Source: Nostoc sp. 106C (GTDB lineage Bacteria > Cyanobacteriota > Cyanobacteriia > Cyanobacteriales > Nostocaceae). From it: DNA of 58,232 bases. Position 1 is the first letter of the stretch. Every line of letters starts with the position of its first letter. Shown here in pieces: positions 1 to 58,232 of this stretch. The position numbers and the translations under genes are program-made. The DNA lies in NCBI RefSeq assembly GCF_002154725.1, contig NZ_MTAW01000125.1, positions 1 through 58,232 of the forward strand, written 5' to 3'. Under the pieces are notes generated by a model that saw only the letters and a program-made list of their open reading frames with translations, had not been told where the DNA came from and did not search any database.

Positions 1-1
1 G

Positions 2-55
2 GGATTTTATTCTTGACGCTTTATTTGTATCAGGCTTTTCGTGAATTGGTATTAG
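2..55 (+). repeat. Left copy of 54-bp terminal inverted repeat
   Basis: Positions 2-55 are the exact reverse complement of 58179-58232, the last 54 bases of the window. No mismatch is visible; similarity stops after position 55. No ORF lies inside. A perfect repeat at both extreme ends is expected if an assembly broke at copies of a dispersed repeat, or if the window is bounded by inverted repeats. Confidence 0.95.
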
Positions 56-89
56 AAATGGCGATCGCTACATTTTTTTATGACAAATG

Positions 90-121
90 AAAAAACCGGG
101 TCACAAAACTACTACCCGGTT
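90..121 (-). terminator. Intrinsic terminator of fbaA
   Basis: An 8-bp perfect stem (94-101 with 114-121, core ACCCGG) with a 12-nt loop is followed on the minus strand by a run of six U (positions 95 down to 90). It lies about 75 bases past the fbaA stop codon, in the right orientation to end that transcript. Confidence 0.8.
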
Positions 122-197
122 AATATCTCTTAAAATCACAATTTCCAGCTTGATTGGAGCATAGCAGTACTGTGCTCCTAACTATTGTTTAACCAAA

Positions 198-1277
198 TTA
201 GACTTTGGCTGCTGCCTTGGTTACAACTTTGAGTTCGCCTTTGGCGTACTTAGCAGCAAAATCTTCCAAAGAAACTTGCTTAATTTTGCTAGCGTTACCA
301 GCAGTACCAAATTGCTGATAGCGTTCTGCACAAACCTTCTGCATATAGACAATAGAAGGCTTCAGGAAGTGACGGGGGTCAAATTCCTTGGGATTTTTTG
401 CTAAAGCTTCACGTACCGCAGCAGTAATTGCTAGACGGTTGTCGGTGTCAATGTTTACCTTACGTACACCGCTCTTGATACCTTTTTGAATTTCTTCTAC
501 AGGTACACCGTAGGTTTCAGGAATTGCACCACCATATTGGTTAATCAAAGCAATTAAATCTTCCGGTACGGAGGAGGAACCGTGCATTACCAAGTGGGTG
601 TTAGGCAAACGGCGGTGAATTTCTTCAATCCGGCTGATTGCCAAAATTTCGCCAGTTGGCTTGCGGGTAAACTTGTAAGCACCGTGGCTTGTGCCAATAG
701 CAACAGCCAAAGCATCTACTTGAGTTTGTTCTACGAAGTCAACGGCTTGGTCGGGGTCGGTCAACAATTGAGAGTGGTCGAGTGTACCCTCAAAACCATG
801 ACCATCTTCAGCTTCACCTGCACCAGTTTCTAGAGAACCCAAACAACCGAGTTCACCTTCAACGCTGACACCCAAGGAATGGGCTACGTTCACTACTTCA
901 CGGGTAACACTGACGTTGTACTCGAAGCTTGCGGGGGTCTTAGCATCAGCTTCCAGCGAACCATCCATCATGACGCTGGTGAAGTTGTTCTTAATTGCTG
1001 AGTAGCAGGTAGAAGGAGCATTACCATGATCTTGGTGCATGACAATGGGAATGTGAGGATAGGTTTCTACCGCTGCCAAAATCAAATGGCGCAGGAAGTT
1101 CTCTCCTGCATAGTTACGAGCGCCACGAGAAGCTTGCAAAATTACGGGGCTATCTGTCTCAGCAGCAGCCTTCAGGATCGCCTGAATTTGTTCCAAATTG
1201 TTAACGTTGAAAGCTGGGATGCCGTAACCGTTTTCAGCCGCGTGATCCAACAACAGCCTTAATGGTACAAGCGCCAT
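198..1277 (-). CDS. fbaA: Class II fructose-1,6-bisphosphate aldolase
   Basis: This 359-residue protein catalyses the reversible condensation of glyceraldehyde-3-phosphate and dihydroxyacetone phosphate in the Calvin cycle and glycolysis. In cyanobacteria the class II enzyme is the main aldolase and also makes sedoheptulose bisphosphate. Visible signatures are the metal/substrate motif HQDHGNAPS near residue 81, [12 protein letters not shown], the zinc-ligand segment [16 protein letters not shown] and the phosphate-binding NIDTDNRLA. Length fits the Calvin-type class II family. The ATG at 1277 is preceded by an AGGAGG ribosome site about 7 bases upstream, which fixes the start. The gene appears monocistronic, with its own terminator at 90-121. 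Nothing unusual was seen. Confidence 0.97.
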
Positions 1278-1583
1278 AGATAGTCCTCCTAATGTGGTTG
1301 TCAGCTAGTCGGTGTGAGAGCAGCGTAATTATTTACCATTAATGTAATTGTTACGCTAATCTTAAGAGTTTTTTCAACATATAGGAAATTATAACTAGTG
1401 ATGTGTGTTTATGTTGAAAAACTTTACGCTACCGCTCATAAATGTGCCTTACATTCACAATAGCTTACTGTACAGTCTGTTACCGCACAGTTTGGAGCTT
1501 TGGTAGTCCTGTATCCTAGATGATTTATCAAAGGCGATGTCTACGACGGACTAAGCCTACGCACTTTTAGCTCCTAAAGTCAA
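1278..1583. other. Intergenic, fbaA promoter region
   Basis: No convincing gene. It must hold the fbaA promoter (minus strand), but I cannot point to clear -10/-35 boxes. Around 1531-1562 is a short GC-richer string (GCGATGTCTACGACGG followed by CTACGCA) of the type scattered through Nostoc genomes as dispersed repeats. Confidence 0.5.
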
Positions 1584-2270
1584 TTAAGACGCTAATTTTT
1601 GGACAAATACTGCGTGTTCAGGAGATTGCAAGCCTGTTTGTAAAACATTTAACACTAATTGCATATTCCCCGCTAATAATTCTACTACCGCTAACCACAA
1701 CCCTGGAAAAACCCGACTTCGCACAATTCCATTACTATCACTGGCTAACTCTAGATACTCACCCTCTTCCAAATAGAACCAAGTTAATTTCTGGTCGAGA
1801 ACTTGCCAAACGATATATTCTTTGACTCCATTGCGGCGATAAGCCTGTTTTTTGCCATGAAGGTCAATGGCAACACTGCTGGCGGCAATTTCGACAACTA
1901 ACTCTGGCGCGCCTTCTATATAATCATCATCACTTAGCTGTGTTTGACCACCTGCTTCCTTGTCAATGAGAAGAATGGCATCTGGTTGAGGTACGTTATC
2001 CAGGTCTAGGCGTACAGTTGGCTCTACTCCCAATGCAACACCTAGTGTAGCGGCTTCATAAGTACCGAGCCATGTGAGAATCCACCCATGAGGTTGACCG
2101 TGACTTCTAAAACGTAGAGCCGCAGCCATAATATAGACAATTCCCTCGATTAATTCGGCTTTTTTAAGATTGGGCATGGCGTTGTAACGACGCTCAAATT
2201 CATAGCGGGTGAGGTTGTCGCCATTTTCCAACAGGGGAATTGTCCGATGTTGTGGAGGTGTTTTTACCAT
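1584..2270 (-). CDS. Uma2 family (DUF820) putative endonuclease-like protein
   Basis: This 228-residue protein has the Uma2/DUF820 PD-(D/E)XK-like fold signature: a QPDAILLID strand, then PELVVEIAASS (catalytic Asp/Glu region), a conserved D-x-x-x-K helix (DLHGKKQAYRRNG) and VKEYIVWQV. Such proteins occur in dozens of copies per cyanobacterial genome; their role is unknown, although the fold is nuclease-like. It begins with ATG at 2270 and ends 307 bases before the fbaA start on the same strand, with no sign of cotranscription. A second, divergent Uma2 protein lies at 12459-13157. The family call is firm; biochemical activity is inferred from fold only. Confidence 0.88.
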   Translation of the reverse strand: MVKTPPQHRTIPLLENGDNLTRYEFERRYNAMPNLKKAELIEGIVYIMAAALRFRSHGQPHGWILTWLGTYEAATLGVALGVEPTVRLDLDNVPQPDAILLIDKEAGGQTQLSDDDYIEGAPELVVEIAASSVAIDLHGKKQAYRRNGVKEYIVWQVLDQKLTWFYLEEGEYLELASDSNGIVRSRVFPGLWLAVVELLAGNMQLVLNVLQTGLQSPEHAVFVQKLAS

Positions 2271-2622
2271 GATGATGGTATTTGGATTTAGCCTATGCCT
2301 ATCCTACCGAACTGAAGGAAGTTTATTGTAGGTATTGTGCGATCGCCTGTCTGATCTCTAAATAACCATCCCTAAAAGCGATGTCGATCGACAAGCCCTT
2401 CGGGTGACGCTTGTTCCTTGCTAACGCTGCGCTAACAGCAGTTGCTTCAACGCGAGGAACCCACGCAACGCAGTGTCTCCCCAACACACTGCTGACGCTC
2501 CTTCGTCGCTACCGCTACGCTAACACCGCTTTGCGTCTATGCATCTGCAAATTTTGGTTATTAAAAGAACTCGCTTTAACTTTAATTTCTCCAGCAACAG
2601 CGAGCATGTTTTATTTTCTATA
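2271..2622. other. Intergenic, repeat-like sequence
   Basis: There is no supported gene. An 80-codon plus-strand frame at 2411-2653 runs into the tRNA and has no recognisable protein. Bases about 2380-2545 are GC-richer and made of short imperfect direct and inverted strings (ACGCTGCGCTAAC, CGCTACGCTAAC), a texture typical of degenerate Nostoc palindromic repeats. Confidence 0.45.
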
Positions 2623-2694
2623 TGGGTCGCCCGGGATTCGAACCCGGAACTAATCGGTTAAAAGCCGAGTACTCTACCGTTGAGTTAGCGACCC
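2623..2694 (-). tRNA. trnK: tRNA-Lys (anticodon UUU)
   Basis: On the minus strand a 72-nt cloverleaf can be drawn. It has a 7-bp acceptor stem (GGGTCGC with GCGACCC), a D arm (ACTC...GAGT), a 7-nt anticodon loop reading CTTTTAA with anticodon TTT, and a T arm containing GGTTCGAATCC. The discriminator base is A and CCA is not encoded. It reads lysine codons AAA/AAG. Confidence 0.96.
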
Positions 2695-2756
2695 GTTAAG
2701 TTGTTTTTCGCAACTTTGCAATTATAGCATTAACATCTGTAGTTTTGTAAAGGGGT

Positions 2757-3626
2757 TTAGAAAAAATTGGCTGTTAACTTTACAGATGCTTGGTAACTAG
2801 TACCTGGGTCTAACACAGTCAGATGTTCGCCAGTATTTAGCGCGTTACGGGGCGCACTCCAAGGCTCTAGACAATAGAAGTCTTTGCCCTTGATTGTCCA
2901 AAACACCAAGATGGGATATTCCTTGCCGTAATCTAGGGTCAGTCTTAACTTTCTGTTGTTGTCTACTACAGAGGCAGATTGACTGGTTAGCTGCTTAAAG
3001 GCAACGTCAATTTCATCGAGACCAAAATCAAAATTACCATGAAATGGAGAAATTTCCTTGGTTCTCTGGTCTTGATATTCGTTAGAAGGGATGACAAACT
3101 CTAAGTGATTTTTATCAGAAATGACAAAGTAGGGATGGAACCCCATAGAAAAAGGCAATGGTGTTGATGACAAATTCTGATAATTCTGGCGAATTTCTAA
3201 GGTATTGTCTTGCAGTTCGTAGGTGAAAGCCAATTGAAACTCAAAAGGATAAACTGCTCGTGTTTGCTCGTTACTGTTGAGAACTAAAGTGAGCCTAGCC
3301 TTTTCGTGTGTTACTTGTTCAGTTACTTGCCAAGGTAAATCACGGGCAAAGCCATGTTGTTTAAGTGTATAGGTTTGTCCGTTGTAAGTATAAGTATTTT
3401 CTGGCAAATTGCCACAGATCGGAAATAAAATCGGAATCCCGCCTCTAACACTCAAATCAGGATGAGCAAAGCGTTCTGTGTCCAGGTACAGAAGTTCTTG
3501 ACCTTGGATGCGCCAACGCGTAATCATACCGCCGCGTTCTGGAACAACTTCCAGTTGGGAACCAGCGATTTCATCAGAAAGAATGTAAGTTTTGTATTTT
3601 TGTTGTTGTATTGCTATCGAAAACAC
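2757..3626 (-). CDS. Aldose 1-epimerase (mutarotase) family protein
   Basis: This 289-residue protein of the galactose mutarotase/YeaD superfamily probably interconverts alpha and beta anomers of aldoses or acts on a hexose-6-phosphate. Visible signatures are an N-terminal beta-sandwich opening (EVVPERGGMITRW), GGIPILFPICGNLP, the catalytic-histidine-type motifs KQHGFARDLPW and FSMGFHPYF, and a C-terminal catalytic-glutamate-type YCLEPWSAPRNAL. The start is GTG at 3626 with a GAGG ribosome site about 9 bases upstream. It lies 87 bases downstream of pdhA on the same strand with a long hairpin between. Substrate cannot be read from sequence. Confidence 0.88.
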   Translation of the reverse strand: MFSIAIQQQKYKTYILSDEIAGSQLEVVPERGGMITRWRIQGQELLYLDTERFAHPDLSVRGGIPILFPICGNLPENTYTYNGQTYTLKQHGFARDLPWQVTEQVTHEKARLTLVLNSNEQTRAVYPFEFQLAFTYELQDNTLEIRQNYQNLSSTPLPFSMGFHPYFVISDKNHLEFVIPSNEYQDQRTKEISPFHGNFDFGLDEIDVAFKQLTSQSASVVDNNRKLRLTLDYGKEYPILVFWTIKGKDFYCLEPWSAPRNALNTGEHLTVLDPGTSYQASVKLTANFF

Positions 3627-3655
3627 AAATTTAGTCCTCAGAAGGCAGGGAGTTG

Positions 3656-3691
3656 TGAGTGCTGAGTATTTTTATTCCTACTCAGCACTCA
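3656..3691. repeat. 13-bp hairpin between pdhA and epimerase gene
   Basis: Perfect inverted repeat: 3656-3668 pairs with 3679-3691 (core GTGCTGAGTA) around a 10-nt loop. A further copy of one arm follows at 3701-3710. It could attenuate pdhA read-through on the minus strand, but there is no U-run, so it is not a canonical terminator. Confidence 0.6.
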
Positions 3692-3713
3692 TAGCTAGGT
3701 ACTCAGCACTTGT

Positions 3714-4751
3714 TTATTCGTCTTCTGCAAACACAAAGCGATATAACTCGCTGGGGTCTGGTTCAGGGCTGCTTTCAGCGAATTTAACCGCGTCGTCGAT
3801 AACTGCCTGAATCTTGCGATCGATGGCTTTGAGTTCTTCGTGATCTGCTAAATTATGCTCAACTAAATAAGCTGCCAACTTTTTAATTGGGTCACGAGCA
3901 AACCAGAATTCTTTCTCAGCCTTGCTTCGCAGTTCATCTGGATCTGCTAGGGAGTGACCGCGGAAACGGTAGGTTAGTGCTTCAATTACTGTTGGTCCTT
4001 CACCAGCACGGGCGCGGGCTACAGCTTCTTGGGCGACTGCACGCACTGCCAAAACATCCATTCCGTCTACTTCCACGCCCACCATGTTAAACACACTGGC
4101 CTTCTTGTAGATTTCTGGGTCGGAAGTCGCGCGATCGTGAGCCATCCCAATTGCCCACTTGTTATTTTCTACCACAAAAAGAATTGGCAGTTTCCATAAG
4201 GCTGCCATGTTCAAAGTCTCAAAAAACTGGCCGTTGTTAGCAGCACCATCGCCAAAAAAGCAAGCGGTAACTTGGTCAGCATTTTTGTCTCCCAATACCT
4301 CGCGGCGGTATTTGCTTTGAAAAGCTGCACCAGCTGCTACAGGAATACCCTCAGCCACAAAAGCATAGCCACCTAATAAGCGATGTTCCGCGGAAAACAT
4401 ATGCATGGAACCACCGCGGCCTTTACTGCAACCTGTAGCTTTACCAAATAACTCCGCCATGACTTCTCTAGCTGGCACTCCAGCACTCAAAGCATGGACG
4501 TGATCGCGGTAGGTACTGGAAACAAAATCTTCTCCTGGTCGCATTGCTCCTTGAATAACGCCAGTAGAAACGGCTTCTTGACCGTTGTACAAATGGACAA
4601 AACCAAACATTTTGCCCCGGTAGTACATTTCCGCGCATTTGTCTTCAAAAAAGCGCCCGAGGATCATGTCCTCATACAACCGCAAGCCTTCTTCTTTGGT
4701 GATCTGGACGTTAGCGGTATTAAAGGTGGGTAATGTACGTTCTTGAACCAT
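3714..4751 (-). CDS. pdhA: Pyruvate dehydrogenase E1 component, alpha subunit
   Basis: This 345-residue thiamine-diphosphate-dependent E1 alpha subunit of pyruvate dehydrogenase decarboxylates pyruvate and passes the acetyl group to E2 lipoate, giving acetyl-CoA in the cytosol. The thiamine-diphosphate motif [10 protein letters not shown]...VVENN is intact. [10 protein letters not shown], the phosphorylation-loop-type [15 protein letters not shown] and the N-terminal [20 protein letters not shown] are typical of the PdhA family. Length is usual. The ATG at 4751 has a weak GGGA site upstream. The beta subunit is not in this window, as is usual in cyanobacteria, where pdhA and pdhB are unlinked. 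Upstream is a 1.2-kb divergent intergenic region. Confidence 0.95.
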
Positions 4752-5964
4752 TATTTGTTTAGTATCCCTATCGCATCAAACTGAAATTTACCATTTTCAA
4801 GAACTTGCTCTCATAGAGCATTAGCTATTTAACAAGCTAGTGTTTGCTGGAGTCAACGCTCAAAACTGATGTACCAAAATGAACATTGGGGAATGGGTGA
4901 ATTTTTAACTTTTATTTTTTGATTACCAATTTTTTCGCCCACCTTTTGTGAGGATAATACTCACAAGGCTAAACCTGCCCTGTTAGCACACTCCACACCC
5001 TTTCATAGGCTACCAATCAGGATAGCTTGCTTTCTGCATATCCATTAACAATTTGGCAAAAATCAAGACGAAACTTTCTTATCGAGTTAAATGCTGAGAT
5101 AGACAATTGTAATTTAAGACTAAGAATGATATGATTTTTTTCTCTAGTTATCAACAGGAAATCTACCAAGCGGTGATTATCCCGCCGGATGCAAGGGCAT
5201 TAATAGGGTATTAATTTAGAAATTCCTAAAAGAATTAATCATTAAACCTCGTGGGCATGAAATAAGATACTTGTCACGGTGAGGAAATGTACACTATGCA
5301 GTAGCTCTGTTTTAGTGACTGTCTCGTATCTGGTAAAATCAACACGCATGTGTTGATATATCGGAGTAGTAAACGTTGTTAGATGCGTCTAGGGTGGTAC
5401 ACCTAAAATGTACTCCCAACGCTAAGACAGCAATACTCAAACTCTTGTGAATAAATCAAACACATAAAATTCGTCAAATTCGTCTTAATGGTGTAAACCA
5501 GAAAGAGTCAGAGTAGTTAGCACAGCTTTAATTACTGAAGCTGGCTTTCTACTAGCCGACAGGCTTTGGCAATGAGTAAAATACACCCATTGCTGAGTAG
5601 CTTATAGCAAGTTAACCTGCCTTCCGAAGTTTGCCGTTGTCTAAATCTACGGAAGAGTCACATATTTCTAGAAGTACAAAACTGATATCGCCTATAAAAC
5701 CAGAAATTTTATTTTATGGTCTCAAAGGCTGATAGTGGTTAGAAAAAATCAAAATACTAAGAATTAAAACAAAAAGCTGACCCTTTCTAGGCGAAGGCAA
5801 AATATAGGTACTAGAATATGACTCAAATTTCGGGAAGATACAAAACAAGTTGTTGCAATATACACTTGTGGTGTAAAGTCAACACGGTATTATTATGGCA
5901 CGGTTTTACATGCCTGGAATGCTCTAGGTGAATTATGTTGATCACGGTGCAGGGGAAGTAGGCT
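4752..5964. other. Long divergent intergenic region, pdhA/ftn2
   Basis: 1.2 kb with no protein-coding gene that I can support on either strand. It separates the divergent pdhA (minus) and ftn2-like (plus) genes, so it holds both promoters. Short inverted repeats are visible: 5348-5359 (ACACGCATGTGT), 5570-5604 (GCAATG...CATTGC) and 5621-5654 (CTTCCG...CGGAAG). A leader RNA or small RNA could be present, but I recognise no known RNA family. Confidence 0.5.
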
Positions 5965-8283
5965 GTGCGAATTCCGCTAGATTACTACCGAATTTTAGGA
6001 CTACCGTTAGCGGCAAGTCAGGAGCAATTGCGGCAGGCATACAGCGATCGCATTGTACAATTGCCGCGACGTGAGTATTCTCAAGCAGCAATTTCTTCGC
6101 GCAAACAACTTATAGAAGAAGCTTACGTGGTTTTATCAGATCCGAAAGAACGTAGCAGTTACGATCAGCTGTATCTTGCCCATGCCTATGACCCTGATGG
6201 TACTGCCTCTGCGACAGTAGCAGTTGAAAATCGCCCAGTAAACAACAATGGCGCGATGGACACACAGAGTCTGAGCATTGAAATTTCCCAAGAGGAACTA
6301 GTTGGTGCTTTACTGATTCTGCAAGATTTGGGTGAGTATGAAATCGTACTAAAATTAGGTCGCCCCTACTTGGTCCATAAAAACAATGCAGCAAATGCTA
6401 CAACAGGCAATAATCTAGAAAGCGAAGAAGTCCTAGAAGACCGCCCAGATATTGTTCTGACCATCGCTCTAGCTTGCCTAGAACTGGGTCGGGAGCAATG
6501 GCAACAAGGTCATTACGAAAATGCTGCCAATTCCCTAGAAACTGGTCTAGAAGTATTATCTCGCGAAGGGCTATTTCCGATTGTGCAGGCTGAAATTCAG
6601 GCGGATCTTTATAAATTGCGACCATATCGGATTCTGGAATTACTAGCCTTACCAGAAGCCAAAACTGCGGAACGTCGTCAAGGCTTGGAATTATTGCAGA
6701 ATATCCTAGAGGCTCGTGGTGGAATTGATGGCACTGGCAATGATGAATCTGGTCTCAACATAGATGACTTTTTGCGATTTATCCAGCAGTTGCGCTACCA
6801 CTTAACAGTCGCAGAACAGCACAAGTTATTTGAAGCAGAAAGCAAGCGTCCTTCCGCTGTGGCTACTTACTTGGCTGTCTATGCCTTGATAGCACGGGGG
6901 TTTGTTCAGCGTCAACCAGCTTTGATACGTCAGGCCAAGCAAATGCTCATGCGTTTGGGTAAGCGCCAAGATGTACATTTGGAACAATCGCTATGTGCGC
7001 TTTTATTAGGGCAAACCGAAGAAGCTACCCGTGTTTTAGAACTTAGTCAAGAATATGAAGCCCTAGCTTTTATTCGAGAAAAATCGCAAGATTCTCCAGA
7101 TCTATTACCAGGGCTTTGTCTCTACGGCGAACAGTGGCTACAACATGAAGTATTTCCCCACTTTCGAGATTTGACAAAGCAGCAAGCTTCACTAAAAAGT
7201 TACTTTGCTGAACCTCAGGTACAAACCTATTTAGAAGTTTTACCAACGGATGCAGAACCTACTAATGAATGGTCGGTAATTAACCGCCAGCCTTTATCTC
7301 CTCCACAAACAAACAATACCTACCAACGCAATAATTCCACTGGTGTTTCTCGACAATTCCATCACAACAGAACACCTGACCCAGACTTACCAGATCCACT
7401 CAGAGAAAAACCAGAAAATTCAAACTTCTCTCCATCTAGATGGAACAAAGCATCTACTGGAGGTAAGCCACCAGAAACACCAATAACACAGTTTCCCGCT
7501 GCTGAACGCATAGCTAGAGAACCTCACCACAGCATGAATGGTTCAGCCAGGGTTGCTGCGCCTGCGCAAACACAACAGCGGCGGCGACGAAAGCCTAGTC
7601 AATCTGCTAGCCGAGAACGTGCATTAGATAATCGCCATCGTTCGCCTCAAAGACGGCGCACTTTTGCCAACTCTTTAGAAGGGAAAACGCGTCTAGTGTG
7701 GACTGTGTTTGTTTCTTTAGTTGTCATAGTAGTGTTTTGGTTGATAGTCTCCACAACCTTTGGATTCGTCAGAAATCTTTTTTCCCCGCCACCACTTTTA
7801 CCAGGCGAACAGTTGTCAGTAGAAATTAATCAACCACCAATACCGATTCCTGAGCTAAACAGCAAACCACAGTCACCAGATGGAGCTTTAACTACTGCGA
7901 CAGCAGAGGAAATCATTCGCAGTTGGTTATCTACCAAAGCTGCTGCTTTAGGACCGAATCATGATGTTGATAGTTTGCAACAAATTTTAACTGGTTCATC
8001 TTTATCTCAATGGCGGTTAATTGCCCAGCAAGATAAGACCGAAAACCGTTATCGGAAGTACGAGCATCACCTGAAGGTAGAATCTGTAGAGAAAACCGAT
8101 TTAGACTCAAATCGTACATCCGTGGAAGCTACGGTGAAGGAAGTAACACAGTTCTATCAAAATGGTCAAATTAAGAAGTCTTCTGACGAAAGTTTGCGAG
8201 TTCGGTATATTTTGATTCTGCAAGATGGTGTGTGGCATATCCAGAATATGTCAGTGGTCAATAAGATCAGCATGAACTTTTAG
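5965..8283 (+). CDS. ftn2: Ftn2/ZipN (ARC6-like) cell division protein
   Basis: This 772-residue cyanobacterial homologue of chloroplast ARC6 is known in the family to anchor FtsZ to the inner membrane and recruit other divisome proteins. Domain order: N-terminal J-like domain (residues 1-70, start IPLDYYRILGLP, end LSDPKERSSYDQLY); a helical, TPR-like region (about 85-430); a low-complexity linker rich in Pro, Asn and Arg (about 430-570); one transmembrane helix (about 577-600); and a C-terminal IMS/ARC6-like domain (about 645-770). The HPD tripeptide needed to stimulate Hsp70 is absent (YSDR at that place), as is usual for this family, so it is not a cochaperone. The start is GTG at 5965 with a GGGGAAG site 6-8 bases upstream. 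Confidence 0.93.
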   Translation: MRIPLDYYRILGLPLAASQEQLRQAYSDRIVQLPRREYSQAAISSRKQLIEEAYVVLSDPKERSSYDQLYLAHAYDPDGTASATVAVENRPVNNNGAMDTQSLSIEISQEELVGALLILQDLGEYEIVLKLGRPYLVHKNNAANATTGNNLESEEVLEDRPDIVLTIALACLELGREQWQQGHYENAANSLETGLEVLSREGLFPIVQAEIQADLYKLRPYRILELLALPEAKTAERRQGLELLQNILEARGGIDGTGNDESGLNIDDFLRFIQQLRYHLTVAEQHKLFEAESKRPSAVATYLAVYALIARGFVQRQPALIRQAKQMLMRLGKRQDVHLEQSLCALLLGQTEEATRVLELSQEYEALAFIREKSQDSPDLLPGLCLYGEQWLQHEVFPHFRDLTKQQASLKSYFAEPQVQTYLEVLPTDAEPTNEWSVINRQPLSPPQTNNTYQRNNSTGVSRQFHHNRTPDPDLPDPLREKPENSNFSPSRWNKASTGGKPPETPITQFPAAERIAREPHHSMNGSARVAAPAQTQQRRRRKPSQSASRERALDNRHRSPQRRRTFANSLEGKTRLVWTVFVSLVVIVVFWLIVSTTFGFVRNLFSPPPLLPGEQLSVEINQPPIPIPELNSKPQSPDGALTTATAEEIIRSWLSTKAAALGPNHDVDSLQQILTGSSLSQWRLIAQQDKTENRYRKYEHHLKVESVEKTDLDSNRTSVEATVKEVTQFYQNGQIKKSSDESLRVRYILILQDGVWHIQNMSVVNKISMNF

Positions 8284-8865
8284 TTATATTCTATACCTAG
8301 GGAAGTTTTCTGCTAGCCACTATATTTAGGAAATACAGAATTTTATCTGAGTGTCCTACTCTTTTCACTCCACTTCAAACCTCATAACTCTTTCATTGGG
8401 TGGTACTTCACAGTATCACCCATAAATTTTATTGCCGTTCGTCCTCTGTAGATTGCAGTCTTTAGAATCATTCCCAGCGTATTGTCAGAGAATCTTGACA
8501 TTGTCTGCTACTGTAATTGTATTGCAAAGGTTAATGTCATGGGATTATAACAATATGATCCCCAAACTGCTGATAGATTCGTACACAAGCCGAAAAAGCG
8601 TCTTGATACCCCTTGATCCCAACAAAGAGTTACGGCTTAATATTTATTAAACAAAGACTCCTCTGATCCCAAAAAAATGCTGATTTTGGCATGACAAGGA
8701 ATTGAAAGGGAGTGACTCTCAATTTAATAACAGTTTAAGAAAGTTAAACTCTGGGCAAGACCAGGAGTCAGGAATAAGAAATTCATCTGGAGTGGATGAG
8801 ATGTTAAATACCATTCTGTAACCAGGGGAAATCATTTACCTTTCAAACTACTGGAGGCCAAATTA
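8284..8865. other. Intergenic region upstream of the DUF4912 gene
   Basis: 582 bases without a supported gene. A 72-codon plus-strand frame at 8432-8650 has no ribosome site or recognisable content. An imperfect hairpin (8398-8423, TGGGTG...CACCCA) may end the ftn2 transcript. The rest presumably holds the promoter of the next gene, which has a GGAGG site at about 8850-8856. Confidence 0.45.
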
Positions 8866-10116
8866 ATGGCAAAAGAACGCCCGCCGCTAGAGGAGATGAC
8901 ATTGCGGCAACTACGCAAGGTTGCGAGTGAATATGGCATTTCTCGCTATAGCCGAATGCGTAAATCACAATTACTGGCATCGATTCAAGACGTTCAGCGC
9001 AGCAAATTCTCGCTTAGTCCATCTCGTTCACTGGAGGCACAGGAAACCGTGGAAGCAGCAAAATTCGAGTTAGGTCAAGTAGATCGTAATGGTGCTTCTC
9101 TCACTGATGTTGATGAGGAGCTAGGAGATCTACCTGCTGGTTACGGTGAAAGCCGTATTGTACTCTTACCGCGAGATCCTCAGTGGGCTTATACCTATTG
9201 GGATGTTCCAAACGAACATAAAGAAGAACTGCGTCGCCAAGGAGGGCAACAGCTAGCGCTGCGGATTTATGATGTTACCGACATCAATATTGATTACCAA
9301 AGCCCTCACAGCTTGCAAGAATATCCTGCTGATGAACTGGCTAGAGAATGGTATCTACCAGTTCCAGTGAGCGATCGCGACTATGTAATCGATATTGGCT
9401 ATCGTTCTGTTGATGGACGTTGGTTAATTCTCGCTCGTTCTGCGCGAGTCCACATTCCTCCTGTGTATCCTTCTGACTGGATTGAAGATGTCTTTGTCAC
9501 GGTCAACTTTGAAGAAGATTTGCGTGGTAAGACTGTCTACGAATTGGTTCCTCCTGCGAAGAAGATAGCATCCACAGCCTACGCCAACAGCAACGGCAAC
9601 CCCATTTATGACCAAATCTTTGGTATGGCTGAATCTGCTGAAGCACAAAGAGTTGCAGGTTCTCTATTCGGCTCTATGCAGCAAGTACCTGGTTCTGCCA
9701 GCCCAGAACAAGCTATCAGCTCCTACATTTTCCCATCAGGCGTCGGTATGTGGGCAGTTCCCACCACATCTGGTTTAACCATGTCTGGTGTAGGTATGTC
9801 AGGAGTTGGCTTCTCGGCTTCTGCTGTACCAGTACGTCCACGCAAGTTCTGGTTAATTGCTGATGCTGAGTTGATTGTCTACGGTGCAACCGAACCAGAT
9901 GCTACTGTAACTATTGGTGGTCGTCCGATCAAGCTGAATCCAGATGGTACATTCCGCTTCCAGATGTCCTTCCAAGATGGTTTAATTGACTATCCAATCT
10001 TGGCTGTAGCTGCTGATGGTGAGCAAACCCGCTCGATTCACATGAAATTTAATCGTGAGACACCATCCCGAAATACTAATACTAAAGACGAAGCCGTTTT
10101 AGAGTGGCTGTCTTAA
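8866..10116 (+). CDS. DUF4912 protein with N-terminal Rho-N/SAP-like domain
   Basis: This 416-residue conserved cyanobacterial protein of unknown function begins with a Rho-termination-factor N-terminal/SAP-like helical module (residues about 9-43, MTLRQLRKVASEYGISRYSR), a type that often binds nucleic acid. It continues with a DUF4912 domain (about 90-205, with LLPRDPQWAYTYWDVP and LRIYDVTD). A Gly/Ser/Met-rich linker follows (around 290-320), then a C-terminal beta-rich segment (about 325-395) resembling an Ig/carboxypeptidase-regulatory-like fold. ATG at 8866 follows a good GGAGG site. An intrinsic terminator follows at 10160-10190. Family identification is good; function is unknown. Confidence 0.88.
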   Translation: MAKERPPLEEMTLRQLRKVASEYGISRYSRMRKSQLLASIQDVQRSKFSLSPSRSLEAQETVEAAKFELGQVDRNGASLTDVDEELGDLPAGYGESRIVLLPRDPQWAYTYWDVPNEHKEELRRQGGQQLALRIYDVTDINIDYQSPHSLQEYPADELAREWYLPVPVSDRDYVIDIGYRSVDGRWLILARSARVHIPPVYPSDWIEDVFVTVNFEEDLRGKTVYELVPPAKKIASTAYANSNGNPIYDQIFGMAESAEAQRVAGSLFGSMQQVPGSASPEQAISSYIFPSGVGMWAVPTTSGLTMSGVGMSGVGFSASAVPVRPRKFWLIADAELIVYGATEPDATVTIGGRPIKLNPDGTFRFQMSFQDGLIDYPILAVAADGEQTRSIHMKFNRETPSRNTNTKDEAVLEWLS

Positions 10117-10159
10117 TTAGGCATTCTCAATTAACTCCAGATTGAATAATAAATTTTTT

Positions 10160-10190
10160 ACCCGCTATAGTAATTCTGTAGCGGGTTTTT
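10160..10190 (+). terminator. Intrinsic terminator after DUF4912 gene
   Basis: An 8-bp perfect stem (10160-10167 with 10179-10186, core CCCGCT) with an 11-nt loop is followed by a U-run (10186-10190). It ends 23 bases before the ATG of the next gene, which also argues against a longer upstream start for that gene. Confidence 0.88.
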
Positions 10191-10213
10191 GCATCTTTAA
10201 AATCTATCTCCAA

Positions 10214-11152
10214 ATGTCTAAATTATTCTTATTATCTATCTTCATAATCGTGCTCAATTTATTATCAGGCTGTAAAAATATTGAATCCAATGCAGCCCAA
10301 GAGCCATCAAAAGCTACTTGTATTGGCAAAAATGCTAATTTTAGCATTGAGTTTTTTAAAGCCAACAATCAAGGAAAAAGATATGACAGAGGCATTAATC
10401 ATGTGGTTATTTTTAATCCTCAATCAGAACAATTAGATTTTAAAGTAAATGTGGGACTTGCTCATAAACTTTATGCTAAAGATAAGCAAGGTAAATTAAG
10501 TAAGGAATATGTACCAAAGCAATTTCGAGAAATTATCACTGATGAGAATTCTAAATTAAACGGACAAACACCAATAGCAGCAATTAATGCCGACTATATA
10601 GGCACTGATAACAAACCACAAGGTTTGAATATTTCTCGCGGGTTTGAGTATTCAGGAGCTTTTAAAAATCAGCGTTCTTCCTTTGGAATCTCAGGAGGTA
10701 AATTCAAAAGTAGAAAAGCTACTATCCAAGCTGGTAGAAGAAAAGATGAAATTTTGAATTACAACCTAGTAGGAGGTAATGGTCGATTTTATCGTGGTGG
10801 TAAATTTAAAGATATTTGTGCAGATCTGGGGGAATTTGCCTGTAAAGAAGCAACTAATCGTTCTCTAGCAGCTATCACTGATCAAGGTTATGTGATTTTG
10901 TTAGTCAATGATGCTAAAGCTAATTCAAATATTGAATTTTCTCAAATTAATCAAGAACTACTGCCAGATAAATTTGATGATGTTCTAGAAGGCATCGCTC
11001 GTAATAATTGTTTGGGCAATATTCAAGAAGGAATTTTGTTTGATGGTGGGATGTCGCCAGGATTATATTACAACAATAAAATATATGTAGAAAATGCTGG
11101 ACCAATTGGTTCGGTATTTTTGATATATAAAAAATCAACTAATCCAGGTTAA
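10214..11152 (+). CDS. Phosphodiester glycosidase (NAGPA/DUF2233) family lipoprotein
   Basis: This 312-residue predicted lipoprotein has a signal peptide with hydrophobic core and lipobox LLSGC (Cys at residue 20). The body matches the NAGPA-type phosphodiester glycosidase family: PIAAINADYIG, QGLNISRG, AAITDQGYVILLVND and the hallmark GILFDGGMSPGLYYN. Family members cleave sugar-phosphodiester bonds or act on exopolysaccharide; the substrate here is unknown. The ATG at 10214 is chosen over the TTG at 10142 because the latter would put the preceding gene's terminator inside the coding sequence and bury the signal peptide. The gene is AT-richer than its neighbours. Confidence 0.82.
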   Translation: MSKLFLLSIFIIVLNLLSGCKNIESNAAQEPSKATCIGKNANFSIEFFKANNQGKRYDRGINHVVIFNPQSEQLDFKVNVGLAHKLYAKDKQGKLSKEYVPKQFREIITDENSKLNGQTPIAAINADYIGTDNKPQGLNISRGFEYSGAFKNQRSSFGISGGKFKSRKATIQAGRRKDEILNYNLVGGNGRFYRGGKFKDICADLGEFACKEATNRSLAAITDQGYVILLVNDAKANSNIEFSQINQELLPDKFDDVLEGIARNNCLGNIQEGILFDGGMSPGLYYNNKIYVENAGPIGSVFLIYKKSTNPG

Positions 11153-11373
11153 AAATATAATTGTTTGCCAAGGCTGTTACCTCCGAGGGAACAGGCAAGT
11201 TAGAAGCAATACCACCTATGGCAGAGTATAAGTTAAGTTTGGCAGCGTAAATACGTGGAGCGCGATAGGCACCCCCCAATTTTTAGATTTACCGTTTGAA
11301 GTATTTCAGCAAGCACTACAGGAGTCTTGATACCTGAAAGCGCTACCCTAGAGGTTATAGCTAAAAATAACCT

Positions 11374-11943
11374 ATGACACCTGAAGAAATCGCTGGTACG
11401 CTAACAGAATTATTTGGTACAGGATCTGTTGGTGCGATCGCACCTGGATCGTGGCAAGTAGAAACATCGAGTTTTCGATTGTTAGTGCTGCTTGCCGAAG
11501 ATCATACTTGGTTGCGGGTTTTACTGCCCATTGTGCCAATAGAAGCAGCACAACCATTTTTAGAACAGTTCCTAGAAGCAAACTTTGATGAGACTCAGGA
11601 AGTACGCTACGCTTTGTATCAAGGCGTGATTTGGGGAGTGTTTCAGCATAACAGTGGCACTTTGGTGAGTGCGGATTTGTCTAATGCGATCGCTCGCCTC
11701 ATATCTTTACATAATGCTGGTTTAAATGATGTTTTCAATCGATTGATTGAAAACCGGATTCGGCAAATTATCCAAGCAGCAAAACGGCAAGGACAATCTC
11801 TTCAGTTCACAATGCAAAATCTGGAGCGCTTTTATACAGAAGGATTGTTGGGAGAAATTGAGCAAACTCCTGAGGCACGTGAACAAGTATTAGCTTTGTG
11901 GCGACATCAATTAGAACGCTTGTGGAATGAGATAGAAGCGTAA
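11374..11943 (+). CDS. Conserved hypothetical protein, YbjN-like fold suspected
   Basis: This 189-residue protein is of unknown function. Its N-terminal half alternates strands and helices (TELFGTG, a long hydrophobic strand at residues 33-52, then ALYQGVIWGVFQHN) in a way that resembles YbjN/type-III chaperone-like domains. Its C-terminal half is helical and charged (IENRIRQIIQAAKRQGQS...). No catalytic motif is visible. It starts at ATG 11374 and is followed 22 bases later by a DUF2358 gene on the same strand, suggesting cotranscription. The fold suggestion is tentative. Confidence 0.65.
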   Translation: MTPEEIAGTLTELFGTGSVGAIAPGSWQVETSSFRLLVLLAEDHTWLRVLLPIVPIEAAQPFLEQFLEANFDETQEVRYALYQGVIWGVFQHNSGTLVSADLSNAIARLISLHNAGLNDVFNRLIENRIRQIIQAAKRQGQSLQFTMQNLERFYTEGLLGEIEQTPEAREQVLALWRHQLERLWNEIEA

Positions 11944-11965
11944 ACAATTAATAATCTTTTATTGA

Positions 11966-12379
11966 ATGATGGCAAATATTTCGGATGCTATGGACATAAT
12001 TCACATCCTCAAAGAAGACTATCAAAGATTTCCAGTTAATCAAACTTATAGCATTTACGCCCCGGACGTTTATTTTCAAGACGCTGTTTTCAAATTTCGT
12101 GGTGTTGAACTCTACAAGTTGATGATTAATTTCATCAAGACTTTCTTTTTAAATCCGCAAATGGATTTACATGATATTCAATCTTTAGGAGATACAATTA
12201 AAACCGAGTGGACACTCAGCTGGAACAGCCCCCTACCTTGGAAACCGCGGATTTCTATTCCTGGCTGGAGTGAATTACGTCTTAACTCTGAAGGTTTAAT
12301 TATTTCCCACATTGATTATTGGAAATGTTCGCGCTTGGATGTGCTTAAACAACATTCATTTTCTTCAAAAAATCGTTAG
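11966..12379 (+). CDS. DUF2358 family protein
   Basis: This 137-residue protein matches DUF2358, a small family of cyanobacteria and chloroplasts related to the SnoaL/NTF2-like cone fold. Typical elements are an early LKEDYQRFPVN helix, YAPDVYFQDAVFKFRG, a central IKTFF segment, WTLSWNSPLPWKPRI and LIISHIDYWKCSRLDVL. Function is unknown. The ATG at 11966 is part of a tandem ATGATG; either could serve. It lies 22 bases after the preceding gene. Confidence 0.85.
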   Translation: MMANISDAMDIIHILKEDYQRFPVNQTYSIYAPDVYFQDAVFKFRGVELYKLMINFIKTFFLNPQMDLHDIQSLGDTIKTEWTLSWNSPLPWKPRISIPGWSELRLNSEGLIISHIDYWKCSRLDVLKQHSFSSKNR

Positions 12380-12458
12380 TTAAACTACTGTCAACAGCAG
12401 AATCGGCTGTAGTTAATAGCTATTAAACTAGAGTTAACAAACATCGCCACCAACGTTT

Positions 12459-13157
12459 ATGACGGCTGCTAAAAATTCCGAAGCACAAGATGAATTAACT
12501 ATACAGACGGAAGCCGAAAATATTATCATTCCACCTAGTGATTTGTGGAGTGATGAGCCGCCTGTGGAAAGTGATCTGCACCGAGAGCAAATTGAACTGT
12601 TGCTGGCTTGTTTGAAATGGTGGTGGCGTAACCGTACTGATTTTTATGCAACTGGAAATTTGACGATTTATTTTAGCCCAGAGCAAATTACTACAAAAGA
12701 CTTTAGAGGCCCGGATTTTTTTGTGGTTCTGGGATGTGAAAATCGACCCCGGAAAAGTTGGGTATTATGGGCAGAACAGGGTAAATATCCCAATGTAATT
12801 ATTGAATTACTTTCTGATAGTACTGCCAAAGTTGACAAGGGTGCTAAATTTGAACTTTATCAGGATACTTTTCGGACACCAGAATATTTTTGGTTTCATC
12901 CCGATACTTTAGAGTTTAAAGGTTTTCGTTTAATGGGTGGTAAGTATCAACCTTTGGAAGCAAATACAGAGGGGTGGCTGTGGAGTCAGCAGTTAGAGTT
13001 ATTCTTGGGAATTTATGAGTCAAAATTAAGGTTTTTTAGTTTAGATAAACAATTAGTATTGACTCCAGAAGAAAGAGCCGCAATAGCAGAACAGCAAGTG
13101 GAAGAATTGAAGGCGAGATTGAAGGGCTTAGGAGTTGAAATTGATGTGTCAGAGTAG
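12459..13157 (+). CDS. Uma2 family putative endonuclease-like protein
   Basis: A second Uma2 (DUF820) protein in the window, 232 residues. Core motifs are FRGPDFFVVLG (first catalytic Asp), VIIELLSDST (Glu strand), KVDKGAKFELYQ (Lys-bearing helix) and PEYFWFHPDT. The C-terminal 35 residues form a short coiled coil (EERAAIAEQQVEELKARLKG), common in this family. Activity is inferred from fold only. It is about 80 bases after the DUF2358 gene and 217 bases before Get3d, so operon membership is unclear. Confidence 0.88.
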   Translation: MTAAKNSEAQDELTIQTEAENIIIPPSDLWSDEPPVESDLHREQIELLLACLKWWWRNRTDFYATGNLTIYFSPEQITTKDFRGPDFFVVLGCENRPRKSWVLWAEQGKYPNVIIELLSDSTAKVDKGAKFELYQDTFRTPEYFWFHPDTLEFKGFRLMGGKYQPLEANTEGWLWSQQLELFLGIYESKLRFFSLDKQLVLTPEERAAIAEQQVEELKARLKGLGVEIDVSE

Positions 13158-13374
13158 TGCTAATTTTTCCATTTAGCAACTGAATCTACAAATGAGCGAT
13201 CGCCTGCGCCAATCGCAGCCAGTATAGCAACAGGGCTTGATTATCTCTCACATCTATATATTGGGTACGCTTCGCCCTCAGATGTGCTGCAACTGCATTT
13301 ATTCTCTTTAGACAGTTGATAATAGAGATAGCGTAAATAAATGTAAACAATTCTCAGGCAGGACAGAATCATCC

Positions 13375-14547
13375 ATGCGTGTAATTTTAATGACAGGCAA
13401 GGGCGGTGTTGGCAAAACTTCTGTAGCCGCTGCTACTGGACTCCGTTGTGCAGAACTAGGCTATCGCACACTGGTGTTGAGTACAGACCCCGCTCACTCT
13501 TTAGCAGACAGTTTTGACCTGGAACTAGGACACGCACCTCGGGAGATTCGCCCAAATTTATGGGGTGCGGAACTAGATGCACTACAAGAACTAGAAGGAA
13601 ACTGGGGTGCTGTAAAGCGCTACATTACCCAAGTTCTTCAAGCTAGGGGTTTAGAAGGAGTACAGGCGGAAGAATTAGCCATCTTACCAGGTATGGATGA
13701 AATTTTTGGCTTGGTAAGAATGAAACGCCATTATGATGAAGGCGAGTTTGAGGTATTGATTATCGATTCAGCGCCTACAGGTACAGCATTGCGACTGCTG
13801 AGTTTACCCGAAGTTGGTGGCTGGTATATGCGCCGTTTTTACAAACCATTTCAAAATATTTCCGTGGCACTTCGGCCTCTAGTTGAACCGCTTTTTCGAC
13901 CAATCGCTGGTTTTTCGCTGCCAGACAAAGAGGTGATGGATGCGCCTTACGAGTTTTACGAACAAATAGAAGCTTTGGAAAAAGTATTGACAGACAATAC
14001 TCAAACTTCAGTTCGCCTGGTCACTAATCCAGAAAAGATGGTGATTAAAGAATCTCTGCGTGCTCATGCCTATTTGAGTTTATATAATGTTGCCACAGAT
14101 TTAGTGGTAGCTAACCGCATCATTCCTGCCGAAGTCCAAGATCCATTTTTCCAACGTTGGAAACAAAATCAACAGCAATATCGTCAGGAAATTCATGATG
14201 ACTTTCATCCTCTACCTGTAAAAGAAGTTCCACTTTTTTCTGAAGAAATGTGTGGTTTAGCAGCCTTAGAAAGGCTGAAGGAAACCCTCTATAAAGATGA
14301 AGACCCCACACAAGTTTATTACAAAGAAACAACTATTAAGGTTGTACAAGATAATAACCAATACAGCTTAGAACTGTATTTACCTGGTATTCCCAAAAAT
14401 CAAGTTCAATTGAGTAAAACTGGTGATGAGTTAAATATTACTATTGGCAATCACCGTCGCAATTTGGTATTGCCACAAGCTCTAGCAGCACTGCAACCCG
14501 CAGGTGCAAAAATGGATGAAGACTATCTTAAAATCCGTTTTGCTTAA
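13375..14547 (+). CDS. get3d: Get3d: ArsA/Get3-type ATPase with C-terminal HSP20-like domain
   Basis: This 390-residue P-loop ATPase of the ArsA/Get3/TRC40 family opens with a deviant Walker A motif (GKGGVGKTS, residues 8-16). Switch regions [12 protein letters not shown] and [12 protein letters not shown] are intact, as is an NPEKM nucleotide-base loop. Residues about 318-390 form an alpha-crystallin/HSP20-like domain ([18 protein letters not shown]), the architecture of the Get3d group found in photosynthetic bacteria and plastids. The zinc-binding CxxC of eukaryotic Get3 is not present. Get3 proteins bind hydrophobic helices of tail-anchored proteins; the Get3d client is not settled. The gene has its own terminator at 14602-14631. 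Confidence 0.92.
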
Positions 14548-14601
14548 TATGTAACAGTTTAATTTTGCTGCCAAACCCAGCAGCATTAAGCTTTGCTGTT
14601 T

Positions 14602-14631
14602 GTACAGACCCCATTGCGTCTGTACTTTTTT
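14602..14631 (+). terminator. Intrinsic terminator of get3d
   Basis: An 8-bp perfect stem (14602-14609 with 14618-14625, GTACAGAC/GTCTGTAC) with an 8-nt loop is followed by six U (14626-14631). It lies 55 bases after the stop codon. Confidence 0.9.
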
Positions 14632-15101
14632 GTTTTGATCCCCGATTATAATCGCTATTACTATTGGAGATTAGGGAAACATATTTGTGAGAAATCTTTT
14701 TAATTTAAAACTGAAAATGTTTAGGCTCTCTTTTACAACTCAACTCGCAACCAATTAGAAAATTTGCAACATAATATACTAGAAGATCTAACACTCTTAC
14801 TTAAAAAATTTTCTTTTTACTTTTTACTTAAAATATTAAGACTTACTACTTTGATAAACTGTTAATAGACTTACATAGTAATGTCAATACTTCTCAAGGA
14901 GTAGATTTAGTAATATTACTAATATATTGAATAATTATTCTGTTAGAAATAATGATTTTTGTTTAAAAAATAAATAAAGTTTCTCAATAGTTACTATACC
15001 GTAGTTTTACTGAAGACAGTCATAAAAATTCAATTTCATAATATTTTTAGATATAGAATTTTTTTATTTCTTTCTGATAAAAATTTATATAACTACAAGC
15101 A
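14632..15101. other. AT-rich intergenic region upstream of the cyanobacteriochrome
   Basis: 470 bases, very AT-rich, with no gene on either strand. It must contain the promoter and leader of the photoreceptor kinase at 15102. No Shine-Dalgarno sequence is evident before that ATG and no riboswitch was recognised. Confidence 0.5.
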
Positions 15102-18100
15102 ATGACCCCGATCGCAAAAACAGACTTGCGGTTAAACCTTGAACAAGAAGGCATATTACGCCGCATTACAAATAGTATCCGTCAAACGTTGGATCTAGAA
15201 GAGATTATTACAACGACAACAACAGAAGTGCGATCGCTACTTAAAACTGACCGAGTCATGATTTACAAGTTTCATGCTGATGGTAGCGGTCAGGTCATTG
15301 CTGAATCGATTTATAACGATAGATTGCCATCACTTTTGGGGCTAAATTTTCCTGCTGATGACATTCCACTCTCTGCGCGAGAATTATTTATCAAGTCACA
15401 AGTACGTTCATTAGTCGATGTTGAAACACAGCAGATTGGTCAAAGTCTTCTACGTGACTGGGAAACAGGAGAACTCATATTAGAGGAAATCCATTATCGT
15501 ACTGTTGATCCCTGCCATGTAAAATATCTAACGGCAATGGGAGTTAAATCTTCTTTGGTAGCACCAATTTTATACCAAAAAGAACTCTGGGGTCTTTTGG
15601 TGTCTCATCACTCTGAAACTCATTCGATTTTAGAGGATGAAATAGAAGCAGTGCAGATGGTAGTAGATCAATTATCAGTAGCGATCGCTCAAAGTAATCT
15701 GCTCACTCAAGCCCATAAAAAAGCTGAACGGGAAGCTACCATTAATCGCGTTGCTACTCTACTCCATGCGTTGCCCACAATTGTACTACAGCCAGCTTTA
15801 GAAGCAACTGTAGCTGCTTTCGGTGGTTCGGGCGGTAGACTTTGTATCAGACATAATGCTTTTAATTTCCAAAATAGTAAATTTAAAACCTTAGCAGAAT
15901 GTTTAATTCCTGGAAGTGATTATGTCAGGCTTTATATTTGCGGGCAGCAACCTGCGGTAGCAGAAAAAACTATCTATCCACTAATAGAGCAATCTAATGT
16001 TTGGCAAGAACATTATCAATCTGGTGAATATGATGTTTGGGCAATTTCAGACATCTATCAAACTCCTAATATGCGAACTGTGCAAGTTGCATTTCAACCA
16101 ACTAAGATTCGCAGCATTTTGATGATTCCACTTGAATACCGCCAGGAGTTGGTGGGCTATTTAAGTATTTTCCGTAATGAAATCGACACGGAAACTTTGT
16201 GGGCAGGTCGATTCGCTCCCGATCAAAGGCAACTCTATCCTCGTCAATCATTTGAGCTATGGCGCGAAACTAAAACAGCACAAGTTCAAAAATGGACAGA
16301 CGAAGAGATAGAAATGGCCAGAGAAATTGGTAAACATTTTGCATCCGCAATTCAACAGTATGAACTTTACCAACAGGTACAAGCCTTTAATAGCAATTTA
16401 GAAAAACAAATCAAAAAGCGCACGCTGGATATGCAACGAACAGCCGAACAACAACAGGCTGTGTTTGGAGTTATTGCTAAAATTCGCGAGTCACTTGATA
16501 CTAAAACTATTTTTCAAATTACTACTAAAGAAGTTTGTCAATTAATCAAAGCCGACCGCGTTTCAATTTATCGCTTTGATTCTGAGTGGGGTGGTGAATT
16601 TGTCGGTGATTTTGAGGTTGCTAGTCCGCACTGGTCAAATGAGTCTAAGCTGGGAGTAAATACGGTCTGGAATGATACTTACTTACAAGACACTCAGGGA
16701 GGACGCTACCGCTACAACGAAACATTTGCGGTAGATGACATTTACAAGATGGGCTTTACTCAGTGTCATATCGACAATTTAGAGGAGTATCACATTTATG
16801 CTTTTGTACTTGCTCCAATCTTTGTCGGTCAAAAACTTTGGGGTTTGCTATGTAGTTATCAACATTCTGCCACCCGCCAATGGCAAGACTCGGAAGTTAA
16901 CTTTATCAGTCAGATTGCGGCTCAACTTGGGGTAGCACTTCAGCAAGCTGAATTACTGAGGCAAACACAGCAGCAAGCGTTAGATTTACAACAAGCAGCC
17001 GAGCAACAACGGGTATTGTTTGAAGTTGTAGCCAAAATTCGTGAATCACTTGACTTAGATGCAATTTTTCAGACAACTACTCAAGAAATCTGTAAAGCAC
17101 TGCAAGCTGATCGCGTGGCTGTTTACCAGTTTCACCCAGATTGGAGTGGTGAGTTTATTGCTGAATTTGTTGATGAGGGCTGGATCAAGCTGGTAAGTCC
17201 CCAGACCAAGACGATATGGCAGGATAGTTACTTGCAGGAAACTCAAGGTGGGCGATATGGCAACAATGAAACCTGTGCAGTAGATGATATCTATCAGGCT
17301 GGTTACTCTGATTGTCATATTGAGCTTCTCGAGAAATGCCAGATCAAAGCATATGCGATCGCGCCAATTTTTATTGGGCAAAAGCTCTGGGGATTACTAG
17401 CAGCTTATCAAAACTCTACACCCCGCCACTGGGAAGCCTCAGAAATTCAGTTTTTAGCTCAGATTGCCAATCAGCTTGGGGTAGCACTCCAGCAAGTTAA
17501 CTTACTCTTACAAACTCAGCAGCAGACAGAACAGCTAACTCAAGCTATACACGATCTACAAGAGACCCAAACCCAACTCATCCAAACTGAAAAAATGTCC
17601 TCATTAGGTCAGCTGGTGGCGGGTATTGCCCATGAAATTAATAACCCTGTAAACTTTATTTACGGTAACCTGGCTCATGTCAGTGACTATGCTGATGATT
17701 TACTCAGTATGCTGGAACTTTATCAGCAGGAAGTGCCAAATACTAGCTCTGAGATTTGGAAGCGAGCAGAAGAAATTGACTTAGAATTTATCATCGAAGA
17801 TTTACCCAAAACTCTAACTTCGATGAAAGTAGGGATTGATCGCATCCGTCAAATTGTCTTAGGTTTAAGAAATTTCTCTCGTCTCGATGAGGCAGAAATG
17901 AAAGCGGTAGATATACACGAAGGTATTGATAATAGCCTACTGATTTTGCAACATCGCTTGAAAGCAAAGCCAGAAAGCCCAATGATTAATATAGTAAAGA
18001 ATTACGACGAGCTTCCCTTAGTAGAGTGCTACGCCGGACAGTTAAATCAAGTGTTTATGAATGTCTTGAGCAATGCGATCGATGCTCTAGAAGATTATAA

Positions 18101-18413
18101 AGAATCTTCATCTGAACCTCATCACAGTCAAATTACTATCTACACTTCTATTGGAGAGATGAAAGCCAATGTCAAGAGTGCAGTGATTCGTATTATAGAT
18201 AATGGTCCTGGCATCCCAGAAGCTTTGAGGACAAGAATATATGACCCATTTTTTACCACTAAGCCAGTGGGTAAGGGTACTGGCTTAGGATTATCAATTA
18301 CTTACAAAATTGTGGTTGATAAACACGGTGGTATATTTAAATGTGATTCCCAGCCAGGTTTAGGTACAGAATTTTGGATTGAAATTCCCATTCATCAAAA
18401 TACTTATAATTAA
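15102..18413 (+). CDS. Four-GAF cyanobacteriochrome histidine kinase
   Basis: This 1103-residue soluble photosensory kinase has the order GAF1 (about 20-195), GAF2 (about 215-425), coiled coil, GAF3 (about 455-625), GAF4 (about 640-808) and histidine kinase (about 835-1100). GAF3 and GAF4 are cyanobacteriochrome domains of the expanded red/green type. Each has a W-x-D motif (WNDTYLQ, WQDSYLQ), TQGGRY, VDDIY and a bilin-attachment CH (Cys555, Cys738) followed by LAPIFVGQKLWGLL-like sequence. GAF1 also has a candidate bilin Cys138 (DPCHVKYL) and a phytochrome-like PADDIP string; GAF2 has neither. The kinase has phospho-acceptor His844 in AHEINNP, N box NAIDALE, DNGPGIP and TGLGLS. No receiver domain or response regulator is adjacent. 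The stop lies 6 bases from the convergent dnaN end. Confidence 0.93.
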   Translation: MTPIAKTDLRLNLEQEGILRRITNSIRQTLDLEEIITTTTTEVRSLLKTDRVMIYKFHADGSGQVIAESIYNDRLPSLLGLNFPADDIPLSARELFIKSQVRSLVDVETQQIGQSLLRDWETGELILEEIHYRTVDPCHVKYLTAMGVKSSLVAPILYQKELWGLLVSHHSETHSILEDEIEAVQMVVDQLSVAIAQSNLLTQAHKKAEREATINRVATLLHALPTIVLQPALEATVAAFGGSGGRLCIRHNAFNFQNSKFKTLAECLIPGSDYVRLYICGQQPAVAEKTIYPLIEQSNVWQEHYQSGEYDVWAISDIYQTPNMRTVQVAFQPTKIRSILMIPLEYRQELVGYLSIFRNEIDTETLWAGRFAPDQRQLYPRQSFELWRETKTAQVQKWTDEEIEMAREIGKHFASAIQQYELYQQVQAFNSNLEKQIKKRTLDMQRTAEQQQAVFGVIAKIRESLDTKTIFQITTKEVCQLIKADRVSIYRFDSEWGGEFVGDFEVASPHWSNESKLGVNTVWNDTYLQDTQGGRYRYNETFAVDDIYKMGFTQCHIDNLEEYHIYAFVLAPIFVGQKLWGLLCSYQHSATRQWQDSEVNFISQIAAQLGVALQQAELLRQTQQQALDLQQAAEQQRVLFEVVAKIRESLDLDAIFQTTTQEICKALQADRVAVYQFHPDWSGEFIAEFVDEGWIKLVSPQTKTIWQDSYLQETQGGRYGNNETCAVDDIYQAGYSDCHIELLEKCQIKAYAIAPIFIGQKLWGLLAAYQNSTPRHWEASEIQFLAQIANQLGVALQQVNLLLQTQQQTEQLTQAIHDLQETQTQLIQTEKMSSLGQLVAGIAHEINNPVNFIYGNLAHVSDYADDLLSMLELYQQEVPNTSSEIWKRAEEIDLEFIIEDLPKTLTSMKVGIDRIRQIVLGLRNFSRLDEAEMKAVDIHEGIDNSLLILQHRLKAKPESPMINIVKNYDELPLVECYAGQLNQVFMNVLSNAIDALEDYKESSSEPHHSQITIYTSIGEMKANVKSAVIRIIDNGPGIPEALRTRIYDPFFTTKPVGKGTGLGLSITYKIVVDKHGGIFKCDSQPGLGTEFWIEIPIHQNTYN

Positions 18414-18419
18414 TCTTCT

Positions 18420-19577
18420 TTAATTTCTCAGTTGCACGGGCATAGCTAAATAAGTCATCTTCAACCCACCCAGTGGTGTAAAAATCACTGGAGTTAGGCT
18501 TTGATTGAGATGCATTTGAATTTCCGAAGCTGGTAATTCTTTCAAGCCTTCCATAAGATACTTAATATTAAAAGCAATATCTATATCTTCCCCAGATATC
18601 TGCGCTGGCATTGATTCTCTACCGCTACCTACATCTTGAGCTTCACAAGATAAAGTAATTTCTTGGTTACCGCTATCAATGCTGAGCTTCACAATATTAT
18701 TCTTTTGATCGGCTAGTACCGCAATTCGCTCCAAAGTGCTTAAGAATTGTTTGCGATCGATAGTAACTTGGCGCTCAAATTGACGCGGGATGAGTTGCCG
18801 ATAAGCTGGATATTGCCCTTCTAAAGTGCGACTAGTCAAGCGTTGATTTTTCCAGGCAAACACAACTTGACCTTGATCTAAATATAAGGCTACAGGCTCT
18901 TCATCAGAAGAACTATGAGCTAACATTCGCTGTAGTTCGCGCAGTGCTCTAGCTGGTACTGTCACTTCTAGCTGGCTACTATCTTCAATGGGACGCTCAT
19001 TAGTAGTTTCTACTACTGCTAAACGATGCCCATCAGTAGCAGCAAATTCTAGGGTATCTTGTTTAACTGTTAAATGAACACCAGTGAGTACCTGCTTAGT
19101 TTCATCTCCACTGGTAGCAAACAATGATCCTCTTAATCCCTCAATTAAGGCAGCAGCCGTTAAATGAATTACTTCAGAATTTTCAATCACGGGTAGTTCG
19201 GGAAACTCTTCCGCCCCCATTGCACGCACTTGATAATGTCCGCTCTTGGGTGTCAGGGTAACAATTAAACCCTCTCCTGTAGATGTCTCAGTTGCTGATT
19301 CATCGTCTAGGGTGATTTCTCCCTCTGGTAGACGAGAGGTGATGTCTAAAAGTAATTTAGCAGGAAGTGCGATCGCTCCTCCTTGCCATACCTCAGCGTT
19401 AAAGCTAGTGCGGATACCCAAGCTGAGATCGAAGGCGGTTAAGCTTACTTGGTTAGTTTGTGCATCTGCTTGTAGCAGCACATTGGCAAGTACTGGATGT
19501 GTCGGTCGTGATGGTACAGCACGGCTGACAAGAGAGAGGTTCGTACTGAGATCGCTTTGGGCGCAAACTAATTTCAT
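18420..19577 (-). CDS. dnaN: DNA polymerase III sliding clamp, beta subunit
   Basis: This 385-residue beta clamp encircles DNA and tethers replicative polymerase. The typical N terminus MKLVCAQSDLSTNLSLVSRAV is present, along with GEFPELP-like and SGDETKQVLTGVH, the domain junction TDGHRLAVVET, and the C-terminal LNQSLTPVIF and LAMPVQLRN (the MPVRL-type end). I chose ATG at 19577 over GTG at 19589 because an AAGGTG site sits 9 bases before the ATG and family members start with MKLV. It lies about 4.4 kb downstream of dnaA on the same strand, separated by infC and a radical SAM gene rather than adjacent. Confidence 0.97.
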   Translation of the reverse strand: MKLVCAQSDLSTNLSLVSRAVPSRPTHPVLANVLLQADAQTNQVSLTAFDLSLGIRTSFNAEVWQGGAIALPAKLLLDITSRLPEGEITLDDESATETSTGEGLIVTLTPKSGHYQVRAMGAEEFPELPVIENSEVIHLTAAALIEGLRGSLFATSGDETKQVLTGVHLTVKQDTLEFAATDGHRLAVVETTNERPIEDSSQLEVTVPARALRELQRMLAHSSSDEEPVALYLDQGQVVFAWKNQRLTSRTLEGQYPAYRQLIPRQFERQVTIDRKQFLSTLERIAVLADQKNNIVKLSIDSGNQEITLSCEAQDVGSGRESMPAQISGEDIDIAFNIKYLMEGLKELPASEIQMHLNQSLTPVIFTPLGGLKMTYLAMPVQLRN

Positions 19578-19678
19578 AGTTAGATTCACCTTGTGAGTGT
19601 CTATAGTACCACTCTAGAAATATTTTTAAGTTATTATTGCCAAGCTGAACGATTCTCAAACATGGCTAAAATTGGCAG

Positions 19679-21268
19679 TCAAATGTTCTTGACAAGCGTT
19701 GGTTCAAGCTTAGATAGCACAGAAACTTCTAGTGGGTCGTAGCCTAGCTGTTGAGTAATCCGTTCCCTAGCTAAAACTCGGTACTCCCAAAAATGCTCTC
19801 CCACAGCGCAGAGCGACAAGTACATATTCAATACTTGGGGCTTTTTCAGTAGCACTGTCCATAGTTGTCCCCAAAATTGCTCTCTAATTTCAGGTCGTCG
19901 TAAGCCCTGATGCCAGATTAATTGAGCAACAAGCCGCAACTGCCTACTTAAAGGAACTTGCATAGTTTGTTTTCCTCTTGCTGGAGGAACAATATTAAGA
20001 CACTGCTGAAAACATCTCCTAAGATAGTTCGCGGGTTCGTACAACTTCCAGAAGCCTTCCACATACTCTCTAGCAATTTCAGCAATGGGGCGGGTAGGAA
20101 CGAAATTCATCAAGGTATTCTGGTCTCCCGTCGCCGTGACGCCGACGCCCTCTATTAAACGCTGTTCTTCCTGAAGTCGGTTCCACAGGGCAGTGTTGGG
20201 CAATGCTTGGAGGATGCCCAACATCGGTTGAGGAATACTAGTTTGTTCAACAAACGCCTGAATCCGTTCACCTGCACCAGAGCGTTCTCCATCAAAACCG
20301 AGAATAAACCCTGCATAGATTAGCAGTCCCGCTTCGTTGATCTTGCGACAGGCTTCTACTAACGGGTTGCGCGTATTTTGCATTTTGCGCGTCACGACGA
20401 GGCTGTCTTGATCGGGAGTTTCAATGCCGAGAAAGACAGCATAGAATCCTGCTTCTACCATCAGCTCTAGCAATTCATCATCTTCTGCTAAATTCACAGA
20501 GGCTTCGGTCATGAAGGTGAAAGGATAGTTATGCTGCTGCATCCAAGGAATCAATTCTCTTAAAAAGCGTTTGACATTACGCTGATTGCCAATAAAGTTG
20601 TCATCGACAATGAAGAGTGACCCCCGCCAGCCTAAATCATAGAGGAATTGCAATTCTGCTAAGGTCTGAGAAGGTTCTTTAGTGCGCGGTTTACGTCCGT
20701 AAAGGGAGATGATGTCACAAAATTCGCAATTGAAGGGACAACCGCGAGAAAACTGAATCGCCATCATGAAGTAGGCATCCCGTTTCAGCAAGTCAAAACG
20801 GGGCATGGGGCTTTGAGTGACATCCGGCTTCTCAGCAGAACGGAAAATTCCTTGGGTTTGCCCTTGAGCGATCGCTTCTAGGAACAGCGGAACTGTCATC
20901 TCTCCCTCATCGAGTATCAGATAATCTGCTCCCGAAGCTTGGGCATCTTGAGGAACTGATGTAGGATAGGGTCCGCCCACCGCTAATTTTTTGCCTAACC
21001 GCACGGCTTTTTGAATTAAGGCGTGGAAATCTGGTTTCTGCACCAGCATGGCAGAGATAATAACTAAGTCACACCACTCCCAATCTGCCTCTGTCTCAAG
21101 GCTGACATTGCGGTCATAAAATCTTACTTCCCAATCTTCAGGTAAGAGTGCTGCAACAGTAATAATTCCCAGAGGTGGAATCGCTGCTTTGAGTCCTGCC
21201 ATTTCCATCGCGCGATCGTAAGACCAAAAAGACTGAGGAAACTGGGGGTAGAGCAACAGTGTTTTCAT
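19679..21268 (-). CDS. B12-binding radical SAM protein (DUF4070 family)
   Basis: This 529-residue protein has an N-terminal cobalamin-binding Rossmann domain (about 1-140, MKTLLLYPQFPQSFWS, PPLGIITVAALLP, GGPYPTSVP). A radical SAM domain follows with the CxxxCxxC cluster motif in SRGCPFNCEFCDI (about residue 178), LFIVDDNFIGN and GFILGFDGE. The C terminus is DUF4070-type. Family members include hopanoid C-2 methylase HpnP and many uncharacterised methylases or cyclases; I cannot separate them by eye, so no symbol is given. ATG at 21268 has an AAGGA site 6 bases upstream. It lies between infC and dnaN on the same strand. Confidence 0.86.
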   Translation of the reverse strand: MKTLLLYPQFPQSFWSYDRAMEMAGLKAAIPPLGIITVAALLPEDWEVRFYDRNVSLETEADWEWCDLVIISAMLVQKPDFHALIQKAVRLGKKLAVGGPYPTSVPQDAQASGADYLILDEGEMTVPLFLEAIAQGQTQGIFRSAEKPDVTQSPMPRFDLLKRDAYFMMAIQFSRGCPFNCEFCDIISLYGRKPRTKEPSQTLAELQFLYDLGWRGSLFIVDDNFIGNQRNVKRFLRELIPWMQQHNYPFTFMTEASVNLAEDDELLELMVEAGFYAVFLGIETPDQDSLVVTRKMQNTRNPLVEACRKINEAGLLIYAGFILGFDGERSGAGERIQAFVEQTSIPQPMLGILQALPNTALWNRLQEEQRLIEGVGVTATGDQNTLMNFVPTRPIAEIAREYVEGFWKLYEPANYLRRCFQQCLNIVPPARGKQTMQVPLSRQLRLVAQLIWHQGLRRPEIREQFWGQLWTVLLKKPQVLNMYLSLCAVGEHFWEYRVLARERITQQLGYDPLEVSVLSKLEPTLVKNI

Positions 21269-21737
21269 AACTATCCTTCTCTTTAAGATCCTTAGCGCAG
21301 CTTCGGTGATTTTTGCACAAGCGGATGCATAAAGCGTCTGGCAACAGTTAGATTTGGCAATGGAAAAATCAATTTTTTTACTTCAAATCCAGCATTTTAT
21401 AGTGTAATTAATTATGTTTAGCTACTTAACTATAAGAATCCAGTTGGATTGTTGAAAAAATCCGTACTCATTCATGAGAAGAAATTAAGGTTGTAAGGAT
21501 TGCACAGTTAATTTTTTGCTTTTCGTAAATTCTTACAACTCATCCCATGTAACTAAAATAAAGATACAAATAATTTTTCATCTCCTCACCTGCTGCTTAT
21601 TTGTATCAACTTTAAAGTGAAACGGTATCATATAAGATTACTATCTAATATTGCTTTATCTTCATTCAACATCTTGCTCAAAAACCAATATCAAATCATT
21701 GATGGTTTTTTGTACCAAAAACCATAATCTAACAAAG

Positions 21738-21768
21738 CTTGCTATAAAGTTGGAAACTTTATAGCAAG
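21738..21768. terminator. 14-bp perfect hairpin in intergenic region
   Basis: 21738-21751 pairs perfectly with 21755-21768 around a 3-nt loop (core GCTATAAAGTT). Read on plus it is followed after two bases by four U, but there is no plus-strand gene upstream. On the minus strand it could end transcripts coming from infC. Role uncertain. Confidence 0.5.
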
Positions 21769-22182
21769 ACTTTTACAGAGTGTTGATTGAGTAATTGATA
21801 CTCACTTAGACAAGCATTATTTTTGCCCCATTAATGGACTAAAAGCTACCCGTTCCAATCAAACAGAACACTAATTCAACAATCAGGATTGAGTAGCACA
21901 CTGCTCAGTTATCTGCTTTTGCCTGCTTTTTTTACTGCGCTGCACGTGTCAGTTGTCAGTGGTTTTTTATCTGGTTTAATACCCCGTCTGTTTGTAGGCG
22001 ATCTAAAAATATCTTTGTTGCTAACCAATGACAAAATCCTCACCCACAAAAGGATGAGGATTTCTAAGTGATTTTGATTGCTGAATCGTGGGGTCTTAGC
22101 AGTCAAAAGTAGCTTAATATAAGTACAATAACCCCTGCTGTACTTAGGCTACTTTGGGGTTGGCGTGAATGTATGGCCATTG
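21769..22182. other. Intergenic region with second hairpin
   Basis: Part of the 1.35-kb gap between the radical SAM gene and infC. A hairpin (22034-22042 with 22055-22063, core ATCCTCA) followed on the minus strand by UUUU may terminate infC or another minus transcript. A 60-codon plus-strand frame at 21889-22071 covers this hairpin and shows no ribosome site; I do not call it a gene. Confidence 0.45.
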
Positions 22183-22412
22183 GTGTCAACTTAAGCTCAA
22201 ACGCTTATCCCACATACGTTTTACCCCACCCCTTAATCCCCTCCCCCGAAGTTTGCTCAACGGGGGGGAACCCCCGCACGCAACTTCTCTCCGCCTGCGG
22301 GGAGGGGAAGTTTTGGCTTTAGACAAAACTGGGGTGGGGTGACGAGGATCGTAATGGTAGGTGAGTGAATACAAAATCACGTTTTAACAAGGGTTTCACG
22401 TTAAGTTGACAC
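22183..22412. mobile_element. MITE-like palindromic element, 230 bp
   Basis: Bounded by perfect 12-bp inverted ends (GTGTCAACTTAA at 22183 and its complement ending at 22412). The interior is also largely self-complementary: ACCCCACCCC near 22223 against GGGGTGGGG near 22332, and a C-rich/G-rich core with CCCCTCCCC and GGGGAGGGG. It encodes no protein. A second copy of its left end, 43 of 50 bases identical from 22178, is at 42394-42443. This fits a non-autonomous element moved by a transposase encoded elsewhere. Confidence 0.8.
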
Positions 22413-22615
22413 GTATGATGTATGGCAAGGTATTCAAAGCCCATCACATATCCATAATTTGTAAAACCCATACTCTGACATCAGTTCTCCCAAAATACCT
22501 TGTGCGCTTTGGCATTCAGTTGCAGCAATAACTAGCATCCTAGTAGCCAGTAGATGACTTTGGGTAGTTCTTATTAGAGCTTGGGTTATCAAGATATGAT
22601 CCTAGAAAAATTAAT

Positions 22616-23104
22616 TTAGGCAGGAATAACTTGTGCAATCAGTGAGCGTTTATCGAGTGATTGAACTTTGCCTACTTGACTGAGATCGCTGACAATGCGG
22701 TCTAGTAGTTCTCCAGCTTTTTCACGATATTGATGTTCTCGACCTCGTAACCGGATGGCAAACTTCACTGAATCGCCTTTACTCAACCACCCAAGCGCTT
22801 GCTCGATGCGTAAGTTGTAATCAGCCACACCGACGTTTGGACGGAGCCGGACTTCTTTCACTGTGGGTCTAGCACTCTGTCCCTGACGCTTTTTCTTTTG
22901 ATACTGAAGCTTGCCATAGTTGAGGATCTTTGCAACTGGGGCTTCTTTGCCTTCTGAGACTAGAACTAGGTCAAGCTCTAAGCTCTCCGCTAGTTGTAGA
23001 GCCTCATAGGTATCAGTCAGACCACGATTGTTATTTTCATGATCAATCAAGAAGACTTGAGGTGACTTGATTTGCGAGTTAATTAGTTGCTTTTGGACTA
23101 CGAT
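22616..23104 (-). CDS. infC: Translation initiation factor IF-3 with probable AUC start codon
   Basis: IF-3 binds the 30S subunit and checks initiator tRNA and start codon. Family landmarks are LINSQIKSPQVFLID (N-domain strand), TYEALQLAES, LDLVLVSEGKEAPVAKILNYGK, VKEVRLRPN, RLRGREHQYR and a C-terminal IAQVIPA. A conventional start (TTG at 23050) would remove 18 residues that clearly belong to the conserved N-domain. In that frame a TGA lies at 23117-23119 and no ATG, GTG or TTG occurs between it and the conserved block. The ATC at 23104 sits 8 bases after AGAGG, so I place the start there (162 residues). The protein is shorter and more divergent than usual IF-3 and may be a paralogue. Confidence 0.85.
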   Translation of the reverse strand: MVVQKQLINSQIKSPQVFLIDHENNNRGLTDTYEALQLAESLELDLVLVSEGKEAPVAKILNYGKLQYQKKKRQGQSARPTVKEVRLRPNVGVADYNLRIEQALGWLSKGDSVKFAIRLRGREHQYREKAGELLDRIVSDLSQVGKVQSLDKRSLIAQVIPA

Positions 23105-23117
23105 AACGGTTTCCTCT
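23102..23117 (-). promoter_or_regulatory. Ribosome site and AUC start of infC
   Basis: On the minus strand AGAGGAAA (23117 to 23110) is followed by CCGTT and then ATC (23104-23102). The spacing is ideal for initiation at ATC. Non-canonical AUU/AUC starts on infC are known in other bacteria, where IF-3 itself discriminates against them and so limits its own synthesis; here this is inference. Confidence 0.65.
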
Positions 23118-23119
23118 CA

Positions 23120-23655
23120 ATTTTTCAATACTTCGCGAGTGCAAGTAATGCCAATGTAACACAACCTAACTATGAATTATGATGTGTTAAAACAATACTC
23201 TCTTAATTTGGTTAGACAAACGCATATATCATTAGTGTAGAATTTTTCGCAGTTAAGATAAAGCTATCCTTTGGCACAACGTAATTTAAGAACTCAAAAC
23301 TCTATTAACCATCCCCAACATTTTCAGCAGCGAATTTGCAACAAGAATAGCTAAGACTCCCTGCTGATAAGGTTTACAAGCAATATTATCTAAAATTTGC
23401 TCGTGAATACTTTAAAATTTTGATTCCAAGGGGATTTTAAAGTGAAGCGAACTAATATTTTGCATTACAGTGTGGAAGACTTACGGTTATTTGTTATTAG
23501 TTATTTTTTCCTTATCTTCCCGAAGTCATGAGCGCTAGCTGTTGGCGATCATACTTCTCTGCTTTATTTGCTTTTCAAGTCAGGCATTCACGAGAAAATC
23601 TATTCACCGCATCTTCTTGTCTCCGTGTACCCGCATTTATTTCCAAGCTAGTACT
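23120..23655. other. Intergenic, infC upstream/left flank of oriC
   Basis: No supported gene. It contains the infC promoter on the minus strand and the left flank of the DnaA-box cluster. A 72-codon plus-strand frame (23528-23746) overlaps DnaA boxes and is rejected. Confidence 0.45.
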
Positions 23656-23938
23656 TGTGGAAATTGTGGATAACTTGTACCTAATTTATTTTTTGGGTAG
23701 TTTCGTCACTTACTCTCTGTGGAAAACTTGTGGAAAAAACCCCTAAGTTTTCCACAGGGTAATTATACTTAATTTTATTTTTTTCTAAAAACTATCAATT
23801 TTTACCCAAAATTTTCCACAAACAATAATTTTCTTGCAAAAGCTAATTAAATTTTAATATATTTTTATACTTGGCTTAATATTCTCGATAAATTACTCGA
23901 CTATAAAGGCGAATGGCAATAAGGAAGGCTGTGGAAAA
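23656..23938. other. oriC: Putative chromosomal replication origin (oriC), DnaA-box cluster
   Basis: Seven DnaA-box-like nonamers lie within 283 bp directly downstream of dnaA: 23665-23673 (perfect TTATCCACA, minus strand); TTTTCCACA-type at 23718-23726, 23729-23737 and 23930-23938 (minus) and at 23748-23756 and 23812-23820 (plus); and a weaker one at 23656-23664. Between the last plus-strand box and 23929 the DNA is extremely AT-rich, suitable as an unwinding element. Position between dnaA and dnaN is the usual bacterial and cyanobacterial origin context. Confidence 0.85.
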
Positions 23939-23964
23939 CGGAAAGTCAATTATTAAGTTAACTG

Positions 23965-25335
23965 TTAGGAGCGGCTATTGATGTTGATGCGATCGCTCAG
24001 TTGACGGAGAGTAGTTGCTAAAGTGCGATCGCTTTCTCGCAATTGGGCAATTTTGTCACAACTGTAAATTACCGTTGTATGATCTTTACCACCAAACTCT
24101 TCTCCTATTCTAGGCAAACTCAAATCAGTATGTTGCCGCATGAGATACATTCCTATTTGACGTGCCCAGCTAATTTCTCTGCGTCGTGAATTGCTCTTGA
24201 TGTCTTCAATTGAAAGAGCAAATGTATCAGCAATCACCTTTAAAATGACCTCTGGAGTAGCTGCCACTTTCTCGCTTGGGGTTTCTAAAACTGGGGCAAT
24301 ACTTTCTACTGTCATTGGCAAACCCCAAATAGAAATGTAAGCGAGCGCCCGAATTAAAGCGCCTTCCAACTCTCGAATATTAGAAGTGAAGTTAGAAGCA
24401 ATATACTCAATCACATCTTTAGAAAGCCTTATTTGTTCGTATTCGGCTTTTTTCTGGAGAATTGCCATCCTAGTTTCTAAATCGGGGGTTTGAATATCGG
24501 CAATCAAACCCATAGAAAACCGCGAACAAAGTCTGTCTTGGAGGCGGGGAATTTGGTTAGGAGGGCGATCTGAAGCTATAACAACTTGCTTGCCAGCTTC
24601 ATGTAAAGTATTAAAAGTATGAAAAAATTCTTCTTGGGTATACTCTTTACCTTCAAGAAATTGAATGTCATCTACTAACAACACATCAGCAGCCCGATAA
24701 TGCTCTCGGAAACTTTGCATACTATCTTTACGGATTGCTGTAATTAAATCATTAGTAAACTGCTCAGTTGAAACATAGAATATTTTAGAATCAGGACAAA
24801 TTTCCCAGCGATAATGTCCAATAGCCTGCATGAGGTGAGTTTTACCTAAACCGACACCACCGCATAAAAATAAAGGATTAAACTCTCTACCTGGAGATTC
24901 GGCAACTGCTAACGAGGCAGCGTGAGCCATACGATTGTTCGCACCAACTACGAATCTTGAGAATACATACTTTACGTTTAATTCAGTAGTTTTTTGTTTT
25001 GTTTTAGCAATACTTTCAGAAACACTACTTTGGGCTGGTATCCCCAGAGCAACTTCTCGTTCATGCAAATGAGAAGCTTCCTCACCTTTAGCAACAGTAA
25101 TGTAAATTTCTACAGGATGGCCTAGAATATCTTGCACAACATTAGCAATGGTGTTGATGTAATATTTCTGTAACCAATTACGTGCAAAAGGATTAGGAGT
25201 GCATATCACTAAGCAATTATTTTCTAATCGCTCTGCACTAGCAGTTTTAATCCAAGTTTCAAAGGTAGGACGGGATAGTTCTAGCTGCAATCGCTCTAGT
25301 ACCTGACTCCACAAATTGTCTATGTGAATTTCCAT
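23965..25335 (-). CDS. dnaA: Chromosomal replication initiator DnaA
   Basis: This 456-residue AAA+ initiator has domain I at residues 1-80 ([21 protein letters not shown]) and a short variable linker. Its AAA+ core carries Walker [11 protein letters not shown], Walker [11 protein letters not shown] and sensor [11 protein letters not shown]. The C-terminal domain IV carries the DnaA signature [15 protein letters not shown] that reads DnaA boxes. ATG at 25335 is preferred to GTG at 25344, since AGGTGG lies 5 bases before the ATG and the protein then opens [11 protein letters not shown]. Seven DnaA boxes lie just past its 3-prime end, so it sits beside its own origin. It is divergent from the htrA-type gene. 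Confidence 0.97.
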
Positions 25336-25503
25336 TTTTACCACCTTTGCTGCTAATCGTCACAATAGAAGATATAAGCAAGCACCAATTTAGCATTCAC
25401 ATGCTCTAGACCTGGAACAAGCTTTTAAGTTGTAATCATTTTGGGGCATACCCGGTAGGCAACATCCTACCACTCACTGACTAACACGGAGTAGCAAAGA
25501 CAC

Positions 25504-26778
25504 ATGAAGATAAACAACTGTATTTGTGCAGCCCAAGATATTGTTACTAAAGGTTTACCTCAGAGGCAGGAAAAAACTAGTATGATGTCGATGCTATTTA
25601 AGGTAAGTGCAGTGGTATGCCTTGGTGGTTGTGCTCTTTTACCCGCCAAGACTTTTGAGACGCCCAAAAATGATGCGCAGTCTCAGGTAGAACCTCAAAA
25701 CACAACTACTCCCAAAGTAGCAATTGCTCCACCGCCGATGCTTTCATCCTCTAGCGATCCTAACTTTGTGGTAGGAGTGGTTCAAAAGGTAGGACCAGCT
25801 GTGGTTCGCATTGATTCTTCCAGAACCGTATCTTCCCAGACACCAGAAGAATTTGAAGATCCATTTTTCCGGCGATTTTTTGGCGATACAGTACCATCGC
25901 AGCCCAGGCAAAGGGTAGAACGGGGAAGTGGTTCCGGTTTTATTATTAACTCCTCTGGTCAAATTTTGACTAATTCGCACGTGGTAGACGGTGCTGACAC
26001 TGTAACTGTCACCCTGAAAGATGGTCGGACTTTTAACGGCAAAGTCCTAGGAGAAGATCCGGTAACAGATGTGGCTGTGATTAAGATTGATGCTAATAAT
26101 CTGCCAACCCTCTCTGTCGGAAACTCCGATGCTTTGCAACCAGGAGAAGCAGTAATTGCTATTGGTAATCCTTTAGGTTTGAACAATACTGTCACATCTG
26201 GAATTATCAGTGCCACAGGCCGCTCTAGCAGTGATATTGGCGCTAGTGATAAGCGCGTTGATTATATTCAAACTGACGCCGCAATTAACCCCGGTAACTC
26301 TGGTGGTCCACTTTTGAATGTTCGTGGTCAAGTGATAGGGATGAACACAGCTATTATCCGCGGTGCTCAAGGTTTGGGATTTGCGATTCCTGTTAACACA
26401 GTGCAAAGAATCGCCCAAGATTTAATTGCTAATGGCAAAGTCGATCATCCTTATTTGGGCATTCAAATGGTGACGCTGACACCAGAAATTAAAGAAAGAA
26501 TTAATAATGAATTAGGCGATCGCATTAATCTCACAACCGATAAGGGCGTTTTATTAGTTAATATTGTGCCTCGCTCTCCTGCATTTGCTGCTGGACTAAA
26601 AACTGGTGATGTGATTCGGAGTATTAATAATCAGCCTGTTAACAAAATAGAAGAAGTGCAAAAACTGGTGGAAAATAGCAAAATCGGTAATCCTTTGCAA
26701 ATGCAAGTAGAACGCAATGGTCAAATTACTCAAGTAGCAGTTAAGCCTGCACCTTTACCAGTGCGGAGTGAAAGCTAA
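25504..26778 (+). CDS. HtrA/Deg-type serine protease with PDZ domain
   Basis: This 424-residue trypsin-like protease does quality control of misfolded proteins outside the cytoplasm. An N-terminal membrane/lipoprotein segment ([17 protein letters not shown]) precedes a Pro-rich linker. The catalytic triad is His159 ([10 protein letters not shown]), Asp189 ([10 protein letters not shown]) and Ser266 ([10 protein letters not shown]). One PDZ domain follows (about 315-415, [12 protein letters not shown] and [20 protein letters not shown]). It is close to cyanobacterial HhoA/HhoB/HtrA; I cannot say which. ATG at 25504 has a distant GGAG; an internal ATG pair at residues 27-28 directly before the hydrophobic segment is a plausible alternative. 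It is divergent from dnaA with 168 bases between starts. Confidence 0.94.
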
Positions 26779-27099
26779 TTCCACATTTAAGTTAGGAATT
26801 GATAATATGTAATTAGCGATGGCTAATTACTGAGAAATAAATCTAGCTGGAAAATAAAGCAGAAAACAGAGATAAGGAAAAAGTCTTCATTTTTTGTTGT
26901 GCTCACTTAGCTTACGCTTTGCGCTCATTTTAGTTCATGCGTCTGCTGCAAAGGTGAATTTTAAGAAAATAGAACCACAGATAAACACCGATAAAGTATG
27001 TATGTTTATTTGGCGTTTAAAATAAAAAATTAGATGTTCGCAAGCTGTCTCATCATTACTGGCAACTAATTATTGTTCATTTCCAAAGGAGTTTATCTG
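26779..27099. other. Intergenic region with half of a dispersed repeat
   Basis: No gene. A 9-bp hairpin (26809-26817 with 26822-26830) just after the protease gene lacks a U-run. Bases 26973-26992 (AACCACAGATAAACACCGAT) match one arm of the palindromic repeat at 32360-32424. The ribosome site of def (AAAGGAG) is at 27085-27091. Confidence 0.55.
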
Positions 27100-27633
27100 A
27101 TGGCTCAATTATTGCCAATTATTCAATTAGGTAATCCCATACTGCGCCAACAAGCTACCTTGATTGATAATATTCAAGACCAGGGTATCCAAAACCTGAT
27201 TGACGATTTATTGGCAACTGTTGCTCAAGCTAATGGGGTGGGTATTGCTGCACCACAAATCGCAGAATCCTATCGTTTATTTATTGTGGCATCTCGTCCT
27301 AATCCTAGGTATCCCAACGCGCCAGAAATGGCGCCTACAGCCATGATTAATCCCAAAATTATTGCCCATTCCACTGAAGTAGTTAAAGGTTGGGAAGGTT
27401 GTTTGAGCGTTCCCGGTATTAGGGGATTCGTTCCCAGGTATCAAGCAATTGAAGTTGAATATACTGATCGCAATGGTAAATTACAACAACAAGAATTAAC
27501 TGATTTTGTCGCGCGGATTTTTCAACACGAATATGACCACCTCGATGGCATCGTGTTTGTAGATCGCTTGGAGAGCACCCACGACATGATTACAGAGCAG
27601 GAATACCAAGAGCGTATAGTTAACAATACTTAA
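27100..27633 (+). CDS. def: Peptide deformylase
   Basis: This 177-residue metalloenzyme removes the formyl group from nascent N-terminal methionine. All three PDF motifs are present: GVGIAAPQ, EGCLSVPG with metal ligand Cys101, and QHEYDHLDG with His143 and His147 as ligands and Glu144 as catalytic base. ATG at 27100 is chosen over the upstream ATG at 27073 because AAAGGAG is 9 bases before it and the family begins at this point. It lies 94 bases before the HMA_2 cluster on the same strand, with an imperfect hairpin (27663-27671 with 27701-27709) between them. Confidence 0.97.
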   Translation: MAQLLPIIQLGNPILRQQATLIDNIQDQGIQNLIDDLLATVAQANGVGIAAPQIAESYRLFIVASRPNPRYPNAPEMAPTAMINPKIIAHSTEVVKGWEGCLSVPGIRGFVPRYQAIEVEYTDRNGKLQQQELTDFVARIFQHEYDHLDGIVFVDRLESTHDMITEQEYQERIVNNT

Positions 27634-27727
27634 CCGAAAATAGTTCTCAAGAATGAAGCTGTAAGCCAAAGCTTCAGGTTATATTTAACCTATTGTTAAC
27701 CTTTGGCTTAGTTCAGCTATCGGGTAA

Positions 27728-28813
27728 ATGACCAATACTATTAGTAGTCGCGACAGGTTAAGTCCGCAGCCGCAAGAAAGTTTTGGCTTAATCTCTGCTC
27801 AGAGTGAGAGCGATGAAGGAAAACTGAATACTGACAGTAGTGTAACAGAGGCACAGTCAAAAGGGAGAGTTTCTCTGGGCGGATGGCGAATTGTTCATGC
27901 TAGCAATGGGCGTGTGCGCATCCGCGCTCAAGAGAGTTGCTTAGAATCTCGACTAGAGGCTATATCCCAATACCTAGAGCAACAGAATGGAGTCAAGGAA
28001 GCCATCGTCAATCAGCAGACAGGTAGTTTGGCAATTGTGTTTGATCCCAATCAGTTGCCGTTACCGCAGATATTGGAGAAATTAGAAGAATTTGGCATTA
28101 ATCTGATCTCTACTGATGAATCCAACATTAAGGCAGATCTGTTTGCAGAATGGAAATCTGTGGATTTTTGGAAACAGCAAACAATTTCCTTGATTCCCTT
28201 GATGACAGGGTTAGCAGTCACAGGCGGACTGGGGATCAGCGGTGTAGCATCAATTCCTGTCTATATGATTGCCGCAAATGCAACTCGTTGGGTAATTGGC
28301 TCTATAGAATCTGAAATTTCGGGAGCAGAAACAAGCACCAGCAAATCTACACAAGCCTCATCATTAGAAATAGACAGCAAATCAGCATCCTCTGACAAAA
28401 TTGCTTATAGTGTCGTCCATACAATTCCCGGACGGATTAGACTTCATCTGCCTCTAATCGCCAAAAATCAAGCTTATGGTAGACGACTAGAAAGGCAGCT
28501 GAAAACAGATGCTCAAGTGACCAGCGTGCGCATAAATTATAGTGCGGCATCGGTGGCGATCGCCTATCAGCCGAGTGAGATTAGCCTAGCGCATTGGGTA
28601 AAGTTGATGGAATTGGCTTTACAAACGCACCCGCCTAACAATCCCATCAAGACAACAGAACAGCAACCGCTTGCAGAACAAGTGATTCAGCCAACTGAAG
28701 TTCCTGAGGACAAAAGTCCAGAGATGTCAATATGGGCAAATATGAAGCCTAACGCCTTGTCTTATTGTTTAGCCTTTATGGCGAACTTTCCTTTAGGGAC
28801 ATTTCCAGAATGA
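27728..28813 (+). CDS. Two-module HMA_2-type protein, gene 1 of transport cluster
   Basis: This 361-residue protein contains two HMA_2-like (heavy-metal-associated-like ferredoxin fold) modules: about 50-135, opening IVHASNGRVRIR, and about 225-300, opening VVHTIPGRIRLHLP. Both lack the CxxC metal site of classical HMA domains and instead carry the Gly-Arg-x-Arg string. Between them a hydrophobic stretch (about 155-195, ISLIPLMTGLAVTGGLGISG and on) can form one or two membrane helices. Comparable modules occur in the next gene, in the P-type ATPase at 29630 and in the protein at 32465. Spacing to the next start is 14 bases, suggesting an operon. Function is unknown; it is probably an accessory to the ATPase. 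Confidence 0.82.
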   Translation: MTNTISSRDRLSPQPQESFGLISAQSESDEGKLNTDSSVTEAQSKGRVSLGGWRIVHASNGRVRIRAQESCLESRLEAISQYLEQQNGVKEAIVNQQTGSLAIVFDPNQLPLPQILEKLEEFGINLISTDESNIKADLFAEWKSVDFWKQQTISLIPLMTGLAVTGGLGISGVASIPVYMIAANATRWVIGSIESEISGAETSTSKSTQASSLEIDSKSASSDKIAYSVVHTIPGRIRLHLPLIAKNQAYGRRLERQLKTDAQVTSVRINYSAASVAIAYQPSEISLAHWVKLMELALQTHPPNNPIKTTEQQPLAEQVIQPTEVPEDKSPEMSIWANMKPNALSYCLAFMANFPLGTFPE

Positions 28814-28827
28814 GAAGGGAGGTAACA

Positions 28828-29523
28828 ATGAAGGGTGCAATATCGCAAATGGGAACTTACCCCAGCGAAAAATCTATTGAGAACCACAACCACGCTGCTA
28901 GGGAATTTTACAGCATTACTTATGCACTTCCCGGACAAGTAGGATTTTGTGTGCCCAGGATTACTGAAGATTTAAACTATCTCCAACGCCTGTTAGAGAT
29001 GATAGAAGCAGAACCTTGGGTAATTAGCCAGCAAGTGAATTACACTGCTGGGTCAATTGTCATTACCTACAAACCTGGGGTAATGTCAGATGTGGAAATG
29101 CGATCGCATTTGGCCGATCTGCTACAATCTGCAACAGATGCAGAAGTCGTAACAAAGCAAAAAACCAATTACCACCACCAGCCTCAGCCTGATAGTGAGA
29201 CTCACTCAACTGAGCAATATCCCAAAGTAGCCTATACCATTGCCCATGCAATTCCCGGACGGGTGCGGTTTCATGTACCGCGAATTGCCTCAGATCCCCA
29301 ATATGCTCAATCTTTAGAAGCTTTACTCAAAGCAGATCCGGCAGTAACCAGTGAGCGAGTGAATCGGAATGCGGCATCAATTGTGATTACCTATAAAACT
29401 GTCAAGGATTCTCACAAACGAATGCAAAACATCTGGGAAACAATCGTATCCCATTTAGCGAATCTGATTCAATCTGCTAGCGATCGCGCGATGTTGAACA
29501 AACACGCCTCTAGCAGAATTTGA
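28828..29523 (+). CDS. Two-module HMA_2-type soluble protein, gene 2 of cluster
   Basis: This 231-residue protein has two HMA_2-like modules, about 20-95 (ITYALPGQVGFCVP) and about 130-200 (IAHAIPGRVRFHVP), with no transmembrane segment and no CxxC. In the first module the normally basic Gly-Arg-x-Arg is replaced by Gly-Gln-x-Gly and a lone Cys appears (GFCVP), so this module may have lost or changed its ligand. The His-rich linker (YHHQPQPDSETH) is notable. ATG at 28828 follows AAGGGAGG by 6 bases, which decides the start. The resemblance of repeats among neighbours suggests duplication within the cluster. Confidence 0.82.
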   Translation: MKGAISQMGTYPSEKSIENHNHAAREFYSITYALPGQVGFCVPRITEDLNYLQRLLEMIEAEPWVISQQVNYTAGSIVITYKPGVMSDVEMRSHLADLLQSATDAEVVTKQKTNYHHQPQPDSETHSTEQYPKVAYTIAHAIPGRVRFHVPRIASDPQYAQSLEALLKADPAVTSERVNRNAASIVITYKTVKDSHKRMQNIWETIVSHLANLIQSASDRAMLNKHASSRI

Positions 29524-29629
29524 CACAGAAAAATAACCATCAGCCAACCAATTTCATCAGATTGGGGGCTATTTTGCTCTTTTAAGTCAGAGTCATCAAG
29601 TTTCATCAACTCTATCTGAGAGACAAGGA

Positions 29630-31933
29630 ATGGTAAAACCAAGGGTTCAATTAGCATCACCGCCTACGCCAATAGTGCCTGAGATTGTCGAGAAGCATCA
29701 CGAGAACGTTGCTTTAGTCAAAGAACAGAATGGAAAAGTTACGTTCACCGACAACAACGGACACAACCGCAGACAGATTACCCAAGTTGCTTACAGCATT
29801 GTTCATGTAACACGAGGAAGGATACGGTTTCGCGTGCCTCGGTTACGTCACGATCGAGACTATGCTCAACGTCTCCAAGCATTATTAGAAGCTGATTCCT
29901 TAGTTATAAGTGCGCGGATCAAGCCAGCGGCGGCGTCGCTAGTTGTGACTTATCAACCTAGACAAATGTCAGAGTCCAAGATGCGATCGCATTTGATTCA
30001 TCTAATCTTAACTGCTAGCGATCCGACAATAGTCATTACAGTTGTTAATAAACCAGCGATTACGCAACCACCAACCGATACAGAAAATTCTTGGCCTGGT
30101 TTACAACTTTCTGCTGTCGCTACTGGTTTAGCGGTGCTGGGGGGACCGTTAGGATTATCAATTCCACCAATTATGGTAGCGGGGACTATTGCTCTAGCAA
30201 CCTTACCAGTTTTTCAAAGAGCATTAGTAGGAATTACGACACAGCGCAAACTCACGATCGACTTTTTGGATTTAATGGCGATCGCTATTACTACCGTCCA
30301 AGGTCATTTTCTTACGCCATCACTGATGCTGAGTTTAATTGAAATTGGCGAGAACATTCGCGATCGCACTGCTCGTTCTTCCAAACTCCAAACTTTGGAT
30401 TTACTCAATTCTCTAGGGCAGTTTGTTTGGGTAGAACGTAATGGCGAGAAACAACAAATCCCTATCCAAGATGTACTGCGAGGCGATACAGTTATTGTCT
30501 ATCCTGGCGAGCAAGTCCCAGTAGATGGTACTATCCTGCGGGGTAAGGCTCTGCTGGATGAGCAAAAACTCACCGGTGAATCCATGCCAGTCTTGAAAAA
30601 GAAGGGACAAGCGGTTTTTGCTTCTACCTTAGTACGCGAGGGACGAATTTATATTCAAGCTGAATGGGTAGGCAATGATACTCGTGCTGGACAGAGTATT
30701 AAATTAATCCAAGAAGCACCTGTCCATGATACGCGCATGGAAAACTATGCGACAAAAATAGCTGAAAGAGCAGTGGTGCCAACTTTGCTACTAGGAGCAG
30801 CAGTATTTGCCGCAACTCGTAACCCAATACGGGCAGCTAGTGTACTGACTCTAGACTTTGCTACAGGTATTCGAGTATCTGTACCAACTACAGTTTTAGC
30901 AGCACTTACCTATGCAGCCAAGCACGGTATTCTCATCCGTAGCGGACGGGCATTAGAACAGCTAGCCGCAGTTGACACGATTGTGTTTGATAAAACAGGC
31001 ACCCTAACTAAAGGAGAAGTGACTGTTATTGGTGTGGAAAGTCTCAATCCAGCAACATCAACTACGCGGGTACTGGAATTAGCAGCAGCAGCAGAACAAC
31101 GACTGACGCACCCAGTAGCCGAAGCCATCATTCGCTATGCCGAAGCTAAGAAAGTGATAATTCCCAACCGCCAGAAATGGAACTATCAACTCGGTTTGGG
31201 AGTGCAAGCAGAAATTGACGGCGAGACGGTTTACGTAGGTAGCGATCGCTTTTTACGCCAGCAAGGCATTGAAATGGCACAGCAAAATGGCCATTCCAAG
31301 CGCTCAGCTTCAATGATTTATGTAGCTAGCAACGGTCAACTTCAAGGTAAAATCAAATATAGTGACATTCTACGTAAAGAAAGTCGGCAAGTAATTAGCC
31401 AGTTATTGACAGTCGAAGGTGTAGAAGTTCATATGCTCACCGGAGACAATAGGCAAACAGCCAATACAGTGGCAGCAGAACTAGGGATACCACCGACAAA
31501 TACTCATGCCGAAGCTTTTCCCGAACAGAAAGCCGCAGTTGTGCGTGCACTACACGAACAAGGTAAGACAGTGGCATTTGTGGGGGATGGGATTAATGAT
31601 TCGCCAGCTTTAGCCTACGCTGATGTTTCCGTATCCTTTGCCAATGGTTCGGAAATTGCCCGCGAAACCGCAGACGTGGTGCTGATGGAGAATAATTTGC
31701 ATGGTTTATTAGAAGCGATCGCGATCGCGCGTCAAGCCAAGCAATTAATTAACCAAAATACAGGTATTGTCGCTGTTCCTAACTTAGGAGCATTGTTCAT
31801 AGCCGTTATTTTTGGTTTAAATCCCCTAGCTGCAACCGTAGTCAACAACGGTTCAACCGTAGTCGCAGGCATCAACGGTTTGCGCCCAATTTTAAAACAT
31901 TCACCAAAGAAAGCTCTACCATCGGCAAGATGA
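29630..31933 (+). CDS. P1B-like P-type ATPase with N-terminal HMA_2 module, atypical TM6
   Basis: This 767-residue integral membrane ATPase has an N-terminal HMA_2-like module (about 48-125, IVHVTRGRIRFRVP), membrane helices, and an actuator domain with TGES (315-318). The phosphorylation site is Asp454 in DKTGTLTKGE. The P1B-specific His494-Pro495 (LTHPVAEA), MLTGDN and GDGIND (652-657) are all intact, so ATP hydrolysis should work. The helix before the P domain, where metal pumps have CPC or a Cys-containing variant, reads LDFATGIRVSVP (Asp409-Thr412), with no cysteine. Cd/Zn/Cu-type coordination is therefore unlikely and the substrate is unknown. It is flanked by HMA_2 and DUF5132 genes, inferred to be accessory subunits. 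Confidence 0.9.
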   Translation: MVKPRVQLASPPTPIVPEIVEKHHENVALVKEQNGKVTFTDNNGHNRRQITQVAYSIVHVTRGRIRFRVPRLRHDRDYAQRLQALLEADSLVISARIKPAAASLVVTYQPRQMSESKMRSHLIHLILTASDPTIVITVVNKPAITQPPTDTENSWPGLQLSAVATGLAVLGGPLGLSIPPIMVAGTIALATLPVFQRALVGITTQRKLTIDFLDLMAIAITTVQGHFLTPSLMLSLIEIGENIRDRTARSSKLQTLDLLNSLGQFVWVERNGEKQQIPIQDVLRGDTVIVYPGEQVPVDGTILRGKALLDEQKLTGESMPVLKKKGQAVFASTLVREGRIYIQAEWVGNDTRAGQSIKLIQEAPVHDTRMENYATKIAERAVVPTLLLGAAVFAATRNPIRAASVLTLDFATGIRVSVPTTVLAALTYAAKHGILIRSGRALEQLAAVDTIVFDKTGTLTKGEVTVIGVESLNPATSTTRVLELAAAAEQRLTHPVAEAIIRYAEAKKVIIPNRQKWNYQLGLGVQAEIDGETVYVGSDRFLRQQGIEMAQQNGHSKRSASMIYVASNGQLQGKIKYSDILRKESRQVISQLLTVEGVEVHMLTGDNRQTANTVAAELGIPPTNTHAEAFPEQKAAVVRALHEQGKTVAFVGDGINDSPALAYADVSVSFANGSEIARETADVVLMENNLHGLLEAIAIARQAKQLINQNTGIVAVPNLGALFIAVIFGLNPLAATVVNNGSTVVAGINGLRPILKHSPKKALPSAR

Positions 31934-32006
31934 AGTGAATATGCCGATTAATTTAGGCTAGAACGCTTTCCTACAAGTTTCCACTTTACCAGAGGTATAT
32001 TTAACT

Positions 32007-32315
32007 ATGGCACCTAAAATCACTGACTTTGTTGAAGACGCTGGCGCTCCCGGAATTATAGCCGGTATTGGAGCAGTATTGCTGGCACCCGTCCTCCTTC
32101 CTGTAGTAGCAGGAATTGGTAAACCATTAGCCAAATCATTAATTAAAGGCGGAATTCTTGCTTATGAAAAGAGCAAAGGAGCCTTTGCTGAACTTGGTGA
32201 AACCTGGGAAGATATGGTAGCTGAAGCACGAGCAGAAATTGCTGAAGATAGAGAAACACCAGCATTTGAAGCTGCTAGCACTCCGGGCGATCGCACTTTG
32301 GATAATGGTGGCTAA
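32007..32315 (+). CDS. DUF5132 small membrane protein
   Basis: This 102-residue DUF5132-type protein has an N-terminal Gly/Ala/Val/Pro-rich hydrophobic segment (about 14-50, IIAGIGAVLLAPVLLPVVAG), then KSLIKGGILAYEKSKGAFAE. An acidic/alanine-rich amphipathic helix follows (EDMVAEARAEIAED), then a disordered tail. The layout (one hydrophobic helix followed by a Glu/Ala helix) resembles mycobacterial PacL/DUF1490 proteins, which scaffold P-type ATPases in the membrane. The terminal His/Asp metal motif of PacL is absent. Immediately downstream of the ATPase and closed by a terminator at 32328-32349. Partner role is inferred from position and layout. Confidence 0.82.
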   Translation: MAPKITDFVEDAGAPGIIAGIGAVLLAPVLLPVVAGIGKPLAKSLIKGGILAYEKSKGAFAELGETWEDMVAEARAEIAEDRETPAFEAASTPGDRTLDNGG

Positions 32316-32327
32316 ATCTGTAAGTAG

Positions 32328-32349
32328 AGGCGCGGCGATCGCGCCTTTT
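32328..32349 (+). terminator. Intrinsic terminator after DUF5132 gene
   Basis: A 7-bp GC-rich stem (32328-32334 with 32340-32346, AGGCGCG/CGCGCCT) with a 5-nt loop is followed by U residues (32346-32349). The loop and right arm contain the HIP1 octamer GCGATCGC. It separates the four-gene run 27728-32315 from the HMA_2 gene at 32465. Confidence 0.8.
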
Positions 32350-32359
32350 ATGAAAATTA

Positions 32360-32424
32360 AACCATAGATGAACACAGATAAACACCGATTAGTTATCTGT
32401 GTGCATCTGTGTTTATCTGTGGTT
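32360..32424. repeat. Dispersed palindromic repeat, 65 bp
   Basis: The left arm 32360-32379 and right arm 32405-32424 are complementary except for two positions (consensus AACCACAGATAAACACAGAT). Another arm-like copy is at 26973-26992. Non-coding; typical of cyanobacterial intergenic palindromes. Confidence 0.75.
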
Positions 32425-32464
32425 CCCAATAATAACTATAGGTAAATTCGTAGGAGGGTAGTTT

Positions 32465-33055
32465 GTGAGTACAAATAATTATGGATATCTCACCCAAATG
32501 CCGCAAGTAATAGAGCAAACAGCTATAAATACTCAATCTAAACTTATACCTACAAAAATAATTAGTGATACTCCAGGGCGATTGAGGCTGAGAATTGCAC
32601 CAGGCGATCGCCAAGCTGGGAAAATGCAAAAAATTGCCAATTTACTAGAAGCACAACCTAACGTTAGTCAAGTAAGAACCAATATTGATCGCGGTAGTAT
32701 TCTCATCAATCATGATCGCGGTGATGACAGTTTAGAAAACGTCCTAAGTACACTCAAGGATATAGGAATTATTTTTGGCGATATTAGTGAGGGTAGTACT
32801 GAAGCATCCGCAGGTGTCTCAAATGCAGTAGTTGATTTAAATAAACGAGTACAACAAGCAACAAACGGTGCTATGGATCTGCGCTTTTTGTTTCCCTTAG
32901 GGCTGAGTATCTTGTCTGTGAGGCAATTGCTCATTAAAGGTCTGCAATTTGAAACTATTCCTTGGTACGTTTTGGCCTGGTATGCCTTCGATAGTTTTAT
33001 CAAATTGAATACTAACAGACAACCACAAACCAACAGCGAGTATGGGAAATCTTAA
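32465..33055 (+). CDS. Single-module HMA_2-type membrane protein, last gene of cluster
   Basis: This 196-residue protein has an HMA_2-like module at about 30-105 (IISDTPGRLRLRIAPGDR), again without CxxC, then an acidic linker. A C-terminal region follows with one or two membrane helices (about 140-185, FLFPLGLSILSVRQLLI and PWYVLAWYAFDSFI). The start is GTG at 32465 with a strong AGGAGGGT site. It follows the terminator and a dispersed repeat, so it may have its own promoter, yet it clearly belongs with the preceding HMA_2 genes. Similar HMA_2 plus C-terminal-helix proteins accompany P-type ATPases in other bacteria. Function unknown. Confidence 0.8.
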   Translation: MSTNNYGYLTQMPQVIEQTAINTQSKLIPTKIISDTPGRLRLRIAPGDRQAGKMQKIANLLEAQPNVSQVRTNIDRGSILINHDRGDDSLENVLSTLKDIGIIFGDISEGSTEASAGVSNAVVDLNKRVQQATNGAMDLRFLFPLGLSILSVRQLLIKGLQFETIPWYVLAWYAFDSFIKLNTNRQPQTNSEYGKS

Positions 33056-33096
33056 CCAGCCTATGCAGATATTTAAAGAATAAATACTTCCAAGCC

Positions 33097-33489
33097 TCAA
33101 GGAATAAACAACCGACCAACTCCCATGTAGTTGTCAATATCTAGGATAATCTCGATCAAGCGCTCAACACATAGCTCTCGATATTCAAACTCATCCAAGC
33201 GTTTAAGATCCCCGATTGTAACTACAGGAAACGAATCTGTTGTATTCTCCTCCCGCATTACTTGTTCTAAGGATTCCTCACCTTTCATGTTCCGATTTGC
33301 GGTAAGGATCATCATTTGGTTGGCTTGAGCATAATGCCAGACAATGCTATCGCTACTATCCATTGATAAACCAGCATCTCGAAAGGTAACGAAACGGACA
33401 TTTATCAAATCAAGCCAACCCGCCTTTGCCAAAATTCCCAGGAAAATAAGCGCATATCCGTCAAGATTGTAATCAACTAAGAAGGTCAT
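33097..33489 (-). CDS. PIN-like/DUF5615-type putative toxin
   Basis: This 130-residue protein begins TFLVDYNLDG with an acidic residue at position 6 as in PIN/Mut7-C-like nucleases. It continues SSDSIVWHYAQANQMMILTANRNMKGEESLE, the second acidic cluster typical of these small proteins. They usually pair with a DUF433 gene; here the DUF433 gene ends four bases inside this start (shared ATGA), showing translational coupling. A ribonuclease-toxin role is inferred from fold and pairing, not shown. It is on the opposite strand to the HMA_2 cluster, with convergent ends about 40 bases apart. Confidence 0.72.
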   Translation of the reverse strand: MTFLVDYNLDGYALIFLGILAKAGWLDLINVRFVTFRDAGLSMDSSDSIVWHYAQANQMMILTANRNMKGEESLEQVMREENTTDSFPVVTIGDLKRLDEFEYRELCVERLIEIILDIDNYMGVGRLFIP

Positions 33490-33863
33490 GGCTTGTCCGA
33501 AGCATGTTTGGCTTTTTGCTCCTCAAGCTTTGCCCACAGAGTTTCTTGTCCAGGTTTGCGTGGCATTGTTGCGATGCAAGCAAAATGTTCGCGGTTACGC
33601 TCTTCCCAATACTGACGAATTTCTTCTCTAGTTTGCAACACTTCTTGATATTCAGCTTCTACCTGAGTAGAATTTGCTTTGATATAAGACAGAGCAGCGT
33701 TAATTTGTTCATCTGTAAGATTAAATTTGTCACGAATTAATTTAGGTGGATACTGAGCTTTCAGAAAATCCATCACATCATAAATAGTGATGCGTGTACC
33801 TGCGATCGTCAGTCCACGTTCTGTACGAATGATGCCTGTTTGTGCATTCGATGCCAGAGTCAT
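33486..33863 (-). CDS. DUF433 protein, putative antitoxin
   Basis: This 125-residue protein has a DUF433 (VapB45-like) winged-helix core at residues 10-65 (IIRTERGLTIAGTRITIYDVMDFLKAQ, FNLTDEQINAALSYI). A charged helical tail (about 70-125) probably wraps the partner. It is upstream of and overlaps by 4 bp the PIN-like gene, so the two are one transcription unit. DUF433 antitoxins usually repress their own promoter. ATG at 33863 is preceded by AGGAGGTAAAGGT, a strong ribosome site. Confidence 0.82.
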   Translation of the reverse strand: MTLASNAQTGIIRTERGLTIAGTRITIYDVMDFLKAQYPPKLIRDKFNLTDEQINAALSYIKANSTQVEAEYQEVLQTREEIRQYWEERNREHFACIATMPRKPGQETLWAKLEEQKAKHASDKP

Positions 33864-33945
33864 ACCTTTACCTCCTGGAACATTGACTCTATATTACCCT
33901 GCACAAAAAGCATGATGAGCAACTGCTTACTCTAACTGCTACCTA

Positions 33946-34430
33946 CTATTTCTTGGCAATCTCAATTGTTCTAGGTAACTGGTTGTCTATGCCATATGAT
34001 GAAACTTCCAAAACGTCTTTAGGAAACAAAGTAAAGCTGTAGATATAATTGATGACATCTGGCATTAGGCTTGGTTCAACCACATCTTGAATCTCCAATT
34101 TTTGCTCAAAGAGTTTAACTGCTTGTTTCTTCCCACCAAGGTATGCATATGCAGTAATGCAATGTTATTACTTATTTAATGCCGATAGTTCAACATCATA
34201 GCTATGATCGCCTCTAGTGGTCTGTAGCTCATCACTATAATATTTAAATTTGTTGAAGCGTTGCTTATCAATACATAAGCTGTCTTTACCAATATTGAAG
34301 TTTAAGTTTTGAGCAAAAGTAATTTGCGGCTTCTCGTGCTTGCCGCAACAAATAATTTTCTTAAACTGAACTTTATCAGCACATATCTATCTGAGTACCA
34401 TAGTTTTTGATGCTGGGTTATTGCATCTTC
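33946..34430 (-). pseudogene. Decayed unidentified gene
   Basis: On the minus strand a long coding-like stretch survives in pieces. One runs from about 34386 to 34174 (with FKKIICCGKHEKPQ, FNKFKYYSDELQTTRGDH). Tandem TAA TAA follows in the same frame, then about 70 more open codons to a TAG at 33946-33948 (AYAYLGGKKQAVKLFEQK, FTLFPKDVLEVSSYGID). Further upstream (34430-34375) the open frame shifts by one (AEEDAITQHQKLWYSDRYV). No start codon precedes the fragments. I do not recognise the family. It overlaps none of its neighbours and ends close to the dhaK ribosome site. Confidence 0.6.
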
Positions 34431-34447
34431 TTCAGCAGTAAGGAACT

Positions 34448-35521
34448 ATGAAAAAACTGATTAACAAGCCAGAAGACTTTGTGCGGGAAAGTTTAGAAGG
34501 TATGGTGGCGGCTCATGCCGATTTAATTCAGGTGAGTTACAATCCCACCTTTGTTTATCGAGCTGATGCACCTATACAGGGGAAAGTTGCAATTATTTCT
34601 GGTGGTGGTAGTGGACATGAGCCGATGCACGCTGGTTTTGTTGGCAGAGGAATGCTGGATGCCGCTTGTCCGGGGGAGGTTTTCACCTCACCTACCCCTG
34701 ACCAAATGCTAGCAGCAGCCAAGCAAGTCAATGGTGGGGCTGGTATCCTTTATATTGTCAAAAACTACAGTGGCGATGTCATGAACTTTGAGATGGCAAC
34801 AGAATTGGCTCAAAGTGAAGGTATCCGCGTGCTGAATATCTTGATTGATGATGATGTGGCAGTCAAAGATAGCCTTTATACTCAGGGACGAAGAGGTGTA
34901 GGCACAACGGTACTAGCAGAAAAAATTTGTGGCGCAGCAGCTGAGGCGGGGTATGATTTGCCACAAATAGCAGATTTGTGCCGCCGCGTAAATTTGCATG
35001 GGCGGAGTATGGGAATTGCTCTAAGTTCTTGCACAGTACCAGCTAAAGGTTCACCCACATTTGCATTAGGCGATCGCGAATTAGAAATTGGTATTGGGAT
35101 TCATGGTGAACCTGGTAGGGAACGCATTGCTTTACAAACAGTAGATGAGATTACCGAGAGTTTGGCGCGAGCAATTATTGAGGATATAGGCTATAGCCGC
35201 ACAGTGCGGGAGTGGGATGAAAATCAAGGGGAATGGGTAGATATAGAACTGATAGATCCACCATTAAAAAGAGGCGATCGCTTACTAGCTTTTGTTAACA
35301 GTATGGGTGGGACTCCTATTTCGGAACTGTATCTTGTCTATCGCAAACTGTCCCAAATCTGCGAACAACAGGGATTGCAAATTGTTCGCAATCTCATTGG
35401 TCCTTACATCACATCTTTGGAAATGCAAGGATGTTCAATTACCCTGTTGAAGCTAGATGATGAAATGCTCCGGCTCTGGGATGCTCCAGTCAAAACGCCA
35501 AGTTTGCGTTGGGGAATTTAG
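34448..35521 (+). CDS. dhaK: Dihydroxyacetone kinase, DhaK subunit
   Basis: This 357-residue subunit binds dihydroxyacetone covalently through a histidine. Visible are [41 protein letters not shown] and the substrate-histidine segment [15 protein letters not shown]. Length is usual for DhaK. ATG at 34448 follows AAGGA by a few bases. The partner subunit dhaL is 2.2 kb downstream on the same strand; the gap is filled by an opposite-strand gene, so the two are not one simple operon. No DhaM phosphotransfer subunit is in the window. The gene supplies dihydroxyacetone phosphate, linking to the aldolase reaction. Confidence 0.95.
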
Positions 35522-35573
35522 TAGTTGTTATTAGTCATTTGTCATTGGTCAAGAGTCAAGCATTTCCCTTCCT

Positions 35574-37577
35574 TTATCTCCCTTTAAAGCCTGTGTATAA
35601 TACCATAACGCATCCGTTTCCAGTCGATCTGCCAGGAATCTGGTCTCGTGTCAACCTTTTGGTAGTATTACCACGTATTTCCTCAACCCAGATTTGATAG
35701 GTATCTCTATCAAAAAATGTATCAGCCACCCCGGCGAAGGCAGCACCAGCATTGACGATGCGAAAAAGTGGTTCATTTGGGTCTTGTTTAGTAGTGGCAT
35801 AAATTAACGCACCTAAAAGTTCAGTAAAGCCACCATTGGTAGTTTCGATTTTTGTTTTAGCCCTTTCTGTCTTCATACCCAAAATCCAAAGCTTGGCACC
35901 ACTATTCACCACATTAGTTTCTGAACTTCCTTCAGGATTTAGTTGGCGTCCCCAAATATGTTGATTGGGGTTCAGGAATTTCAGCGTACTCATAACAGCA
36001 TCATCAATAAAAAGATCCCCAGTACCTTTGCTTTCCAGGTCAAGCCCCATGATGCTACGGTAAACAACGGTGCGATTAGCAACATTTCTCCATTTCAGCT
36101 TTGAGCCATATCCAACAAAGAAGTTCTCAACAATTAAGGTTGGAGCTTTGCCCTTATCAGCAACAATTTCTCCATTACCTTCAATTGAGCCACTAGTTCC
36201 TAGGAATCTTTGTACCTTGCCTCTAAGTCTGAGAGAACCGTTAATAGTAAAGATTCCAGTATTTGGCACTAAGACTGTGCTTGCACCAGAATCGATTGCC
36301 GCTTGAAAAGCAGCTGTATCATCCTTTTTATCATTAGGGATTGCGCCAAACTTCTCAACGCTGGCCCAAGTTTTCGGGTTATCCCACCCTAGCTTAGGAA
36401 ATTGCTTAATTGGCTGTAGCGATGCCTTTGATGTACGCTTTGGCAAAGGAAACTCGGAAAGAATCGGATGAGAAGTAAATTCACCCATTGCAGCCTTTTG
36501 AATTGTCTTGGCTGCCTTGCGCGCATTACTTGCGAACAGGTTTTTGTAACCAGAAGATACCACGTTTCTGCCGTAGATAAATCCAGCAGAAGAAATTGCT
36601 GGAACAGATTTTGCTTGACCACGACCGATAAGTTTGGCATTCACCAGCGTTAAGGTACTTCCCGGATCGACGCCTCGATTAGGATTTTTGCCATTGATAA
36701 TTGCTGGCACAGAATTAAAACTACTGAAACCTTCAAGACTCATTACTTGGCCGCCATTGTAGATACCTGCTTGTTTTTGATCGCGGACTGTAATGTTCTG
36801 CAACGTCACGCTGTTAATACCATTGTTTGTCAGTATCCCGTTATCGAATCCGACAATCTCAACATCTTCCACTAGCAATGGGCCGACTTCTCCATGAGTG
36901 AGCGCTAAACCAGTTGTTCCTTTTCTGTCAGCAGAGATGATTTTAACGCTGCGTACTGCTCCTTGATTATGGGCAACAAAATTGAGTCCTTCTGCACCCG
37001 GATTATTCTTCCCTGTATTGATAGTCAGGTTCCTCACCGAATTACCAAAGCGTTGAGCCGCACGGCTTACTTTAAAATCTTCAGACTGAGGATTTAAGTC
37101 AGGGTCAAAACCCGTAGAGATTACTGGTCGAGGCTGGTTAGAGTTTTGAAAATTGGGAGAATTATCCTGGAGTTGGATAATGACCCCTTCTTGACTTTGC
37201 CCTTGTAATATAGTTCGCTTGTAATCGGAGCGAGAACGCACGCCTGCTGGCCAATGGAGGGAATTAGATATGTTATACACACCATTGGGCAAGTAGATAA
37301 CTCGTCCTTGATTGGGAAACTGACTGAGTGCTTTTTGGATAGCCTCAGTATCATCCTGACTATCGTTAGGTATAGCCCCATATTCTGGTGAAGTTACATT
37401 GACAACACCTGCATTTGGCGGATAAATAATATTCTCTTTTGGTTTAGCGATCGCCGCACCAAGAGCGATAATCTGATTTTCACTGTTTTTGCTAGGGTCA
37501 ACGCAAGTAGTAGTTAGGAAAGCTATTAAGAATAATAAAGGGAGTAGTTTTAAGATTAATGCCCGAGGAAGAATCAT
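35574..37577 (-). CDS. Pectate-lyase-like (beta-helix) lipoprotein
   Basis: This 667-residue predicted lipoprotein has a signal peptide with a hydrophobic core and lipobox LTTTC (Cys25). Two pectate-lyase-superfamily right-handed beta-helix units follow. The first opens EYGAIPNDSQDDTEAIQKAL with GRVIYLPNGVYNIS; the second opens KFGAIPNDKKDDTAAFQAAI with TVLVPNTGIFTING. The paired architecture is that of GH55-type glucanases and phage-tail-like polysaccharide lyases, so it is probably an exported polysaccharide-acting or -binding protein. No confident catalytic residue can be named. It lies between dhaK and dhaL in the opposite orientation. Confidence 0.85.
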   Translation of the reverse strand: MILPRALILKLLPLLFLIAFLTTTCVDPSKNSENQIIALGAAIAKPKENIIYPPNAGVVNVTSPEYGAIPNDSQDDTEAIQKALSQFPNQGRVIYLPNGVYNISNSLHWPAGVRSRSDYKRTILQGQSQEGVIIQLQDNSPNFQNSNQPRPVISTGFDPDLNPQSEDFKVSRAAQRFGNSVRNLTINTGKNNPGAEGLNFVAHNQGAVRSVKIISADRKGTTGLALTHGEVGPLLVEDVEIVGFDNGILTNNGINSVTLQNITVRDQKQAGIYNGGQVMSLEGFSSFNSVPAIINGKNPNRGVDPGSTLTLVNAKLIGRGQAKSVPAISSAGFIYGRNVVSSGYKNLFASNARKAAKTIQKAAMGEFTSHPILSEFPLPKRTSKASLQPIKQFPKLGWDNPKTWASVEKFGAIPNDKKDDTAAFQAAIDSGASTVLVPNTGIFTINGSLRLRGKVQRFLGTSGSIEGNGEIVADKGKAPTLIVENFFVGYGSKLKWRNVANRTVVYRSIMGLDLESKGTGDLFIDDAVMSTLKFLNPNQHIWGRQLNPEGSSETNVVNSGAKLWILGMKTERAKTKIETTNGGFTELLGALIYATTKQDPNEPLFRIVNAGAAFAGVADTFFDRDTYQIWVEEIRGNTTKRLTRDQIPGRSTGNGCVMVLYTGFKGR

Positions 37578-37709
37578 AAACGCATATTCTCTTGGCTAAT
37601 TTCTACTTCCTACTCTTACACGAGCTAAACAAACGTAGCCGTAAAAATTCGGATATATTGCTACGATACCTTGGTTAATATTAGCAAACTTAGGGATAAG
37701 AGGTTACAT

Positions 37710-38339
37710 ATGGTGAGTAAAGAGCAGATTTTGCAATGGTTGCAAGCATTTGCCACCGAAATAGCCCAGAATAAAGAATATTTGACTGAATTAGATGCAG
37801 CGATCGGTGATGCTGACCACGGTATTAATATGGATCGCGGTTTCAAAAAGGTGATTAGTCAGTTACCAACTTTCGCAGACCAGGATATCGGCAGTATTTT
37901 AAAAGCAGTCAGTATGACCTTGATTTCTAGTATTGGGGGTGCGAGTGGTCCTCTTTATGGCACATGGTTTTTGCGAGCTAGTGCAGATGTAACTGGCAAA
38001 CAAGAACTGACTGAGCAGGATTTGCAGAGATTACTTCAGTTTGGTTTAAACGGTGTGCTTCAACGTGGTAAGGCGCAGCTGGGAGATAAGACAATGGTGG
38101 ATGTTTTATCTCCATCTGTACTGGCGTTTGAACAAGCTGTAGGTGAGGGAAGAGACATAGTAGCAGCTTTGCAGCAAGCAGTAATAGCCGCCGAACAAGG
38201 GATGAAAGATACAACGCCAATGTTAGCAAAGAAGGGAAGAGCCAGCTATTTGGGAGAGAGGAGTATCGGACATCAAGATCCAGGAGCTACTTCTGCTTAT
38301 TTGATGTTGAAGTGTTTATTGACAGTAGTGCAAGCTTAA
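37710..38339 (+). CDS. dhaL: Dihydroxyacetone kinase, DhaL (ADP-binding) subunit
   Basis: This 209-residue nucleotide-binding subunit works with DhaK. Motifs are AIGDADHGINMDRGF with the Asp residues that hold Mg-ADP, SIGGASGPLYGTWF, GDKTMVDVLSP, and a C-terminal GRASYLGERSIGHQDPGATSAY. I start at ATG 37710, which has an AGAGG site and gives the usual DhaL length; the TTG at 37671 would add 13 residues without family support. DhaL of the PTS type needs DhaM for phosphoryl supply; DhaM is not nearby. A weak hairpin at 38497-38518 follows. Confidence 0.94.
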   Translation: MVSKEQILQWLQAFATEIAQNKEYLTELDAAIGDADHGINMDRGFKKVISQLPTFADQDIGSILKAVSMTLISSIGGASGPLYGTWFLRASADVTGKQELTEQDLQRLLQFGLNGVLQRGKAQLGDKTMVDVLSPSVLAFEQAVGEGRDIVAALQQAVIAAEQGMKDTTPMLAKKGRASYLGERSIGHQDPGATSAYLMLKCLLTVVQA

Positions 38340-38525
38340 AGAGTCATTTGTCCTTTGTCAGTTGCCATTCTCTGAGCCTTTGCGTCCCCCTTCGGGTTCA
38401 ACAGTCGCCTACGGAGGGAAACCCTCCCGCAGCGCTGATTCACCGCGTCCCCTTGTCCTCCTTCCCTTTGCTTGTCTGAACAATTCAAATTTTGCGGAGA
38501 CGTTAGATATAACGTCTCTTGTTGA

Positions 38526-39341
38526 TTAATTGAATATCCGGTGTTGCAAAGAAGGCATTTGACGGCGGACTTGTTCTAGGCGAGTGGGTTTGATTTCCGC
38601 GATCGCAATTCCTGGTTGCTCGCCAGCATCGGCTAAGATCATACCCCAAGGGTCGATAATCATGGCGTGTCCGTGGGTTTGGCGTCTGGCGTAATGAGTG
38701 CCGGTTTGAGCAGGAGCAATCACGTAACAGGTGTTTTCAATAGCTCTGGCTTGTAGTAATGTTTGCCAATGGTCTTTGCCAGTGAAGGCAGTAAAGGCAG
38801 CTGGAACAAAGATCACATCGGCTCCTTTGTCTGCTAGATGTCGGTACAATTCCGGAAAGCGGACATCATAGCAAATAGACAGACCTAAATTACCCAGTTT
38901 TTCTGAGAAATGCACAGGAGGAAGTTGGGTACCAGCCATGACTGTGCTGGATTCTTGATAGGTGTTCCCGTCAGGGACATTAACATCAAATAGATGTACT
39001 TTGTAATAACGAGAAACCTCTTGACCGTTAGGGTCAATAAGTACAGTTGTGTTATAAAATTTGCCTGTGTTTTCTACAAGCACTGGAAAACTACCGCCGA
39101 GGATGGTAACTTGAAAGCGCTGGGCCATTTTTTTAAGAAATATTTCGCTTTCACGGGCGATCGCCTCTGCTTGGGCGAGTTTGTCTTTTTCTTCTCCCAT
39201 AAAAGAAAAGTTTTCTGGCAAACCCACTAATTCAGCACCTCGACCCACGGCAAGTTCAATTAATTCTTCTGCCTGTGCCAAGTTTTTGTATAAATCGGGC
39301 ACACTAGTTAATTGGATAGCGGCTGCTAAATAAGGCTTCAT
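38526..39341 (-). CDS. Nitrilase-superfamily carbon-nitrogen hydrolase (Nit1/Nit2-like)
   Basis: This 271-residue cytosolic amidase-like enzyme has the Glu-Lys-Cys triad motifs LPENF, YYKVHLFD and LSICYDVRFPELY. DKGADVIFVPAAFT and ARAIENTCYVIAPAQTG are also present. This layout matches the Nit1/Nit2 group, whose best-known roles are hydrolysing deaminated glutathione or omega-amides; that role is inferred. I use ATG at 39341 rather than TTG at 39359, since family members start just before YLAAAIQ. It is convergent with dhaL, 186 bases apart. Confidence 0.9.
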   Translation of the reverse strand: MKPYLAAAIQLTSVPDLYKNLAQAEELIELAVGRGAELVGLPENFSFMGEEKDKLAQAEAIARESEIFLKKMAQRFQVTILGGSFPVLVENTGKFYNTTVLIDPNGQEVSRYYKVHLFDVNVPDGNTYQESSTVMAGTQLPPVHFSEKLGNLGLSICYDVRFPELYRHLADKGADVIFVPAAFTAFTGKDHWQTLLQARAIENTCYVIAPAQTGTHYARRQTHGHAMIIDPWGMILADAGEQPGIAIAEIKPTRLEQVRRQMPSLQHRIFN

Positions 39342-39542
39342 AGATTCGACAACAAACAATGAATTGTGTGAGGTAGATTCTCAAATATATCGTTACTTAA
39401 AGATCTGTGGAACTCAGTTAGACAAACGTTAGTCTTGCTTTTGTTTAAAAAGCTCGTAATCCTTATCGTCTAAGCTTAATCTTCCTATAGGTGATAGGAA
39501 AATGGGCACCTTTCAAGGTAGGTTGTTATCAAATGTTGATAA

Positions 39543-40145
39543 ATGCTATCTGCTGTGGATACCTCTGCTCTCGTTCAAACGTTCATTGCTGTATTTGTCC
39601 TAGCGGATGCTATAGGTAATATACCGATAGTGCTGATTTTAACCAAAGGCATGACACCAGAAGACAGAAACAAAGTTATAGATAAAGCTATTATTGTTGC
39701 GATCGCAGTTCTGTTGCTTTTTGCCTTTACGGGACAATTAATTTTGACCTATTTGGAAATCAGCATGGCATCTTTGCGAGTAGCTGGAGGACTGCTGTTG
39801 CTTTTAATTTCTTTGCAAATGTTACGAGGAGAACTAAATACACCAATTACAGAAGAAGGACGCGATATCGCAATTACACCTTTGGCTTTGCCATTGTTAG
39901 CAGGGCCAGGTACTTTGACAACAGTGATGTTATTAACCTCAAGATCTCCCAGCCCACATATAGGTGTAGTGTTGGGTATTGTGGCGGCAATGTTCATTAG
40001 CTGGTTGATTTTGCGTCTGGGAACTTACATCGACAAATGGATTGGTGCGGAAGGCGGGGTAATTGTAACTCAGCTTTTCGGTTTTCTATTGGCGGCGCTG
40101 GCGGTGGAAGTGGGTAGTGCAGGAATTCGGGAGTTGTTCTTCTAG
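39543..40145 (+). CDS. MarC family integral membrane protein
   Basis: This 200-residue protein has six predicted membrane helices and the MarC/NAAT pattern: VLADAIGNIPIVLILTKGM near the N terminus, a central GGLLLLLISLQMLRGE, and the repeat-related second half ITPLALPLLAGPGTLTTVM. Family function is not settled; multiple-antibiotic-resistance and amino-acid-transport proposals exist. ATG at 39543. Upstream (39486-39530) is a short hairpin-prone stretch with no recognised riboswitch. Confidence 0.9.
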   Translation: MLSAVDTSALVQTFIAVFVLADAIGNIPIVLILTKGMTPEDRNKVIDKAIIVAIAVLLLFAFTGQLILTYLEISMASLRVAGGLLLLLISLQMLRGELNTPITEEGRDIAITPLALPLLAGPGTLTTVMLLTSRSPSPHIGVVLGIVAAMFISWLILRLGTYIDKWIGAEGGVIVTQLFGFLLAALAVEVGSAGIRELFF

Positions 40146-40209
40146 TAGAAAAATTTCTTGTTAGCGTCTATTGCAGCACAAGAGGGGGAAGCATCCCACT
40201 TTTTTAATT

Positions 40210-40404
40210 ACCGTCATTGCAAGCGAAACGAAGTAAAGCGAAGCAATCGCAGAATCACTAACTCAGAACGCGTCTATGCGATTGCTACCCTACCCTTCGG
40301 GAACGACTTCGTCGAACGGGAAGGCTCCGCCTACGTCGTTCCTCGTCTCTACGAGACGCTACGCGCTAAGCGAAGCTATGCCGTAGGCTTTACGCAATGA
40401 CAGG
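40210..40404. repeat. Palindromic dispersed element with GTCATTGC ends
   Basis: 195 bp bounded by GTCATTGC (40213-40220) and its complement GCAATGAC (40394-40401). The interior is rich in short self-complementary strings (GACTTCGTCGAACGG, CTACGAGACGCTACGCG). It resembles the common Nostoc intergenic elements that start with GTCATTGCGAGCGAA. An 80-codon frame over it (40158-40400) is not a gene. Confidence 0.78.
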
Positions 40405-41239
40405 TAATTTTTCCTGGCTGCGAAATAAAAGCTGGGATGCACCCAGAAGAGGGTGAGCGCAGGGTAGGGACAGGGGTACGGAATTGTTTCCAAAATCAAA
40501 TTGGATTCTTATATTTTTAACTTTGGATAAAAAGTGTCAATTCTTATTTTTTATACCCTGCTATCTAAATGTGTAATATCATGTCAATATAATTGCCATC
40601 ACAAAGATTATCCACATCTTTGCATCACTGTATCAAATTTAATAGTAAGTATTTCAGCAGGCTCAACAAAATAGTTATTCTACTCTAAGAATCTGACTAT
40701 AATTTAACTTGTAAGTTCTTAATTATTCATATATCCAAAAAATGTTAAAAATCCTTGATTTTTCGTTTTAATCTCCGAATTTTGCCAGGTTTATCATCGC
40801 TAATGTGATAAAACTCTAATTTAATATTTTTTTACTCATACTTGTAAGTAATTAAGCCTTAGATAAAGAAAATTGTGATTTTGCTAACAAACTAGTGTGA
40901 TCCCTATTTCTGTCATTAGATAGAAGGTTAAGGTGGGATTAAACTTTAACGTAATCGTTATGTCTCTACTTTCAGTCACTATTTGGATTTCCTAAAAAAT
41001 TTCTCATTAGTGAGTAATTTAGTGCTAGCAAGCATAGACATTAGCTTAAACAAATTCGTATTGCACCACAGGGCTAGTTTTCTAGGAAACTAGAAAGCAT
41101 GTAATCATTCTTAAAGTAGATCAATATCTACTTTTCTTGGCAGATATATGTATATGTGAAATCTTAGTATTCATGATTTCACATACTCTGCTGTATATAC
41201 AATTCCCAGATTTTTCAGTTAAAAAAACTGATAGTAATT
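40405..41239. other. Intergenic, AT-rich
   Basis: 835 bases with no supported gene on either strand. A short inverted repeat TTTTCTAGGAAACTAGAAAG at 41078-41097 is visible. It presumably carries the promoter of the HTH gene at 41240. Confidence 0.45.
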
Positions 41240-41842
41240 ATGTCCAGTTATCTCAATGAACTCTACGAGTTTTATAGCTATGAAAAGGTTGAAAGCAAGT
41301 TTCTTACACCTTTTCAACGAAAAGTTTTAATCAAGAATCTGCAAGTAGATTTGCAACCAGAATATCGCCGTCGCATTGAAATTATGTTACTTGCAGATAG
41401 AGGTAAATCTCAAATTCAAATTTGCCATATCTTAGGTTGCTCTCCTCATATGGCAAGGTATTGGATTGGAATGGCTAAATCAGGTTTAGCTCACAATTGG
41501 CATGAGCAACCAATAGGCAGACCGCGTAGCGTTAATGAGGAATACTTGGAACGATTGAAGGAATTAGTCAACCATAGCCCACGCGATTACGGTTACCCAT
41601 TTCATTGCTGGACGGCTCTATGGTTAAGCAAACATTTAGCAAATGAATTTGGAGTTGAAATTAGCGATCGCCATATCAATCGCTTACTCAAACAAATGGG
41701 GTTGTCTACGAAACAAAAACATCATATTGCTCAATCAGCAGATAATAAAACCAAGGATTCTGGAATTATCATTGATGACTTGCAATTACCCTGTGAGTCT
41801 AGTTTCCAATGGTCACTTAATCTAAGTGGAACAAATAACTAA
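41240..41842 (+). CDS. Stand-alone IS630-type helix-turn-helix protein
   Basis: This 200-residue protein has two helix-turn-helix modules of the kind found at the N terminus of IS630-family transposases: about 45-85 (RIEIMLLADRGKSQIQICHI, SPHMARYWIGM) and about 100-158 (SVNEEYLERLKELV, WTALWLSKHLANEFG, ISDRHINRLLKQMG). The catalytic DDE domain is absent; a 40-residue unrelated tail follows and ends in a normal stop. It may be a transposase fragment or a domesticated DNA-binding protein; the intact frame favours the latter. No ribosome site is evident. A repeat-peptide ORF begins 14 bases later. Confidence 0.75.
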   Translation: MSSYLNELYEFYSYEKVESKFLTPFQRKVLIKNLQVDLQPEYRRRIEIMLLADRGKSQIQICHILGCSPHMARYWIGMAKSGLAHNWHEQPIGRPRSVNEEYLERLKELVNHSPRDYGYPFHCWTALWLSKHLANEFGVEISDRHINRLLKQMGLSTKQKHHIAQSADNKTKDSGIIIDDLQLPCESSFQWSLNLSGTNN

Positions 41843-41855
41843 TTCTGTCTTTTAG

Positions 41856-42026
41856 GTGACGAAACACGGAAACGTCAACCCGGAAGTTGCTACAGGGTAC
41901 GCGAAACACGGAAACGTCAACCCGGAAGCTGCTACAGGGTACGCGAAACACGGAAACGTCAACCCGGAAGCTGCTACAGCGAATATAGAAACAGTTACAG
42001 ATTTATTTCAAGTAAATGAGGTATAG
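41856..42026 (+). CDS. Small ORF of tandem 14-residue repeats
   Basis: A 56-codon frame starting at GTG (41856) directly after an in-frame TAG encodes three tandem copies of KHGNVNPEAATGYA, the first with one Val for Ala and the last incomplete, then a 12-residue tail (ETVTDLFQVNEV) and a TAG stop. The DNA unit is exactly 42 bp, so copy number can change without breaking the frame. No good ribosome site is seen; it could be translated by coupling to the HTH gene ending 14 bases upstream. I do not recognise the sequence. It could also be a decayed piece of a larger repeat protein. Confidence 0.5.
   Translation: MTKHGNVNPEVATGYAKHGNVNPEAATGYAKHGNVNPEAATANIETVTDLFQVNEV
41859..41982 (+). repeat. 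Three tandem 42-bp repeats
   Basis: Units begin at 41859, 41901 and 41943, each containing GAAACACGGAAACGTCAACC. Copies 1 and 2 differ by very few bases; copy 3 diverges in its last few bases. There are no spacers, so this is not a CRISPR array. The period is a multiple of three and the ORF at 41856 reads through. Confidence 0.95.
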
Positions 42027-42115
42027 GGCATTACAGTCCAGTTAAGATTAAAAGCTGAAGCTTGTAAAAGAGGAAAAAGTTCGTAGTAATACCAATTCCA
42101 GGAAAAAATGAGACA

Positions 42116-42248
42116 GATGCGTAGGTTGGGGAGCCACTCACGTGGGCGGGTTTCCCGACTTGAGTGAAGTGGCGTTTGAACTGAGTGAAACCCAACAATT
42201 ACAAGACTTTGAAGTGTTGGGTTTCGTTCCTCAACCCAACCTACATCC
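42116..42248. repeat. Palindromic dispersed element (GTAGGTTGGG ends)
   Basis: Bounded by GTAGGTTGGG (42121-42130) and its complement (42235-42244), with secondary complementary strings inside (GTTTGAACTGAGTGAAACCC region and AGTGTTGGGTTTCG). Non-coding; the minus-strand frame over it (42008-42301) is rejected. Similar elements are common between cyanobacterial genes. Confidence 0.72.
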
Positions 42249-42393
42249 ACATCATATTTTTTGTGAAATGGTATAAGAACTTTAGTCCGCAATTTCAACA
42301 CTAAAGTGCTGACTACAAACCAGATTCTTTCATCTTATTTTTTAACTGAACCGTATTGATGAGATATAGACTTGTAGGGGCGGGTTCACACAT

Positions 42394-42443
42394 CATTGGT
42401 GTAAACTTAAGCTCTATCGTTTATCCCACAAGCATTTTACCCC
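42394..42443 (+). mobile_element. Partial copy of the 22183-22412 MITE (left end only)
   Basis: Aligns without gaps to 22178-22227, 43 of 50 bases identical. The matching right end is not found nearby, so this is a fragment or a one-ended relic. It overlaps the last seven codons and the stop of the peptide gene at 42421-42627. Confidence 0.75.
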
Positions 42444-42627
42444 TCCCTGGATCTCTGTTTGGGTCTTGAAGAGCTTGTATCAATTGGAGTAATTTTATAT
42501 CCCTCTCAGTCCAGTTGAGTTTAACCTGTATCCCTCCAATTACATTACTCATTTCTCTAGGCGTTAGCTCATCAAGAAAATTTAGCTTTTCCGTAGGATG
42601 AATGTCTGGAATGGTTACACTCGCCAT
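42421..42627 (-). CDS. Double-glycine-leader peptide (bacteriocin-like precursor)
   Basis: This 68-residue peptide is not obviously homologous to a known toxin, but residues 1-32 look like a leader cut by C39 peptidase transporters: an acidic amphipathic segment ending FLDELTPREMSNVIGG. The core after GG is IQVKLNWTERDIKLLQLIQ and a short polar tail. ATG at 42627 follows GGAGG at good spacing, supporting expression. The last codons (GKMLVG and stop) are supplied by a repeat end (42394-42443), so the natural C terminus has probably been replaced. No transporter, modification enzyme or immunity gene is nearby; export by a distant ABC transporter is inference. Confidence 0.68.
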   Translation of the reverse strand: MASVTIPDIHPTEKLNFLDELTPREMSNVIGGIQVKLNWTERDIKLLQLIQALQDPNRDPGRGKMLVG

Positions 42628-43066
42628 TTGCTACAATCCTCCACAATTTATGCAAAATACTACTCTTATGGTTTGCGATCGCACTCATAAATTCAAGTTT
42701 TTAATCCAATTTTTATAGACAATACTGGTAAAATTTTGTCCGTGAAACTTATGAGAAACTTACGTTGATCTCAGGATCAACCTATTGAAGAGGCTGGGAA
42801 TTGTGGCTTAGGGGCTAGGGTTTAGGCTTATCTGACATTTCACAAATACAGCCCTTGCTATGAAAGTGCTATCTATGCGAAAGTCTTAATTTTTAATACG
42901 GTATTTTGAGAGATATTGTGTAGCTAAGTAAAAATAAGAGTGCGAACCGAACTAGTTATTTTTGACTGTGATGGAGTTTGTCTGTAGGGTATGAAAGGCA
43001 AGCGATCACTTAGCTCAGTTGCAAAGAGAATAGAAGAATTTTGAGGTTTACATAAGGAGTAATCTG
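42628..43066. other. Intergenic
   Basis: No gene or clear repeat recognised. It contains the divergent promoters of the leader-peptide gene (minus) and the HD-domain gene (plus). An AAGGAG ribosome site precedes the ATG at 43067. Confidence 0.45.
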
Positions 43067-43660
43067 ATGTCAGACTCACCTACAAAAAGACGAGTTGCAA
43101 GCTATACCCGCATGGCAGATGGCACACGAGAAGACTACCTGCTGTTACGGGAGCACTCTCAGCCATTATTGAATCAGGTTGGCGATCGCGCCTTAACACT
43201 TTTAGTCGGCTTGCAAGAAAGTTACCCTGGAAATCTCATCGATCGCTATCAACATTCCCTACAAACAGCAACGCGAGCTTTTCGTGATGGAGCAGAAGAA
43301 GAGGTTGTCGTAGCAGCGTTACTGCATGATATTGGGGATTTACTAGCACCCGTAAATCATGCCGAATTGGCAGCCGCTATCCTCAAACCTTATGTAAGTC
43401 CCAGTACTCATTGGATGATTGAACATCATGGGATTTTCCAAGGATATTACTTTTGGCATCACCTGGGAGGCGATCGCCATGCACGGGAGCAGTTTCGCGG
43501 TCATCCTTACTTTGAGCGTACGGCTGAGTTCTGCCACAACTGGGATCAAGAATCCTTCGATCCAGACTATGATACGTTGCCGTTGACTTTCTTTGAGCCG
43601 ATGGTTCACCGGATCTTTGCTCGTCAACCTTGGGGTGAGCAGACAAAAGAGGAATCTTGA
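43067..43660 (+). CDS. HD-domain protein, PhnZ/MIOX-like diiron oxygenase suspected
   Basis: This 197-residue HD-domain protein has metal-ligand motifs YQHSLQTATRA, ALLHDIGD, HAELAAAIL and MIEHHGIFQGYYFWHH, then the late Asp in FCHNWDQESFDPDYD. An N-terminal MADGTREDYLLL segment resembles the lid of the mixed-valent diiron oxygenases PhnZ and myo-inositol oxygenase, rather than HD phosphohydrolases of the (p)ppGpp type. A phosphonate or related small-molecule substrate is possible; no phosphonate genes are adjacent. ATG at 43067 with AAGGAG. Confidence 0.75.
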   Translation: MSDSPTKRRVASYTRMADGTREDYLLLREHSQPLLNQVGDRALTLLVGLQESYPGNLIDRYQHSLQTATRAFRDGAEEEVVVAALLHDIGDLLAPVNHAELAAAILKPYVSPSTHWMIEHHGIFQGYYFWHHLGGDRHAREQFRGHPYFERTAEFCHNWDQESFDPDYDTLPLTFFEPMVHRIFARQPWGEQTKEES

Positions 43661-43876
43661 CGAACCGCCTTCGCGCAGCGTCTCGCAGAGAAGACGCAGA
43701 GGACACATGTGTTGGAAGCCAAGAAGAGAACGAACCCAAACGCACGTTTGATTTGAGGCGGAGGCGTTCTCGAAGTATAGCCATTTGTTCATCAAGGTGA
43801 CACGGTGATAAAAAGGCACGAAAAAGTTTATTTTTCCTGATCTCCGCGTTTTTCAGTCTCTCCATCTCCGTGTCTA
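43661..43876. other. Short intergenic region with repeat-like DNA
   Basis: Between the HD gene and the convergent pentapeptide gene. It contains CTTCGCGCAGCGTCTCGCAG (43669-43688), typical of cyanobacterial intergenic repeats. Minus-strand frames here (43343-43865) are shadows. Confidence 0.4.
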
Positions 43877-45628
43877 TTAGCTCAGTCCTAACTGCTGTTT
43901 CAATCCTTCTGGCACATTTACAGCTTTCTCTAATCCTCTAACAGTTTCCCATTGCTGCTTTTCACCCCAAGTCATTTGTTCTAGGTTGGCTTCTGTAACA
44001 TCGGCATTGCTCAAAATGGCATAGCTGAGGTTGGTGTGGCTGAGATCTGCACCATTGAGCAGCGCACCACTCAGGTTACTACCACTGAGGTTGGCTTTGT
44101 TGAGGTTGGCATAGCTGAGGTCGGTGCCAAAAAGCATGGTATCGCTGAGGTCGGCACCGCTGAGGTCAGCTTCACTGAGCATGACTCCACTGAGGTCGGC
44201 ATCGTTGAGAACCACGCCAGTGAGATCTACACCACTGAGGTCAGCTCCTAAAAACATAGCACCGTTGAGTTTGGCATAGTTGAGCTTGGCACCGTTGAGT
44301 TTGGCATAGCTGAGGTCGGCAGCGACAAGAATAGCGTCGCTCAGGTTAGTACTGAAGAGAATTGTGTCGCTAAGGTTGGTGCCGTTAAGAATAGCACGAC
44401 TCAGATCGGCACCACTGAGGTCAGCACGGCAGAGGTCGGCATGGCTGAGGTTAATACCACTGAGTTTGGCTTCACTGAGGTTGGCACCGAAAACAATAGC
44501 ATGGCTGAGGTCAGCACCGTTGAGGTTAGCATCTTTGAGATTAGTGTTGCTGAGATCGGCACTGCTGAGATTGGCATTTTTGAGATTGGTGCTGCTGAGG
44601 TCGGCACTGCTGAAGTTAGCACGACTGAGATCGGCGCGGTTGAGGTTAGCACCGCAGAGGTTAGCACTGCTGAGGTCGGCGCGGCTGAGGTTGGCATTTT
44701 TGAAGTTTGCACCACTGAGGTTGGCATCTCCAAAGTTTGCACCGCTAAGATCCGCATGACTAAAGTTGGCTCCTGTAAGGTTGGCATCTCCTAGGTAAGC
44801 ACCATTGAGATTGGCTCCGCTAAAGTTTGCACCTGCTAAGTTGGCGTTACCTAAGTAAGCACCTCGAAAGTTGCCACCTTTCAAGAATTCTCCAACGATG
44901 CTACTAAAATTACCAATTTCAATGGCATCGCTATAATTCATGATCCGCAGTAGTTGAGATGTGAAAAAACTTTCTGTATCCGGTTGGCTTGATGGATAAA
45001 AGGTGATTAACTGTTTAAGTTCAGCTCGCCCTTGAGCGTAGCGGTGTAACTCCAAAAGTAAAATTAGTACATTCAGCCCTGTGTATATATCTACTTGTCT
45101 CAGTCCGATGGTTATATTTTGTGCTAACATGCTTAACATTTTTTTCTGAGGCAAGTTCTCACCAGGTGCAGCATCAAGAAATTCACTCTGACACCAGCGG
45201 CGATAAAATTCCTCTAGACGTTGGAACAGAAGCAGTGCATGAAATTTTTTCCCAGTAATCAGTGAGTTCATTACTTGTTCAACTATGTCCGGTGTCAAGG
45301 CTGCATGACCCAGTACATCGTAAACTTCTTCGTAAAATTGGCGATACTTTGCGGCTGCTTGCGGTTGCGAGTTTAGCATCTGTTCTGTAATATCTGGCAA
45401 GCTATTACCTGGTTTTCCCCATTCCTCTAATTTTTTTTGTAGCTGTTGGGGTAATGAAGAGTCTTGTAAATTATCTTGAAAAAATTTAAAGTTTTTATCT
45501 AAATCTTGAGTAGTTTTTCCCCTCGAGGAAACAGTTTTGATTTCCAGAGACATTTTCTGTGCATCTGGTAACTTTGTACCCTTTACGTAATTGCTTAAAC
45601 GTTGCCAAATTTGCGACAAATATGACAT
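43877..45628 (-). CDS. Large pentapeptide-repeat protein with helical N-terminal domain
   Basis: This 583-residue protein has residues 1-235 forming a helical domain (QKKLEEWGKPGNSLPDITEQ, YRQFYEEVYDVLG, YTGLNVLILLLELHRYAQGR). From about 245 to 555 there are some sixty consecutive A(D/N)LSx pentapeptides, which fold into a four-sided right-handed beta-helix. A short tail (EQMTWGEKQQWETVRGLEKA) is typical of cyanobacterial members. Function is unknown; some such proteins mimic DNA or act as scaffolds. Repeat homogeneity at DNA level produces long spurious frames on both strands. A broken relative lies at 57786-58037. Confidence 0.92.
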   Translation of the reverse strand: MSYLSQIWQRLSNYVKGTKLPDAQKMSLEIKTVSSRGKTTQDLDKNFKFFQDNLQDSSLPQQLQKKLEEWGKPGNSLPDITEQMLNSQPQAAAKYRQFYEEVYDVLGHAALTPDIVEQVMNSLITGKKFHALLLFQRLEEFYRRWCQSEFLDAAPGENLPQKKMLSMLAQNITIGLRQVDIYTGLNVLILLLELHRYAQGRAELKQLITFYPSSQPDTESFFTSQLLRIMNYSDAIEIGNFSSIVGEFLKGGNFRGAYLGNANLAGANFSGANLNGAYLGDANLTGANFSHADLSGANFGDANLSGANFKNANLSRADLSSANLCGANLNRADLSRANFSSADLSSTNLKNANLSSADLSNTNLKDANLNGADLSHAIVFGANLSEAKLSGINLSHADLCRADLSGADLSRAILNGTNLSDTILFSTNLSDAILVAADLSYAKLNGAKLNYAKLNGAMFLGADLSGVDLTGVVLNDADLSGVMLSEADLSGADLSDTMLFGTDLSYANLNKANLSGSNLSGALLNGADLSHTNLSYAILSNADVTEANLEQMTWGEKQQWETVRGLEKAVNVPEGLKQQLGLS

Positions 45629-46132
45629 TTTGTATCTTGTATTACTATTTAATTACTGATTTATTAGAGATGCTCTGAAGGTTTTTATCGATTCAGATGC
45701 TTCTCATCTCAAAGATGTGCCTGTATAATTTAGAACTATTAAAGTCTGAGCATGTCTCAGTGGGAGTTAACTTATAGCAGCCTGACAATTTTTCTCCGTA
45801 GAAATCGAAATTGGTAGCTTGAGAAGTTGTGCATTTTCCAGTAATCTCATTGATTTAGCCTAAATTGTTATACTTTCTTCCCAGCAAGTTTACTAGTTTG
45901 AGGTAAAAATAATACGTACTGTTTGCTACAGATACAATTGTTAGCAAAAATCCTACAGTAAAACTGTGCGATCGGATTGAAAAATAGTAATGATAACTTA
46001 ATCGAAAAGTTTACTGCTGCATATCAGCCAGCTAATAGTATTTTTAAGTTAGCTCAGTTAGATGACAGCAAAGCTGCTTGACTTTGCAAATAATAAAAAA
46101 TTAACTAGTGATTGTTGTCGGGGATAGATTGG
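45629..46132. other. Divergent intergenic region
   Basis: About 500 bases between the pentapeptide gene (minus) and the metalloprotease gene (plus). No gene seen. It should hold both promoters; no operator or riboswitch recognised. Confidence 0.45.
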
Positions 46133-49100
46133 ATGAATAGATTAACCTTTTATGTAATTTTGTTGCATGGTTTGTTTTTGGGAGTAACAACCGCTAGTGC
46201 CAAGTCACCACCTGCAAACAGACTCAATACTGAGCTACCTACCGAACAAAAAGTAGATAGAGTTGCTGTTAGTACGGTGAAAGCAGGAGTGACAGAGCAG
46301 TCTGATAGCCGCCAGCTAACACTCGAACCCTTAAAGAAAGTCGGTAGTGATTCTTTGGCAAAAACTTCCAAGCAAGTTTGGGTAATTAATCAAAACCAAC
46401 AGCCACAGCACCAAGGTTTTAAGTGGATAGTTCAAGATCCCAAACAAGCAGGACGACAACCATTTTTGCAAGCGGGAAAAACCCCAGAAAAGCCGAGTGA
46501 AAAGCCTAATTCAACCAGTAAACCAACTAAAAAGGATGATTTAGAACCGTTTGACGAAGTCGTCAAAGACACACAAAAGCAGCAGGGGTTGTTCACCCTT
46601 TATCGCCAAAAAGAGAAGAATAAAATTTATTTAGAAATTCAGCCAGATCAGCTGAATAAAAATTATCTAGCTACATCAACCTTAGAATCTGGCATTGGCG
46701 AACAAGGCATTTACAGCGGTATGCCTCTGCAAGATTTTTTGTTTTATTTTAAACGGGTGGATAACAACCTACAATTTTCTATCCGTAATGTCAATTTTCG
46801 TACCCGTGAAGGAGATCCCCAGGCGCGATCGCTTGTCCGTTCTTTTAGTGACTCTGTACTCTACACTATTCCCATTAAAAGCATTCATCCCGAACGCAAA
46901 ACTCTGCTCATCGACTTAGGCGATCTTTTACTCACAGACTTAGCTGGCTTATCTTTGAGTTTGGGTATCCCTGGAAGTACAGACCAATCTTATTTTGGTA
47001 ATGCTAAAGTCTTTCCAGAGAACTTAGAAGTTGAGTCGATTTTAAATTTTTCTGGTGCTGGCAGTAGCGGTCACGATAAGGAGGAGCTAAACTTCGAGTC
47101 GTTACCTGATAGCCGTGGCTTTACTCTGCGCGTTCACTACAGTCTTTCCCAATTACCAAACAACAAATACCTACCGCGCTTGGCTGACGACCGCGTTGGC
47201 TATTTTATCACTGCCTACCAAGACTTATCAAAAGATGATCGTGGCGACCCATTTGTGCGCTATATCAATCGCTGGAATTTGGAAAAAGAAGACCCCAAAG
47301 CCCCAATATCTCGACCCAAAAAACCGATTGTTTTTTGGATTGATAACGCTGTGCCTTATGAGTACCGCGATGCCATTAAAGAAGGGATATTAATGTGGAA
47401 TAAAGCCTTTCTCAAGGCAGGATTTAAAGATGCCATCGAAGCTCGCCAAATGCCAGATAATGCCACATGGGACCCAGCAGATATTCGCTACAACACAATT
47501 CGCTGGATTAACACCATAGATGGATTTTTTGCTAGGGGACCATCCCGCGTTAACCCTTTGACTGGGGAAATTTTGGATGCAGATATCATAGTAGATGGCA
47601 GCTTTGTACGTGTACTGAAGAATGAGTATCGTCAAATAGTACAACCCAACCAGACACCAAACCGAACTTCCTTAACGGCGTTGATGCAAAATAATATGCT
47701 TTGCGTCAATAAGTTAGGAGGAAAATCTCAAGATAATCAAGAACAGCAAAAGCAAAAGCCGATGTTGAGCCGTCTAGCTCGACTTGCTGGTGAGTCCGAT
47801 TTATGCTATGGCATGGAAGCCGCTAACCAGTTTGCTTTGGGTGCAATGGCTATGACACTTTTACAAGACAACACATCCACCCAAGACCAATTGAAAGAGT
47901 ATATTAATCAATACTTACGCTTAATTATTGCCCACGAAGTAGGCCATACCTTAGGGTTACGCCACAACTTCCGTGGCAGTAACTTATTACCACCAGAGGA
48001 GCTGAACAATAAGCAAATTACCACTAATAGAGGTCTAACTGCCTCGGTGATGGATTACATTCCCCCAAATATTGCACCCCAAGGTACACAGCAGGGAGAT
48101 TATTTTCCTAGTATGGTAGGGCCTTATGATGATTGGGCAATTCAGTACGGCTACATACCAACTCAGGCCACAACTCCCATAGCCGAAAAGCCGATTTTGG
48201 ATGAAATTGCTGGGCAATCTGATAAACCAGAGTTGAGCTACTCTACAGATGAAGATAGGTATGACCTCGACCCAACATCTAATGCTTGGGACAATAGCGG
48301 TAATGTACTGCGCTATTCTCAATGGCAGCTAGATAATTCTCGCCTGATGTGGGATCGGCTCACCAGACGTTACCCAGTTGCGGGTGAGAGTTATAGCGAT
48401 TTGAGCGATCGCTTTGGCTCTGTACTGGGTAACTATTTTCAAAATATTTTCTACACTACAAAATATATTGGTGGGCAATCTTTTTATCGAATTCATGCTA
48501 GTGAAACCCCATCTAGCAAGTCTGGTGTTCGCCAACGGCGATTACCATTTGAACCAGTACCAGTGGAACAACAACGGCAGGCATTAGAGACTTTGCAAAA
48601 GTATGTATTTGCAGAAGATGCTTTTAACTTCTCGCCAGATTTGTTGAATAAATTAGCACCTTCCCGTTGGTATCATTGGGGTAGCTATCCTTTAGTTGGG
48701 CGCTTAGATTACCCAATTCATGACTTAGTTTTGACCTTACAAAGTGCAGTTTTGGTGGACTTACTTTCAGGCGATCGCCTTTCCCGCCTCAAGGACATCG
48801 AACTCAAGAGTCCTCAAGGAAAATCCCTGAGTATGCCAGAGCTATTTGATACATTACAAAATGGCATTTGGACAGAAGTGCTGAAACCTCAAAGTAAAGC
48901 CCTAAAGATTTCCAGCCTGAGAAGAGGCTTACAGCGGGAATATGTGAATATCTTAAGCGATATAGTCTTACGCAAAGAATACGTACCAGAAGATGCACGC
49001 ACCTTAGCTTGGTATAAAATACGGCAGTTAAATGAAAAACTTGCGGGAGTTAATTCTGACGATGAGTATACAAAAGCACACATTCTCGAAACACGCGATC

Positions 49101-49141
49101 GCATTGAAAAAATCTTAAATGCGCCGTTAAGAAGTAATTAG
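46133..49141 (+). CDS. Exported zinc-dependent metalloprotease (DUF5117/DUF4953 type)
   Basis: This 1002-residue protein has a signal peptide (hydrophobic core FYVILLHGLFLGVTTASA). Residues about 150-340 correspond to the DUF5117-type region (FTLYRQKEKNKIYLEI) and 400 onward to a metzincin-like catalytic domain. The zinc site HEVGHTLGLRH (His601, Glu602, His605, His611) and a Met-turn-like SVMDY segment are clear; the C-terminal part is the DUF4953 type. It is probably periplasmic or secreted. ATG at 46133 is preferred to the TTG at 46112 since the signal peptide then starts MNRLTF. A hairpin (49150-49180, GGGACATGG with CCATGTCCC) follows the stop. Confidence 0.9.
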   Translation: MNRLTFYVILLHGLFLGVTTASAKSPPANRLNTELPTEQKVDRVAVSTVKAGVTEQSDSRQLTLEPLKKVGSDSLAKTSKQVWVINQNQQPQHQGFKWIVQDPKQAGRQPFLQAGKTPEKPSEKPNSTSKPTKKDDLEPFDEVVKDTQKQQGLFTLYRQKEKNKIYLEIQPDQLNKNYLATSTLESGIGEQGIYSGMPLQDFLFYFKRVDNNLQFSIRNVNFRTREGDPQARSLVRSFSDSVLYTIPIKSIHPERKTLLIDLGDLLLTDLAGLSLSLGIPGSTDQSYFGNAKVFPENLEVESILNFSGAGSSGHDKEELNFESLPDSRGFTLRVHYSLSQLPNNKYLPRLADDRVGYFITAYQDLSKDDRGDPFVRYINRWNLEKEDPKAPISRPKKPIVFWIDNAVPYEYRDAIKEGILMWNKAFLKAGFKDAIEARQMPDNATWDPADIRYNTIRWINTIDGFFARGPSRVNPLTGEILDADIIVDGSFVRVLKNEYRQIVQPNQTPNRTSLTALMQNNMLCVNKLGGKSQDNQEQQKQKPMLSRLARLAGESDLCYGMEAANQFALGAMAMTLLQDNTSTQDQLKEYINQYLRLIIAHEVGHTLGLRHNFRGSNLLPPEELNNKQITTNRGLTASVMDYIPPNIAPQGTQQGDYFPSMVGPYDDWAIQYGYIPTQATTPIAEKPILDEIAGQSDKPELSYSTDEDRYDLDPTSNAWDNSGNVLRYSQWQLDNSRLMWDRLTRRYPVAGESYSDLSDRFGSVLGNYFQNIFYTTKYIGGQSFYRIHASETPSSKSGVRQRRLPFEPVPVEQQRQALETLQKYVFAEDAFNFSPDLLNKLAPSRWYHWGSYPLVGRLDYPIHDLVLTLQSAVLVDLLSGDRLSRLKDIELKSPQGKSLSMPELFDTLQNGIWTEVLKPQSKALKISSLRRGLQREYVNILSDIVLRKEYVPEDARTLAWYKIRQLNEKLAGVNSDDEYTKAHILETRDRIEKILNAPLRSN

Positions 49142-49243
49142 CTGGGTATGGGACATGGGGAGCATTATTCTCCATGTCCCGACCTTCTCTAGTTCCTAGC
49201 AAAATATATCTAAAATGCCCAAACAGGCTGAGAATTGGATTTA

Positions 49244-49274
49244 GATCCCCGACTTCTTCCAGAAGTCGGGGATC
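49244..49274. terminator. 14-bp perfect hairpin between convergent genes
   Basis: 49244-49257 pairs perfectly with 49261-49274 (GATCCCCGACTTCT and complement) around a 3-nt loop. It sits between the convergent metalloprotease and DUF1995 genes, where a bidirectional terminator is expected. There is no U-run on either side, and the same palindrome is common in cyanobacterial genomes as a dispersed repeat, so its role is open. Confidence 0.6.
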
Positions 49275-49313
49275 TCGACAGCCATTTGCTACCTCTGCCT
49301 TGCCTGCTTTTTT

Positions 49314-50057
49314 TTAACTACTCAATGCCTTTAAAAACCGTTGCAAACTCTTAAATACACCAGGCTTTTTCGCTGGTGTAGCGTCGGTTGTTGTTTGGGT
49401 TTGTCCTTTGATCAAAATGAGATCTAATTCATCACCGGATGGTTTTTTCGGTAAATCGGCAATTTTTTGATACTCGTCGTTTGTTTCCACCCAGATTTCC
49501 CATTGTCCTGGGTAGCAACGAAACACAGCAGTTTGATCGTCAACGGGACGTAGATAGTAGCAAGATTCGATGCTACCAATAAAACGTTCGCGAACTTGTC
49601 TAGCTGCATAGCCAAGCCCTACAACCCCATAATCTTCTAAACGAGGATTTAAGATAACTACAGGGCGATCGCCAATTTCTTGACAGAGTTTTTCCATCTG
49701 CGTGACTTCAACGGAACTAGGTGCAACAAATAGAAAAATTTCGTCTTCTGGCTGAACTTTTGATTCTATAGCAGTAGCCCTACCTGTGCCGATATCCTCA
49801 ATTTTAAATTTTGCATCTGCCCATTCGCGGCGGGCTAGGGCCGCAGCACCAGCATCAGCAAAGAAAACCTTCAGACGGGAATCGTATTCGGCAAACGCAG
49901 GGAGAAAATCTTCCGCCACTAGCATAAATTTGAGTTCTGGGAACAAAAACTCAACTTGTAAGCGAGTATGGCCATCTGCTAAAGCAGCTTGGGTAGCTGT
50001 GCGAGATTGGGCGATCGCTTCTTCAAGACTCTTGGGAAGTTCAGTCATAGTTTGCAT
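49314..50057 (-). CDS. DUF1995 family protein (LPA3-like)
   Basis: This 247-residue protein is of the DUF1995 family, found in cyanobacteria and plastids; the plant member LPA3 helps photosystem II assembly. Characteristic strings are LPKSLEEAIAQSR, LQVEFLFPELKFMLVAEDF, VFFADAGAAALARREWA, FLFVAPSSVEV, VVILNPRLEDYGVVGLGYAAR and VFRCYPGQWEIW. The C-terminal 35 residues are variable and basic. Photosystem role here is by family analogy. ATG at 50057, with a second ATG three codons later. Confidence 0.88.
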   Translation of the reverse strand: MQTMTELPKSLEEAIAQSRTATQAALADGHTRLQVEFLFPELKFMLVAEDFLPAFAEYDSRLKVFFADAGAAALARREWADAKFKIEDIGTGRATAIESKVQPEDEIFLFVAPSSVEVTQMEKLCQEIGDRPVVILNPRLEDYGVVGLGYAARQVRERFIGSIESCYYLRPVDDQTAVFRCYPGQWEIWVETNDEYQKIADLPKKPSGDELDLILIKGQTQTTTDATPAKKPGVFKSLQRFLKALSS

Positions 50058-50208
50058 TATACTTTGGTGTCTACTTTTATTGTTTCAGGATTAGCTCTCC
50101 AAGTGTATGGAAAAGGGTGCCAAGACAATTTGCTACTAACCCAACAATTCGTATAGCCCAGTACTGTATCTGAGAAAGTAACTTTAGGCATGGCATTTTT
50201 AGATCGGG

Positions 50209-50333
50209 ACTTACGCACGGGTCATAGAAAAACGTAGACACGAAGTGGTGACGGGGTCGCAGTCTTGGAGGACACTTGCGCAAAGTGTCCGTGACACGGA
50301 GGAATCAGAGTTTGAGAATTTTTTTGCGTAAGT
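50209..50333. repeat. MITE-like element with ACTTACGCA inverted ends
   Basis: 125 bp bounded by ACTTACGCA (50209-50217) and TGCGTAAGT (50325-50333), preceded by GGG as in the many Nostoc repeats starting GGGACTTACGCA. It contains an internal perfect hairpin (50270-50290, GGACACTT and AAGTGTCC). Non-coding. Confidence 0.78.
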
Positions 50334-50426
50334 TCTATAGATCGCTTTTTCTTCGCATGGGAAAGACAACTAACGATTTGCACTTGCATCACAAGCTTTC
50401 ATCACCATTTATCCGCAGTTAATTAG

Positions 50427-51596
50427 TCATTTTCCAACCAAAGATAAATCTGGCGTCAGCCTTTGCAAAACCTGCTTTAACACCATCGCCGTCCAATCTA
50501 CATCAGCTTCAGTAGTCTCCCGCCCCAATGTCATGCGAATACCGCCCAAGGCGGCTTTTTCCGAATAACCCATTGCCAACAATATTGGACTAGGGCTAAG
50601 TTTCCCACTGTGACAAGCAGCGCCAGCACTAATCCCAATCCCTGCCAGATTTAATTGTCTGACTAAAGTTTTACCGCTAAGTTTTTCTCCATCGGCAGAT
50701 TCTAAACAAAAACTTAGATGGTGCGGTAAGCGGCGATCGCGATCGCCTGTAGAAATTAAACCAGGAATATCAGCTAATTGAGCAAATAAACGATCGCGTA
50801 ATTGAATTAAGCGGGGTGTTTCTATGGGCATTTCTTGGGCTGCTAGTTCGGCGGCTACACCAAAACCAGCAATTACAGGTGTGGCTTGAGTACCAGAACG
50901 TAGCCCCATTTCTTGTCCACCACCACCAAATAAGGGTACTAACTCTACACCAGGACGCACATACAACGCCCCTGCACCTTGCGGCCCATATATTTTATGA
51001 CTAGATAGGCTAAGTAAATCTACGGCCAGTGTTTGCACGTCAATTGGCAAGCGTCCTACAGCTTGCACAGCATCTGTATGGAACAATGCCCCATGCTTGC
51101 GGGCAATATTTCCCAGATCTGCGATCGCTTGGACTGTGCCTACTTCACTTTGACCGTAAATTACAGATACCAAGACTGTATTATGACGTAATGCGGCTTG
51201 TAAATCTAAGGGGTTGACTCTGCCTTTCATATCTACCGCTAGACGAGTTACTTCCCAACCCCACATTTCCAACAACCGTGCAGTTTCAGTAATTGCCGAA
51301 TGCTCAATGCTAGAAATAATGATGTGTTGGGGAACATTGTACAACCGGGCAACGCCCATAATCGCTAGATTATCTGCCTCAGTCCCACCAGAGGTAAAGA
51401 TGATAGATTCCGCAGCAGAAGCGTTAATTAATCCAGCTACTTGGATTCTGGCTTGTTCTAAAATCGTCGCTGCTCGTTGTCCCCACTCATGTAAACTCGA
51501 AGGATTGCCCCACTGTTGAGCGAGAACTTTTTGCATAGCTGCGATCGCTTCTGGGCGAGTGGGAGTTGTAGCACTGTAATCTAGATATATTTGCAT
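50427..51596 (-). CDS. Cysteine desulfurase (IscS/NifS type)
   Basis: This 389-residue class V aminotransferase-fold enzyme takes sulfur from cysteine for Fe-S clusters and thio-cofactors. The N-terminal YLDYSATTPTRPEA, IFTSGGTEADNLAI, the PLP region SIEHSAI and HTDAVQAVG, the Schiff-base Lys201 in SSHKIYGP, and the active-site Cys328 in GISAGAACHSGK are all intact. The short flexible loop around Cys328 is of the group-I (IscS/NifS) kind. No nif genes are nearby, so a housekeeping role is more likely than nitrogen-fixation-specific NifS. Confidence 0.94.
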   Translation of the reverse strand: MQIYLDYSATTPTRPEAIAAMQKVLAQQWGNPSSLHEWGQRAATILEQARIQVAGLINASAAESIIFTSGGTEADNLAIMGVARLYNVPQHIIISSIEHSAITETARLLEMWGWEVTRLAVDMKGRVNPLDLQAALRHNTVLVSVIYGQSEVGTVQAIADLGNIARKHGALFHTDAVQAVGRLPIDVQTLAVDLLSLSSHKIYGPQGAGALYVRPGVELVPLFGGGGQEMGLRSGTQATPVIAGFGVAAELAAQEMPIETPRLIQLRDRLFAQLADIPGLISTGDRDRRLPHHLSFCLESADGEKLSGKTLVRQLNLAGIGISAGAACHSGKLSPSPILLAMGYSEKAALGGIRMTLGRETTEADVDWTAMVLKQVLQRLTPDLSLVGK

Positions 51597-51814
51597 ATCA
51601 CCAAATAAAGGAGTGAAGACTCACGCTTGCAGCAGATTGCCTATAGTTTCAGCATATACAGTTAGTTACTTAATCCTGAACATCTCTCGATAATTCTGCA
51701 TCTATAGGTGTATTTTTTGCCCAACTTGTAAAGCTATTTTTCTATTTATTTGGACATACTTGTTTTTGGGAATAATGAATATGTTCACGTTTTACCCATT
51801 TTTAGCAGATTACT

Positions 51815-53443
51815 GTGCAACCTTTTCCCAGCCTCAAGTATTATTTTATATTTTTTCTGATATTTACCATTGCTGCTTGCCAAAAAGTCCAGTCTTACAA
51901 TAAACGTCCAGCACCTTTACCACAAGACCCATTTATTCAAGTTTACTTTAACCATTCTGAGTCCTCAGAATTTAGAGAACCTTACCGTCAGCAAACTCGT
52001 CTGGGCAATAATTTAGAACAACAGATTGTCAATGCGATTTCTCAAGCTAAGTCTACAGTAGATGTAGCTGTTCAAGAATTACGTTTACCTCAGGTTGCCC
52101 AAGCACTAGCAGACAGAAAAAACGCTGGGGTAAAAGTCAGATTAATTTTAGAAAATAACTATAGCCGTCCTTGGAGTAACTTAACATCTGATGAAGTAAA
52201 TAAGTTAGAAAAAAGAGAACACGAACGCTATAACGAATTTCGTAAATTTGTAGACCTTAACCAAGATAATAAACTTAGTTCTGAAGAAATTAATCAAAGA
52301 GATGCTTTAGCGATTGTACAGAATGCCAAAGTTCCTTGGATAGATGATCGAGCCGATGGTTCAGCAGGTAGTAGTTTAATGCATCACAAATTTGTGATTG
52401 TAGATCATCGTATTGTGATTGTAACTTCTGCGAATTTTACATTGAGTGATACCTTTGGAGATTTTAGTAATCCCAGTAGTTTAGGCAATGCCAATAACTT
52501 CTTACAAATTGATAGCCCAGAATTAGCATCTTTATTTACAGAAGAATTTAATATTATGTGGGGTGATGGGCCAGGAGGAAAGCCAGATAGTTTATTTGGT
52601 TTGAAAAAACCAGCGCGGTTACCAAAAACTATCTCTTTAGGTAAAACTAAAATTACCGTACAGTTTTCTCCTACTTCCCCAACTCAACCTTGGAGTCAAA
52701 GTACTAATGGTTTAATTGCCAATACTTTAGAATCAGCTACTAACTCTGTTGATATGGCATTGTTTGTATTTTCCGATCAGTTACTTGCCAATATCCTAGA
52801 CAATCAACATCAAAAAGGCGTAAATATTCGCGCTTTAATTGAACCAGAATTTGCCTATCGTTCTTATAGCGAAGCTTTGGATATGATGGGGTTTGCTCTT
52901 GCTGATAAATGTAAATATGAAGTAGATAACCGTCCTTGGCATAACCCTATTACTAGCGTTGGCGTACCCACCTTACCAAAAGGTGATTTATTACACCACA
53001 AATTTGCTGTTATTGATGGAAAAACAGTAATTACTGGTTCGCACAATTGGTCTGAAGCAGCCAATAATGGTAATGACGAAACCCTAATAGTAATTGAAAG
53101 TCCTACAGTTGCAGCCCATTATATACGTGAGTTTGCCCGCCTTTACACTAATGTCAAACTTGGTTTACCGACTGCAATTCAACAAAAAATTGCTGCTGAA
53201 GCTAAACAATGTCCGCAAATAAAAACTCCTACCTCAATTCCTAACCAAGTATTTAAAAAGATAAATATTAATACTGCTACGTTGGAAGAATTAGTAACTC
53301 TACCAGGTGTAGGTAAAAAGTTAGCACAGCGAATTATTATTACCCGTCAGCAGCAAAAATTTATATCTTTACAAGACTTAGAAAGAGTCCCAGGAATTAG
53401 TCATAAGATGATAAATAAATTGCAAGATAATGTGATTTTGTAG
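51815..53443 (+). CDS. Phospholipase D-family lipoprotein with EF-hand loop and HhH tail
   Basis: This 542-residue predicted lipoprotein (lipobox IAAC, Cys22) has two PLD-type HxKx4D motifs, His190/Lys192/Asp197 and His394/Lys396/Asp401, forming the bilobed catalytic core of a phospholipase or nuclease. Inside the first lobe is a canonical 12-residue EF-hand loop, DLNQDNKLSSEE (Asp147 to Glu158), suggesting calcium binding. Residues about 475-542 are a ComEA-like helix-hairpin-helix pair (ININTATLEELVTLPGVGKK and LERVPGISHKM), which binds DNA non-specifically. An extracytoplasmic nuclease is the simplest reading; the substrate is inferred. The start is GTG at 51815 without a clear ribosome site. 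Confidence 0.9.
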   Translation: MQPFPSLKYYFIFFLIFTIAACQKVQSYNKRPAPLPQDPFIQVYFNHSESSEFREPYRQQTRLGNNLEQQIVNAISQAKSTVDVAVQELRLPQVAQALADRKNAGVKVRLILENNYSRPWSNLTSDEVNKLEKREHERYNEFRKFVDLNQDNKLSSEEINQRDALAIVQNAKVPWIDDRADGSAGSSLMHHKFVIVDHRIVIVTSANFTLSDTFGDFSNPSSLGNANNFLQIDSPELASLFTEEFNIMWGDGPGGKPDSLFGLKKPARLPKTISLGKTKITVQFSPTSPTQPWSQSTNGLIANTLESATNSVDMALFVFSDQLLANILDNQHQKGVNIRALIEPEFAYRSYSEALDMMGFALADKCKYEVDNRPWHNPITSVGVPTLPKGDLLHHKFAVIDGKTVITGSHNWSEAANNGNDETLIVIESPTVAAHYIREFARLYTNVKLGLPTAIQQKIAAEAKQCPQIKTPTSIPNQVFKKININTATLEELVTLPGVGKKLAQRIIITRQQQKFISLQDLERVPGISHKMINKLQDNVIL

Positions 53444-53820
53444 CAGATGATATGTCAAAAATCAATAGCTATTAAACCAGATAGAAAACCTGAATCATTT
53501 ATAAAAAATTTAAGTACTGTATAGTAAGCACTGCCTACTATATGTAGATTTTAATAGTTACTACCTATGGTCTATTTCCAAATTAAATTATTATCACAAC
53601 TCAGATAAAATTTTGTATAAGAGCCTATTTATAAAGTAAATATTCCGCAACAACGATATTTTAGTAAAGCTTAAATCGTAGGGTGCGTTATAGCAACGCT
53701 TAACGCACCGAGAAAGATGGTGCGTTACGGCTAAATAATCACTCTCTCAAACTCCCAAATCCTTGCATAGCGGTAACACACCTGACTTAATATTTATTTT
53801 ATAAATGGTTTCTAAAGTAA
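53444..53820. other. Intergenic with dispersed GGTGCGTTA-type repeat
   Basis: No intact gene. Bases 53679-53732 hold a short element with GGGTGCGTTA and AACGCACC arms, a common cyanobacterial intergenic repeat. It is bracketed by the direct repeat described in the next entry. Confidence 0.55.
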
Positions 53821-53850
53821 ATATTCCGCACCAATGATATTTTAGAAGAG
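53633..53850 (+). repeat. Direct repeat (38 bp), 180 bp apart
   Basis: 53633-53670 and 53813-53850 share TAAAGTAAATATTCCGCA and GATATTTTAG with a few mismatches. The GGTGCGTTA-type element lies between them, so the second copy may be the original and the first a duplicate created with an insertion. Confidence 0.8.
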
Positions 53851-53931
53851 CGTGATGATCGCCGTTGGGAGTTAGATCCGATGTCTTCTGAAGATTATCA
53901 AGACCGAAAATCTGAGCCTGAGCAAGATTAA
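53821..53931 (+). pseudogene. Possible C-terminal remnant of a small gene
   Basis: A 36-codon open stretch with strongly coding-like, highly charged content (DILEERDDRRWELDPMSSED) ends at a TAA but has no start codon; TAA precedes it. The upstream direct-repeat copy at 53641 encodes a similar beginning (IFRNNDIL) that stops after 13 codons. Family not recognised. Confidence 0.4.
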
Positions 53932-54112
53932 GTATTATTTAGTACAACTAATATCTATACACCCCACCTCACGTTTTGATATAGCGGCGGTGGGGTGCTT
54001 TCATTAGAGGTAATTTTACGGTGATTATTTAAAATTCTTATAGCCAGATGGTGGCGGTTTCACTAATTCTATGCCATCTTTGTGTAGAATTCCGTGTAAA
54101 TATTGAGTTATC

Positions 54113-54886
54113 ATGATATCAAAATATACTGTTTCTCAAATCAAAAGAGAGAGTAATTGTCTTAGAAACCTCAAACTTTTGTTGCTTTTCAATGCTGTAT
54201 CGTCCGTAGTTCTATTTGGGAATGCTGCTCAGGCACTTACATTTAACTTAGATGGGGGAACGGACTTTACCTTTAATGCAGATGCAACAACTAGATCTGG
54301 AGTTGGAACTGCTAATGGTAACATCAATAAGGCTACTGGAAATGCTGGTTTTAACAATTTTTTCACTTCCAACTATGGACTACTGGGGGCGCTTGACAGT
54401 GGTTTGGCAAACAGCACGGCCTTTGCCCAAGGATCTTCTAGCGCTCAGTCTAATAATTCATTCGCTTTCACTAGTGCCGACTTAGCTGGCAATAATATTC
54501 AGGTCTCTTTTAGCTATGCATTTAGTGGAACTTCAGGAAACCCTGGAAATGACAATGTGCAAGTACTTTTTTTCGACTCTGTTAATGGGGATACTATTGC
54601 GGTTGGCAATCTAATAACCACTCTGGCTCCCAATGGTTTGTCATCTCAAAGTTTTGTAGTAGATAATAGCCTTTTAACGGCTAACACACCATACAACCTG
54701 ATATTTCAGTTAGCTGAGGCTGCTGACGGAAATACCAGAAACACTGCATTTGGCTTTGATGATATACAAATTTCTGCTGTTCCTGAACCTAGTGATCTGT
54801 TAGGACTATTAGTAGGAATTGGTTTTTTCTCCAAGCTAATTTATAAATTTAAATCACAATTAAAATTTAATACATCAAAGCTGTAA
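54113..54886 (+). CDS. PEP-CTERM sorting-domain protein, likely cyanoexosortase target
   Basis: This 257-residue secreted protein has an N-terminal signal (LLLLFNAVSSVVLFGNAAQA), a Gly/Asn/Ser-rich beta-sandwich body (FNLDGGTDFTFN, VSFSYAFSGTSGNPGNDNVQ), and a C-terminal sorting tail. The tail begins VPEPSDLLGLLVGIGFF (PEP at residues 224-226), with one membrane helix and a basic end (YKFKSQLKF). Such proteins are cut and passed to the cell surface by an exosortase; cyanoexosortase A is encoded 480 bases downstream. The body shows no enzyme motif. ATG at 54113; terminator at 54917-54950. Confidence 0.9.
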   Translation: MISKYTVSQIKRESNCLRNLKLLLLFNAVSSVVLFGNAAQALTFNLDGGTDFTFNADATTRSGVGTANGNINKATGNAGFNNFFTSNYGLLGALDSGLANSTAFAQGSSSAQSNNSFAFTSADLAGNNIQVSFSYAFSGTSGNPGNDNVQVLFFDSVNGDTIAVGNLITTLAPNGLSSQSFVVDNSLLTANTPYNLIFQLAEAADGNTRNTAFGFDDIQISAVPEPSDLLGLLVGIGFFSKLIYKFKSQLKFNTSKL

Positions 54887-54916
54887 ATTTTCTCAGTTAA
54901 TACTTAGCTTAGTAAG

Positions 54917-54950
54917 ATTAATCCATAGATATATCTATGGATTAATTTTT
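54917..54950 (+). terminator. Perfect 30-nt palindrome with U-run
   Basis: 54917-54931 is exactly complementary to 54932-54946 (core CCATAGATA), followed by five U (54946-54950). It ends the PEP-CTERM gene and separates it from the cyanoexosortase operon. A perfect palindrome without loop may also be a binding site. Confidence 0.82.
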
Positions 54951-55362
54951 ATATATTTAAATTTATCGAAATTAGCCAAAATGAAATGTTGTGCTGAACT
55001 ATATTAGAGAAATCATCGTTGTAAAAGGTCTATCGATAATCTTTATTTTTGAGATCCTTAATAAAGAATAGTCAATTTACGTATTATTACGTATAGACTT
55101 TTTTGAGTTTAACTATTTAAATAGCCAACAATAAGCTATAAAAACCTATCTATGCATTTATATGGAAACTACAAAATTTTATTTTGGAGAAGAAGCTTTT
55201 CAACTGTATAGTTATTTATGTCACGCTGTAATATCATATCTGTGAACTCTTACCATTTAAACAAACTTAAAAAGTGATTAATTTTGAATTAGTAAGGAGA
55301 TTACGAATTAAGGAGTATTTATTCACTCAATTTATGATTTAACACCTGCCTTATCGTTTAAT
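54951..55362. other. AT-rich intergenic region before the cyanoexosortase operon
   Basis: No gene. Two AAGGAG strings occur at about 55292 and 55310, but neither is well spaced to the ATG at 55363. A three-codon ATG-ATT-TAA mini-frame at about 55334 lies between. It presumably holds the operon promoter. Confidence 0.45.
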
Positions 55363-56220
55363 ATGAAAGCCTATCAATATAAATTTTTTTTTCTAATAAG
55401 AAATGTTCATTTCTGGTTATTAGGATTAGCAGTAAGTTTAATAACCATTAACTTAAGTCTAGTTTCAAGAACTAGCAGTACGGAGATTTTATTGATAAAT
55501 TTTCTATTTTTAGCATTTATATGTTTTTTAATCAAAGAGAAATACCATAGCTTAAATCTAGAAAGTGGCGCTATTTCTAGCTTTTTAGGTTTCTTACTCA
55601 TTGCTTTAGTCTTTCTAAGTAATACAATTCAGATAAATTTTGGTTTTTTATTCCCGTTGTATCCTTTGATTTCTGGCTTCGGACTTGCACTGTTAGCTTC
55701 TGGCTTTAATGGCTTAAAACAATATCAGGCAGAATTGCTAGCATTGTTTGGACTTAGTACACACAGATTATTATCTATAAGTGCTAGCGATATATCGCTC
55801 CTCACAGCTAAATTCTCTACTTCTATTCTTTGGTATACAGGGTTTAAAGTGGCTCGTTCTGGAGTTAATGTTATATTGCCAACTGGGAGTATAAAAGTAT
55901 ATCCTGCATGTGCCGGGATGAGCGTTATCCTTAATTTGTTGAGTTTAGCATTACTTTTTATCTTAGTTTTTAATATAAACTGGAAGCAAAAACTTCTTGT
56001 ATCAATGGTAGCTGCAATCTTTGGATTTGTTGTTAATGGAGTACGAGTTGCACTTATGGCCATCCTAGTAGCACAAGGCGATAAGCAAGCATTTGAATAT
56101 TGGCATCTTGGAGATGGTTCCCTTATCTTTGGAATGATTAGTGCACTACTTTTTGGCTGTTTCTGCTGGGTTTTACTAAGTTGGAATCAACAAAAAAGTC
56201 AAAATTCTATGGAGTCTTAA
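55363..56220 (+). CDS. Cyanoexosortase A
   Basis: This 285-residue integral membrane transpeptidase-like protein of the exosortase/archaeosortase family has about eight helices. Catalytic residues expected for the family are visible: Cys183 in YPACAGMSV, Arg228 in NGVRVAL and His248 in WHLGDGSLIFG. It is thought to recognise PEP-CTERM tails and cleave them during export to the surface. It is followed two bases later by its associated protein, so they are cotranscribed and probably translationally coupled. No good ribosome site precedes its ATG. Confidence 0.9.
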   Translation: MKAYQYKFFFLIRNVHFWLLGLAVSLITINLSLVSRTSSTEILLINFLFLAFICFLIKEKYHSLNLESGAISSFLGFLLIALVFLSNTIQINFGFLFPLYPLISGFGLALLASGFNGLKQYQAELLALFGLSTHRLLSISASDISLLTAKFSTSILWYTGFKVARSGVNVILPTGSIKVYPACAGMSVILNLLSLALLFILVFNINWKQKLLVSMVAAIFGFVVNGVRVALMAILVAQGDKQAFEYWHLGDGSLIFGMISALLFGCFCWVLLSWNQQKSQNSMES

Positions 56221-56222
56221 AA

Positions 56223-56885
56223 GTGAAATTCTGGAATCAAACCCGTATTTCCTTATTAGCTTTAACTTTTGTTACAGGATTGTTAGTTACAGGAAAAGTT
56301 ATTTTACTTCCCAGCCTAGATAAACCAAAAATTAACGCCTTTATTTTTCCAGAAGCAGTACCTTTACCACAATGGCAACTCAGTTTAAGTGCACCTTTAA
56401 AAACACTTGACGGGGAACATCCAGAACTTGTTGCCCAAAAGCATTATCGATATATAGAAAATAATTTGCCTGTAGATATCGAAATGCGCTATTTACAGAA
56501 TTTATACAATACAGATGTTAATTTCCTTGTCGAGCAATATACTTCCATCAAATCTTCTGCTACTTTGCGTCAAAAAGAAGGAATTGGCTATTACGGTCTA
56601 GGAATAGATCAGCAGCGAGCTTACCTTAGTGCTTGTATTAATCCACGAGGTGGTAGTACCTTCACTCATGCACAGTTTAGAAATAACAGATATATGAACG
56701 ACGTGCGCTTTGAACGTTTATTGCTTTTATTAAAAGGTGAGGAGCCACTTTTAGATAAGCGTTGTCTTTGGGTACATATGTCAATTCCTGTTCAAAATTC
56801 TTCACCTGAAGCTGCCTACCAAGTTCTAGAAAATATTTGGTTTTCTTGGTATAAGTGGTGGCAGCCACGATTTCCTAAATCTTAA
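56223..56885 (+). CDS. Cyanoexosortase A system-associated protein
   Basis: This 220-residue protein has one N-terminal membrane helix (ISLLALTFVTGLLVTGKVIL) and an extracytoplasmic domain with EMRYLQNLYNTDVNFLVEQY, LGIDQQRAYLSACINPRGGS and RCLWVHMSIPV. This matches the family found next to cyanoexosortase A, comparable to EpsI-like partners of exosortases. I place the start at GTG 56223, which has GGAG 8 bases upstream (inside the end of the previous gene), rather than TTG 56181. Role in substrate processing is inferred from conserved linkage. Confidence 0.85.
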   Translation: MKFWNQTRISLLALTFVTGLLVTGKVILLPSLDKPKINAFIFPEAVPLPQWQLSLSAPLKTLDGEHPELVAQKHYRYIENNLPVDIEMRYLQNLYNTDVNFLVEQYTSIKSSATLRQKEGIGYYGLGIDQQRAYLSACINPRGGSTFTHAQFRNNRYMNDVRFERLLLLLKGEEPLLDKRCLWVHMSIPVQNSSPEAAYQVLENIWFSWYKWWQPRFPKS

Positions 56886-56924
56886 CTTTAAGTACAAATA
56901 CATCTTGGAATTATCTGTAAAATT

Positions 56925-57659
56925 ATGACAGAATCAACCATATATAAACTAATTGATGTAGAAGTATCAAAACTGAACAAATCAGTAAATTCCTTAATAG
57001 GAATAATTAACATTTGTCGTTTGGTTGGCTACAGTCTGTTAATATTAGTATTTTTCGACTTAATTGATATATTTTTTCCATTACAAATTATGAACCCTGT
57101 TTGGGAATTTCAAACAATGGGAGCGCTAGTAGAACGAGTAGCTATACCCTTAGTTGCATTAGTGCTAGTATTATCTGGCAAGTTAGAAAATCGTTTACGG
57201 TGGGAATTGCCTATCTTAGGTTTATTATCTAGATTAACTTTGTTAGTGGGATTATTGTATATATTACTTATTCCTTTAGGTGTTAGTGATAGCATACGTC
57301 TGTATAATAGCAATCTTGAGCAATTTAACAAAGAATATAGCCAACAAGTATTTCAGACTAATCAGGTTGAAAAGCAGCTAACCCAAGCTACACCCGCAGA
57401 ATTAGATAATATTCTCAAGCGCCAAGGCCGCTCTTTAGATGGTAAAAATCCTCAAGATGTAAAAAAACAAATCCTCTTAGGAATTAATCAAGCTAAACAA
57501 CAAATAAAGACACAAGCAGAAGCCAAAAAGTCTTTTGTAAATCTGAAGTTGCTTAAGAGTTCTGTGAAATGGAATTTAGGAGCTTTAATTTCTGGATTTT
57601 TGTTTATTGCTATTTGGAAAGGAACTGTCTGGGCTAGAGGGGGTGAGGGATACTCATAA
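56925..57659 (+). CDS. HpsJ-like protein, cyanoexosortase A-associated
   Basis: This 244-residue membrane protein has N-terminal helices (about 25-50, 70-85 and 95-120), a charged coiled-coil central region (about 125-205, FNKEYSQQVFQTNQVEKQL) and a last helix (LGALISGFLFIAIWKG). It resembles HpsJ, a protein of the hormogonium polysaccharide locus in filamentous cyanobacteria, and the HpsJ-like partner of cyanoexosortase A. It lies 39 bases after the preceding gene; the operon terminator is at 57705-57742. A polysaccharide export or gliding role is inference. Confidence 0.82.
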   Translation: MTESTIYKLIDVEVSKLNKSVNSLIGIINICRLVGYSLLILVFFDLIDIFFPLQIMNPVWEFQTMGALVERVAIPLVALVLVLSGKLENRLRWELPILGLLSRLTLLVGLLYILLIPLGVSDSIRLYNSNLEQFNKEYSQQVFQTNQVEKQLTQATPAELDNILKRQGRSLDGKNPQDVKKQILLGINQAKQQIKTQAEAKKSFVNLKLLKSSVKWNLGALISGFLFIAIWKGTVWARGGEGYS

Positions 57660-57704
57660 GATTTATCTACAATACAGTGCATTCCACTCTTCTAGAGTGA
57701 CTAG

Positions 57705-57742
57705 AAAAAAGCAAAGCCTGCGTAAGTAGGTTTTGCTTTTTT
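57705..57742 (+). terminator. Intrinsic terminator of the cyanoexosortase operon
   Basis: A 15-bp stem (57705-57719 with 57728-57742, one G-U pair) around an 8-nt loop; the right arm ends in six U. It is also A-rich on the left, so it could work in both directions. Confidence 0.88.
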
Positions 57743-57785
57743 ATGGATTTTGGGGTAGTTAATACTTGCGCATACCGCCAATTAG

Positions 57786-58037
57786 CGCACAGATCTAAGA
57801 AAAACTGGTTTAAATGGTACAGATTTGAGCTATGCTAAAGTTAGTCTAGCTTTTGTCTGTCAATCAGACCTAGCTCAAGCCAATCTCTGTAGAGCAAACT
57901 CGAGTTCGAGAATCTAGCGGGATAATTTTTTTACCAATCTCAGAGAAGCTGGCTTATGTGGATCAGACCTCAGTTATGCCGACTTCAGCGGTGTAGTTCT
58001 CCTCAAGACTGACTTCAGTGGGGCTAATTCACAATAA
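57786..58037 (+). pseudogene. Broken pentapeptide-repeat gene
   Basis: An 83-codon frame without start codon encodes degenerate pentapeptide repeats (TGLNGTDLSYAKV, SDLAQANLCRAN, then CGSDLSYADFSG and TDFSGANS). It has one internal TAG at 57915-57917 and ends in tandem TAA. The frame before 57786 is closed by TAG. It resembles the repeat part of the intact gene at 43877-45628 (minus) and is probably a decayed relative. Confidence 0.82.
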
Positions 58038-58178
58038 TAAATTGCTGATGCTGGCTTGAGAGGAGCAACTATCTGTTGATGTCGCAGACAAAAAATAGCG
58101 TCGATGAGAGTGTAACCTCTATCCTCTGTTTTTCAATCTGCCAATTATCCTGCTTGTCCTGTGTAATCCTTACTCCAG

Positions 58179-58232
58179 CTAATACCAATTCACGAAAAGC
58201 CTGATACAAATAAAGCGTCAAGAATAAAATCC
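58179..58232 (-). repeat. Right copy of 54-bp terminal inverted repeat
   Basis: Exact reverse complement of 2-55, ending on the last base of the window. Identity stops abruptly at 58179. Confidence 0.95.

Follow-up and report, generated by a model that had tools for sequence, protein, structure and literature searches.

The gene cluster and its HMA_2 modules

What does a P-type ATPase transport when neither its own N-terminal module nor those of the proteins encoded beside it carry the CxxC loop of metal-binding HMA domains? This question is raised by a gene set of Nostoc sp. 106C (GCF_002154725.1, contig NZ_MTAW01000125.1), which occupies positions 27728–33055 of the window, that is, of the whole stretch of DNA analysed here (positions 1–58,232; 58,232 nucleotides). 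ORF calls and Pfam searches bore out an earlier note, according to which five genes on one strand (+, as for all coordinates below) encode six HMA_2 modules. Gene A (27728..28813; 361 aa) contains two of these, which are separated by a hydrophobic stretch, as judged by eye; its first module by itself scores 23.7 bits, below the cut-off. Gene B (28828..29523; about 231 aa) also contains two; its start was set by eye at the ATG at 28828, behind a ribosome-binding-like string, the mechanical ORF beginning at 28765. Gene C (29630..31933) encodes a 767-aa P1B-type ATPase with a single N-terminal HMA_2 module, which scores 29.7 bits for the protein, slightly below the 30-bit cut-off, and 32 bits in the genome search. 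Gene D (32007..32315) encodes a 102-aa DUF5132 protein, a candidate scaffold, and gene E (32465..33055; 196 aa, GTG start) a single HMA_2 module and, behind it, a conserved membrane hairpin at the C-terminus, IPWYVLAWYAFDSFIK.

From gene A to gene E, the modules open with GRVR (residues 61–64 of A), GRIR (residues 235–238 of A), GQVG, GRVR, GRIR and GRLR. The five protein sequences thus agree with the previous reading of five Gly-Arg-x-Arg strings, one Gly-Gln-x-Gly string and no CxxC, either in the six modules or elsewhere in the proteins, which contain 2, 1, 0, 0 and 0 cysteines, respectively. Of the 195 HMA_2 modules collected (78 loci), 160 have GRxR and one has CxxC (within the first 30 aligned residues), and the two arginines were conserved in 95% and 94% of the 188–189 modules with letters at these positions; the motif shares are biased upward because the collecting profile itself contains the motif. 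Judging from these alignments, the conservation of the arginine string is more than chance. In the ATPase the string is part of GRIRFR (residues 63–68; 29816..29833), and His59, Arg64 and Arg66 are invariant across 17 aligned HMA_2-ATPases.

The modules share with the classical HMA domain (PF00403; CopZ, MerP, PacS N-domain) the ferredoxin-like order of strands and helices, seen in the models of both the ATPase HMA_2 and gene E, and a profile of gene E and its kin matched PDB HMA chains with a best E of 9.8e-14. A fold search of PDB gave no match at E 0.001; the top three were unrelated proteins, with MerP (E 0.016) and PacS (E 0.08) among the lower matches. The gene E model is of moderate quality (pLDDT 66.4, pTM 0.45, 8 sequences). 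Unlike the classical domain, the modules lack CxxC, and the models of genes C and E place the GRxR string within a kinked first strand. The alignments to the HMA chains start just past their CxxC loop; we make no claim of a one-for-one swap of CxxC by GRxR.

The ATPase belongs to the P1B type and has a CPC-free ion site

The gene C product matched TIGR01525 with 516.6 bits (cut-off 346.25), and its catalytic core is complete, with DKTGT (the phosphorylation site, residues 454–458; 30989..31003), TGES and HP all present. The earlier note did not mention that the ion site is also devoid of CPC. Where this motif would be expected in TM4, alignment and model place LDFATGIR (residues 408–415; 30851..30874), in which Asp409 is invariant across the 17 aligned HMA_2-ATPases; the predicted structure shows a helix break between residues 407 and 411. 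An Asp before and a Lys or Arg after a CPC-free site are likewise found in the FezB-like ADYSCALK, a pattern that is our own reading of the aligned FezB-like rows, with no published definition behind it. In TM6, the alignment puts Asn739-Asn740 (NNGS; 31844..31849) at the position of the His-Asn that is a P1B-6 feature according to the available passages of PMC9374683. Many cyanobacterial sister sequences carry His-Asn; since gene C does not, we class it as P1B-6-like, not as a member of P1B-6. The ATPase model is of moderate quality (pLDDT 78, pTM 0.64, 17 sequences), and for models of this quality side-chain geometry was left out of the argument.

FezB, the pump encoded by ferrosome (fez) operons, is a P1B-6 ATPase. 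In a midpoint-rooted tree of 38 P1B ATPases (P2-type and KdpB sequences and a truncated one, L065, were left out), 24 cyanobacterial sequences grouped together (100/99) and were joined by Deinococcus (99/95), Methylobacterium (100/98), the FezB-like sequences of Cereibacter, Vibrio, Azospirillum and Arcobacter (100/98), Priestia (97/91) and, outermost, the DUF1490-linked, CPC-bearing pump of Rhodococcus (100/96). Gene C therefore falls in one clade with the FezB-like sequences (100/98), which are fez-like by gene content, no proven FezB being among them. CopA/CopB-like, Haladaptatus and Manganitrophus sequences lie outside this whole grouping. An ordinary Cu/Zn/Cd exporter is not our first choice, since the protein contains neither CPC nor any cysteine and stands apart in the tree from the CopA/CopB-like sequences, which serve as the comparison for this reading; proven Zn/Cd pumps are not among the rows. 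A tblastn search of plasmids with the ATPase reached 4435 records, 57 of which contain 80% of the query at a single site, and 12 regions from this search were read. In Gloeothece verrucosa PCC 7822, both the ATPase and DUF5132 are encoded on a plasmid. Out of at least 80 named loci, the 80 listed include 20 with a non-CPC ATPase.

Conservation of the gene set

The order HMA_2 gene(s)–ATPase–DUF5132–HMA_2 is kept in 18 of the 28 fetched regions of relatives and is absent as a whole in the other 10. DUF5132 and HMA_2 occur in an identical set of genomes, 25 of 146 cyanobacterial ones, and 26 of 34 DUF5132 matches have an HMA_2 match at a distance of 6 kb or less (counted by hand), eight not being near one. 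The conserved linkage, whose absence the earlier note had named as grounds for giving up its proposal, was thus found. The genes dnaA, htrA, def (14/30 regions) and dhaK recur as neighbours, with dnaN further off (identities from Pfam), which we attribute to a stable location on the chromosome and do not take as a sign of function. HMA_2 and DUF5132 are also found alongside P2-type ATPases.

The gene D product matched Pfam DUF5132 with 67.4 bits; by eye, it consists of a hydrophobic segment and a Glu/Ala-rich helix, and it has no His and no Cys. No match to DUF5132 was obtained in plasmids, nor in solved structures at E≤1, and the name was not found in the literature searched. When 5022 ORFs from 87 loci were searched with a DUF5132 profile, 15 had matches at E≤1. 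All of these belong to loci whose ATPase lacks CPC (12 of 27 such loci), whereas the 60 CPx loci yielded none (p 1e-7). Several of these matches are weak (E 0.0009–0.04), and with the Pfam model itself two loci (L074, E 0.0045; L146, E 0.023) stayed below the cut-off. The matching proteins are small membrane proteins that adjoin non-CPC ATPases in other phyla.

Iron genes near the relatives of the ATPase

In 28 genomes (those of 44 searched that had a FeoB match above the cut-off), 15 of 36 HMA_2-ATPases have FeoB within 10 kb, versus none of 88 other P1B-type (TIGR01525) matches (expected 0.20 and 0.44, respectively; Fisher P 7e-10). The counts go back to 13 FeoB sites spread over 9 genera, so they are not independent of one another. 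The fragmentary FeoB match of G005 was omitted (35/36 used), two G130 matches were set apart as unclear and a FeoB at 10.5 kb (G036) was scored as a miss. One of the 36 HMA_2-ATPases (G041:C52) ends before its HMA_2, while the 88 others include two partial, uninspected matches (G013:C549, G036:C23) and 11 below 350 bits, taken as KdpB-type pumps or fragments. In genome G123 (L124), FeoA-FeoB lies directly upstream of a full-order operon that is flanked by dhaK, as in the window; L056 is the only other full-order locus with FeoB in the fetched stretch. Ferritin or DUF2202 genes adjoin three loci (L059, L113, L123), and outside cyanobacteria two kin clusters (L147, L153) have FeoB and DUF2202-like proteins, that of Cereibacter has FeoA and TonB receptors, and that of Arcobacter a weak MamC match. 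As far as gene neighbourhoods can tell, the surroundings of the relatives suggest iron. In the window, no iron-related neighbours of the gene set were seen by eye; the Nostoc sp. 106C genome gave no FeoB_C match, and no FeoB was found in the fetched stretches of the 14 def-flanked loci, the window included. For the protein that the depositor labelled DUF2202 in Arcobacter, the Pfam match stays below the cut-off (nothing at 0.001; E 0.0024).

Comparison with ferrosome and PacL systems

Background on related systems was drawn from the available passages of PMC9374683, PMC13043812, PMC10979944/PMC11334425, PMC12574912, PMC12016538, PMC12748827, PMC9534983, PMC10654040 and PMC4932525; these give six fez genes for Rhodopseudomonas palustris CGA009 (RPA2333-2338), FezA and FezB for Clostridioides difficile, and FezC as a cytochrome, DUF4405-like with heme histidines (PMC11334425).

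The fez clusters of Desulfovibrio magneticus, R. palustris and C. difficile are the closest known system. By gene content, the proteobacterial kin clusters look like fez operons; a proven one is not among the sequences compared. Shared with fez are a CPC-free P1B pump bearing HMA_2, further proteins with this module, small membrane proteins and, in many relatives, iron genes in the vicinity; the ATPase also belongs to the same clade as the fez-like sequences. DUF5132 stands beside the ATPase as a small membrane partner and is a putative equivalent of FezA. The set differs from fez in its cysteine-free DFATGIR versus DYSCALK, in NN versus HN, in the position of DUF5132 downstream of the ATPase in operons of the window type, and in the lack of FeoB in the genome. 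The paired histidines of several fez-like hairpins were also not found in the gene E hairpin or its aligned orthologues, and none of the five genes matched DUF4405 at E≤0.1, so that a FezC-like cytochrome as described in the available parts of PMC11334425 is missing from the set. No fez operon in cyanobacteria appeared among the titles listed on ferrosomes, D. magneticus and cyanobacteria. The earlier proposal of a dedicated, non-thiol membrane complex holds as regards a dedicated, conserved and thiol-free gene set. That the set is without known kin is not supported: the ATPase groups with P1B-6-like HMA_2-ATPases of ferrosome-operon-like clusters. The arginine strings may, as the earlier note proposed, touch phosphate, lipid or the ATPase.

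With PacL/DUF1490 (and DUF6110) and the CtpC-type P1B6-like ATPases of the mycobacterial effluxosome, the cluster shares a small TM protein with a Glu/Ala-rich cytoplasmic helix (by eye) encoded in the operon of a P1B pump. The DUF1490-linked pump of Rhodococcus has GRIR and LHN and branches beside the HMA_2 clade. In contrast, CtpC-type pumps keep CPC, and gene D has neither the C-terminal metal-binding motif nor membership of the PacL/DUF1490 family: DUF1490 was absent from the matches, up to E 10, of 30 DUF5132 proteins, and hhalign aligned the two families over a short stretch (10.8%). The layout is similar, but the sequence link is too weak to call DUF5132 a PacL homologue.

Possible function

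The five genes most likely encode a cysteine-free pump for iron(II) together with scaffold and accessory proteins; the pump is related to those with which other bacteria form membrane-enclosed iron stores. We give roughly even odds (probability about 0.5) to the five proteins forming one assembly that fills a membrane-bound store with Fe(II), as a cyanobacterial counterpart of the ferrosome. Gene C would be the P1B-6-like pump, its ion site composed of Asp409 (TM4) and Asn739/Asn740 (TM6) in place of cysteines, a make-up that would suit Fe(II) or another ion on the harder side. Seated in the membrane, gene D would use its cytoplasmic Glu/Ala-rich helix to cluster and stabilise the pump, in the way that PacL acts on its own pumps. 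Proteins A, B and E share the pump's own module, and the Arg-lined strand may be a docking or anion-binding surface; it is probably no site of thiol-based metal transfer. The sequences themselves show the gene set, its co-occurrence, the kinship of the ATPase, the lack of thiols and the iron-gene linkage in relatives, whereas substrate, direction of transport, the scaffold role, that of the arginines and any compartment are inferred. For ferrosomes to form, a fez operon is sufficient by itself. That the Arg-lined HMA_2 modules bind phosphate or polyphosphate and so help to deposit or keep an iron-phosphate store in a ferrosome-like compartment, loaded with Fe(II) by the cysteine-free pump and scaffolded by DUF5132, is a speculative and rather unlikely elaboration; if true, the HMA fold would here serve to bind an anion rather than a metal.

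It is possible, albeit improbable, that the same proteins form an Fe(II) efflux platform at one of the cell's membranes without a storage compartment, in which DUF5132 clusters the pump as PacL clusters CtpC and the pump rids the cell of surplus Fe(II). Small scaffold proteins (TM plus Glu/Ala) co-encoded with P1B6-like pumps do form efflux platforms, according to the available passages of PMC9374683 and PMC13043812, and both the layout of DUF5132 and the iron linkage in relatives agree with such a role; however, its kinship with DUF1490 is limited to the short stretch noted above, and the presence of FeoB, an uptake protein, next to the pump agrees with storage no less than with efflux. It seems quite unlikely to us that the pump carries some other hard or borderline ion (Mn, Zn, Co, Mg) and that the Feo neighbours mark general metal islands. 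The available passages of PMC9374683 ascribe zinc resistance to DUF1490-linked CtpC, a Deinococcus relative lies ~6 kb from genes for a metal-dependent regulator and a metal ABC transporter, and FeoB is lacking in Nostoc sp. 106C, but DUF1490-linked pumps keep the CPC that the HMA_2-ATPase clade of the window does not have, and FeoB linkage is not general, since none of the 88 other P1B-type matches lies near FeoB.

The HMA_2 fusions with PAP2 phosphatases (L068, L226-L228) and with P2-type cation ATPases, the latter at loci that also have DUF5132 and metK (L106, L107, L109, L121, L230), would suit a different idea, namely that the system is no metal pump and HMA_2/DUF5132 is a general adaptor for phosphate, lipid or polyamine membrane enzymes, with the ATPase as one client. 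We consider this very unlikely, as the ATPase core is of the P1B type (516.6 bits with TIGR01525 against 115.8 with the polyamine model TIGR01657 and 29.6 with the phospholipid model TIGR01652, both far below) and the P2-type clients are likewise of cation-ATPase types.

Oxygenic phototrophs have a high iron demand, and the preferred reading, Fe(II) storage by a ferrosome-like assembly, predicts an iron store in them. It would place DUF5132 and HMA_2, both of them orphan families, in a common and testable setting of P-type pumps, iron-gene neighbours and scaffolds, and one ATPase clade links the ferrosome and PacL lines of research. Within P1B ATPases the ion sites form a natural series, from the CPC of classical pumps through DYSC..K (DYSCALK) of the fez-like ones to DFAT..R (DFATGIR) of gene C, a site without any cysteine.

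Gene content and conservation

The five-gene block occupies positions 27728–33055 (+ strand) on contig C202 of the 8.66-Mb cyanobacterial genome. According to Pfam, genes A and B encode two HMA_2 modules each; gene C encodes a 767-aa P1B-type ATPase with one HMA_2 module, gene D a 102-aa DUF5132 protein, and gene E one HMA_2 module followed by a C-terminal membrane hairpin. The earlier note counted six HMA_2 modules without CxxC, and the sequences bear this out: five of the six open with GRxR and one with GQxG, while CxxC is found in none. Thiols are missing altogether from the proteins of genes C, D and E, which contain no cysteine. Right behind the operon, on the − strand (33097–33863), two small overlapping genes match DUF5615 and DUF433 (Pfam), which we take to be a toxin-antitoxin-like pairing.

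The five-gene set is conserved. Relatives of gene C (E≤1e-100) are present in 23 of 58 genomes, its own genome counted, and linkage across genomes, the absence of which the earlier note named as refuting it, was found. The order HMA_2 gene(s)–ATPase–DUF5132–HMA_2 is kept in 18 of the 28 regions fetched around these relatives and is not complete in the other ten. Among 146 evenly drawn cyanobacterial genomes searched for both domains, the 25 with DUF5132 coincide with the 25 that have HMA_2; 26 of the 34 DUF5132 matches (counted by hand) have an HMA_2 match no more than 6 kb away and eight do not. In the closest group the block is flanked by def and dhaK, close to dnaA; across 30 regions, the window among them, Pfam identifies def in 14 and dnaA and dhaK in 11 each.

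The ATPase and its relatives

Gene C scores 516.6 bits against TIGR01525, above the cut-off. At TM4, where the aligned CopA-like pumps read ACPCALGLATP, gene C has LDFATGIRVSVPT, the Azospirillum, Arcobacter and Vibrio rows have ADYSCALKLATP or similar, and the Cereibacter row has IDYACPVKLTTP; from these aligned strings, Asp precedes the CPC site and Lys or Arg follows it. The final Cys of the site is absent from the cyanobacterial rows, a few of which carry a Cys shifted by one residue (LDLCTGIR). His59, Arg64, Arg66 and Asp409 are invariant among 17 aligned HMA_2-ATPases from several phyla. In the AlphaFold model of gene C (pLDDT 78) the TM4 helix is interrupted between residues 407 and 411, around Asp409, and this break region is established as the ion-binding place of P-type pumps (also a passage of PMC10654040). 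His-Asn in TM6 is named as a P1B-6 feature in a section of PMC9374683; many sister rows have His-Asn-Gly there, and gene C is termed P1B-6-like, not P1B-6, because it has Asn-Asn-Gly.

In a midpoint-rooted tree of 38 P1B ATPases, the 24 cyanobacterial rows group together (100/99). They are joined successively by Deinococcus (99/95), Methylobacterium (100/98), four FezB-like rows (100/98), Priestia (97/91) and a Rhodococcus pump that has CPC and whose gene adjoins DUF1490 (100/96), although several branches are long (program warning) and the exact joining order is perhaps unsure. CopA/CopB-like, Haladaptatus and Manganitrophus rows fall outside this whole grouping. Kin clusters are labelled fez-like by gene content: that of Azospirillum, for example, consists of six genes that overlap or abut (a pair for HMA_2 proteins, three small ones and the ATPase), like the ferrosome fez cluster of R. 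palustris, for which an excerpt of the literature states six genes. We regard the window operon as belonging to a DUF5132-bearing cyanobacterial branch of P1B-6-like, ferrosome-type pump clusters; the pump of the window operon is cysteine-free.

In the Arcobacter fez-like cluster, the model of the magnetosome protein MamC weakly matches a small protein (L075:7295–7645; E 9.4e-7, 29.1 bits, cut-off 100). Two other loci, L063 and L064, encode paired HMA_2-ATPases; in each pair one member has the TM4 variant LDFSHSIR, which places a His in the site. Genes for universal stress proteins (one of those in L064 identified by Pfam) are nearby, and a P2-type ATPase is encoded farther along. A second cluster encodes a ~1000-aa P2-type cation ATPase with an N-terminal HMA_2-like module (GRAR/GRGR), the type being assigned by Pfam for L106 and L107 and by the PEGLP motif for L109, L121, L229 and L230; each of the six loci has metK alongside, and five also have DUF5132, which was not found at L229.

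DUF5132

Thirty cyanobacterial DUF5132 proteins were used to build a profile, which was searched against 5022 ORFs; these came from 87 loci, of which 27 have a non-CPC ATPase and the other 60 only CPx pumps. At E≤1 the profile matched 15 ORFs in 12 loci, several of them weakly, all within the 27 non-CPC loci (p 1e-7) and mostly directly adjoining the ATPase; none of the 60 CPx-only loci had a match. The Pfam model, with matches below its cut-off in L074 and L146, points in the same direction. DUF5132 combines a hydrophobic segment with a Glu/Ala-rich helix, as does PacL, which stabilises and clusters pumps according to parts of PMC9374683 and PMC13043812. Sequence comparison of DUF5132 with DUF1490 established no kinship.

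Elsewhere in the same genome (contig C115, L069:8155–14260), two DUF5132 genes, of which the first scores below the Pfam cut-off, enclose a P2-type ATPase in which no HMA_2 was detected, with other ORFs interspersed. Near a DUF5132 gene of Gloeothece verrucosa PCC 7822, a 522-aa HMA_2 protein (L071:11825–13393) without DKTGT, TGES, GDG or a Pfam ATPase domain looks like a pump minus its catalytic parts.

Iron genes and proposed function

FeoB_C was searched for in 44 genomes picked for having the ATPase, HMA_2 or DUF5132; FeoB was above cut-off in 28, and there all P1B-type matches at E≤1e-90 were placed, two unclear ones being kept apart. Of the 36 HMA_2-ATPases, 15 have FeoB no more than 10 kb away, versus none of 88 other P1B-type matches (Fisher P 7e-10; chance expectation 0.20 and 0.44, respectively), the 15 representing 13 FeoB sites in nine genera and therefore not being independent. 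In genome G123, FeoA and FeoB are immediately upstream of a full-order operon sharing the window's dhaK flank, and ferritin or DUF2202 genes adjoin the ATPase in L059, L113 and L123. Among non-cyanobacterial kin, the Cereibacter cluster has FeoA and TonB receptors, FeoB is found in L147 (confirmed by Pfam), L149 and L153, and DUF2202-like proteins in L147, L153 and Arcobacter. Counting against a link to iron, the FeoB_C search gave no match in the window's own genome, nor was FeoB present in the fetched stretches of the 14 def-flanked loci, and by eye no iron-related-looking gene adjoins the window's operon.

Most likely, the gene C pump would move Fe(II) from the cytosol into a membrane-bound store, substrate, direction and compartment all being inferred; what is observed is the gene set, its linkage, the kinship of the pump and the missing thiols. 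DUF5132 may provide a scaffold and the HMA_2 proteins docking partners, with a putative use for their arginines. The main rival is an efflux platform instead of a store. For cyanobacteria, neither such an iron store nor such a platform was found in the literature searched, though the main ferrosome papers may list cyanobacteria.

HMA_2 modules and the gene E hairpin

The ATPase module and gene E were both modelled with strands and helices in ferredoxin-like order, the Arg string falling in the first strand, which is kinked. A sequence profile of gene E and its kin matches HMA chains (best E 9.8e-14). The fold search of the PDB gave no match at E 0.001 or better, MerP (E 0.016) and PacS (E 0.08) ranking below unrelated proteins. 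The gene E hairpin is strongly conserved, yet lacks the two histidines found in the hairpins of fez-like loci including L074, L152, L161 and L075, which by eye resemble the FezC cytochrome as described in part of PMC11334425; a heme step is thus probably missing in the window system. Four genomes also encode a fusion of HMA_2 with a PAP2 phosphatase (L068 by Pfam; L226, L227 and L228 by sequence similarity), and on contig C182 of the window's own genome the fusion gene adjoins another HMA_2 gene (L068:473–1459 and 1627–2295).
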